From positions 1-32,800 of the forward strand of contig JADZEO010000105.1 in the NCBI GenBank assembly GCA_020850475.1: 32,800 bases of DNA. Reading direction: 5' to 3'. This stretch comes from Bdellovibrionales bacterium (GTDB lineage: Bacteria > Bdellovibrionota > Bdellovibrionia > Bdellovibrionales > UBA1609). Position numbers and translations under genes: made by a program. Below, piece by piece: positions 1 through 32,800 of the stretch. The notes below the pieces were generated by a model, which was not told the origin of the DNA, did not search any database, and saw nothing but the letters and a program-made list of their open reading frames with translations. Position 1 is the first letter of the stretch. Each line of letters begins with the position of its first letter.

Positions 1-515
1 ATATCGCGGGCAATTTCCACGTGCTGAATTTGGTCTTCTCCCACGGGAACCAAATGAGTTCCAAAGATGAGAATATCGGCTGCCATCAGAACCGGATAAG
101 TAAACAATCCCATATTGACGAGAGCATCCGGATCGTTCTTTCCAGCTTCTTCGGCCTCTGCCACTTTCGCTTTATAGGCGTGGGCCCGATTCATCAGCCC
201 CTTGGGCGAAAAACACGCCAAAATCCAGCTGAGCTCAAAAATCTCGGGCACATCGCTCTGACGATAGAACACGGTTTTGGCAGGATCCAAGCCGCAGGCC
301 AGCCACGAGGCGGCGACTTCATAGATCATTTCGCTTAACAACTTGGCATCGTGCACATTTGTTAGCGAGTGATAATCGGCAATAAAAAAATACGACTGCG
401 TTTGCGCTCCACCTGCCAAGGACAAGGCAGGTCGCATGGCCCCCAAATAATTACCAATGTGGGGTTGACCCGTCGGCTTTACTCCCGTGAGAACTATTTT
501 TCGCTCGCTCATCAT
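1..515 (-). CDS. trpS: Tryptophanyl-tRNA synthetase, N-terminal part (cut by window edge)
   Basis: Class I aminoacyl-tRNA synthetase that charges tRNA-Trp in the cytoplasm. I translated the minus strand from ATG at 515, with a second ATG at 512. The first 171 of about 330 residues are visible. They begin MMSERKIVLTGVKPTGQPHI, which contains the family's HIGH-like ATP-binding motif PHIGNYLGAM. Later come PKGLMNRAHAYKAKV and LVPVGEDQIQHVEIARD, both typical of TrpS. The KMSKS loop would lie beyond the edge. The gene begins 10 bases after the stop of the DUF2799 lipoprotein gene and has no room for a separate promoter, so it is probably last in the tldD-to-trpS run. Family assignment is firm; the partial state is only due to the window. 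Confidence 0.95.
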   Translation of the reverse strand, partial: MMSERKIVLTGVKPTGQPHIGNYLGAMRPALSLAGGAQTQSYFFIADYHSLTNVHDAKLLSEMIYEVAASWLACGLDPAKTVFYRQSDVPEIFELSWILACFSPKGLMNRAHAYKAKVAEAEEAGKNDPDALVNMGLFTYPVLMAADILIFGTHLVPVGEDQIQHVEIARD

Positions 516-525
516 GTCGCCTTAC

Positions 526-1548
526 CTACCAATTCCAGTTCATCCCAAGTGAAGGGGTGGCATCATTCTTGGCCAAATAAACTCCCCAGTTCCACGTCGG
601 CAGCGAGCGGGCTTCGCTCCGCGCCTCCAAATATCCGTTCGACACTTGTCCGGTGTGGGAGATCAAATCAATGACCTGCCACAAGCGCATTCCCACAAAG
701 CCAAGCAAGCTCACCAATGGCAGTGCTCCGCCGCACTCGCGGTTGACTTGAGTTTGAATGGCGGTACCCCCGACTTGGGTCTCGGCCTGAGTGGTTTCAC
801 ATTGAGAGGCCGAGGCGATCATTCCACCGATGGCCACTCCTTCACCAAGAGTGAAAATCCAACCTTTTTCCTTATATCGACCTTGAATGGCGTGCCCAGA
901 GCCAAAGCCCACCACCATGCCAGTCAAGGTGCCACCGACTGAGCGCCACATCGAGGGCGTCACTTCATCCTGGCTCAAACTCACAGCCGGAGCTTGAGAT
1001 TCAAGTTCATAGATTTGTTCCGTCACTTTGGCTCGCTCGCGGTTGACTTCCCCACGTCGACTCTCCTGGGCGGTGGTGTTGATCAGGCCCACAATCGCGC
1101 CGACCACGCCTCCCCCACTTGATTCCGTGGGTTTTTGCTCAGCCATTTTGTTCAGCTGTTGATCAAGTTCCTGCCGCGACTTCTTGAGAAGATAAACTTT
1201 GCGGCCCGTCTCGAAGTGCTTTTTAAAATCAGCCTCGGCAAGGGTCGCACATTGACCAAAGTATTCTTTCCCCTTCGCCCCATGGGCGTAGGCACTCTCC
1301 GGCTGACAAAACTCCGCCAACCCTTGGTTCCAGCCCGCTTCATAGGCCGAGACGTCGACTTGGGTGTCAAATTCACTGCACGAACGCTGATGCTTCTTCC
1401 AATAGTCTTTCAACCGCCCTTGGCGAGCATCGACTTTTCCGTACTGAGCCCAGTCACCCACTTCGCAGGTTTTTTTATCCATGCTCCCGCAGCTCGTGAG
1501 TAAGGCCAACGCAACCAACATCCCCCAGCCCTTAACGTCTATTCTCAT
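526..1548 (-). CDS. DUF2799-type lipoprotein with Gly-rich C-terminal region
   Basis: Predicted lipoprotein of 340 residues, function unknown. ATG at 1548 is chosen over an ATG 14 codons upstream because it directly precedes a clean signal peptide ending in lipobox LLTSC (Cys20). Residues about 28-120 carry Trp/Gly/Cys spacing of the DUF2799 type, with CEVGDWAQYG, then Y-x-x-G-W-N-x-G-L, then C and a YFGQC element. A polar region about 125-200 with a likely coiled coil follows. The C-terminal third is rich in Gly and hydrophobic residues and contains GFGSGHAIQGRYKEKGWIF, which reminds me of the P13-like small membrane-protein family; that link is weak. It lies 51 bases after the tldE-like gene and 10 bases before trpS on the same strand. 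Confidence 0.75.
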   Translation of the reverse strand: MRIDVKGWGMLVALALLTSCGSMDKKTCEVGDWAQYGKVDARQGRLKDYWKKHQRSCSEFDTQVDVSAYEAGWNQGLAEFCQPESAYAHGAKGKEYFGQCATLAEADFKKHFETGRKVYLLKKSRQELDQQLNKMAEQKPTESSGGGVVGAIVGLINTTAQESRRGEVNRERAKVTEQIYELESQAPAVSLSQDEVTPSMWRSVGGTLTGMVVGFGSGHAIQGRYKEKGWIFTLGEGVAIGGMIASASQCETTQAETQVGGTAIQTQVNRECGGALPLVSLLGFVGMRLWQVIDLISHTGQVSNGYLEARSEARSLPTWNWGVYLAKNDATPSLGMNWNW

Positions 1549-1599
1549 CCCTGATACCCCCGTTTGAATTCCCCATAACTCGAAAAACAAAAATTCCCC

Positions 1600-2964
1600 T
1601 TAAGAACTGACGGACACCTCAGTGACCAAGGCCATTTGTGGCCCCACGTAGGAGGTTCCGCCCCCGCCCGACTCTTCATGATTTTCGACCACGACCTTGC
1701 CGCCCCACATGACGCCCCTAAAGTTGGTCGGAAAATGCCCGGAGAGATTGCCGCCTTTAATAAATTTTGATTTTCCGGTCTGCCGATCATAGAGGCGCGC
1801 AAGCCGAATTTCCGAAGAGAACGTGAGATCCATTTCATTAGTAAACAGTCCCGAGAACTGCAAAATCTCCAGCACCTGGGGTTTGGCCTGTTTGAGGTCC
1901 TCATAACTCTCAACACTCTCGGGGGTCACCACCACACTCCCCAAGATCGTCGTCTCCGGCTGGTCCAGATACTGAGACATTTGCGAGGAAGTGGGGTTTT
2001 GCAAAATCACATTGCCGCGAGCCAGAGTCAGTTCGCGTTGCATACTCCCCTCACCACTGTAGACCCCACTGGCAAAACAAAAATCCCGATCCGGATTCAA
2101 GCTCAACGCAAAGGGCACACCACTAAATTGGGGAATCAGCTCCTTCCCTTTTTCAAGAAAGGGCAGTTGATAATATCTTTGCCGTGAATTCATTTGGCTT
2201 AAAACGTCGTGAAACAACGGACGCAAAACATCGGCGTGCAACAACACCGCGTACTGACCACTCGGCGGTTTTTCGGTCTTTAAGCTGGCTTCGGCGAATT
2301 CCGCCGACTCGGCACACATCTTAGCAAAATCCAATTGCTCGGGATGAGCCGCCCAGCGAGTGATCAAGAATTCTTCCGAAAGACCAGTGCTACGATCGGT
2401 GGCTGAGAAACACACCTCGGCATAAATTCGAGACTCCACAGTTTCGTGAGTAAATCCCGTCGAGATTGTCCGTCGCCGCTTTTCGCGGGTGACGAACAAT
2501 TCCGCCGAGTTAAACTCGCCCTTTTTGCTCTCACGAATCGAGCTTTCCAAGTCCTGGTAAATCTGAGTCGCGCAGCCAACGAGATCGTCCATCAAGGGGG
2601 GATAAACTTTTTGCGGCTGGCGAGCTGACTTTTCCCAGCGTTCGGGAAAGTGCCATGACTTTTCGCCTCCCAGCATCGCCTTCTTTTCCAACTCCTGCAG
2701 CTGAGTGCTGAGGTCCAGTTTTTGAAACAATGGGCTCTCGGAAGTTCCCAGGCGACCGTCGGGCTTTTCAATATAGGCCCGCAACTTAAAAACTTGATTA
2801 TGCACTTCGCGAGACTGATCCAACTCAACTCGATGTGACGAGGACTGAATGAGGTAAAATTCTTGGCGGTCCTCTTCAACCTCCAAGAGGGCCCATTGCG
2901 CCCAACCTCCTTTGAGACTCTTGTCATGCAAAGCTTTTAACAACTGTTCTCGTTGCCACGTCAT
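1600..2964 (-). CDS. TldD/PmbA-family protein, TldE-like subunit
   Basis: A 454-residue member of the TldD/PmbA (modulator of gyrase) family. TldD and TldE form a heterodimeric zinc protease that trims peptides, for example microcin B17 leader and CcdA. This protein has the family's C-terminal beta-rich features, such as SGQYAVLLHADVLRPLFHDV and FSSEIRLARLYDRQTGKSKF, but I find no HExxxH. That fits the non-catalytic TldE role rather than TldD. ATG at 2964 follows a GAGGAG ribosome site that overlaps the end of tldD. The two genes are 13 bases apart and surely co-transcribed. It is diverged, so pmbA is not assigned as a symbol. A DUF2799 lipoprotein gene follows 51 bases later. Confidence 0.82.
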   Translation of the reverse strand: MTWQREQLLKALHDKSLKGGWAQWALLEVEEDRQEFYLIQSSSHRVELDQSREVHNQVFKLRAYIEKPDGRLGTSESPLFQKLDLSTQLQELEKKAMLGGEKSWHFPERWEKSARQPQKVYPPLMDDLVGCATQIYQDLESSIRESKKGEFNSAELFVTREKRRRTISTGFTHETVESRIYAEVCFSATDRSTGLSEEFLITRWAAHPEQLDFAKMCAESAEFAEASLKTEKPPSGQYAVLLHADVLRPLFHDVLSQMNSRQRYYQLPFLEKGKELIPQFSGVPFALSLNPDRDFCFASGVYSGEGSMQRELTLARGNVILQNPTSSQMSQYLDQPETTILGSVVVTPESVESYEDLKQAKPQVLEILQFSGLFTNEMDLTFSSEIRLARLYDRQTGKSKFIKGGNLSGHFPTNFRGVMWGGKVVVENHEESGGGGTSYVGPQMALVTEVSVSS

Positions 2965-2977
2965 ACTCGGCTCCTCA

Positions 2978-4570
2978 TCAACTTAACAAAACATCATCGA
3001 CCAGCATGTAGGGTCCCCCACATCCGGCGACCACAAACTCTTTGTGGTACTTGCCACAACCACCAACCTCATTCCAAGGGTGCCCCGATTCATCCATTTC
3101 GTCATGATGGGCTTCGATTTTGGACTTCGCTAGGATGGACTTAAGATAATCGGGAACGTAGCCGGTCATCTGAATCGCGCCTCCATTGGGAGCTTTAAAG
3201 GTCCGGCCGGTTAATTCGCCATTTCTGATTTCTTCGACATACGCCATGCCGACTTGAATTCCCATCCCCTTGGGATCTTCCATTCCGCCAAAGCAAGCGA
3301 CGGCCAAGAACCCGTAATCTACCATCGCCATCATTTCGCCTAACGTTTTGTCTCCGGCTGAAAAATAGGTGTTGGTTTGGCGCGTGTAAACTCCGTGTGT
3401 CCAGTTCTCACGCTTGCCGTTGGCGGTGCGCGGGACTCCGAGGCGTACGGCCGAGGTCAAATGGGTCATTGGTCTTTGTAAAACCCCTTCTTTGACCAAG
3501 TAATGTTCCTGCGCCAGCCAACCCTCTTCGTCAAAATAATAGGAGCCCCAAGCGGCAAAACCGTCCATGCCGTTTTGGTAGATCGCGGGATTATTGAGAA
3601 TGGTCGCATGTTCGTTGCCGACCTTTTCCTTGGTTTCATACAACTCGCGGGCCTTACTGCGCCCTCGCGCCCAGGTGTCACCTTCTTGGGAGTGGCCAAA
3701 GGCTTCGTGAGCAAAGACTCCGGTGATCGAAGGATGCATGAGCACTTTGTAGCGCCCTGGTGTGATTTTCTCGGCAATCAAGCTCTTGCGTAGTTTTTCG
3801 TAGGCTTCAAAGAGATCTTGGTCCTTCAGCTCCAGGGTCTCACGGCCCCCCAGACCACCGTTGAGACAAAAACCTCGCTCGCCGCGTTTCATGACCACTG
3901 CCATCGTCATATTGCGCAGCAAGCTTTGGCTCATTCGAGTCTCGTCGTCGACAAACACAAAGTCGCACTTCTCCAATGAAATTCGTGATTGCAAATAGTC
4001 GGGCTGCCGCGCCGGATGATCGGCGAGGAGTTTTTCTTCCATGTCGCGGAGGCGATGAAAGAGCGCTTTACACTCCGTCATGGCTTCTTCATTTTTAGAC
4101 CACAAGAGCTGCTCTTGTGGGGTTCCGAAATGAACCCACGTCTGGGCGGAAACACCCACGGGAACTTGGCTGCGCAATTCCTCTTCGAGCTTTTGTGACA
4201 AACGCTCGGACCACGTCGCGGGCGAGTAAGGTCGGCCGACCAAGCCGCTTCCCTGCGCCTTCACTCGATGAATAAAGCGATCCACCAAGCTCATCAATTG
4301 ACTCTCGCCCACCTCACAGGTCGCTTCTTCAAACAAAGTTGTGCCATCATAAATCCGCAAGATCGTGCCTTCGGTGAGCGTCTCGTGGACATTCTCGGCC
4401 TTGACGTTGACCGTGAATTCTCGACGGTGCCGCCGTTCGATCAAAATGGAGGGGTACCAGTGAGCCTCACTCTTTGACTTAAGATAAGTAAACACCCTCT
4501 CCCAGGCTTCCCTTAGGGCGTTGAATTCGGGGTTTAACTGAGCGCGATGGGTTGGCTTTGCATCCACCAT
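2978..4570 (-). CDS. tldD: TldD-family zinc metalloprotease
   Basis: Catalytic subunit of the TldD/TldE cytoplasmic protease, 530 residues. ATG at 4570 is chosen over an in-frame ATG 32 codons upstream because AAGGAG stands just before it and the upstream extension contains the promoter. The zinc motif HExxxH is intact at residues 288-293 (HEAFGH, followed by SQEGD). The C-terminal domain has VDYGFLAVACFGG and the terminal GGCGKYHKEFVVAGCGGP region with Cys505 and Cys517, as in TldD proteins that supply a Cys zinc ligand. E. coli TldD is about 480 residues; the N-terminal part here is slightly longer. It leads a minus-strand run with the tldE-like gene. No substrate peptide gene is adjacent, so the target is unknown. 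Confidence 0.92.
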   Translation of the reverse strand: MVDAKPTHRAQLNPEFNALREAWERVFTYLKSKSEAHWYPSILIERRHRREFTVNVKAENVHETLTEGTILRIYDGTTLFEEATCEVGESQLMSLVDRFIHRVKAQGSGLVGRPYSPATWSERLSQKLEEELRSQVPVGVSAQTWVHFGTPQEQLLWSKNEEAMTECKALFHRLRDMEEKLLADHPARQPDYLQSRISLEKCDFVFVDDETRMSQSLLRNMTMAVVMKRGERGFCLNGGLGGRETLELKDQDLFEAYEKLRKSLIAEKITPGRYKVLMHPSITGVFAHEAFGHSQEGDTWARGRSKARELYETKEKVGNEHATILNNPAIYQNGMDGFAAWGSYYFDEEGWLAQEHYLVKEGVLQRPMTHLTSAVRLGVPRTANGKRENWTHGVYTRQTNTYFSAGDKTLGEMMAMVDYGFLAVACFGGMEDPKGMGIQVGMAYVEEIRNGELTGRTFKAPNGGAIQMTGYVPDYLKSILAKSKIEAHHDEMDESGHPWNEVGGCGKYHKEFVVAGCGGPYMLVDDVLLS

Positions 4571-4602
4571 AAATCTCCTTGTCCTCGAGGAAATGGGACA
4601 CC

Positions 4603-4631
4603 ATATTAGGATAACTTTTCCCAAATTCCAA
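4603..4631 (-). promoter_or_regulatory. Possible sigma-70 promoter for tldD
   Basis: Minus strand reads TTGGAA, 17 bases, TAATAT; each hexamer matches 4 of 6 consensus bases. Transcription would start near 4596, giving a leader of about 26 bases with the AAGGAG site inside. Position and spacing are good but the hexamers are weak. Confidence 0.4.
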
Positions 4632-4665
4632 AACTTGCTACCATATGATGCGGCGTGACCCTTCA

Positions 4666-4704
4666 TTTGAGCGGACTTTAGAGGCCTTGGCTTCGCCGCT
4701 CAAA
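4666..4704. repeat. Nested inverted repeat upstream of tldD
   Basis: TTTGAGCGG (4666-4674) pairs perfectly with CCGCTCAAA (4696-4704). Inside it GAGGCC (4681-4686) pairs with GGCTTC (4689-4694) with one G-T wobble. Together this is a 15-bp hairpin with one six-base bulge. No T tract follows on either strand, so an intrinsic terminator is unlikely. It lies about 95 bases upstream of tldD and before its predicted promoter. The rest of 4571-4810 shows nothing I can name. Confidence 0.4.
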
Positions 4705-4810
4705 GACCGCAATTTGTCACGTCATGAGTAGAGAATTCAGGCCAGGGCTGTCCTCCCCAACGCCACTTAGGACCCCAAAACCTTGCGCTCAAGCCGTGAG
4801 CCTCCCCTTT

Positions 4811-4977
4811 TTATTTCTGAAAAACCTCCAAGGCCGCATCGATCAAATCACTGGGGACTCCCTGGGTCGGGTTTGAGATATGAATTTGTTGCCCTCCTCA
4901 CGAGCCCAATTCGTCACCCCGTAATTTTTCCTCGACTGACTAACAAGGTGCTCAGTATCGGCCACTTTCAGTGGCAC
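4811..4977 (-). pseudogene. Possible frameshifted gene remnant
   Basis: Two short minus-strand reading frames join into a protein-like stretch. From GTG at 4977 one frame reads VPLKVADTEHLVSQSRKNYG and then VTNWAREEG. Near the G-rich tract at about 4890-4897 the protein-like sequence moves to another frame, reading QQIHISNPTQGVPSDLIDAA and ending LEVFQK at the TAA at 4811-4813. The residue mix looks coding, and the join resembles a single-base frameshift. No full gene precedes it, because the opposite strand carries the promoter of the next gene. I recognise no family. It could be chance; the fragment totals only about 55 residues. Confidence 0.28.
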
Positions 4978-4987
4978 TGGGCTTGCT
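4972..4987 (+). promoter_or_regulatory. Sigma-54 (-24/-12) promoter, exact consensus match
   Basis: The sequence TGGCACTGGGCTTGCT matches TGGCAC-N5-TTGCW at every defined base. GG (4973-4974) and GC (4985-4986) are separated by exactly 10 bases. Transcription would start near 4998, giving a leader of about 32 bases with TAGGAGG at 5014-5020. It lies in a true intergenic region directly before the lipoprotein gene at 5030. No enhancer-binding-protein site was identified upstream. Confidence 0.8.
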
Positions 4988-5029
4988 CAAGATGTGGTTA
5001 AGGTTATTGGAATTAGGAGGATTGTGGGT

Positions 5030-5605
5030 ATGAAATCAAATTTAAAGATGTGTGTCCTATTGATCTGCTGTGCTGTGACCTTTATGAGTTGCGGCCGCAC
5101 CGACCGTAAGCTGCCCAAAAACCCAGCCGCACCAGGCGGGGGACCCGTTGGCAAGTTGATATTGCAGCCGTCGGCTGAACTTCTCGGTGAACAAGGCAAA
5201 GACGGTCTGGAAATTCGCCTGCCGTATGGGGACCAAACCCAATCTCATGCTTACAAGGGACGTTGGGATGGTGGCAAAGAGCCGGTGGCTTTTTCCAATC
5301 CAGGCAACGAAGCGGATCGCATCAGCGTATTTGTGATGGGCAAGCAATCCGAAGTGGTCATTGCCGTCAGCTATCCGAACTGGGATCATGCTGACGCCAA
5401 CTCCGGCACGGCATTTACTTTCTTGCGCAAAAAGAATGAGCAAGGCCAGTACCAAAGCGACTATGCCATGGCTTGGCGAGAAAAAGAAACCTCCCCGGCT
5501 TTTGTTATCAGCTTGATTGAATCGACCATGGAGTCGGAAGGACTGACTGCTGAACAAGCGGTGAAGTCGATCGCCAAATCCAAGCAAACTGCGGATCGCA
5601 AGTAG
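5030..5605 (+). CDS. Sigma-54-dependent lipoprotein of unknown function
   Basis: A 191-residue exported protein that I do not recognise. ATG at 5030 is chosen over an earlier in-frame start at 4994 because TAGGAGG lies 9 bases before it and a signal peptide begins there. The hydrophobic segment ends at Cys21 in TFMSC, a slightly unusual lipobox with Phe at -3. After the cysteine comes a polar linker rich in Pro and Gly, then a mixed globular region of about 130 residues with no motif I can name. The last 35 residues are probably helical and end in a Lys-rich tail. It is a single gene between an exact sigma-54 promoter and an intrinsic terminator, so its expression should depend on an enhancer-binding activator encoded elsewhere. 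Confidence 0.8.
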   Translation: MKSNLKMCVLLICCAVTFMSCGRTDRKLPKNPAAPGGGPVGKLILQPSAELLGEQGKDGLEIRLPYGDQTQSHAYKGRWDGGKEPVAFSNPGNEADRISVFVMGKQSEVVIAVSYPNWDHADANSGTAFTFLRKKNEQGQYQSDYAMAWREKETSPAFVISLIESTMESEGLTAEQAVKSIAKSKQTADRK

Positions 5606-5638
5606 TTATTGATAGAAATCAGTTGGAAATATTTTGAC

Positions 5639-5673
5639 CCGCTCCTCAAGGATGAGGGGCGGTAATCATTTTT
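5639..5673 (+). terminator. Intrinsic terminator after the 5030 lipoprotein gene
   Basis: CCGCTCCTCA (5639-5648) pairs with TGAGGGGCGG (5653-5662) across a four-base loop with one G-T wobble. The run TAATCATTTTT follows. The plus gene ends 33 bases earlier; the next gene converges from the minus strand and lacks a T tract on its side. Confidence 0.75.
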
Positions 5674-5697
5674 GGATAGTACCAATCGGTCTTCGAA

Positions 5698-7050
5698 TTA
5701 GAATTCTCGCGAGTACGAGTATCCGCACTTAAAGTCTTCGACATTGGTGCCATCAAAACGATGACCGACCTTGCCAACATCTTCGCGACAATGAAACGAG
5801 TGCGTCGAAGGACCCCGGCGACGAATCAAAGCAATGACAAAGCCACGTTCTTTATCAGTTGCGGCCGCCCGGCTCTGACGTTGAAGGAAGCGCTCTTGGC
5901 CGGGTTCATCGTACTTTTGGTGCTCCAAAAGAGCTGACCGCGTCTCATAAGCAATCACCACACTAGTTGAGCCTCTGGCGTCCGCATCACGCCGAGTGAC
6001 CCCGGCAGCGACAGCGGAATAGGTTTGCACCGACACGCCATCATAAGGCCGATACCCGCCAAACACGTGAGTCATCACGTTCACCCCAAGGCCAGCTCCG
6101 ACGGTGGCTGAGTAATCGTCGGTGAGAGCCCGCGTGTGCTGAAGGTTTGTGTGCACACCAGCTCCGGTTTGCGAAAACGGCTTTTCCCCCGGCAACAGAA
6201 TCTGGCCCCCATAGTTCAAGGTTGTGCGACCATCCTCTGACTGGGTCAATTTTTCGTAACGATCCAGCTTAATTCGAGTCGACAACAAGTAGGTGCGACC
6301 TTCTACTGGACTCACCGCCTCACCTCGGTCGTCCACTAGGTGTACGCGATGATGATCGAAACCCAAAGCTTGGCGATGATAAGGGTCTCTAAAGCCGCGG
6401 GCCTGGTGGAATCGCTCGATGGTTGCGTCTGACACCGGAGTGATGGTGAGGTCGCTGTTTGCTCCACCCATCATATCGTAGGCTCGCGCGCTGACTGTGA
6501 TCGACCCCTCGCAATCTCCTTTTTCGAGTTTGAATTCGACCGTCCTACCAATGGTGTCAATCTCTTGGTAGCGACTGGCTCCGTCTTGCCGTCGCAAAGT
6601 CTTTGGATGAACCATCGAATTGGCGGCAGTCGTTGATTGAGTCCCCTGATCCCTTCCACAATCTCGTAAGGAGAAACTTGAAGGCGCTCGAAACACCATG
6701 AGTATGCCGGCATCGGGCTGAGCTTCATAATGGGGAGACATTAACCGAGTTATCTCACGCTCATCGAGTTCCTTTAATTTAACTCGCAAGGGAACTTGGC
6801 GAAAACCCGGGCCCGAAAAATCCGCTCCCGGTTGAAACTCACGGGGGGCAAAGTCTCTGAGAGCCGTTTTGAGGTTTCCCTCCAGGCCGACTGAGCGCAA
6901 GTACCCTTCGACTCCCCCGACATCCCGAATCAGGCGGCGCAGACGGGCCTCATCGCCGGCTGAAGGACAAGGCTCTTCACCCTCAACGGCCACCGCCAGG
7001 AGTGCCCCGGTCATCAAGAATGTCGAAATTGTTCGAAACAAGGCGTCCAC
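5698..7050 (-). CDS. Exported protein of unknown function
   Basis: A 450-residue protein I do not recognise. The likely start is GTG at 7050, giving MDALFRTISTFLMTGALLAV and a probable signal-peptidase site near residue 25. No good ribosome site is visible, and a TTG three codons later is an alternative. The first 100 residues are polar and probably helical. The middle (about 160-260) looks beta-rich, and the last 200 residues have many short alternating hydrophobic segments and aromatic residues, compatible with an outer-membrane or surface beta fold. There are few Cys: one near the new N-terminus, two in the middle and two near the C-terminus. It begins 30 bases after mltA stops on the same strand, so the two are probably co-transcribed. 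That suggests a cell-wall or envelope role, but this is only context. Confidence 0.7.
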   Translation of the reverse strand: MDALFRTISTFLMTGALLAVAVEGEEPCPSAGDEARLRRLIRDVGGVEGYLRSVGLEGNLKTALRDFAPREFQPGADFSGPGFRQVPLRVKLKELDEREITRLMSPHYEAQPDAGILMVFRAPSSFSLRDCGRDQGTQSTTAANSMVHPKTLRRQDGASRYQEIDTIGRTVEFKLEKGDCEGSITVSARAYDMMGGANSDLTITPVSDATIERFHQARGFRDPYHRQALGFDHHRVHLVDDRGEAVSPVEGRTYLLSTRIKLDRYEKLTQSEDGRTTLNYGGQILLPGEKPFSQTGAGVHTNLQHTRALTDDYSATVGAGLGVNVMTHVFGGYRPYDGVSVQTYSAVAAGVTRRDADARGSTSVVIAYETRSALLEHQKYDEPGQERFLQRQSRAAATDKERGFVIALIRRRGPSTHSFHCREDVGKVGHRFDGTNVEDFKCGYSYSREF

Positions 7051-7080
7051 ACCAATAGATCGGTAAAAGCGGGATTTGCC

Positions 7081-8334
7081 CTAAGGGCGACGGGGAGCTA
7101 AATACCACAATCGGCCCGGACTTTTCATTACTCCGGCGGCACGAGCGGCCTCTGGGCCAGATCCCCAAAAATAGTCGACCCGGCCCCCACCGCGAATCGC
7201 TCCTCCTGTATCTTGGTCGAGGACCAACCGCGTGAACGGAATCCACTGTGTTGGGACTATCGCCTGGGCCTCGGTAAAAACCGGAACCTGAGTCTGCAAG
7301 ACGGCGAGTGCGCCCTTGGGAAAAAGTCCGCGGTCGGTGGCGATGGTTCGACCGGCCACCACTGGTGTACCTTGGTAGGTGAGCCCTCGCCCATCGGGGG
7401 CTGAAGCAAAAAAGACATAGCTTGGATTTTTGTTCATCAAGGCCTGGCGCTCGTTCAGTGGTAAGGAGCGCAGGTGCGCTTCAATGCGCTGAAGACTCAT
7501 CTCCTCTTTCGGAATGATTTCAAAGAGCTCCTTGCCGATCGGGTAATAGGGATGCCCATTTTGTCCCGCATAGGTCAAATGCAGTGAACGCCCACCGGGA
7601 AGCCGGACTCGGCCCGAACCCTGAATATGAAAAAAGAACGCCTCGATCGGGTCGACATAACAAAGCTCAAGGCCTTGTTGGGCCAGCGCTCCTTCCGCGT
7701 CAATTTGCGCTCGCGACGGAAAGGGTACCACCACCCCGGGCTCGCCCTTTTTAGCCCCGGGCAAGAGCCGACCTCGCAAGATCGATTGCCCTGATTTCTG
7801 CTCTGTGAGTTTGCCTTTGAGATCACTCAAACTTGGCAGGGCTTCGGCAAACTCCCCTAGATGGACGAGGACCATGTCCTGAGGAAGGGAGTAAAGGGGC
7901 TGAGTGAGCTCGCCTTGAGGCTTTTCCGCCCCCTCTAAATTAGGCTCGTAGTAAGAAGTGACGAGGACCTCTCCCCAGCGATCTCCACCGTAGACTTCCA
8001 GCCATTGAAAGTGGGTGGCGAGGTATTCATTTAGCGCCTGATCATCGGCCCCACTCTTCACCACGACGACGAGCTCTTGAAGGGCCTGGAGGTACTCCTG
8101 GCGGGACACTCGCACGGGTCCAAAGACCAATTCTCCCGACCCATTTTCGGACTTCTGCCAAAACTGGATTTGTTCCTCAAGGGCCTGGCGGAGTGATTCA
8201 CGCTCTCGCTCCTCCACCACCGGCAAGGGACGCTGAAAGGGGCGCATGGCCTGGGTGGGCTCGCGAACCGGCAGTCGCGCACAGCCACTGACGAGGACGA
8301 GACCCAACACCGCCCATGCCCGAAGACGATTCAC
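7081..8334 (-). CDS. mltA: Membrane-bound lytic murein transglycosylase A (MltA) lipoprotein
   Basis: Cleaves peptidoglycan glycan strands to 1,6-anhydromuropeptides at the inner face of the outer membrane. GTG at 8334 is chosen over an ATG 33 codons upstream: a GGAGGGG site precedes it and it opens a lipoprotein signal ending LVSGC (Cys18). The product is 417 residues against about 365 in E. coli, with an extra N-terminal helical stretch. MltA features are SYYEP near residue 130, the GSGRVRLPGG element, YVFFASAPDGRGLTYQGTPV, and the C-terminal 3D domain DTGGAIRGGGRVDYFWGSG, which holds the conserved Asp residues of the active site. Predatory Bdellovibrio use many wall-remodelling enzymes, but nothing here shows this copy is specialised for that. 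An exported protein gene follows. Confidence 0.93.
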   Translation of the reverse strand: MNRLRAWAVLGLVLVSGCARLPVREPTQAMRPFQRPLPVVEERERESLRQALEEQIQFWQKSENGSGELVFGPVRVSRQEYLQALQELVVVVKSGADDQALNEYLATHFQWLEVYGGDRWGEVLVTSYYEPNLEGAEKPQGELTQPLYSLPQDMVLVHLGEFAEALPSLSDLKGKLTEQKSGQSILRGRLLPGAKKGEPGVVVPFPSRAQIDAEGALAQQGLELCYVDPIEAFFFHIQGSGRVRLPGGRSLHLTYAGQNGHPYYPIGKELFEIIPKEEMSLQRIEAHLRSLPLNERQALMNKNPSYVFFASAPDGRGLTYQGTPVVAGRTIATDRGLFPKGALAVLQTQVPVFTEAQAIVPTQWIPFTRLVLDQDTGGAIRGGGRVDYFWGSGPEAARAAGVMKSPGRLWYLAPRRP

Positions 8335-8454
8335 ACTCCCCCTCCACTCTAAAAATGCCCATTTTTCCCGTGCCCCGCTTTGCCAATTTGGGGCCGCACG
8401 AGTGATTTTTTCATGTCCTGGGAGCCTGGACAAGACCTAACTGGTTTTCCACCC

Positions 8455-8470
8455 TGGCAACAGGATTGCT
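8455..8470 (+). promoter_or_regulatory. Sigma-54 promoter, one mismatch
   Basis: TGGCAACAGGATTGCT differs from TGGCAC-N5-TTGCW only at the sixth base. GG (8456-8457) and GC (8468-8469) are 10 bases apart. The expected start near 8481 leaves a leader of about 28 bases before GTG at 8509. It sits in the 174-base gap between divergent mltA and this gene. Confidence 0.7.
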
Positions 8471-8508
8471 CTTAGTAAAATTGGGTTGTTTCTCTAGGGA
8501 GTTTTGAC

Positions 8509-9252
8509 GTGAATTTGCAGGATGTTTGTCCCCGTTGCCATTTGGTGATCCCCCCCGAACGCTGGCTTGAAAGACCGACCATTTGTCCTCATTGTGGGTT
8601 GGTTTTTTCTCGCAATGACGAAGCCACTCAGCACTTTGTGAACCGACGGTTTCGTCAAATTGCCGGGGTCTTCTCCGTAGGGCTTGTCGCCGCCTTCATT
8701 CATATCGTCACCTGGGACAACCACTTTATGACGGTGATCCCCCTCAAAGCAGGTCAACTCTTGGGGCTTGCTAATATCCAAGACTTAGTGGAACTGGCCA
8801 AGATCTGCGACCTCCGCCAAAACCCCGGGTGCGCCGAGGCTTCGCTCACGGATGCGGTACGCCTGGCCCCTCGCCAGCTCGAACTCAAAGAAAAGCTCGG
8901 TAAAATTCGCCACCAAATGGGAAAACATCAAGCGGCGGTTGAGGTTTTTACCGCTTACTTTAATCAAGGCGGCCGTGGTCTCGAAACCGCATTTTTGTTG
9001 GCCCAGTCCCTTCAGGATCTTCAGCGGCGGGAAGAAGCCGCTCACTATTATGAATACATTCTCGCCAATCAGCCCGACTCGTTGCAGATTTCAGTCACAC
9101 AAAAGTATGTTCATTTGCTGAGCGAGATGGGGCAATACTCGCGGGCGATCAAAGCCATTGAGGCGGTTCGCCGGCGTGGTCCGAGTGCCGCTTACTTTTT
9201 GGACCATGAACTCAAAGACCTAAAGAAGAAACTGGCCACTGGACGCACGTGA
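8509..9252 (+). CDS. Zinc-ribbon and TPR-like membrane protein
   Basis: A 247-residue protein with three visible parts. Residues 7-29 form a zinc ribbon with two CxxC knuckles (Cys7, Cys10, Cys26, Cys29). A single membrane helix lies at about 50-70 (IAGVFSVGLVAAFIHIV). The remainder, about 95-240, is helical with TPR-like alternation, for example AVEVFTAYFNQGG, AHYYEYILANQPDS and YSRAIKAIEAVRRRG. Topology is probably ribbon inside the cell and TPRs in the periplasm, by inference. GTG at 8509 follows AGGGAG by seven bases. A sigma-54 promoter stands just upstream. TPRs usually bind partner proteins; the ribbon could bind protein or nucleic acid. The exact role is unknown, and the architecture resembles a small envelope scaffold or sensor rather than an enzyme. 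Confidence 0.78.
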   Translation: MNLQDVCPRCHLVIPPERWLERPTICPHCGLVFSRNDEATQHFVNRRFRQIAGVFSVGLVAAFIHIVTWDNHFMTVIPLKAGQLLGLANIQDLVELAKICDLRQNPGCAEASLTDAVRLAPRQLELKEKLGKIRHQMGKHQAAVEVFTAYFNQGGRGLETAFLLAQSLQDLQRREEAAHYYEYILANQPDSLQISVTQKYVHLLSEMGQYSRAIKAIEAVRRRGPSAAYFLDHELKDLKKKLATGRT

Positions 9253-9267
9253 GTCTTGCGCAAAGCG

Positions 9268-9283
9268 TGGCACGCTCCTTGTA
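9268..9283 (+). promoter_or_regulatory. Sigma-54-like promoter, weaker
   Basis: TGGCACGCTCCTTGTA has a perfect -24 element with the favoured following G, and correct 10-base spacing to the -12 element. The nearly invariant -12 C is T, which argues against strong activity. The -24 part also lies inside a palindrome (AGCGTG-G-CACGCT, 9264-9276), so it could be an accident of a hairpin after the previous gene. It would drive the lipoprotein gene at 9432 with a leader of about 138 bases. Confidence 0.35.
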
Positions 9284-9382
9284 ATTACCTTGTCCAACGA
9301 GGCATTCGCTCACGTTTTATCCTGTCTCTGGGCTAACTAGGGCCCCAAATTGTCACTACCGGCAAAACAATATTCGGCCAGC

Positions 9383-9397
9383 TCCGTTATAAACGGA
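9383..9397. repeat. Operator-like inverted repeat before the Cys-repeat lipoprotein
   Basis: TCCGTT-ATA-AACGGA is a perfect 6-bp inverted repeat with a three-base centre, ending 34 bases before the ATG at 9432. A wider GCTCC...GGAGC pairing (9381-9385 with a match near 9405-9409) could enlarge it in RNA. It may be a repressor site or a leader hairpin. Confidence 0.4.
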
Positions 9398-9431
9398 CTG
9401 TACTGGAGCGGCTTAAGTAAAGGAACCGACA

Positions 9432-9830
9432 ATGAAAAAACGGATGAGCCTCTCTCTTTTTTGGTGCTGTTGCGCCGGACTGATGGTGACCCTCCTCCTT
9501 GCCGCCTGTGGCAAAGACAAAGAACGACGTCACGAAGTCGCTCAAGCCTGTGCCTATAACAATGTTTGGGTCGATGGGCGCGGCTGTTTGCAACAATGTT
9601 TCAACCAACCCGGCATGGGATGGGACCCACAAACAGGTTCATGTCTGCAAGGACGAGTGACTTCCTGCAATTACAATCAAGTGTGGGTTGCCGAATACCA
9701 ACAGTGCTTTAATCAATGCATGGGTCTGCCAGGCTACGGCTACATTCCGGGCGAAAATCGCTGCGTCCCCGGGCAAGTGGGTAGCGGCACGGGCACGGGC
9801 TTTAACGGCTATAACTATTATTCCTTTTAA
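9432..9830 (+). CDS. Small lipoprotein with two four-cysteine repeats
   Basis: A 132-residue exported protein with no family I can name. ATG at 9432 follows AAGGAA. The signal peptide ends in lipobox LLAAC (Cys26). After a short charged linker come two copies of one module: residues 40-74 and 79-114. Each reads roughly C-x-Y-N-x-V-W-V, then C-x3-C-F-N or C-x3-C-M, then a Gly/Pro turn (GWDPQTGSC; GYIPGENRC). The Cys are 40, 52, 56, 71 and 79, 92, 96, 111, giving C-x(11-12)-C-x3-C-x14-C in both. In the oxidising periplasm each module probably forms two disulfides. The tail is rich in Gly and Tyr. A binding or structural role at the outer membrane is an inference. Confidence 0.8.
   Translation: MKKRMSLSLFWCCCAGLMVTLLLAACGKDKERRHEVAQACAYNNVWVDGRGCLQQCFNQPGMGWDPQTGSCLQGRVTSCNYNQVWVAEYQQCFNQCMGLPGYGYIPGENRCVPGQVGSGTGTGFNGYNYYSF
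9549..9773 (+). repeat. Tandem coding repeat: two four-Cys modules
   Basis: Copy 1 is 9549-9653 and copy 2 is 9666-9773. They encode modules of 35 and 36 residues with the same order of four Cys and the shared YN-x-VWV and CFN motifs. The DNA copies have diverged, so the duplication is old. Confidence 0.7.
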
Positions 9831-9845
9831 TTAAGGCTTCGAGCG

Positions 9846-9868
9846 AGGGTCGCTCACCAGAGCGCCCT
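9846..9868. terminator. Hairpin between convergent genes, no U tract
   Basis: AGGG-T-CGCTC (9846-9855) pairs with GAGCG-CCCT (9860-9868) with one bulged T and loop ACCA. It lies between the stop codons of the 9432 gene and the converging 9878 gene. Lack of a T run on either side makes it a weak terminator at best. Confidence 0.35.
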
Positions 9869-9877
9869 TTGAGGACA

Positions 9878-10612
9878 CTACTTAGAGAGTTCGCTGAGGG
9901 CTCGATTTTTGTCTTCCATATTTTTCTTGGCTTGCTTAACAGTTTGAATCATTTCCTTCATGGCCGTGGGACCATAAGGATTGCCGGCCGGGTCAACACC
10001 CTTATTCACCAGCGCCCCATCATCACGGCCCCCGCCGGTGGCGGCTCCTTGAGCCGTCGGAGGATTGAGCCCGCCCACATTTTCTTGATGAGCTAAACCT
10101 TCCTCACGATTCATCGCATAGCGCTGTTGAGATTTATCAATGACCAGAGTGGGAGTTCCGTTCTTATCGTAATAGATTTGCTCGGTCACTCCCTCATGAT
10201 ACTTGCCATCTTGATAGACCAAGGGTTTGCCGTTGGCCTTCACTTCATCCATCCCTTTGCCCTCGCCATTTTCAGAAGGAACGAGGACTCGCACCCGCCG
10301 ACTGGCTTGGTCTGACTCCTCCGCGGAAGGGCGATAAAGATCGACTCCACAATCCTTGCAAAAGGTATCAAAGCCCTTTTGCACCAAGCTCAATCCCGAC
10401 TGAACGGTCTTGGTCAAGAACTGCGCGGCCGGACCGTTGAGCAGCTGTTCGGTTTGATTCGTGCTCCCCGTGGGCGCGACGGTTCCATATAACTTGGACT
10501 TACCCAATTCAATGGTGTCCTTCACCAGAGACGGCTTCAATAGACCCTGCGCCGTCATCAACAGACCGCCCACCACCATAAACCAAAAAAACTGCCTAAT
10601 CTTTCTTCGCAT
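9878..10612 (-). CDS. Exported protein of unknown function
   Basis: A 244-residue protein I do not recognise. It begins MRRKIRQFFWFMVVGGLLMT, a basic start and hydrophobic stretch that could be a signal peptide or a single membrane anchor. No ribosome site is visible before ATG at 10612. Residues about 30-90 are helical, with a CKDC pair (about 85-88) that could be a redox or structural disulfide. Then comes a beta-like region in which LVYQDGKYHEGVTEQIYYDK suggests a compact repeat. The final third is disordered (Gly, Pro and Ala rich) with a helical, charged C-terminus. It is a lone gene, convergent with the Cys-repeat lipoprotein and divergent from the flavoprotein at 10869. Confidence 0.65.
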   Translation of the reverse strand: MRRKIRQFFWFMVVGGLLMTAQGLLKPSLVKDTIELGKSKLYGTVAPTGSTNQTEQLLNGPAAQFLTKTVQSGLSLVQKGFDTFCKDCGVDLYRPSAEESDQASRRVRVLVPSENGEGKGMDEVKANGKPLVYQDGKYHEGVTEQIYYDKNGTPTLVIDKSQQRYAMNREEGLAHQENVGGLNPPTAQGAATGGGRDDGALVNKGVDPAGNPYGPTAMKEMIQTVKQAKKNMEDKNRALSELSK

Positions 10613-10672
10613 AGATCTAGGATACTGGAATTCCTGAGATCCTCATAGAGATTGCCAGCCCTCGTTGACCGA

Positions 10673-10718
10673 TTCTCAAACTGAGACTGACTCAAGTTGA
10701 GACGATTTTCATTGAGAA
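10673..10718. promoter_or_regulatory. Cluster of TTGAGA half-sites in a divergent promoter region
   Basis: TTGAGA or its complement occurs at 10674-10679, 10697-10702 and 10712-10717. A CTCAA-G-TTGAG palindrome spans 10691-10701, and TTCTCAA/TTGAGAA form outer arms (10673-10679 and 10712-10718). Such a cluster between divergent genes (10612 minus, 10869 plus) looks like an operator. No regulator is identified. Confidence 0.35.
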
Positions 10719-10811
10719 CCCACTCTGGCTGGGAGTTTGACAGTTTTGAATCACTCTCGCCTTTGGTCAGGGTTGCGCTTCAAATCCACACACTGAGTTC
10801 TGCGGCAAACC

Positions 10812-10839
10812 TTGAGCGGTCGTTACCTTGTGCTAGAAT
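10812..10839 (+). promoter_or_regulatory. Extended -10 sigma-70 promoter
   Basis: TTGAGC (10812-10817), 16 bases, then TGC-TAGAAT with the hexamer at 10834-10839. The -10 matches 5 of 6 and has the TGn extension. Transcription would start near 10846, leaving about 23 bases with AAGGAG before ATG at 10869. Confidence 0.5.
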
Positions 10840-10868
10840 GGGACTCTTTTTGGCCAAGGAGTTCGTTC

Positions 10869-11894
10869 ATGAAAGGTCTCACTACCGACTTCACTCGCAG
10901 CTTGGGCTGTGACTTACCCATCATCGGTGCACCGATGTTCTTAGTTTCAAATGTTCCTATGGTGGTGGCGATTTCAGAAGGTGGCGGAGTCGGAACTTTT
11001 CCAGCCCTTAACTACCGCCCGATTGAAGCGTATCGTGAAGCCCTCAAGGAAATGAAGGCCAAAACCCAGAAACCAATCGGCGTTAACATTATCGTCAACA
11101 AAAGTAATGGTCGGCAAAACGAAGACGTTAAGTGTGCTCTCGAAGCTGGCGTTGAGCTCTTTATTACCAGTCTGGGTAACCCCAAAACGGTGATTGAAGA
11201 TGCTCACCGCAACGGCGCCAAGGTTTATTGTGACGTCACCAACCTGGAGCACGCTCTCACGATTCAGGATCTCGGAGCCGATGGGGTGATTGCGGTAGGC
11301 ACGGGAGCGGGCGGTCATGCGGGCCCTATTTCGCCCATGGTGTTGATCCCTTGGCTTCGCCAAGAGCTCTCAATTCCTATTGTTGCGGCCGGCGGCATCG
11401 CCAATGGTGCCACCCTCGCCGCCGCCCTCGCCCTCGGTGCCTCAGCCGTCTCCGTTGGGACGCGCTTTATTGCCTGCCAAGAGGCGCAAGTGGATCCTGC
11501 TTACAAGCAAGCCGTGATCGACGCCGACCCCGAAGATCTCGTCATGACCACGCGAATTTCGGGAACTCCGGCCGCCGTGATCAACACCGAGTATGTTCAA
11601 AAAACTGGCCTCGAGTTGCCCTGGGTGATTCATCAACTCAAGTCGCATCCCCTCACCAAGAAGTATGTTGTACCGCTCATCCACCTTGCCGGCATGAAGG
11701 CGATGGAGAAGGCCGCACAGGGAATGACGTGGAAAAACGTCTGGAGCGCTGGCCAGAGCGTAGGCCTCATTCATGAGATCTTGCCTTGTGCGGAAATCTT
11801 GCAGAAATTTGTCGCTGAGTATGAACAGGCCGTAGGCCAGCTCCCCTCGGTCAGGGCCTCGGCCTCACCAACGAAGTCGCTCGACCGAGCTTAA
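10869..11894 (+). CDS. Nitronate monooxygenase / 2-nitropropane dioxygenase-like flavoprotein
   Basis: A 341-residue FMN-dependent TIM-barrel protein of the NMO/NPD family, which oxidises alkyl nitronates; related proteins include enoyl-ACP reductase FabK. ATG at 10869 is chosen over a start 19 codons upstream because AAGGAG precedes it and the extension contains the promoter. Family marks are IIGAPMF at 18-24, GVNIIVN at 71-77, the GTGAGGHAGP segment with the catalytic-type His150, and the phosphate-binding AAGGIANGATLAAALALGAS followed by VSVGTRF. The length is normal for NMO. The true substrate cannot be told from sequence. It is a single gene whose stop codon overlaps that of the converging response regulator. 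Confidence 0.87.
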   Translation: MKGLTTDFTRSLGCDLPIIGAPMFLVSNVPMVVAISEGGGVGTFPALNYRPIEAYREALKEMKAKTQKPIGVNIIVNKSNGRQNEDVKCALEAGVELFITSLGNPKTVIEDAHRNGAKVYCDVTNLEHALTIQDLGADGVIAVGTGAGGHAGPISPMVLIPWLRQELSIPIVAAGGIANGATLAAALALGASAVSVGTRFIACQEAQVDPAYKQAVIDADPEDLVMTTRISGTPAAVINTEYVQKTGLELPWVIHQLKSHPLTKKYVVPLIHLAGMKAMEKAAQGMTWKNVWSAGQSVGLIHEILPCAEILQKFVAEYEQAVGQLPSVRASASPTKSLDRA

Positions 11895-12304
11895 GTGGCA
11901 GCGGTGCTCGCAATACCTAAGACCTGGCGGATTGAGGTGATCATTTGTTCTAATTGAAAGGGCTTGGAGACGAGCTTGTCGACCCCAAGATTCTTAACTT
12001 CCTCGTCCGATAAATGAGAGTATCCAGAAATGAGAATCACCCGAGGGTCATAACCCTTAAGTTCTTCGCGCATGCGTCGGACCAAACCCTCGCCCGTTCC
12101 CCCGGGCATCAGGACATCCGAGATGATCAAATCGGGACGAAATTCTGAGGCTTTTGCAAAGCCCTGGCTGCCATTCTCCGCAAATTGAATCTCACAGTTG
12201 AGATCTTCGAGTGCCATCTCCAGGAAGCTACGAATCAGCTCTTCATCATCAACGATAAGAATCTTCCACTTACGTCCAGCGATATCAGTTGATTGGGGAA
12301 ACAT
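11891..12304 (-). CDS. Single-domain response regulator (CheY-like)
   Basis: A 137-residue receiver domain with no output domain. Asp63 in IISDVLMPG is the phosphoacceptor, Asp19/Asp20 the acidic pocket, Ser93 and Lys114 (SKPF) the switch residues. ATG at 12304 is preferred to an ATG eight codons upstream because AAGGAG lies at the right distance. It is transcribed away from the histidine kinase gene at 12514, 209 bases apart, and probably forms a pair with it. With no DNA-binding domain it must act through protein contacts or in a phosphorelay. Its TAA stop overlaps the TAA of the converging flavoprotein gene within one TTAA. A 16-bp palindrome lies 28 bases upstream of its start. Confidence 0.9.
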   Translation of the reverse strand: MFPQSTDIAGRKWKILIVDDEELIRSFLEMALEDLNCEIQFAENGSQGFAKASEFRPDLIISDVLMPGGTGEGLVRRMREELKGYDPRVILISGYSHLSDEEVKNLGVDKLVSKPFQLEQMITSIRQVLGIASTAAT

Positions 12305-12332
12305 ATCTTCTCTCCTTGCTACTCCCAATGAG

Positions 12333-12348
12333 ATTAATCTAGATTAAT
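12333..12348. promoter_or_regulatory. 16-bp perfect palindrome, candidate operator
   Basis: ATTAATCTAGATTAAT is identical on both strands. It lies 28 bases before the response-regulator start and in the divergent gap shared with the histidine kinase. Its length and A/T-rich arms are typical of a dimeric repressor site. A partial echo, AATTAATT, lies at 12469-12476 near the kinase start. Confidence 0.5.
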
Positions 12349-12513
12349 TGGCGGAATATGGAAGACTTAGGGAAAAATCTTGATATCTGTGTCTCGTTAC
12401 AGCACAGCCGTCAGAACCTAGTAATTCCTTAACGCGCCCCTCATCCAATCTTGAGAATGATCCTAATCAATTAATTTCAACTTGATCTCGAGCCGATAAG
12501 TGAATGTTCGTTA

Positions 12514-13968
12514 GTGAGGAAATTTCAATTGGGGTTGAAAACAAAAGATTGGCTGATTGCCTCGACTGAGCCGCGTTTTCCGGTGCATATTGCCTGGGCG
12601 GCGATCATTGCGACCTTACTTTTTATCTGCGCCCAATTTTACTTGCAGATTTACAATCGCCAGGTTTTTCGCAATCTCACCGAGGTTCAATTTCCTATCG
12701 TTGAGCGCAACTCCATCAACCTGCGCCTTCACGAAAAGCTTTCTTCGCTGGTTGAAGTCGCGGTCAGCAAGAATGATCCTTCCCTCTTTGACGAATACAA
12801 CATCTTTACCGATGCGCTTTCGCAAAACCTGGAGCTCACGGAGTATACGCTCCAACCTCTCAACGGGTCGAGTGATACCCCCTCACTCCCCGACCGGGTC
12901 GAACTTGAGGAAATCGAGGGGGAGATTTTTAAGGAGCTCCGCGAGGGTCATCGCGAACAAGCCCTCAGTTTGTTTAACTCCGAACGATACCTCAATGCCG
13001 GCGATGCCTACACGGGCGCACTGCAAGAGATTTCTGAGGGCTTGAGTACCCAACGCGACGACTTGCTCTCTCGCCAAAATCAATTTTTGACCGTGGGAAT
13101 GACTCTCTCGATTTTGGTTTTCGCACTGGCGGCGGTTTTTTGGGCTTTGGTGATGCAGAGCTACACTTCGAACCTCCGCCTGAAATCTCAGGCCGAAGCT
13201 CTCCTCAAGGAGGAGCAAGCCCGAACCATTCAAGCATCAAAACTTTCGACTTTGGGCGAAATGGCGGCCGGGGTGGCCCATGAAATCAACAACCCGCTCA
13301 CGATCATTCAGGGCTATGCAGAAATTCTCAGCCAGCAGGCCCAGCGGGACAAACTGGAAAAGGCCCAACTCCTAAAGATCACCGATGGCATTGTGGTCAC
13401 GACCGCTCGAATCGCCAAAATTGTCCGTAGTCTTCGGACCTATGCGCGCGACGACTCTGGCGCTTCGCTGATCCCAGCCAAGGTGAGCAATATCGTGGAT
13501 GATACCCTCAGCCTCTGCCAAGAGAAACTTAAGAACAAAAACATTGTGCTCTCCTACCAACCTCCCGAACGTCCCTTGTGGGTTTCTTGTCGCGAAGTGC
13601 AGATTTCCCAGGTCCTCCTTAACCTATTGCAAAACTCGATGGATGCCATCGAATCCCAACCAGCAGACAAGTGGATTCGCGTCGAAATAGAACCTTCCGA
13701 GGGGGTTTGCCGCATTCGAGTCACCGACTCAGGCAACGGGATCCCAGAGAGTATTCGAGAAAAAATTCTGCAGCCCTTTTTTACGACCAAAGAAATCGGC
13801 AAAGGCACGGGGTTGGGCCTTAGTATCTCCCGCAACATCCTGAAAGAACACAACGGGCGATTTTACTACGACGAAACCCAGACCAACACTTCGTTTGTTG
13901 CGGAACTCCCACTTATTGCAACTCCGCCGGCTCACGGCCCGGTGGCCCCGCCCGCGGCAGCGTCTTAA
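12514..13968 (+). CDS. Membrane sensor histidine kinase
   Basis: A 484-residue kinase. GTG at 12514 opens the frame; the ribosome site is weak. A membrane helix lies at about 27-46, a mostly helical sensor region in the periplasm at about 47-190, and a second helix at about 193-215. A short coiled linker leads to the HisKA domain with phosphoacceptor His256 in [16 protein letters not shown]. The ATPase domain shows the N box around Asn374 ([12 protein letters not shown]), G1 DSGNGI (405-410), F box PFFTTK (421-426) and G2 GTGLGL (431-436). All catalytic boxes are intact. The last 15 residues are Pro/Ala-rich. There is no HAMP motif that I can see and no PAS domain. The divergent single-domain regulator is the likely partner; the signal is unknown. 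Confidence 0.92.
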
Positions 13969-13977
13969 AAATATGAT

Positions 13978-15171
13978 TTAATTGATCCCGCGCCGTGCGT
14001 ACTCTTGGACAAATCGATCGCTCCAAAGGCCGCTAAACAAGCGCTGGTCGGCATCTTGGATTTTGGTCAAAAAGGTGAGGAAAGTATCTGAACCTTTCAA
14101 GGACTTTTGAACTTCAAAAAAGAGCTCCTCGATTTCGCTCGCGCGCCCTTGCGCGTGAGCCTGCTTCCATACTTCAAACCAGATCGAGCCCATGGCGGTG
14201 CCCATTGAATACACTTGGCCCGGAAATCCCGCCGTTTGGCAGGCAGAATAGGCGGCATTCACTGTCAAGTTGGCAAATGAATTCAAATTGCGACTCAGAC
14301 CACAGTGATTCAAACCACCGGCATTCTGGGCCAGGGCCTCGCCCACGGTAGGCATTTCGGGAAACATTCGCGCCACCCAAAAATCCGCCAGCCCCGCCGT
14401 GATAGCCTTTGAGCAGCCCTTGGTATCGACACAGCATTCAAGACTGAATACGGGACCCTCCGTGGGGCCGCAGTCGCGGTGATGAGTGTCACCGGTCAAA
14501 TCATAGGCGCCCCCGCCACTTGAGGTCCGCAGGTGAGCCTCCATCAGCAAGTGAATCAACACCTCGCCACTGAGCGAATGGTTTTTAACTCCGCTCGATC
14601 CGCGGCTTAAGTAAATTGTATTCTCTGCCACCGAGTACCCGGTGTAGTTGGCATCCGTCAAAATCTTAAGGCCCTTGCCACTCAAGGCCGAGGGACCTCC
14701 AAGCACGGTCTCGATTTCTTCGATGGTCACTTGGGCCCAGTAGTAAGCCATCACTTGAGGGAGGTTTTCGCCTCCCGCAGCTCCCCACTGAAACTTCCAG
14801 CCATTACTGCCTTCGTGGGCTCGGCCGTGGGCCGAGGACGACACTTCAAAATTCGCATTCTTTAAATATCCTGAGCTATCGAGCCCAGTGAGTTCCACTC
14901 CGAGTAACTGCAGGCCGGGCAATTCGTCATCACCGGCAGGAGCTCCTTTTTGCGCCACGGGATTTTTAAAAAACAGGCAAGCTTGCGCTTCAAAACTCTC
15001 CATGCAGTCGCGACGAATCACCCCACCATAGGCCATACTGGCTGCATCCAACTGGCGTACCGCGAATCCCTCGCCACAATTTTGAAACGTCATCGGAATC
15101 GCCATGGCCCCGACGGCTACCGCCAAGAGGATCCAGGTCAAACGCTGTCGGTAAATGGGATGCTTCATCAT
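13978..15171 (-). CDS. Exported protein of unknown function, coupled to the metzincin
   Basis: A 397-residue exported protein that I cannot place in a family. The N-terminus MMKHPIYRQRLTWILLAVAV leads to TFQNCG around Cys32. This is not a normal lipobox, but the motif recurs in my memory of Bdellovibrio exported proteins. The body contains about ten further Cys, several paired closely (CCVDTKGC), suggesting disulfides. GEVLIHLLMEAHLRT resembles a metalloprotease helix but has no HExxH, so I assign no activity. The ATG overlaps the stop of the upstream metzincin gene in ATGA, so translation is coupled and the two proteins probably work together, perhaps as enzyme and partner. The gene converges on the histidine kinase with nine bases between stops. 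Confidence 0.72.
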   Translation of the reverse strand: MMKHPIYRQRLTWILLAVAVGAMAIPMTFQNCGEGFAVRQLDAASMAYGGVIRRDCMESFEAQACLFFKNPVAQKGAPAGDDELPGLQLLGVELTGLDSSGYLKNANFEVSSSAHGRAHEGSNGWKFQWGAAGGENLPQVMAYYWAQVTIEEIETVLGGPSALSGKGLKILTDANYTGYSVAENTIYLSRGSSGVKNHSLSGEVLIHLLMEAHLRTSSGGGAYDLTGDTHHRDCGPTEGPVFSLECCVDTKGCSKAITAGLADFWVARMFPEMPTVGEALAQNAGGLNHCGLSRNLNSFANLTVNAAYSACQTAGFPGQVYSMGTAMGSIWFEVWKQAHAQGRASEIEELFFEVQKSLKGSDTFLTFLTKIQDADQRLFSGLWSDRFVQEYARRGIN

Positions 15172-17987
15172 GGTCCGTAAACTCCTGCAGTGCGATCCAA
15201 AGAAATGGGCAAGGGCTTGCCGTCTAAATCGAGGGCTCGAGGAATCGCCTTCACCTTGACCTCAACGGCGGTTGACAGAACGCTGCCCACGGAGTTCTTA
15301 ACTTCCAACCGATAAAGCCCTCGGTCGGCCCAAGAGATCGAACTCCAATTCAAAGTGTTGGCCGTCGCCCCGCTGACGGGGTTCCCGTCGCGAAACCACT
15401 GATAGGTCGGAGCCGGCACTCCGGTCGCCGCCGAGCTGAGACTGCCGGATTGGCCCAAGAGCAGCTCGAGGGCAGCTGGCTGCAAGGTTATTTCGGGCGC
15501 GTACTCCACAACCACCAGCGCTTTTTTGCTGGTCACGGAGCCATGCTTATTGGTTACCACAACGGTGTACTCACCGGCTTGATTGCGCAGAATGGAAGGC
15601 ACACTCAAAGTCGCGCTCGTTTTGCCGGTTAAGGCCACTCCATTGCGCTGCCATTGGTAAGTGACCGTCGGAATTCCCGCCGCACCAACGGTAAGGTTCA
15701 AAGTTTGCCCCTCTCTCAGCGTGGTCAGGGCCACAGGTTCAACTGAAATGGAAGGCAAAGTCTCGACCACCACCTGGACAAAGTTCGAATAGGCGGTGCC
15801 GTAGAAGTTGTTCACCTCAAGGCGATAGCCGCCGGCTTGAGACGGTTGGATATTGGCAATGCTCAAGGTTTTGTTGGTTTGGCCGGTGACTGCTGTCGGT
15901 CCAAAGTACCATTGATAAATAAAAGGTTCAGTTCCACCGACTGCAACAGTGGCGATCGACAAGTTACTGCCTTGAAGAAGGGTCACGGTCGCGGGAGGCT
16001 GAGTCACAATCTGCGGAGGTCCGCCGAGACTCACGATCGCGGCATTGGAGTTGGCAAAACTATAGGGCCCCGAAACCCGCACCGTGAAGCTTCCGACGTT
16101 GCTGGCATTGGCCGAGGCCACAGAGTAGGTTGCGCTGGTGGCTCCAGCGATCTCGCTCCCGGCCCGATACCACTGATAGCGCAAAGGTCCCGTACCAGAG
16201 GCCACTACACTTAAGGAAAATCCACTCCCCTCGCTCACCGTTTGATTCGCCACCGGCTGTACGGTGATTTGAATCGGCACATGAACATTCACCGTCACTT
16301 CATTTGAGTAAACTTCACCGTTGGTATTGAAAACCCGCACCTTGTAAAGACCCGAACGAGTCGAGGTCGCAAAAAGTTCGGTGTAGTTGGCGGCCGTAGC
16401 GCCTGCAATCGCTGTCCCGTTAAAAAACCACTGATAGCTGGGTGCTGGTGAACCATTTGCCACAACGGAAAGATTAATCGTTCCTCCCACTGCAAGATTT
16501 TGCCCTTGCGGTTGCGTGGTGATCACCGGAGACCCAGGGCTTCCATAAACTTGAGCGACAAAAGGTGTCGTGGTGCTTAAGCTGCGGGCATTATCTGAAA
16601 CATTCTCAACTCCAGACGGTACCCCATTGACCAGAACGGCCGGGGCAGAAAAATAAAGGTAACGAGTACAGGTTACGTTGGGACACGGATAAGCCATGAT
16701 CGTGCGCATGGCTGCCGCCTCATTATAATGTCCCGTTGAATAGGAAAAGTATCCACCACCAGGTGCATTGGGAAGGTCGTGATGATTCCCCAGATTGTGC
16801 CCCAGTTCATGCGAGAAACTGTAATACCCAGTGGCGCAGGGCCGAGCTACGACCGAAAATTGCATCGACTTCACCAAGGCCGGACTCGATGAGGTTAATA
16901 GATAGCCGATTCCACAAGCGCCGCCCATGGCCTCGCCCACAAGCAGTACGTTCATGTCCGCCTGGTGAGTGTCCCGCAAACCATGGACGTCATCCATAAA
17001 GCTGTCACCGGAGCCTGAAAATCGAGTGAGGTCGGTCTGCATGTTGGCTTGTTGGGCATAGTCGTATTCTTTGGTTACAGCGAGTTGCATTTGGGCTTGA
17101 ACGCCACCCCGGGAGAAGGCGGTGGTGGTTTGGGAAGTTCCAGTTCCAATCATGGCCTCGATGGCCGACGCCCCACCGGCTTTGTTCTTGGCGTCCGTCG
17201 TATAGGCCGCCAACAAGCGAATCGTCACCACGTCCGCTGCAATATCGGCACTCCCGACCGCGCTGTCTGGCGAAGCCACTCCGCCAGAAGTGTCGGCAGC
17301 TTCCCGGATCGTCGGAAGATTGCGTCCATCGCCTGGGTGGTCCGGGGGCAAGGCTTCGGTATCCACTTCGCGCAACAAGTGGATTTCGCCTTCGCCATAC
17401 GCAAGTTCAAACGTGCGGTGAGCTAACTTAACATGTCCGTGCCACATCCCTTGATTAAAAGTCAAAAACACATCCGAGAACTTCTCTCCCGGTATCTCTC
17501 CAACCCAAGTCACCATTCTGCCCAAATGCGAATCAACCCGGGTTTGCTGAGCCACCACTTCGGTCTGATCATCTAATTGCAATCTCAGGCGACGTTGCAA
17601 GGGACGCCCGACCAGACTCTGACCGGGTTGCCATACACCCTCCACCAAGGCCCCAGGGTCCATGACCACGGCAACCGCCGAACGAACATATCCCGATGGC
17701 TCCGCCAGACGAGTGAGCCACCGCTGCATGATTCGCGCATCCACCTCCACCCGGCGCCAAGGCGAGGGCAGTTGACGCGTACTCGAACTCACTGAACCGC
17801 TGACCGGTTCAATCTCTTCAGATGGAGGCAGGGGTGATTGATTGTTGTTGGGATCGGCCTGAGAAGCTAAATCTACGGGAGCCGAATCGCGCTCTGAGGG
17901 GCGCTGATACAAACCATAGAGAGTTAAGAATAGGCCAACCACCAAGAATAATAGCCACAAACCACGCGTTGGTGATTTCCCCTTCAT
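15168..17987 (-). CDS. Secreted metzincin metalloprotease with five Ig-like domains
   Basis: A 939-residue exported zinc protease. A signal or anchor helix lies at about 9-27, followed by a disordered linker and an N-terminal domain of about 75-215 that may be a pro-region. The catalytic domain (about 252-482) carries HELGHNLGNHHD: zinc ligands His393, His397, His403 and base Glu394 form HExxHxxGxxHD. The Met-turn is RTIMAYPC (Met431). This is the metzincin, reprolysin-like pattern. From about 487 to 912 there are five tandem Ig-like domains of about 85 residues, each with a TQP or VQP opening, a YQW(F/Y/Q) core Trp and a Tyr-corner such as GLYKVRV or GEYTVVV. They probably bind surfaces or prey. 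ATG at 17987 follows a GGGGG site. Its stop overlaps the next start. Confidence 0.88.
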   Translation of the reverse strand: MKGKSPTRGLWLLFLVVGLFLTLYGLYQRPSERDSAPVDLASQADPNNNQSPLPPSEEIEPVSGSVSSSTRQLPSPWRRVEVDARIMQRWLTRLAEPSGYVRSAVAVVMDPGALVEGVWQPGQSLVGRPLQRRLRLQLDDQTEVVAQQTRVDSHLGRMVTWVGEIPGEKFSDVFLTFNQGMWHGHVKLAHRTFELAYGEGEIHLLREVDTEALPPDHPGDGRNLPTIREAADTSGGVASPDSAVGSADIAADVVTIRLLAAYTTDAKNKAGGASAIEAMIGTGTSQTTTAFSRGGVQAQMQLAVTKEYDYAQQANMQTDLTRFSGSGDSFMDDVHGLRDTHQADMNVLLVGEAMGGACGIGYLLTSSSPALVKSMQFSVVARPCATGYYSFSHELGHNLGNHHDLPNAPGGGYFSYSTGHYNEAAAMRTIMAYPCPNVTCTRYLYFSAPAVLVNGVPSGVENVSDNARSLSTTTPFVAQVYGSPGSPVITTQPQGQNLAVGGTINLSVVANGSPAPSYQWFFNGTAIAGATAANYTELFATSTRSGLYKVRVFNTNGEVYSNEVTVNVHVPIQITVQPVANQTVSEGSGFSLSVVASGTGPLRYQWYRAGSEIAGATSATYSVASANASNVGSFTVRVSGPYSFANSNAAIVSLGGPPQIVTQPPATVTLLQGSNLSIATVAVGGTEPFIYQWYFGPTAVTGQTNKTLSIANIQPSQAGGYRLEVNNFYGTAYSNFVQVVVETLPSISVEPVALTTLREGQTLNLTVGAAGIPTVTYQWQRNGVALTGKTSATLSVPSILRNQAGEYTVVVTNKHGSVTSKKALVVVEYAPEITLQPAALELLLGQSGSLSSAATGVPAPTYQWFRDGNPVSGATANTLNWSSISWADRGLYRLEVKNSVGSVLSTAVEVKVKAIPRALDLDGKPLPISLDRTAGVYGP

Positions 17988-18104
17988 GATACCCCCGTAA
18001 AGCTTACCACTTCTTAATAAGTGTAAACCAAAACTGCTGCTCCGAAACTGTCAATTAAATCGACACAGCCAAAGGGACGATCTAGTTCGAAAGGACTCGC
18101 CAAC

Positions 18105-18124
18105 AAAAAAGCGATTCTCGCTTT
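18105..18124 (-). terminator. Intrinsic terminator after the 18188 gene
   Basis: On the minus strand AAAGCGA pairs with TCGCTTT across loop GAA, followed by TTT. It lies 64 bases beyond the stop of the 19303-18188 gene, so the metzincin gene probably has its own promoter in 17988-18104. I could not identify one with confidence. Confidence 0.65.
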
Positions 18125-18187
18125 GAAACACTCTCCCACATCCCACGATCGTTTCTGGACCGGGAATCGGCGAGGCCTTAAGGGAGA

Positions 18188-19303
18188 TTATTTCTGATCG
18201 ATCGGCTTGTTGGCGTTGCTAAGACGGCGAGCACTAATGAGGTTACCCGCCTCATCAAAAATGCCCATGTGGTACTCCATGTTCTTGAATCGACGAAGTC
18301 GACCATCCGCCATTCGCAAAAACAAACCATATTCACTCAAGAAATATCCTTGTTGAACTTGGCCGTTCGGGTGAAAGGCAACTTCGTACTTGAACTTGAG
18401 TTTGCGCCCTTGAATCGGAATCTCAACAACCTCCTCCTGCAGCAGGGCACGGCGCGGAACGCCCGTGGGATGAAAGCTCAGCTGCACCGGACCTCGCTTG
18501 CTCGTGAGTTGCAACTCATAGCCTTGCTCGGCTTTGTAGGTGAACGTGCTCTCACCGTTGCTCATGGTCCCTTGAGCGACCTGGCCGTTGTCGTAAACGC
18601 TCAATGGGTGAGCGGCATCTAATCGATAATCCATGCCGTTGAGGCGAATCTCTCCAAGTAAACTCTCTAGCCCACGCAAGGCATAGACGTAACGAGCCAT
18701 CCCGATCTCCGACGGCCCGCCTTGACTCCACAATCTGACGAGGGAACGGACTTGCGCGATATCGAGCTTGGCCCCTTGCGACTGAAAGTGATCAGCTAAG
18801 AGGGCGTGAAAAATCAACCCGGCCTGATCGTCCATCGCCAAGCGGTCCCACAGGTCTTTGCGAATCGAAAACTTTTTATCGGTGCTGGCCGAGCGAAAAA
18901 CCGCTTTCGAAACCTGGCAACTCAAAGGCAAACCGGCCGGACGGGCTGTCTCGTCGGCCCCGATTCCCTCGCCGGAAATAAAAACAACTTGCGAGGGCAT
19001 GGTCTTGAGCACTTCCGCCAGTTGCCCGCTTAATTTAGGATGAAAGGGCTCGATGCGAGAGAGCGACCAGCGAACCTTGTCATAGACATAACTCTCGTGG
19101 CGAGGAAATTGAGACTGAAATCTCTCACCTTCAAAAAAATCGAGGAGCCGCGTGCTCGCCTTCCCGCTTTCGGAGCAGGTGACCACATAACCCTCTGAGC
19201 TGACTTCGACCTTCAATCCGAAAGCGCTAACTGCCACGCCCTGGCTTAAAACGATCAGAACCAGTGCCCGTCCCAGGTTTTGGAAATACTCTTTGCTTCG
19301 CAT
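18188..19303 (-). CDS. Exported protein of unknown function
   Basis: A 371-residue protein with no recognised family. ATG at 19303 follows GGAGGG. The signal peptide ends near SAFGL at about residue 28-30. The first half is helical, with a repeated style seen in other exported Bdellovibrio-like proteins (LIFHALLADHFQSQG). The second half, about 240-355, is beta-rich with short motifs of the type V-x-x-x-NGQV-x-QG (DNGQVAQG; PNGQVQQG), which resemble MORN or toxin-antitoxin-like YD turns only loosely. It ends in a polar tail. An intrinsic terminator follows it, so it is transcribed apart from the metzincin gene. Cys are few (two in the mature protein). No function is proposed. Confidence 0.7.
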   Translation of the reverse strand: MRSKEYFQNLGRALVLIVLSQGVAVSAFGLKVEVSSEGYVVTCSESGKASTRLLDFFEGERFQSQFPRHESYVYDKVRWSLSRIEPFHPKLSGQLAEVLKTMPSQVVFISGEGIGADETARPAGLPLSCQVSKAVFRSASTDKKFSIRKDLWDRLAMDDQAGLIFHALLADHFQSQGAKLDIAQVRSLVRLWSQGGPSEIGMARYVYALRGLESLLGEIRLNGMDYRLDAAHPLSVYDNGQVAQGTMSNGESTFTYKAEQGYELQLTSKRGPVQLSFHPTGVPRRALLQEEVVEIPIQGRKLKFKYEVAFHPNGQVQQGYFLSEYGLFLRMADGRLRRFKNMEYHMGIFDEAGNLISARRLSNANKPIDQK

Positions 19304-19406
19304 CGTCCCTCCCTACCAAACTCCCGATCTTATTATTTCAAAAGCCTTGCGTTCCTGCCAGTCCCGAATGCACTCTGCGCTTCTCAAATCAAACCCATCC
19401 GCCCGG

Positions 19407-19432
19407 GACCTAGGGGCCCTTAGACCTAGGTC
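19407..19432. repeat. Strong hairpin over the stop codon of the persulfide dioxygenase gene
   Basis: GACCTAGG (19407-19414) and CCTAGGTC (19425-19432) pair perfectly around a 10-base loop. The hairpin includes the TAG stop (19410-19412) and the last codons of the minus-strand gene. The second arm also lies in a 10-bp palindrome GACCTAGGTC. No T tract follows, so it may protect the 3' end of the mRNA or be a factor-dependent terminator. Confidence 0.4.
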
Positions 19433-20141
19433 GCGATCCATCTTGAAGGACCGTCGTCTCGGCTCCGAGGCAAAGATTCGCCGGAACTGCCTCATCGATG
19501 CGATGGGGTAAGGCCAGCTTGAGCTCCCGCATGATTTTTACAAAATCATTTAACTCTCTTCCCTCGGGAAGACGCGGATTAAACCGCTTTTCCTCGGCGA
19601 TTGTCGAGACCGCCAACCCACGATAGTCGTGAGCCGGATACACGAAGGTGGCGTCAGGCAAGGCGTACAGCTTCTCATTGACACTCGCAAATAGCGTCTC
19701 GCTGCTGCCTTGCTGAAAATCCGTACGCCCACAGCCCCGAATGGTCAGAGCATCACCCGTAAAAACTCGATCAGCCAAATAGTACGATAGGCAAGAGTTG
19801 GTATGCCCTGGTGTCGCCAAGACTTTCAGTCGCAGTGAGCCCACCTTAACTTCTTGACCATCGTGAAGAGGCAAGTCGACGCCCTTCGCCTCTGCAGCCG
19901 CCGCCACGCCAATCACCGCTCCCGTCTCACTCCGCCAACGAGCGGCAGCTGTCACGTGGTCGGCGTGAATATGGGTTTCTAAAACCATTTTGAGTCGCCC
20001 CTCCAACTCCCGCACCAACTGACGATCACGATCAAACTGCTCCCTTACCGGATCAATGATGATCATTTCGCGAGTCAACGGATCACCCACCAAATAGGTG
20101 TAGGTGGATGTTTCTCGATCAAACAGTTGACGAAAGATCAA
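19410..20141 (-). CDS. Persulfide dioxygenase (ETHE1-like metallo-beta-lactamase fold)
   Basis: Oxidises glutathione persulfide to sulfite in sulfide detoxification. The 243-residue protein has THIHADH (His57, His59, Asp61, His62), GHT (His113), FTGDAL (Asp130) and YPAHDY (His171). It also carries the ETHE1 signature IRGCGRTDFQ, followed by STIAEEKRFNPRL. ETHE1-type enzymes use His57, His113 and Asp130 equivalents to bind one iron. The start is TTG at 20141, overlapping the hflC stop in TTGA, with AAGGGA eight bases upstream. No sulfide-oxidising gene (sqr) or rhodanese is adjacent; instead it is the last gene of the hflK-hflC run. A glyoxalase II role is less likely given the IRGCGRTDFQ motif. 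Confidence 0.88.
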   Translation of the reverse strand: MIFRQLFDRETSTYTYLVGDPLTREMIIIDPVREQFDRDRQLVRELEGRLKMVLETHIHADHVTAAARWRSETGAVIGVAAAAEAKGVDLPLHDGQEVKVGSLRLKVLATPGHTNSCLSYYLADRVFTGDALTIRGCGRTDFQQGSSETLFASVNEKLYALPDATFVYPAHDYRGLAVSTIAEEKRFNPRLPEGRELNDFVKIMRELKLALPHRIDEAVPANLCLGAETTVLQDGSRPRSKGP

Positions 20142-21133
20142 GGCGCTTTCCCTTCTTGAAGAACCTCAAAAAACTTGGAGCGCGTCGTGAGCAACAACTT
20201 GGTGTCGGCCGGTAGGCTCTTCTCATAGGCCTCAAGTCGACGCAAGAAGGAATAAAACTGCGGATCCTGATTCAGTGACTTAGCATAAATCGCCGTCGCT
20301 TTGGCTTCCGCCTCCCCTTTGATTTTTTGAATCAAACGATAGGCCTCCGATTCAATTTGCTTGAGGTCTTTATCTGCTTTGCCATTGATTTTTGCCTGCT
20401 CGCCCTTGCCGATCGAACGAATCTTCTCGGCAATACTCTGCCGTTCAGAAATCATCCGAGAATACACTTTGGCTTGGACACTCTCCTCATAGGCGATCCG
20501 ACGCAACTGCACGTCGATCAGCTCAATTCCCAAGGGAGCCAGCTCCGCTCGAGCGCCCTCGACAATCATGGCGCTGAGCTTTTCTCGACCCACTTCGATC
20601 GGCTCAACCTCTCCCACAATTTCTTCTTCGCCCGCGGTCACATTGACTTGCTCAGACTCCTGATCCTTTTTTAGACGCGCGTCCCGCCGCTGGGCCACGA
20701 GCTCATAGACCTTGTTACTGTTGCGTACGGCTTCAACTAAATGATGGCTGGAAATCACGTCACGGGTCACCCCGTCGAGGATGGCATCTAGGCGCGACTG
20801 GGCACCGCGCTCGCTTTGTACCGTTTGAATAAACTTAAGCGGATCATGGATTCTCCAACGAGCGGTGGTGTCGACGCGAATGTACTTCTTGTCTTTGGTG
20901 GGAATTTGATTAGGGTACCCGTCCCAACTCAAAATACGAAGATCAAGAAGCCTCACATCATGAATCAAGGGGGCCTTCCAGTGAATACCGGCATCCGTTA
21001 CGGTGCGCAGCGGTTTGCCGAACTGGGTGATCACCGCTTGGCGTCCCTCTTCAATTGTGAACATCGCCGAATTAACAGCCACCAAGGCGATCAATCCCAC
21101 TCCTATAATCAACCAAATCCGGAGTTTGCTCAT
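20138..21133 (-). CDS. hflC: HflC, SPFH-domain regulator of FtsH
   Basis: Inner-membrane SPFH (stomatin/prohibitin/flotillin/HflKC) protein that forms the cage around the FtsH protease with HflK. The 331 residues match E. coli HflC (about 334). One N-terminal membrane helix (about 5-24) is followed by FTIEEGRQAVITQFGKPLRT, the SPFH entry motif, and a long charged coiled coil (about 190-285) with the typical IRSIGKGEQAKINGKADKD and EAEAKATAIYAKSLNQDP segments. ATG at 21133 overlaps the hflK stop in ATGA, and its own stop overlaps the next start in TTGA. The insert with EQVNVTAGEEEIVGEVE near 165-180 is acidic and longer than I expect, as in other deltaproteobacterial-type HflC. Confidence 0.93.
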   Translation of the reverse strand: MSKLRIWLIIGVGLIALVAVNSAMFTIEEGRQAVITQFGKPLRTVTDAGIHWKAPLIHDVRLLDLRILSWDGYPNQIPTKDKKYIRVDTTARWRIHDPLKFIQTVQSERGAQSRLDAILDGVTRDVISSHHLVEAVRNSNKVYELVAQRRDARLKKDQESEQVNVTAGEEEIVGEVEPIEVGREKLSAMIVEGARAELAPLGIELIDVQLRRIAYEESVQAKVYSRMISERQSIAEKIRSIGKGEQAKINGKADKDLKQIESEAYRLIQKIKGEAEAKATAIYAKSLNQDPQFYSFLRRLEAYEKSLPADTKLLLTTRSKFFEVLQEGKAP

Positions 21134-22149
21134 TTGTCCTTACCTCCCTTGAGTTGATCAAAAATCGGCAAGAGTCCGCCCCGCATGCTTTCATCGACGA
21201 GGGTTAGGCCCTCCAACCGCATAAAGACTCGTTCCATGGTTTCCAGATACAGACGCTCACGAGTCACCGTCGGAGCCCGACGGTATTCCTGCAGGACCAG
21301 CTCAAAACGGTCGGCATCACCCTTGGAACGATTAAGCAAAGCGGTGGCATAACCTTGAGCCATGGCGATGTCTTTGTCGGCCCGTCCTTTGGCTTCGGGA
21401 ATGACCTCGTTGTAGTGCTTCTCGGCTTGGTTGATCGCTTGCTCTTGTTCCTGTTTGGCGGCATTGACTTCGTTAAAGGAAGGCTTGACCGCATCCGGCG
21501 GATTGACATCCTGAAGTTTAATCGAAACCACGCGAACGCCCCTGTCGTACTGATCCACAATGCCTTGAATGAGACTCATGGCTTCGCTGGCAATTTCCAC
21601 CCGTCCCACTGTGAGTACATCCGTCACCAAACGGTCCCCCACGACCCGGCGCATTACCGCTTCAGAAACATCCCGAATGTTGCGAATGGGGTCGCGAGTA
21701 TGAAACAAGAATTTCTTGGGATCTGAGATTTGAAACTGGGTGATCCATTCCACATCGGCCACATTCAGATCACCCGTCAGCATCAAGGACTCGTCATCCA
21801 GGGCCTCCGAATAACTGGTCCGCCCACCGCGGACGTTTTCTGAGCGAAAACCAAACTCCTGCTGCAAAATCAGCTTGGTCTTAACTTTGATCGCCTCATC
21901 AACTCCGAGCGGAAGCTTAAAGTGCAGTCCCGGAGGAGTGGTTTCGATATAGCGGCCAAACCTCAGGATGACCGCTTCTTCATCCGGCTCGACGGTGTAA
22001 AAAGACGAAAAGATGACCGGCAGTCCCACTAAGAGAGAAAAAATGACGACCAAGATCGTCGGCCGTTCAATGATCAGCTGACGAAATCGTTCGAATTCGT
22101 CACCTCGAGGATTCCATCGATTGCCACCCCCGCCTCCAAACTGACTCAT
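21130..22149 (-). CDS. hflK: HflK, SPFH-domain regulator of FtsH
   Basis: Partner of HflC in the inner-membrane complex that controls FtsH proteolysis. The 339 residues are shorter than E. coli HflK (about 419), mainly because the Gly-rich N-terminus is brief (MSQFGGGGGNRWNPRGDEF). A membrane helix lies at about 30-50, then the SPFH domain opens with FYTVEPDEEAVILRFGRYIE and PPGLHFKLP. The coiled coil carries FNEVNAAKQEQEQAINQAEK and the conserved Ala-Lys-Gly-Arg-Ala region. ATG at 22149 follows a strong GGAGG five bases upstream. It is first in a three-gene run with hflC and a persulfide dioxygenase. Its mRNA probably starts at the promoter near 22191-22219. Confidence 0.93.
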   Translation of the reverse strand: MSQFGGGGGNRWNPRGDEFERFRQLIIERPTILVVIFSLLVGLPVIFSSFYTVEPDEEAVILRFGRYIETTPPGLHFKLPLGVDEAIKVKTKLILQQEFGFRSENVRGGRTSYSEALDDESLMLTGDLNVADVEWITQFQISDPKKFLFHTRDPIRNIRDVSEAVMRRVVGDRLVTDVLTVGRVEIASEAMSLIQGIVDQYDRGVRVVSIKLQDVNPPDAVKPSFNEVNAAKQEQEQAINQAEKHYNEVIPEAKGRADKDIAMAQGYATALLNRSKGDADRFELVLQEYRRAPTVTRERLYLETMERVFMRLEGLTLVDESMRGGLLPIFDQLKGGKDK

Positions 22150-22190
22150 GGTCGCCTCCTTGCTGCATCTTCATCAGATTCGATAATTAA

Positions 22191-22219
22191 AATGTAACTT
22201 CCCGGTTTTGTCTGCTCAA
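22191..22219 (-). promoter_or_regulatory. Possible sigma-70 promoter for hflK-hflC
   Basis: Minus strand TTGAGC, 17 bases, TACATT; each hexamer matches 4 of 6. The start would be near 22184, giving a leader of about 35 bases before hflK. An A/T-rich stretch follows the -10. Weak hexamers keep confidence low. Confidence 0.35.
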
Positions 22220-22334
22220 TACCGCAGTAATTTGCTCCCCAACACGGACGGCGACTCGCGGCGTAGCGCGGCACAGATTAATGATTGCCCCTGCGGCGGG
22301 GTCCTCGGTATTTTTGATTGGAAACGAGGTTGAC

Positions 22335-23381
22335 GTGTTGAAACGAGGGCGGGAGCTGGAAAAACTTAAAACCCGAGCCCAAGGGATTCATCATCGCACC
22401 TTTGCCGTTGACCCCATCCAATGGAACCTCAACGAGGAGGTGCTTGACTTCCTCTTCACCGAGACCCGTCCAGAGATGAAAACACTCGAAGTCGGCGCCG
22501 GGCTCTCAACCTTGATTTTTGTCACCCATCGAACTTCGCATTTGGCGTTCATGAAATCACCTGAACAACGCGAGCGCGTACTCGAAGTCTGCATGTGGGA
22601 ACACCTCAATAGCTCGCGACTGGAAATGAGGCTCGAAGAACTCGGTCAAGTTTTGGCCAACTCCTCGGAGCAACCAAGTGTCGATCTGGTGCTTTTCATC
22701 GACGAAAGGGCTTTTCCGCAAACACCTTTGGCTTGGCAAAAGCTGGCCTGCCAAATCAAAACCGGTGGCTACCTCGTTTTGGGGAGTATCAAGTCCAAGC
22801 CCGCCGCCGCCTGGTTTTTCTTTCTCCGCAATCACCCGCATTGGCAGCTCGAACAAAATTTCTCGTGGCGAGCCGCGGCCTTTCGCAAAGTTAATCCCTC
22901 TCTGGAAGCCTCCGCGCAAAGTACCTTCCCGGATACTTCGACCCCATCAGCTCGACTCGCTTTGTTCTTTTGCCGATTTTTCTTAGGCCCGGTAACGGGC
23001 AACTGCTACTGGCAAAAAGCCTTGGGCCGGTGGGTCTTCGAGGAACTGTACCTAAACGGCTGGCGGGTATTTTATGAGGACGTCCTTTTAACCCTTCACC
23101 TGTTCGTGCTTAGGAAGTTTTACTATTGTGTCGTTCGCAAGGTTTACTTTTTCACCCTCCATGCCCTGATGATTCAGACGTATCGTCTGATCTTCCACTT
23201 GCTCCCGTCGTGGACTTATAAAGCCTACGCCTATGGGCGCACTTTCGTTTGGATGTTGAATCTCCCTGAATGGCCGGGAATTTGGCGAATGTGGTTTTGG
23301 CGATTGATTCCCTTATCGCTTCGTCGTGAAAATTTGCGGCGACTCATCAAACGAGTGTCTGCGCCCCAATCACCCACCTGA
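22335..23381 (+). CDS. Methyltransferase-like protein with aromatic, basic C-terminal region
   Basis: A 348-residue protein if it starts at GTG 22335, chosen because GAGG lies at 22326-22329. ATG at 22281 adds 18 residues but has no ribosome site. Residues about 45-165 look like a SAM-dependent methyltransferase fold: TLEVGAGLSTLIF is a good motif I, followed by a VDLVLFIDERAFPQ strand and a GGYLVLGSIK strand typical of the Methyltransf_24 type. Motif-I Gly residues are intact, but the usual acidic residue after the second strand is unclear, so activity is uncertain. The C-terminal third (about 225-345) is very rich in Trp, Tyr, Phe, Arg and Lys, for example KFYYCVVRKVYFFTLHALMI, and probably lies on or in the membrane. 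A small membrane-protein gene follows. Confidence 0.72.
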   Translation: MLKRGRELEKLKTRAQGIHHRTFAVDPIQWNLNEEVLDFLFTETRPEMKTLEVGAGLSTLIFVTHRTSHLAFMKSPEQRERVLEVCMWEHLNSSRLEMRLEELGQVLANSSEQPSVDLVLFIDERAFPQTPLAWQKLACQIKTGGYLVLGSIKSKPAAAWFFFLRNHPHWQLEQNFSWRAAAFRKVNPSLEASAQSTFPDTSTPSARLALFFCRFFLGPVTGNCYWQKALGRWVFEELYLNGWRVFYEDVLLTLHLFVLRKFYYCVVRKVYFFTLHALMIQTYRLIFHLLPSWTYKAYAYGRTFVWMLNLPEWPGIWRMWFWRLIPLSLRRENLRRLIKRVSAPQSPT

Positions 23382-23467
23382 GGACGCCACTGAAAAAAAA
23401 CATGGACCTAAGTCGGATGGCGAGCCCGGGTGAGCGATGTTATTCTTAGCCTGTTAAGGGAGCACGC

Positions 23468-23644
23468 GTGGAATCCTTCGAGAAAATCTATTATGAACTC
23501 AAGCCTTATCTCACACTCTCGCTCTCGATCTTTGGGCTTTCCTTCGATCATGGCAGTGTTTGGCTTCGCCTTTTGTCCCTGGGGCTGTTGGTAATTTCCA
23601 TTTTCCTGATTTATGCCCGCCTTAAAACGCGCCGGATTTTTTAA
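23468..23644 (+). CDS. Small membrane protein of 58 residues
   Basis: An ORF from GTG at 23468 to TAA at 23644. AAGGGAG (23455-23461) is six bases before the start, which supports real translation. The product begins MESFEKIYYELKPYLTLSLS and has two hydrophobic stretches (about 15-25 and 32-52) and a basic tail ARLKTRRIF, so it is probably an inner-membrane protein with its C-terminus in the cytoplasm. It is 86 bases downstream of the methyltransferase-like gene. I recognise no family, and no function is proposed. Confidence 0.65.
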   Translation: MESFEKIYYELKPYLTLSLSIFGLSFDHGSVWLRLLSLGLLVISIFLIYARLKTRRIF

Positions 23645-23699
23645 TCCCCAGGATTAGGGGCTGTGGACGTTTCTTCTAGCCATTTGAAAGGTCAAGGCT

Positions 23700-24083
23700 C
23701 TAATAATTTTGATTCCGGGGTTTGCGATTGGTGTTGTAACGAGGATTGCCCTCTTTAACTAAACGGAACTCCACTTTGCGCTGACTTCCGCCAAAGTTAC
23801 CGCCCCCGCTCGGTCCCCCCGTAAACGCGGGCTGACCATCGCCACCACCAAACCCTCCCCCATTTGAGCCGCGCCGAAAATCTTCGGTGGCCTGCGGAGG
23901 TTCAGAGTCGGGAGGTTGGGCATCGTCGGGTTGGTAGGGTGCTACGGCTCCGCCGTCGTAGATGGCCTCACCATCATCGGGAGGCATGTCGCCCTCGTAC
24001 TGGGCCCAGGCGGAAGAACTAAAAAGGAGCAGACCTGCGAGTGCAAGTCTGCCTTTTAGAAAACCATTAATCATTGGCAGCAT
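23700..24083 (-). CDS. Small exported Gly/Pro-rich protein
   Basis: A 127-residue protein beginning MLPMINGFLKGRLALAGLLL, with a signal-peptidase site after SSSAWA (about residue 27). The mature part is of low complexity: acidic Pro/Asp/Gln (about 30-65), then Gly-rich (SNGGGFGGGDG and GGPSGGGNFGGS), then a short basic C-terminus with KPRNQNY. It lacks any motif. ATG at 24083 shares its A with the TAA stop of the upstream lipoprotein gene (TAATG), so translation is coupled and no separate ribosome site is visible. An ATG three codons later is an alternative. The two small envelope proteins are probably one functional unit; disorder suggests a surface or spacer role. Confidence 0.65.
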   Translation of the reverse strand: MLPMINGFLKGRLALAGLLLFSSSAWAQYEGDMPPDDGEAIYDGGAVAPYQPDDAQPPDSEPPQATEDFRRGSNGGGFGGGDGQPAFTGGPSGGGNFGGSQRKVEFRLVKEGNPRYNTNRKPRNQNY

Positions 24084-24271
24084 TACTGATTAGCAGGAGT
24101 TTCCTCTGCCGGCGCTGCTTCTTGAGCTGCTGGTTGTTGCTCTTGACCCGCAGTTCCGTCTTGGGTCGTTGAATCAACCATCACCTCAGCACCTGAGTCC
24201 GATTTCTCTTTGTCCTCGAGGCAAGCAGTTAGCGGAGCTACTAATGAAAGTACAAGTAACCATTTCATCAT
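24083..24271 (-). CDS. Small lipoprotein of 62 residues
   Basis: ATG at 24271 is chosen over an ATG ten codons upstream because AAGGAT is well placed and the signal begins at once: MMKWLLVLSLVAPLTACLED, with lipobox PLTAC (Cys17). The mature part is 46 residues, acidic, and rich in Gln, Ala, Glu and Pro (GQEQQPAAQEAAPAEE), with no motif. It is probably a disordered lipid-anchored spacer. It is coupled by a one-base overlap to the Gly-rich exported protein that follows. The 8-base repeat TAGCAAAT occurs twice, 23 bases apart, just upstream (24308-24315 and 24331-24338). Confidence 0.65.
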   Translation of the reverse strand: MMKWLLVLSLVAPLTACLEDKEKSDSGAEVMVDSTTQDGTAGQEQQPAAQEAAPAEETPANQ

Positions 24272-24379
24272 TTGAGTTATCCTTGTTGAGTCAATTTGCA
24301 ATCATGTTAGCAAATGCATGGCGCTAAGACTAGCAAATAACACGGATTTTTTCGTAGCCCCCGTAAAAAAGCCCAATAA

Positions 24380-25228
24380 TTAAGCGTCTTGAATCGGAGC
24401 TGAAGAGGGCGGTGAGAGTTCTCGATCCAAAACCAACAACACCAAAGTCAGGTCATCGGGTTTGCCTTTTTCCAAGCCCATTTGCAAGCGCGCGGCTTTG
24501 ACCAGCCCAGCGAGTTTTTCACTGGGACTCCCCGTTCTGAGTAAGCCACAAATCTCACTTGGGCGAACATTATCCGACAACCCATCGGAAGCGAGTAAAA
24601 TCTGATCCCTTCGGCCCAGAGGAATTTGACTGCTCATCTCAATACGCACTGGATCAATGCCGAGGGCACTCAGCACAATTCCTGAGGCCGGATGACCAAT
24701 CACTTCCTCCTCTGAAATCGCCCCCGCCTCAAGGCAATAGCCGACCGGCGAATGCTCGACATTTTTGTAACGCAAAATCGCCCACTGGCTTGCCAACATG
24801 CCGAAGGAGTCGCCGGCGTTGTAAAATCGAACCCAACCTTTGGTAACTTCCGCCAGAGTCAGGGTGGTACCACCACCCACGTTTAAAGCTTTGATCGCTT
24901 CATGAGCTGCTTCAATCCCACCGAGAATCGTCTCGCGGCGCGGAGGTCGATTGGCCTCCGTAAGCCCCGTCCACTCGTCCAATTTTTGGGCCAGCGTTTC
25001 AATCGCCAAACGCGAGGCTTGGGCACCCCCGAGGTGGCCACCCAAACCGTCTGCCACCATGGCAATGGCGAAGTCATCATAGATCAGCACCCCAGCAGAG
25101 TCTTCGTTTTCGATTTTATCCGAAGGCGACTGCACAGATTGAATCACCCCCTCAATCCAGGGGGAATTGTACTCTTCCAACTGCTCGCAATTTTCGTTGT
25201 AAATAGCTCGCCCAATTCGTTGGCTCAT
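24380..25228 (-). CDS. PP2C-type (PPM) protein phosphatase
   Basis: A 282-residue Ser/Thr phosphatase of the PPM family, metal dependent and cytoplasmic. Motifs are intact: NEDSAGVL (Asp43), VADGLGGHLGG (Asp60, Gly61), AGDS (Asp140), LLASDGLSDN (Asp215) and PDDLTLVLL (Asp258/259). These provide the two-metal centre. There is no membrane helix and no extra sensory domain. ATG at 25228 follows a weak CAGG site. No partner kinase is adjacent, so the target phosphoprotein is unknown. A CBS-pair gene and yajQ lie upstream on the same strand, 172 bases away. A weak TATGAT -10-like element at 25282-25287 could start its own mRNA. Confidence 0.9.
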   Translation of the reverse strand: MSQRIGRAIYNENCEQLEEYNSPWIEGVIQSVQSPSDKIENEDSAGVLIYDDFAIAMVADGLGGHLGGAQASRLAIETLAQKLDEWTGLTEANRPPRRETILGGIEAAHEAIKALNVGGGTTLTLAEVTKGWVRFYNAGDSFGMLASQWAILRYKNVEHSPVGYCLEAGAISEEEVIGHPASGIVLSALGIDPVRIEMSSQIPLGRRDQILLASDGLSDNVRPSEICGLLRTGSPSEKLAGLVKAARLQMGLEKGKPDDLTLVLLVLDRELSPPSSAPIQDA

Positions 25229-25400
25229 GCTGACCTGAAAACTTTAAAAGGAGAGGGACACTCAACCCAATTCAGTGATTGATCATAGCGTGCTCACCCA
25301 GAGCTTGTCGCCCGCAAAAGTCCACCGCCCGCAATCTTCGTTTTGACTCTCGACCAATGTCGCGCCAAATGGCGGTTGCGAGCGGCTCCATTATTCCTTC

Positions 25401-25832
25401 TTAGGGCAAGCCTAACAATTTCATCAACACGTCGATGCGCGAAACCACACCGACGACCTTGCGCGTGGAATCGATCACCGGAAGCCGACGGTACTTGGTC
25501 TTGTAGAGATGCACGATGACTTCTTTAAGTGGGGTATCGACATCAATGGCCAAGACCTCTTTCCGATACTCGATGGGCTCCGAAACATCCCGCGTCGCCG
25601 CCTGCAGCAGCAAATCATGATCGGAAATAATCCCAATGAGGCGTCCACTGTTATCGACGACCGGTGCGCCGCTGATGCGATGGGTTTGCAGCATCTTGAC
25701 CGCAAAATAGATTCGCGTCCCGACCGAGATGCACAGCACCTGTTTGGTCATAAAGGACTGAGCCGGCGCTTCAGAAATAGCCTTGTCCTCGGCCACCTTT
25801 TTCATTTTCTCAAGAGGAGGAATCTGGCTCAT
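25401..25832 (-). CDS. CBS-domain pair protein
   Basis: A 143-residue protein made almost only of two CBS domains in tandem (about 26-82 and 88-143), which normally bind adenine nucleotides or related ligands and act as energy sensors. Repeats show FMTKQVLCISVGTRI / HRISGAPVVDNSGRLIGIIS and VLAIDVDTPLKEVI / YRRLPVIDSTRKVVGVVS. ATG at 25832 is directly next to the yajQ stop (TAGATG), with GAGG within the end of yajQ, so the two genes are translated from one mRNA. No effector domain is fused. It probably regulates a separate enzyme or channel; which one is unknown. Confidence 0.88.
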   Translation of the reverse strand: MSQIPPLEKMKKVAEDKAISEAPAQSFMTKQVLCISVGTRIYFAVKMLQTHRISGAPVVDNSGRLIGIISDHDLLLQAATRDVSEPIEYRKEVLAIDVDTPLKEVIVHLYKTKYRRLPVIDSTRKVVGVVSRIDVLMKLLGLP

Positions 25833-26318
25833 CTAGGACCTCATGTTTTCAAACTGAAGTGGGATTTCCAAGGACTGTCCCTTAATAAAGCGCATACACT
25901 CTTGAAGCGAGTCGATGCTCTTGGAAGACACCCGAACTTTATCATCCACAATTTGGGCTTGGACTTTCATTTTTGAATCTTTAATCGACTTGGTGATTTT
26001 CTTGGCGACTTCCTTATCGATGCCCTGAACCAGCGTCACCCGGATCTTCAGCATCATCCCTCCAACTTGTTCCGGTTTTTCAAATTTGAGGGCTTTGATG
26101 TCGATTCCCCGCCGATGCATCTTGGTTTGCAGGATGTCCTTCATGGCATTGACCTTGTACTCGTCCTCGGCGGTGACCGCGATTTCCTTTTTGTCCCAGT
26201 CAATGCGAGCTTTGGATCCTTTAAAGTCATAGCGGCTTTGGATTTCCTTACTCGCTTGGTTAATGGCGTTTTCCACTTCCTGCAAATTCACCTCAGAGAC
26301 GATATCAAACGAAGGCAT
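25833..26318 (-). CDS. yajQ: YajQ family nucleotide-binding protein (UPF0234)
   Basis: A 161-residue cytoplasmic protein of the YajQ family, of normal length. Some family members bind cyclic di-GMP and act with a transcription factor; this is known for Xanthomonas and Pseudomonas homologues and is only possible here. Markers are MPSFDIVSEVNLQEVENAIN at the N-terminus, IQSRYDFKGSKA, and the closing VRVSSKSIDSLQECMRFIK. ATG at 26318 is chosen over an ATG six codons earlier because it matches the conserved MPSFD start. It is directly followed by the CBS-pair gene with no gap. Confidence 0.93.
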   Translation of the reverse strand: MPSFDIVSEVNLQEVENAINQASKEIQSRYDFKGSKARIDWDKKEIAVTAEDEYKVNAMKDILQTKMHRRGIDIKALKFEKPEQVGGMMLKIRVTLVQGIDKEVAKKITKSIKDSKMKVQAQIVDDKVRVSSKSIDSLQECMRFIKGQSLEIPLQFENMRS

Positions 26319-26481
26319 ACCCAATCCCCCACCCACTTTATGAAAAATCTACCCTGTTTGCGGGCAAACCAGAACCTTTGGCTCAATGTGCAAAATGACA
26401 CCACCAAGGGACGGCCACCGGTTTTGCGTCGAACTCGGAGGAGCCCAGGCCGCCTTGGAGCCTAATTGACCCCGAAATTGT

Positions 26482-26497
26482 TGGCGCGGAATTTGAT
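26482..26497 (+). promoter_or_regulatory. Sigma-54-like promoter, weaker
   Basis: TGGCGCGGAATTTGAT matches TGGCAC-N5-TTGCW except at the fifth base and at the -12 C, which is A. GG to GA spacing is the required 10 bases. Predicted start near 26508 gives a leader of about 34 bases before ATG at 26542. A GATAAT at 26495-26500 offers a sigma-70 reading instead, but I see no -35 for it. Confidence 0.3.
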
Positions 26498-26541
26498 AAT
26501 TGCCAGGGTGGAGCTTCGGCCCCGACTACAGGAGGTGCAAA

Positions 26542-26916
26542 ATGACCCGGTTTCTCGCCCTGATCGCCATGTTGGTACTTGGCCTCGGCATAAACCTCAC
26601 GGCATCAGCCAATGCGCCCCAATCGGCCGGCCGACGGGTGGCTACCAGCCCAGATATCAAGTTTGTGGTCGATAACCTCAACCTCATTCGCCCGGGACTC
26701 AACCTCATGGTTGATGCTGCCGCCCTTAAGAGCCTGGGTGAAAATGCCGTTGGAATGGACCTTGAGCGCTTGGAAGAGATTGTTTTGGCGGAAGCCAGCT
26801 TCAAACCCAAGGAAGTCAAAACCTTGAGCTGCAACCATGTGGCTTGTGGTGGCGGTGGTGGTGGCGGCTGCGGCCCACCCGTTTGCAGGGAACCCAATAC
26901 TCGTCCCCGCCGATAA
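26542..26916 (+). CDS. Small exported protein with a Cys-Gly7-Cys tail
   Basis: A 124-residue exported protein. ATG at 26542 is chosen over an ATG 14 codons upstream: AGGAGGT lies just before it and a clean signal peptide begins, MTRFLALIAMLVLGLGINLT with cleavage after SANA near residue 25. Residues 38-95 are helical and include PDIKFVVDNLNLIRPGLNLM. The C-terminus has Cys97, then Cys102-Gly7-Cys110-Gly-Pro-Pro-Val-Cys115, and a short basic tail RPRR. Four Cys around a seven-Gly tract are striking; they may bind a metal or form disulfides. I know no such family. A strong hairpin ends the unit at 26931-26954. Confidence 0.72.
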   Translation: MTRFLALIAMLVLGLGINLTASANAPQSAGRRVATSPDIKFVVDNLNLIRPGLNLMVDAAALKSLGENAVGMDLERLEEIVLAEASFKPKEVKTLSCNHVACGGGGGGGCGPPVCREPNTRPRR

Positions 26917-26930
26917 GCCAAGTGCAGAAG

Positions 26931-26954
26931 AGGCCCTGATTGCGATCAGGGCCT
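26931..26954 (+). terminator. Perfect 10-bp hairpin after the Cys-Gly7-Cys gene
   Basis: AGGCCCTGAT (26931-26940) and ATCAGGGCCT (26945-26954) pair perfectly around TGCG, 14 bases after the stop codon. Only TTC follows, not a long T tract. Position and strength still favour a terminator. Confidence 0.55.
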
Positions 26955-27008
26955 TCATCGTCGGAAGCCTGGACAGGTCGCGATTTTTCGCATAATTGTT
27001 CCCGCCAT

Positions 27009-27905
27009 ATGAACCTCATGAAAACCTTATTGCCCGGACTCGCCCTGGTCGTTAGCTTTACGGCCGCCGCGAAGGCTCACCTGGTACTACAAACCGATTT
27101 CGGCCTCAAAGACGGAGCGGTCAGCGCCATGCGGGGGGTCATCTTTCAAGTTGATGACCAACTCCAGGTCAATGACTTGAGTCATGAAATTCCCGCCTTT
27201 AACATTTGGGAAGCTTCCTATCGTCTCATGCAAGTCGTTCCCTATTGGAAGAAAGGCACCGTATTTGTCAGCGTGGTGGACCCTGGCGTGGGGTCGGCTC
27301 GCAAAAGTGTGGTGGCCCGATTAAAATCGGGGCACCTGGTGGTCACTCCGGACAACGGCACCCTCACTCACGTTGCCCACCACCTCGGAATCGAGCAGCT
27401 GCGCCAGATTGACGACAAAAAGCTGCGACTCCGTGGATCTGAGCAAAGCCACACCTTTCATGGCCGCGATCTCTATGCCCATGTGGGGGCGATGCTGGCC
27501 TCGGGGCGCCTCAAGTTCGAGCAAGTTGGAACCCTTGCCACCGATCCTCACCGAGCTCTGGAGTTTACAGCTCCCACCTGGGCTGAGGGCGTCTTAAGCG
27601 GCAATGTACCGGTGCTCGACCCCCAATATGGAAACGTCTGGACGAATATTCCTTCCGAGTTGGCCGAGAAGATGCGCCTGGCAACGGGCGAGCTTTATCG
27701 GGTGCAAATCTTTGAAGACAACCACCTCATTTACAGTCGGGTGATTCCCTTCCATCGCACCTTTGGGGATGTGCCCGTGGGCAATGATCTGATTTACTTA
27801 AATAGTCTGCTCAATCTGTCATTTGCGGTGAACCAGGGCAACTTCGCCAAACTCCGCAATGTGAAATCCGGTGCGGGCTGGACCGTCAAAGTCAGCCGCC
27901 CGTAA
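27009..27905 (+). CDS. Exported SAM hydrolase-like protein (SAM hydroxide adenosyltransferase family)
   Basis: A 298-residue member of the DUF62 / SAM hydroxide adenosyltransferase family, which splits S-adenosylmethionine to adenosine and methionine. The N-terminus MNLMKTLLPGLALVVSFTAA followed by AKA is a convincing signal peptide, unlike usual cytoplasmic members. Family marks are LQTDFG with Asp35, NDLSHEIPAF, the catalytic Asp91 and Arg98 in DPGVGSAR with the known seven-residue spacing, PDNGTLTH (114-121), and His151 in FHGRD. The proposed Asp-Arg-His triad is therefore intact. ATG at 27009 has no ribosome site; ATG 27018 is an alternative. The upstream TGGACA-15-CATAAT (26970-26996) could start mRNA nearly at the ATG. 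Confidence 0.87.
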   Translation: MNLMKTLLPGLALVVSFTAAAKAHLVLQTDFGLKDGAVSAMRGVIFQVDDQLQVNDLSHEIPAFNIWEASYRLMQVVPYWKKGTVFVSVVDPGVGSARKSVVARLKSGHLVVTPDNGTLTHVAHHLGIEQLRQIDDKKLRLRGSEQSHTFHGRDLYAHVGAMLASGRLKFEQVGTLATDPHRALEFTAPTWAEGVLSGNVPVLDPQYGNVWTNIPSELAEKMRLATGELYRVQIFEDNHLIYSRVIPFHRTFGDVPVGNDLIYLNSLLNLSFAVNQGNFAKLRNVKSGAGWTVKVSRP

Positions 27906-27922
27906 GAAGCCTGGTGCCGTAA

Positions 27923-28456
27923 TTAAGCACCCGGTTGAAGTTTTGATTTCTCACGCATCTTTTCGGTGATGACGGTTTGAAATTCTTTAGAAAAGGCCTT
28001 TTCCGCTTTGGCCACTTCGGTGGCCGCGAGGCGTTCGCTTTCCGTCAAAATGAGATCATGAAGTTCTGCCTCGTTGACCTTACCCTTGGGCAGGCGAGCC
28101 AGCTTTTTTAATACCGCCTGAACTTGCTTCATTTGTTCTTTGGAAAGGATTTTTCCGACGGGCTTGAGGAACTTCTTTTGGCTGTCCGCTTCGTGTGCAA
28201 AGAAGAAGAGTGTCGCATAAGCATCAGCCAGTTTACTCTGGGTGTACTCGCGCACTTCGCGAGCCGCATCATAGTCTGCAACCATGTCGCCTGATGACTC
28301 GTTAGCGATATCCTTTAATTTAGCGACAAATTCTTTTGAGGATTGCGCGATGATCCCGGCATTTGCTTTAGACCGAGTCCCCGCGGCCAGGGCCATCTCA
28401 GATTGGAACAAACCCACAATGATAAACGTCGCCAGACAACAACAAACCTGCTTCAT
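27923..28456 (-). CDS. Exported helical protein under sigma-54 control
   Basis: A 177-residue protein, function unknown. The start MKQVCCCLATFIIVGLFQSE gives a signal peptide with cleavage after ALA (about residue 24). The mature protein is almost all helical with few aromatics and many Lys, Glu and Ala residues, for example KEFVAKLKDIANESSGD and LKKLARLPKGKVNEAELHDL. There are no Cys in the mature part. It resembles small periplasmic chaperone-like or envelope-stress proteins only in composition. An exact sigma-54 promoter lies 42 bases upstream, so it depends on an activator protein. It is a single gene, convergent with the SAM hydrolase-like gene 17 bases away. Confidence 0.75.
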   Translation of the reverse strand: MKQVCCCLATFIIVGLFQSEMALAAGTRSKANAGIIAQSSKEFVAKLKDIANESSGDMVADYDAAREVREYTQSKLADAYATLFFFAHEADSQKKFLKPVGKILSKEQMKQVQAVLKKLARLPKGKVNEAELHDLILTESERLAATEVAKAEKAFSKEFQTVITEKMREKSKLQPGA

Positions 28457-28497
28457 TACCTTTTACTCCCCCCGAAGACCTTGCAACCGTCTTTAAG

Positions 28498-28513
28498 AGC
28501 AAGGGGGGTGCCA
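28498..28513 (-). promoter_or_regulatory. Sigma-54 promoter, exact consensus match
   Basis: Minus strand TGGCACCCCCCTTGCT fits TGGCAC-N5-TTGCW at every defined base with correct spacing of GG and GC. Start near 28487 leaves about 31 bases before ATG at 28456. The site is in the 336-base gap between divergent genes, which otherwise holds a short GTCTA...TAGAC repeat at 28591-28605 and nothing else I can name. Confidence 0.8.
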
Positions 28514-28792
28514 CCCTTTTTAGGCGGGAACCAAACAAATGGGCCCTTTCTTCGCGGCCCAGTCCCCCACCTGTCAAACGCAATAATCCAGTCTAGTTGT
28601 TAGACAGACTTATTATGAGGCACTTCGAAAAAGCGTCCAAAATTTCAGCAGTGAACCAGCTGAGGTCAACACCGGCCCCGCCCAAAATGCAATAATTTCT
28701 GCCAGCTGCCTCTGCTTGACTGAGCTTTGGGCACTTGGGAAACCCACCAGAGCGGGAGATCACCAAATTTAAAATCGGCAGGGGGTGGAGCT

Positions 28793-29521
28793 ATTTTTTG
28801 GCGGGCGTTGGGCTTGATCGTCATTTTATCCACCGGTACGTCTTGGGCTTGGGCTGAAGGAACAACTGCCGTTGAGCTCAAATCCCTCTCTCACCCATCT
28901 TGCCCCGGCCAAAAGTTTGCCGCCTTGGTGTTTGATCCACGCATTGAGTGGGTCAAAGACTCCGCCTATCGCCTTCACCTTAAAGTGGCAATGATCGAGT
29001 GCGACCCAACTGCTCGTCGCTGGCGTCAGCGTTCGGTCACCTTCGCCGATGAAAAGGGCGTTCTCACTTTTACTCACCCCTGGACGAATCTCTCCCCTCA
29101 AGTGAGCACCACAATTCCGATGGGCCTTGCCATCGGAGCAGGCAACATTTCAAAGGAAGAGCTGAACCAGTGGCTCACCGATTTGGATGGGACCCAGCCC
29201 CTCTCTGAGCTCGCCGCGGGTGAGGCCGGGGATCGCACCCAACTCCTCGGCCAACTCCAAGAGCGACTGGGCCAAACTCAGCCGTCACCCCCCGACTCCC
29301 TTTGGCTCCACCTGGTGACTTTTGACTTCGATCTGAATACGATCCTCACTCCACATGATCGTCAACTTCTCAGTACCGACAAGGGTCGCCTCAAAAAAAC
29401 GGCTCAATTGGACCTTCAACTCACGCAAAATTCTTTGGTTCGCTATCAACTGGCTCTGCATCTTGACCAGTGGGCTCAAGTGCGCGTTCACGCACTTCGC
29501 CAAACGCCTCCTCAAAATTAG
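28793..29521 (+). CDS. Exported protein of unknown function, probable ATT start
   Basis: A 242-residue exported protein. The open frame extends upstream to TTG at 28727, but those 22 codons contain rare codons, give no signal peptide and have no ribosome site. At ATT 28793 the protein would begin MFWRALGLIVILSTGTSWAW with cleavage after AWA, an ideal signal peptide, and AGGGGGTG (28780-28787) stands five bases before, matching the Shine-Dalgarno consensus at seven of eight bases. ATT starts are rare (infC is the classic case). TTG at 28808 is another possible start. The mature protein contains two Cys and PHDRQLLSTDKGRLKKTAQL near the end, with beta and helix mixed. I recognise no family. Confidence 0.7.
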   Translation: MFWRALGLIVILSTGTSWAWAEGTTAVELKSLSHPSCPGQKFAALVFDPRIEWVKDSAYRLHLKVAMIECDPTARRWRQRSVTFADEKGVLTFTHPWTNLSPQVSTTIPMGLAIGAGNISKEELNQWLTDLDGTQPLSELAAGEAGDRTQLLGQLQERLGQTQPSPPDSLWLHLVTFDFDLNTILTPHDRQLLSTDKGRLKKTAQLDLQLTQNSLVRYQLALHLDQWAQVRVHALRQTPPQN

Positions 29522-29570
29522 CTTGCTCGAAATTTCAACTCAGCTGAAAGAAATTTGACACCACTCCTGC

Positions 29571-29586
29571 CGGTACAGAGTTTGCT
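29571..29586 (+). promoter_or_regulatory. Sigma-54-like promoter before the long hairpin
   Basis: CGGTACAGAGTTTGCT has a perfect TTGCT -12 element and GG-N10-GC spacing, but two mismatches in the -24 element. It lies 50 bases after the previous gene. RNA starting near 29597 would contain both hairpins below and lead into the carbonic anhydrase gene at 29940. A 10-base direct repeat TTTGACACCA flanks it (29554-29563 and 29608-29617), and CCACTCC/GGAGTGG (29561-29567, 29620-29626) are inverted. Confidence 0.35.
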
Positions 29587-29682
29587 ACTCCCGGGTTGGG
29601 TGTTCGGTTTGACACCAGTGGAGTGGGGACTTGCCAAAAAAGTTAGTGTTCGAGTTTGTTCGTCTCCCTGACGTTCAAAGGT

Positions 29683-29781
29683 TCTTTACGTAAAATTGGG
29701 ACTCAGGTCGCCAAGAGTTCCAACGAGGACTTGGCTCGTTGGAGCTTGGGTCGCGCTCTGGGTCCCAATTTTGGGTAAAGA
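29683..29781. repeat. 99-base near-perfect long hairpin of unknown type
   Basis: Outer arms TCTTTAC (29683-29689) and GTAAAGA (29775-29781) pair fully. AAAATTGGGAC (29692-29702) pairs with GTCCCAATTTT (29762-29772), and CAG (29704-29706) with CTG (29758-29760), with wobbles between. The tip pairs TCCAACGAG (29719-29727) with CTCGTTGGA (29735-29743) around a seven-base loop. I count at least 36 pairs in 99 bases. There is no T tract on either side, and I find no target-site duplication. It occupies the 418-base gene-free stretch 29522-29939. Confidence 0.75.
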
Positions 29782-29808
29782 CAATCCTAACTCACACCCA
29801 TTAAGGCT

Positions 29809-29830
29809 AGACTTTTGTCGATAGAAGTCT
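29809..29830 (+). repeat. Second small hairpin in the carbonic anhydrase leader region
   Basis: AGACTT (29809-29814) pairs with AAGTCT (29825-29830) around a 10-base loop, 27 bases after the long hairpin. It is weak alone and is noted because of its neighbour. Nothing else is seen between 29831 and the ribosome site at about 29928. Confidence 0.3.
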
Positions 29831-29939
29831 GATGGCCCTACTGTTTACTCCCAAACTCTTCTAAAATTCCTCTGAGTGCCGCGACCGTTTCAATTTGCCA
29901 AGAGCGCGCACGAATTGTCAGCACCACGGAGGAACACCA

Positions 29940-30905
29940 ATGAGGGGCACGAATTCTTATCGTCAATTAGGAGCTATCTTTTTTGCGACGTCCTTGCTTG
30001 TCGCGGTCGCATCTTGCGCGTCAAAGACCAAGAGCCCGGGGTTGCCGCCCGAAAAACAAATCACTCAACAAGCGCCGGCTCCCGTGGAAGAGCCTCCGAA
30101 GGAATCTCCACCAGCTGCGCCAGCCGAAACCGACGCGAGCCACAGTGACCCCAACATGGTCGATCTTCCGGCCAGCGGTGCTTCGACCGAGGACCACCCG
30201 CCCGCCGACCATCCCCCGGCGGCCCATCATCCAAGGTGGTCTTATGAAGGAGTTTTTGGGCCCGCGATGTGGGGCGATCTCGATGCCGAGTACGCTTCGT
30301 GCAAAACTGGCGACATGCAGTCTCCGGTCGATCTCAAATGGTCCAAGCCGGCCCAAGGACGAAAACTCGACTTCAAACTCCAACCTTCGCGTCTGCGTCT
30401 TGTCGACAACGGTCATACCATCCAAGCCAATATTGATTCCGGAAGTCAGCTGTCGATTGGCGGCGAAGTCTACGATTTGGTGCAAATCCACTTTCACTCG
30501 CCCAGCGAACACACTCTCAGCGGCAAACAGTTCCCGATGGAGCTTCACATGGTCCATAAATCACCGTCAGGAAAGCTGGCAGTCGTGGGTCGGATGATGA
30601 AGGTCGGTGCCAAGGAAAATCCCCTCATTGGCAAACTGTGGGCAAATCTTCCTAAGGACAAGTCAAGCGAAGTGGAAGTTGCGGGAACAACGCTCGAAGT
30701 GGCCGAGTTTTTGCCGAAGTCTCTGACTTACTACAACTACGCTGGCTCCTTGACCACGCCTCCCTGCACACAAGGTGTGGATTGGAATGTACTCAACACT
30801 CCCTTGGAAATCTCGAAAGCCCAGCTCGAGGCCTTTAAGGCGATTTATCCCAATAATTCGCGTCCCGTGCAGGCGCTGAACGGGCGTAAGCCGATCAACT
30901 TTTGA
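29940..30905 (+). CDS. Alpha-class carbonic anhydrase lipoprotein with His-rich linker
   Basis: Converts CO2 and water to bicarbonate, outside the cytoplasm. ATG at 29940 follows GGAGGA and opens a lipoprotein signal ending VASC (Cys26), so the enzyme is anchored to a membrane. A Pro/Glu-rich linker (about 32-80) leads to a His-rich segment EDHPPADHPPAAHHPRW (84-100). The catalytic domain (about 99-321) has zinc ligands His184, His186 and His203, Glu190 and Thr272/273 of the active-site network, and His159 at the proton-shuttle position of NGHTIQ. Cys121 and Cys276 match the conserved disulfide of bacterial alpha enzymes. All key residues are present. The DUF493 gene follows 76 bases later. 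Confidence 0.93.
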   Translation: MRGTNSYRQLGAIFFATSLLVAVASCASKTKSPGLPPEKQITQQAPAPVEEPPKESPPAAPAETDASHSDPNMVDLPASGASTEDHPPADHPPAAHHPRWSYEGVFGPAMWGDLDAEYASCKTGDMQSPVDLKWSKPAQGRKLDFKLQPSRLRLVDNGHTIQANIDSGSQLSIGGEVYDLVQIHFHSPSEHTLSGKQFPMELHMVHKSPSGKLAVVGRMMKVGAKENPLIGKLWANLPKDKSSEVEVAGTTLEVAEFLPKSLTYYNYAGSLTTPPCTQGVDWNVLNTPLEISKAQLEAFKAIYPNNSRPVQALNGRKPINF

Positions 30906-30937
30906 TCCGGGCCGGCCGATAAGTAGTTCGAAAGGAT

Positions 30938-30960
30938 GGGGTGATCGGCTGTATCACCCC
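30938..30960. repeat. Perfect 8-bp hairpin between carbonic anhydrase and DUF493 genes
   Basis: GGGGTGAT (30938-30945) and ATCACCCC (30953-30960) pair perfectly around a seven-base loop, 21 bases before ATG at 30982. No T run follows. It may be an mRNA processing or stability element rather than a terminator. Confidence 0.45.
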
Positions 30961-30981
30961 GAGAACTGAGGAACCCAAGTC

Positions 30982-31254
30982 ATGAAGCCCCGCTACCCCG
31001 GCGATCATATTAAGTTTAAAACCATCCTCGATCAGGAGCACTCTTGGCCCTGTGAGTACATGTTTAAGTTTATCGTCCCTAAAGAAGCTGTCCCAAAGGT
31101 TGAAGCCCTATTTCCCAATTGTGAAATCCGCTTTCGTGACTCCCGCAAAGGCAATTACGTCAGTGCCACCATCAGTATAGAATGCGAAAGCGCAGACCTC
31201 GTGATTGCGATCTACGAAAGGGCCGCCAAAATCGAAGGCCTGATCGCCCTCTAG
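30982..31254 (+). CDS. DUF493 (YbeD-like) small regulatory-fold protein
   Basis: A 90-residue cytoplasmic protein of the DUF493 family, whose fold resembles ACT-type ligand-binding domains; biochemical role not established. Features are YMFKFIVPKEAVPKVEALFP, then FRDSRKGNYVSATISIE and the helix SADLVIAIYERAAKIEGLIA. Length is normal. ATG at 30982 follows GAGGAA by nine bases. It lies 76 bases after the carbonic anhydrase gene with a hairpin between, so co-transcription is possible. Confidence 0.88.
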   Translation: MKPRYPGDHIKFKTILDQEHSWPCEYMFKFIVPKEAVPKVEALFPNCEIRFRDSRKGNYVSATISIECESADLVIAIYERAAKIEGLIAL

Positions 31255-31299
31255 AGCCCCTCCCCACGACTGATAAACCTATGAATCAAGGCTCTTTTT
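31253..31299 (+). terminator. Possible terminator with large loop after DUF493
   Basis: AGAGCC (31253-31258, overlapping the stop region) pairs with GGCTCT (31290-31295), followed by TTTT. The 31-base loop makes it weak. The remaining gap up to 31446 has an A/T-rich CTATATACAA at 31421-31430 that could be a -10 region, but no convincing -35. Confidence 0.3.
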
Positions 31300-31446
31300 G
31301 GGCTCCTTCGGTGAAAATTTTACTGTCTCTCAAGCGCCCTCCCCCCCTTATTGCCACCCGGTCCTCGGCATCTGGCTTGCTGTTTGTGGCGTTAAAGTCA
31401 TGTGTCTGTGGGATTTGTGTCTATATACAATTGGGAGTTTAGGGCT

Positions 31447-32112
31447 ATGAAGAACTGGATGGTACTTTCGATTTTGGTGGCGACCTTAGCGGTTTCGGGC
31501 TGGAGCCAAGCCGAAGAACAATACACGCGTGATCAAGCTGAGGAAAACCTCAACGAAGTCTCGCTGGAAGCTGATGTCGAAGAGATGGAAGTGTACGACG
31601 AACAGGAACGCGCCAAGGCGACTGCCGAATTCGTCAAAGAGACGGAGCGCGAATCCGCCCAATACAAAAAACAGATCAAAAATCTTGAAAATCAAAAAAA
31701 GCGCCTGCAGTCGCAAATTGAGCGCCAAAGTAAGCGGTTCGACTCGAGCGCCGATCACAAAGCAAAAATGGAAGCCGAAGCTCGCCAAGCGGAAAGCACC
31801 CGTGATCAACTCAAAAATCGGCTCGCGCAATTGCAGACTAAAGTGAACACGGTCGAGCAAGCCGCGGTTGATGCGAAGGCGCGCCGCAACTCTGCCCAAA
31901 AAGAAGTTCGCCAGGAACAAAACCGAGAGCGGACTCTGAAAGCTCGCAAGCAAGCAGCTGAGCGGCAGATCACTCGTCTGCAAAAGCAAATTGATCAGGC
32001 TAAGCAAAATAAGCGCCGTTTGTCCAAAGCCAATCAAAAGCTGGACCGCGAAGTCATGGCTAAAGAAAGCCAAGCGGCCCGCCTAAAAGCGAAAGCCAAG
32101 CGCACAATGTAA
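31447..32112 (+). CDS. Exported long coiled-coil protein
   Basis: A 221-residue periplasmic protein made mostly of one long coiled coil. ATG at 31447 is chosen over an ATG 15 codons upstream because it starts a clean signal peptide MKNWMVLSILVATLAVSGWS, cleaved after SQA. From about residue 55 to the end it is nearly pure Lys, Arg, Glu, Gln and Ala heptads (KKQIKNLENQKKRLQSQIER; RQITRLQKQIDQAKQNKRRL), with a net positive charge increasing toward the C-terminus. There are no Cys. It could be a spacer in the envelope or a wall-binding protein; family is unknown. A 9-bp hairpin follows its stop. Confidence 0.78.
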   Translation: MKNWMVLSILVATLAVSGWSQAEEQYTRDQAEENLNEVSLEADVEEMEVYDEQERAKATAEFVKETERESAQYKKQIKNLENQKKRLQSQIERQSKRFDSSADHKAKMEAEARQAESTRDQLKNRLAQLQTKVNTVEQAAVDAKARRNSAQKEVRQEQNRERTLKARKQAAERQITRLQKQIDQAKQNKRRLSKANQKLDREVMAKESQAARLKAKAKRTM

Positions 32113-32116
32113 TACT

Positions 32117-32137
32117 GAGCGCGCCGACGGTGCGCTC
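32117..32137. terminator. Strong hairpin between convergent genes
   Basis: GAGCGCGCC (32117-32125) pairs with GGTGCGCTC (32129-32137) around GAC with one G-T wobble, four bases after the stop of the coiled-coil gene. No T tract follows on either strand. A factor-independent terminator is uncertain. Confidence 0.45.
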
Positions 32138-32174
32138 GCCGGTTATGCCTCACATGAACCTCACGCGAAAATTC

Positions 32175-32579
32175 TTAGATCGAGGAGTTTGGTGTTTCTG
32201 CGAGCTGCCAGACCGCAGAACTGGGAGCATCGAGCAGTGTCACTTGGCTTTGATCGGGATTGAGGCGCAAACGAATTTTCTCATCTCCGGCATCCGACGT
32301 GAGCGATAAATGAAGCCAACCCTCTTCGACCCGGTAGCGGCCACTCACGCCCGTCGAACCGCTCACCACGAGGACTCGGCCCCCCGGATCAAAAGTCATT
32401 TCGCGGACACAACTAAATTGTTCTTGGAGCTGACACCGGCGGCTCTCGATCGGCGGTGAGACCAATTGATAGGTCCGAGCCGACGCAAAGAGGGTCTCAG
32501 ACCACCACGGTCCTCCCACCTGAACACCAAGATAAAAACCCAGGACCAAACTTAAACTCAAAAGAATCTTTACCGACAC
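32175..32579 (-). CDS. Small exported protein of unknown function
   Basis: A 134-residue protein. GTG at 32579 is chosen because GGAG stands about nine bases before it and the signal-like segment MSVKILLSLSLVLGFYLGVQ begins there; a TTG six codons upstream is possible. The N-terminus may be a signal peptide or a membrane anchor. The mature part has two close Cys (CQLQEQFSC, likely a disulfide), then a beta-rich core with FDPGGRVLVVSGSTGVSGRY, which resembles the META/HslJ or lipocalin-like single-sheet style only loosely. It follows a cut-off gene by 61 bases on the same strand and converges on the coiled-coil gene. Confidence 0.65.
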   Translation of the reverse strand: MSVKILLSLSLVLGFYLGVQVGGPWWSETLFASARTYQLVSPPIESRRCQLQEQFSCVREMTFDPGGRVLVVSGSTGVSGRYRVEEGWLHLSLTSDAGDEKIRLRLNPDQSQVTLLDAPSSAVWQLAETPNSSI

Positions 32580-32640
32580 AGTTTCTCGCTCCAACAATTG
32601 AATGAAGTTTGCTGTGGCCTCTGCCCTGTCGCCTCGAGCC

Positions 32641-32800
32641 TCAAGGTTGATCCGACGTCAAAGCCTTAATGATGCTCCGTGAATTCCACCGCAACGTCGG
32701 ATAAAAATCATACTCCGGGTCACTGAGGGAAGCTTTTTGTTCGCTGGCCAGTCTCAAACCCACTGCATCATTGGGTTCAAAGGAAAAAAACTGAGCCAAA
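32641..32800 (-). CDS. C-terminal end of an unidentified protein (cut by window edge)
   Basis: An open minus-strand frame enters from the right edge and stops at TGA (32641-32643). The visible 52 residues start LAQFFSFEPNDAVGLRLASE and end SRSIIKALTSDQP. The residue mix is coding-like, and the FEPNDAVGLRLASEQ segment looks like a helical repeat such as a TPR, which cannot be settled from this part. It is upstream of the small exported gene at 32579 and may share its mRNA. Confidence 0.55.
   Translation of the reverse strand, partial: LAQFFSFEPNDAVGLRLASEQKASLSDPEYDFYPTLRWNSRSIIKALTSDQP

Follow-up and report, generated by a model that had tools for sequence, protein, structure and literature searches.

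Eight attack-phase small RNAs of Bdellovibrio have been described, which are intergenic and were reported to be absent from genomes other than those of B. bacteriovorus (PMC3627812). Template switching has been documented to create hairpin stems in a single event (PMC8794818). Short intergenic hairpins without an open reading frame are also known as REP, REPIN and MITE-type elements (PMC3116915, PMC2817692).

Here we describe a near-perfect 99-base hairpin, a quasi-palindrome, in a 32.8-kb window, that is, the whole stretch of DNA that was analyzed, which corresponds to one whole contig (C105) of a Bdellovibrionales genome assembly of 3.91 Mb in 175 contigs. The hairpin resembles the Bdellovibrio small RNAs in its origin from the Bdellovibrionia, its intergenic location, and the confinement of any homologs to a narrow lineage, and it has no match in Rfam. 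With the hairpins attributed to template switching it shares near-perfect reverse-complement arms and presence as a single copy at one locus, although it is known from one genome, without a relative that shows the unpaired ancestral state. In size, location, and lack of an open reading frame it is also similar to the REP, REPIN and MITE-type hairpins, but it is a single-copy sequence without a shared terminal motif or a target duplication.

Results

Structure and rarity of the hairpin

The outer arms of the hairpin are 83% Watson–Crick complementary (24 Watson–Crick pairs, three G-U pairs, and two mismatches), and they enclose a nested stem, which closes a 7-base loop and has its symmetry center slightly off that of the outer arms (Table 1). 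The plus-strand RNA fold of the hairpin with its basal helix contained 39 Watson–Crick and five G-U pairs, which gives 44 pairs and a folding energy of -63.2 kcal/mol. Three of these pairs belong to the short basal helix, which is external to the main arms, and about 41 pairs are left without it. The minimum free energy of the 141-nt stretch from 29660 to 29800 was -67.6, compared to -38.6 +/- 3.9 for shuffled sequences (z = -7.4), which shows a stability beyond chance, as expected for a structured RNA. These data agree with the preliminary description, which reported a long near-perfect hairpin of 99 bases at this position.

Table 1. Coordinates of the hairpin, its parts, and the neighboring features in the window
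Feature	Position	Strand	Basis or remark
Upstream gene, 264 aa, orphan	28727..29521	+	Without a Pfam family; a single, very weak relative among 46 family genomes
Non-coding gap, 418 bases	29522..29939		Between the upstream gene and the carbonic-anhydrase gene
Direct repeat TTTGACACCA	29554..29563 and 29608..29617		Either side of the sigma-54-like site
Sigma-54-like GG-N10-GC site CGGTACAGAGTTTGCT	29571..29586	+	Three mismatches to TGGCACGNNNNTTGCW; weak
Weak sigma-70-like match CTGACG-17-TAAAAT	29668..29696	+	Second hexamer within the left arm
Hairpin with short basal helix (AGG / CCT), RNA model R1	29679..29789	+	RNA fold, covariance model
99-base hairpin	29683..29781	+	Fold, inverted-repeat search, genome census
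Outer arms, 29 nt each	29683..29711 / 29753..29781		Inverted repeat
Nested stem, 12 nt	29716..29727 / 29735..29746		Within the outer arms
Small second hairpin	29808..29834	+	Lies 3' of the long hairpin, ahead of the carbonic-anhydrase gene; -12.7 kcal/mol for 29800-29845
Carbonic-anhydrase (alpha / eukaryotic-type) lipoprotein, 321 aa	29940..30905	+	PF00194, E = 1.8e-42

The two strands were not equivalent. All five non-Watson–Crick paired positions were G-U on the plus strand, while none was on the minus strand, where the fold energy was only -47.1 kcal/mol. This placement of the wobbles weakly hints at an RNA made from the plus strand. It is weak evidence because such a bias is common among hairpins selected by their plus-strand energy, and by the energy difference between strands this hairpin ranked 63rd of 414 long hairpins selected in this way from the same genome. 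After this control, the strand bias was downgraded and was not considered as proof of an RNA.

The hairpin is the sole inverted repeat of at least 24 nt, with arms within 400 nt, in the window. In a census, which covered 2.07 of the 3.91 Mb of the same genome, its ungapped inverted-repeat score of 21.6 ranked fifth, while a block-shuffled control (n = 1) contained no inverted repeat scoring 17 or more. About 93,000 windows from these 2.07 Mb were also folded, and the hairpin ranked second by the number of bases paired within a single unbranched hairpin. Several of the other top-ranked hairpins were derived from repeats or simple sequence. The observation of the hairpin is sound and statistically strong.

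Genes and signals around the hairpin

The hairpin begins 161 nt past the stop codon of the upstream gene, and it is located about 160 nt ahead of the start codon of the carbonic-anhydrase gene. The codon signal of a 43-codon frame that crosses it was unconvincing (0.02 bit per codon versus 0.14 in the two neighboring genes), and the Pfam search of this frame gave no match; hence, a coding or pseudogene origin of the gap was rejected. The preliminary description had regarded the gap as free of genes, and had placed the hairpin between the end of a gene and a carbonic-anhydrase lipoprotein; both statements hold, the latter being confirmed by the PF00194 domain encoded downstream.

Because the upstream gene is an orphan, synteny was of no help in the comparison with other genomes. 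Relatives of the carbonic-anhydrase lipoprotein, with 39-48% identity, were found in 15 family genomes. Stretches of at most 900 bases ahead of 95 related carbonic-anhydrase genes contained a few strong hairpins (e.g., L226, L195, and L180), and none was similar in its sequence to the hairpin studied here. An almost perfect inverted repeat, about 50 bp long, is located near the carbonic-anhydrase gene of another family genome (L015:1301-1440), and it could be a mobile element or an assembly artifact.

The sigma-54-like site stands 96 bases 5' of the hairpin. As 808 sites with three or fewer mismatches were present in 4.14 Mb, about 0.08 such sites are expected by chance per 418 bases of one strand, i.e., in about 8% of such gaps. 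Hence, a sigma-54-like site is indeed present upstream of the hairpin, as had been claimed, but it is a weak match, which could be a chance occurrence. The sequences CCACTCC and GGAGTGG close to this site are also able to pair with each other. Three sigma-70-like matches were found in the region, compared to 1.1 expected, and the one that extends into the left arm is probably due to chance.

Search for copies and homologs

A search of the whole genome gave a single copy of the hairpin. In the 2.07 Mb that were sampled, neither the hairpin nor its left flank had a credible partial copy, and no matches were found in plasmids, phages, or viral contigs. Thus, the several dispersed copies expected of a mobile element were not observed, and the idea of a miniature inverted-repeat element, which was raised in the preliminary description together with the remark that no target duplication was visible, did not survive the copy-number check proposed along with it. 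The remark itself was correct, since the flanks of the arms read AAAGGT and CAATCC, without a target-site duplication.

The same genome contains other repeats. A dispersed repeat, AAAGGTGCCTGCTACTTTTT, occurs in about 20 places (e.g., L098:3490-3597 and L086:11041-11117), sometimes in inverted pairs, including a 47-bp hairpin. It looks like a REP-type family, possibly mobilized by a putative REP-associated transposase. Near the starts of two contigs there are near-identical copies of a 110-base hairpin (L076:287-396 and L078:25-120), with a degenerate third copy at L121:11965-12015; this hairpin is MITE-like. The 19-mer CCTCACGCACCTTTCGGCC occurs four times, three times exactly and once with one mismatch (L054:19164-19182, L056:17470-17488, L072:6802-6820, and L059:7611-7629), and two of these occurrences are in strongly folded stretches. 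In another family genome, a long hairpin at L010:1341-1480 has the arm GTCATCCTGAGCGAAGCGAAGGACCT, which we take to resemble a repeat of many bacteria.

A DNA search gave no homologs of the hairpin in 59 relatives, with no genus-mate among the genomes met. In 369 genomes of the phylum there were just short chance matches, of which four had E values of 0.002-0.006 per genome, and none of these four was inside a comparable hairpin. Nothing was found in 47 family genomes with a covariance model, which was built from a single sequence and had little reach. The search of Rfam at gathering and relaxed thresholds assigned the hairpin to no family, and the best sub-threshold matches were mostly generic microRNA hairpins.

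Discussion

Two readings of the hairpin are the most likely: a structured RNA particular to this lineage, or a harmless remnant of an error in copying. We tentatively prefer the former, at somewhat less than even chances, in the form of a plus-strand RNA in the untranslated leader of the carbonic-anhydrase lipoprotein gene. A structured leader or a small RNA had also been suggested in the preliminary description, the interpretation of which is partly supported by the present data. Counting for such an RNA are the folding far beyond chance, which few hairpins in the sampled part of the genome exceed, and the location of both flanking genes and of the sigma-54-like site on the same, plus strand. 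The genome also encodes sigma-54 and RNase III, which counts in the same direction. If, as we infer, the hairpin is transcribed from this strand, transcription would begin upstream, either by read-through from the preceding gene or at the sigma-54-like site, and the transcript would fold into the long hairpin ahead of the start codon. The folded RNA would serve mainly as a stable double-stranded block, either a substrate of RNase III or a barrier to exonucleases, which would separate or stabilize the carbonic-anhydrase message. Alternatively, the hairpin could be the body of a small RNA. A more specific scheme, in which a lineage-specific dsRNA-like hairpin would be driven by sigma-54, processed by RNase III, and would control the carbonic-anhydrase lipoprotein message or act in trans, appears quite improbable. 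The failure to find a homolog either by DNA search or by the covariance model means that no compensatory changes are available, which counts against an RNA. The carbonic-anhydrase genes of relatives are also generally devoid of such an upstream hairpin, the few present being unrelated in sequence, which argues in the same direction. On the other hand, missing homologs would not be unusual for an RNA of this group, given the narrow distribution of the Bdellovibrio small RNAs (PMC3627812).

The same lack of relatives, together with the single copy and the absence of a target duplication and of a conserved context, is consistent with a neutral or near-neutral quasi-palindrome, which would have arisen when a template switch during replication gave one arm the reverse-complement sequence of the other, and which would now be decaying in a gap with no other role. 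The slightly off-center nested stem, and the two mismatches and three wobbles of the outer arms, are what such decay would be expected to leave. What speaks, weakly, against this origin is that most stem positions are still paired on the plus strand, and that the changed pairs are wobbles, not A-C mismatches; we regard this origin as only slightly less likely than the structured RNA. It is unlikely that the hairpin is a relic of a mobile one, such as a miniature inverted-repeat element, a doublet of the REP type, or the ends, now joined, of an insertion sequence that was lost. Even though the same genome hosts the multi-copy AAAGGTGCCTGCTACTTTTT and 110-base hairpin families, neither of them matches the hairpin, the searches for further copies in the whole genome, for partial copies in 2.07 Mb of it, and for counterparts in plasmids, phages, and viral contigs were negative, and no target duplication is visible. 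With a single copy and no credible relative, an active miniature element is not supported. The location downstream of a gene end, and the ability of GC-rich hairpins to halt polymerase, could suggest that the hairpin serves the upstream gene as an intrinsic terminator, but its stem greatly exceeds the normal length, it begins 161 nt past the stop codon, no T tract follows it, and no terminator-like site was called there. These data make a terminator very improbable, in agreement with the earlier view that the hairpin is unlike one.

Whichever of these readings is correct, the hairpin locus is not a new kind of system, and its significance is modest. If it is not transcribed, it is a clean single-copy quasi-palindrome. 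If it is transcribed, it would be a candidate structured RNA adjoining a carbonic-anhydrase gene, in a class of bacteria, predators among them, that has received little study.
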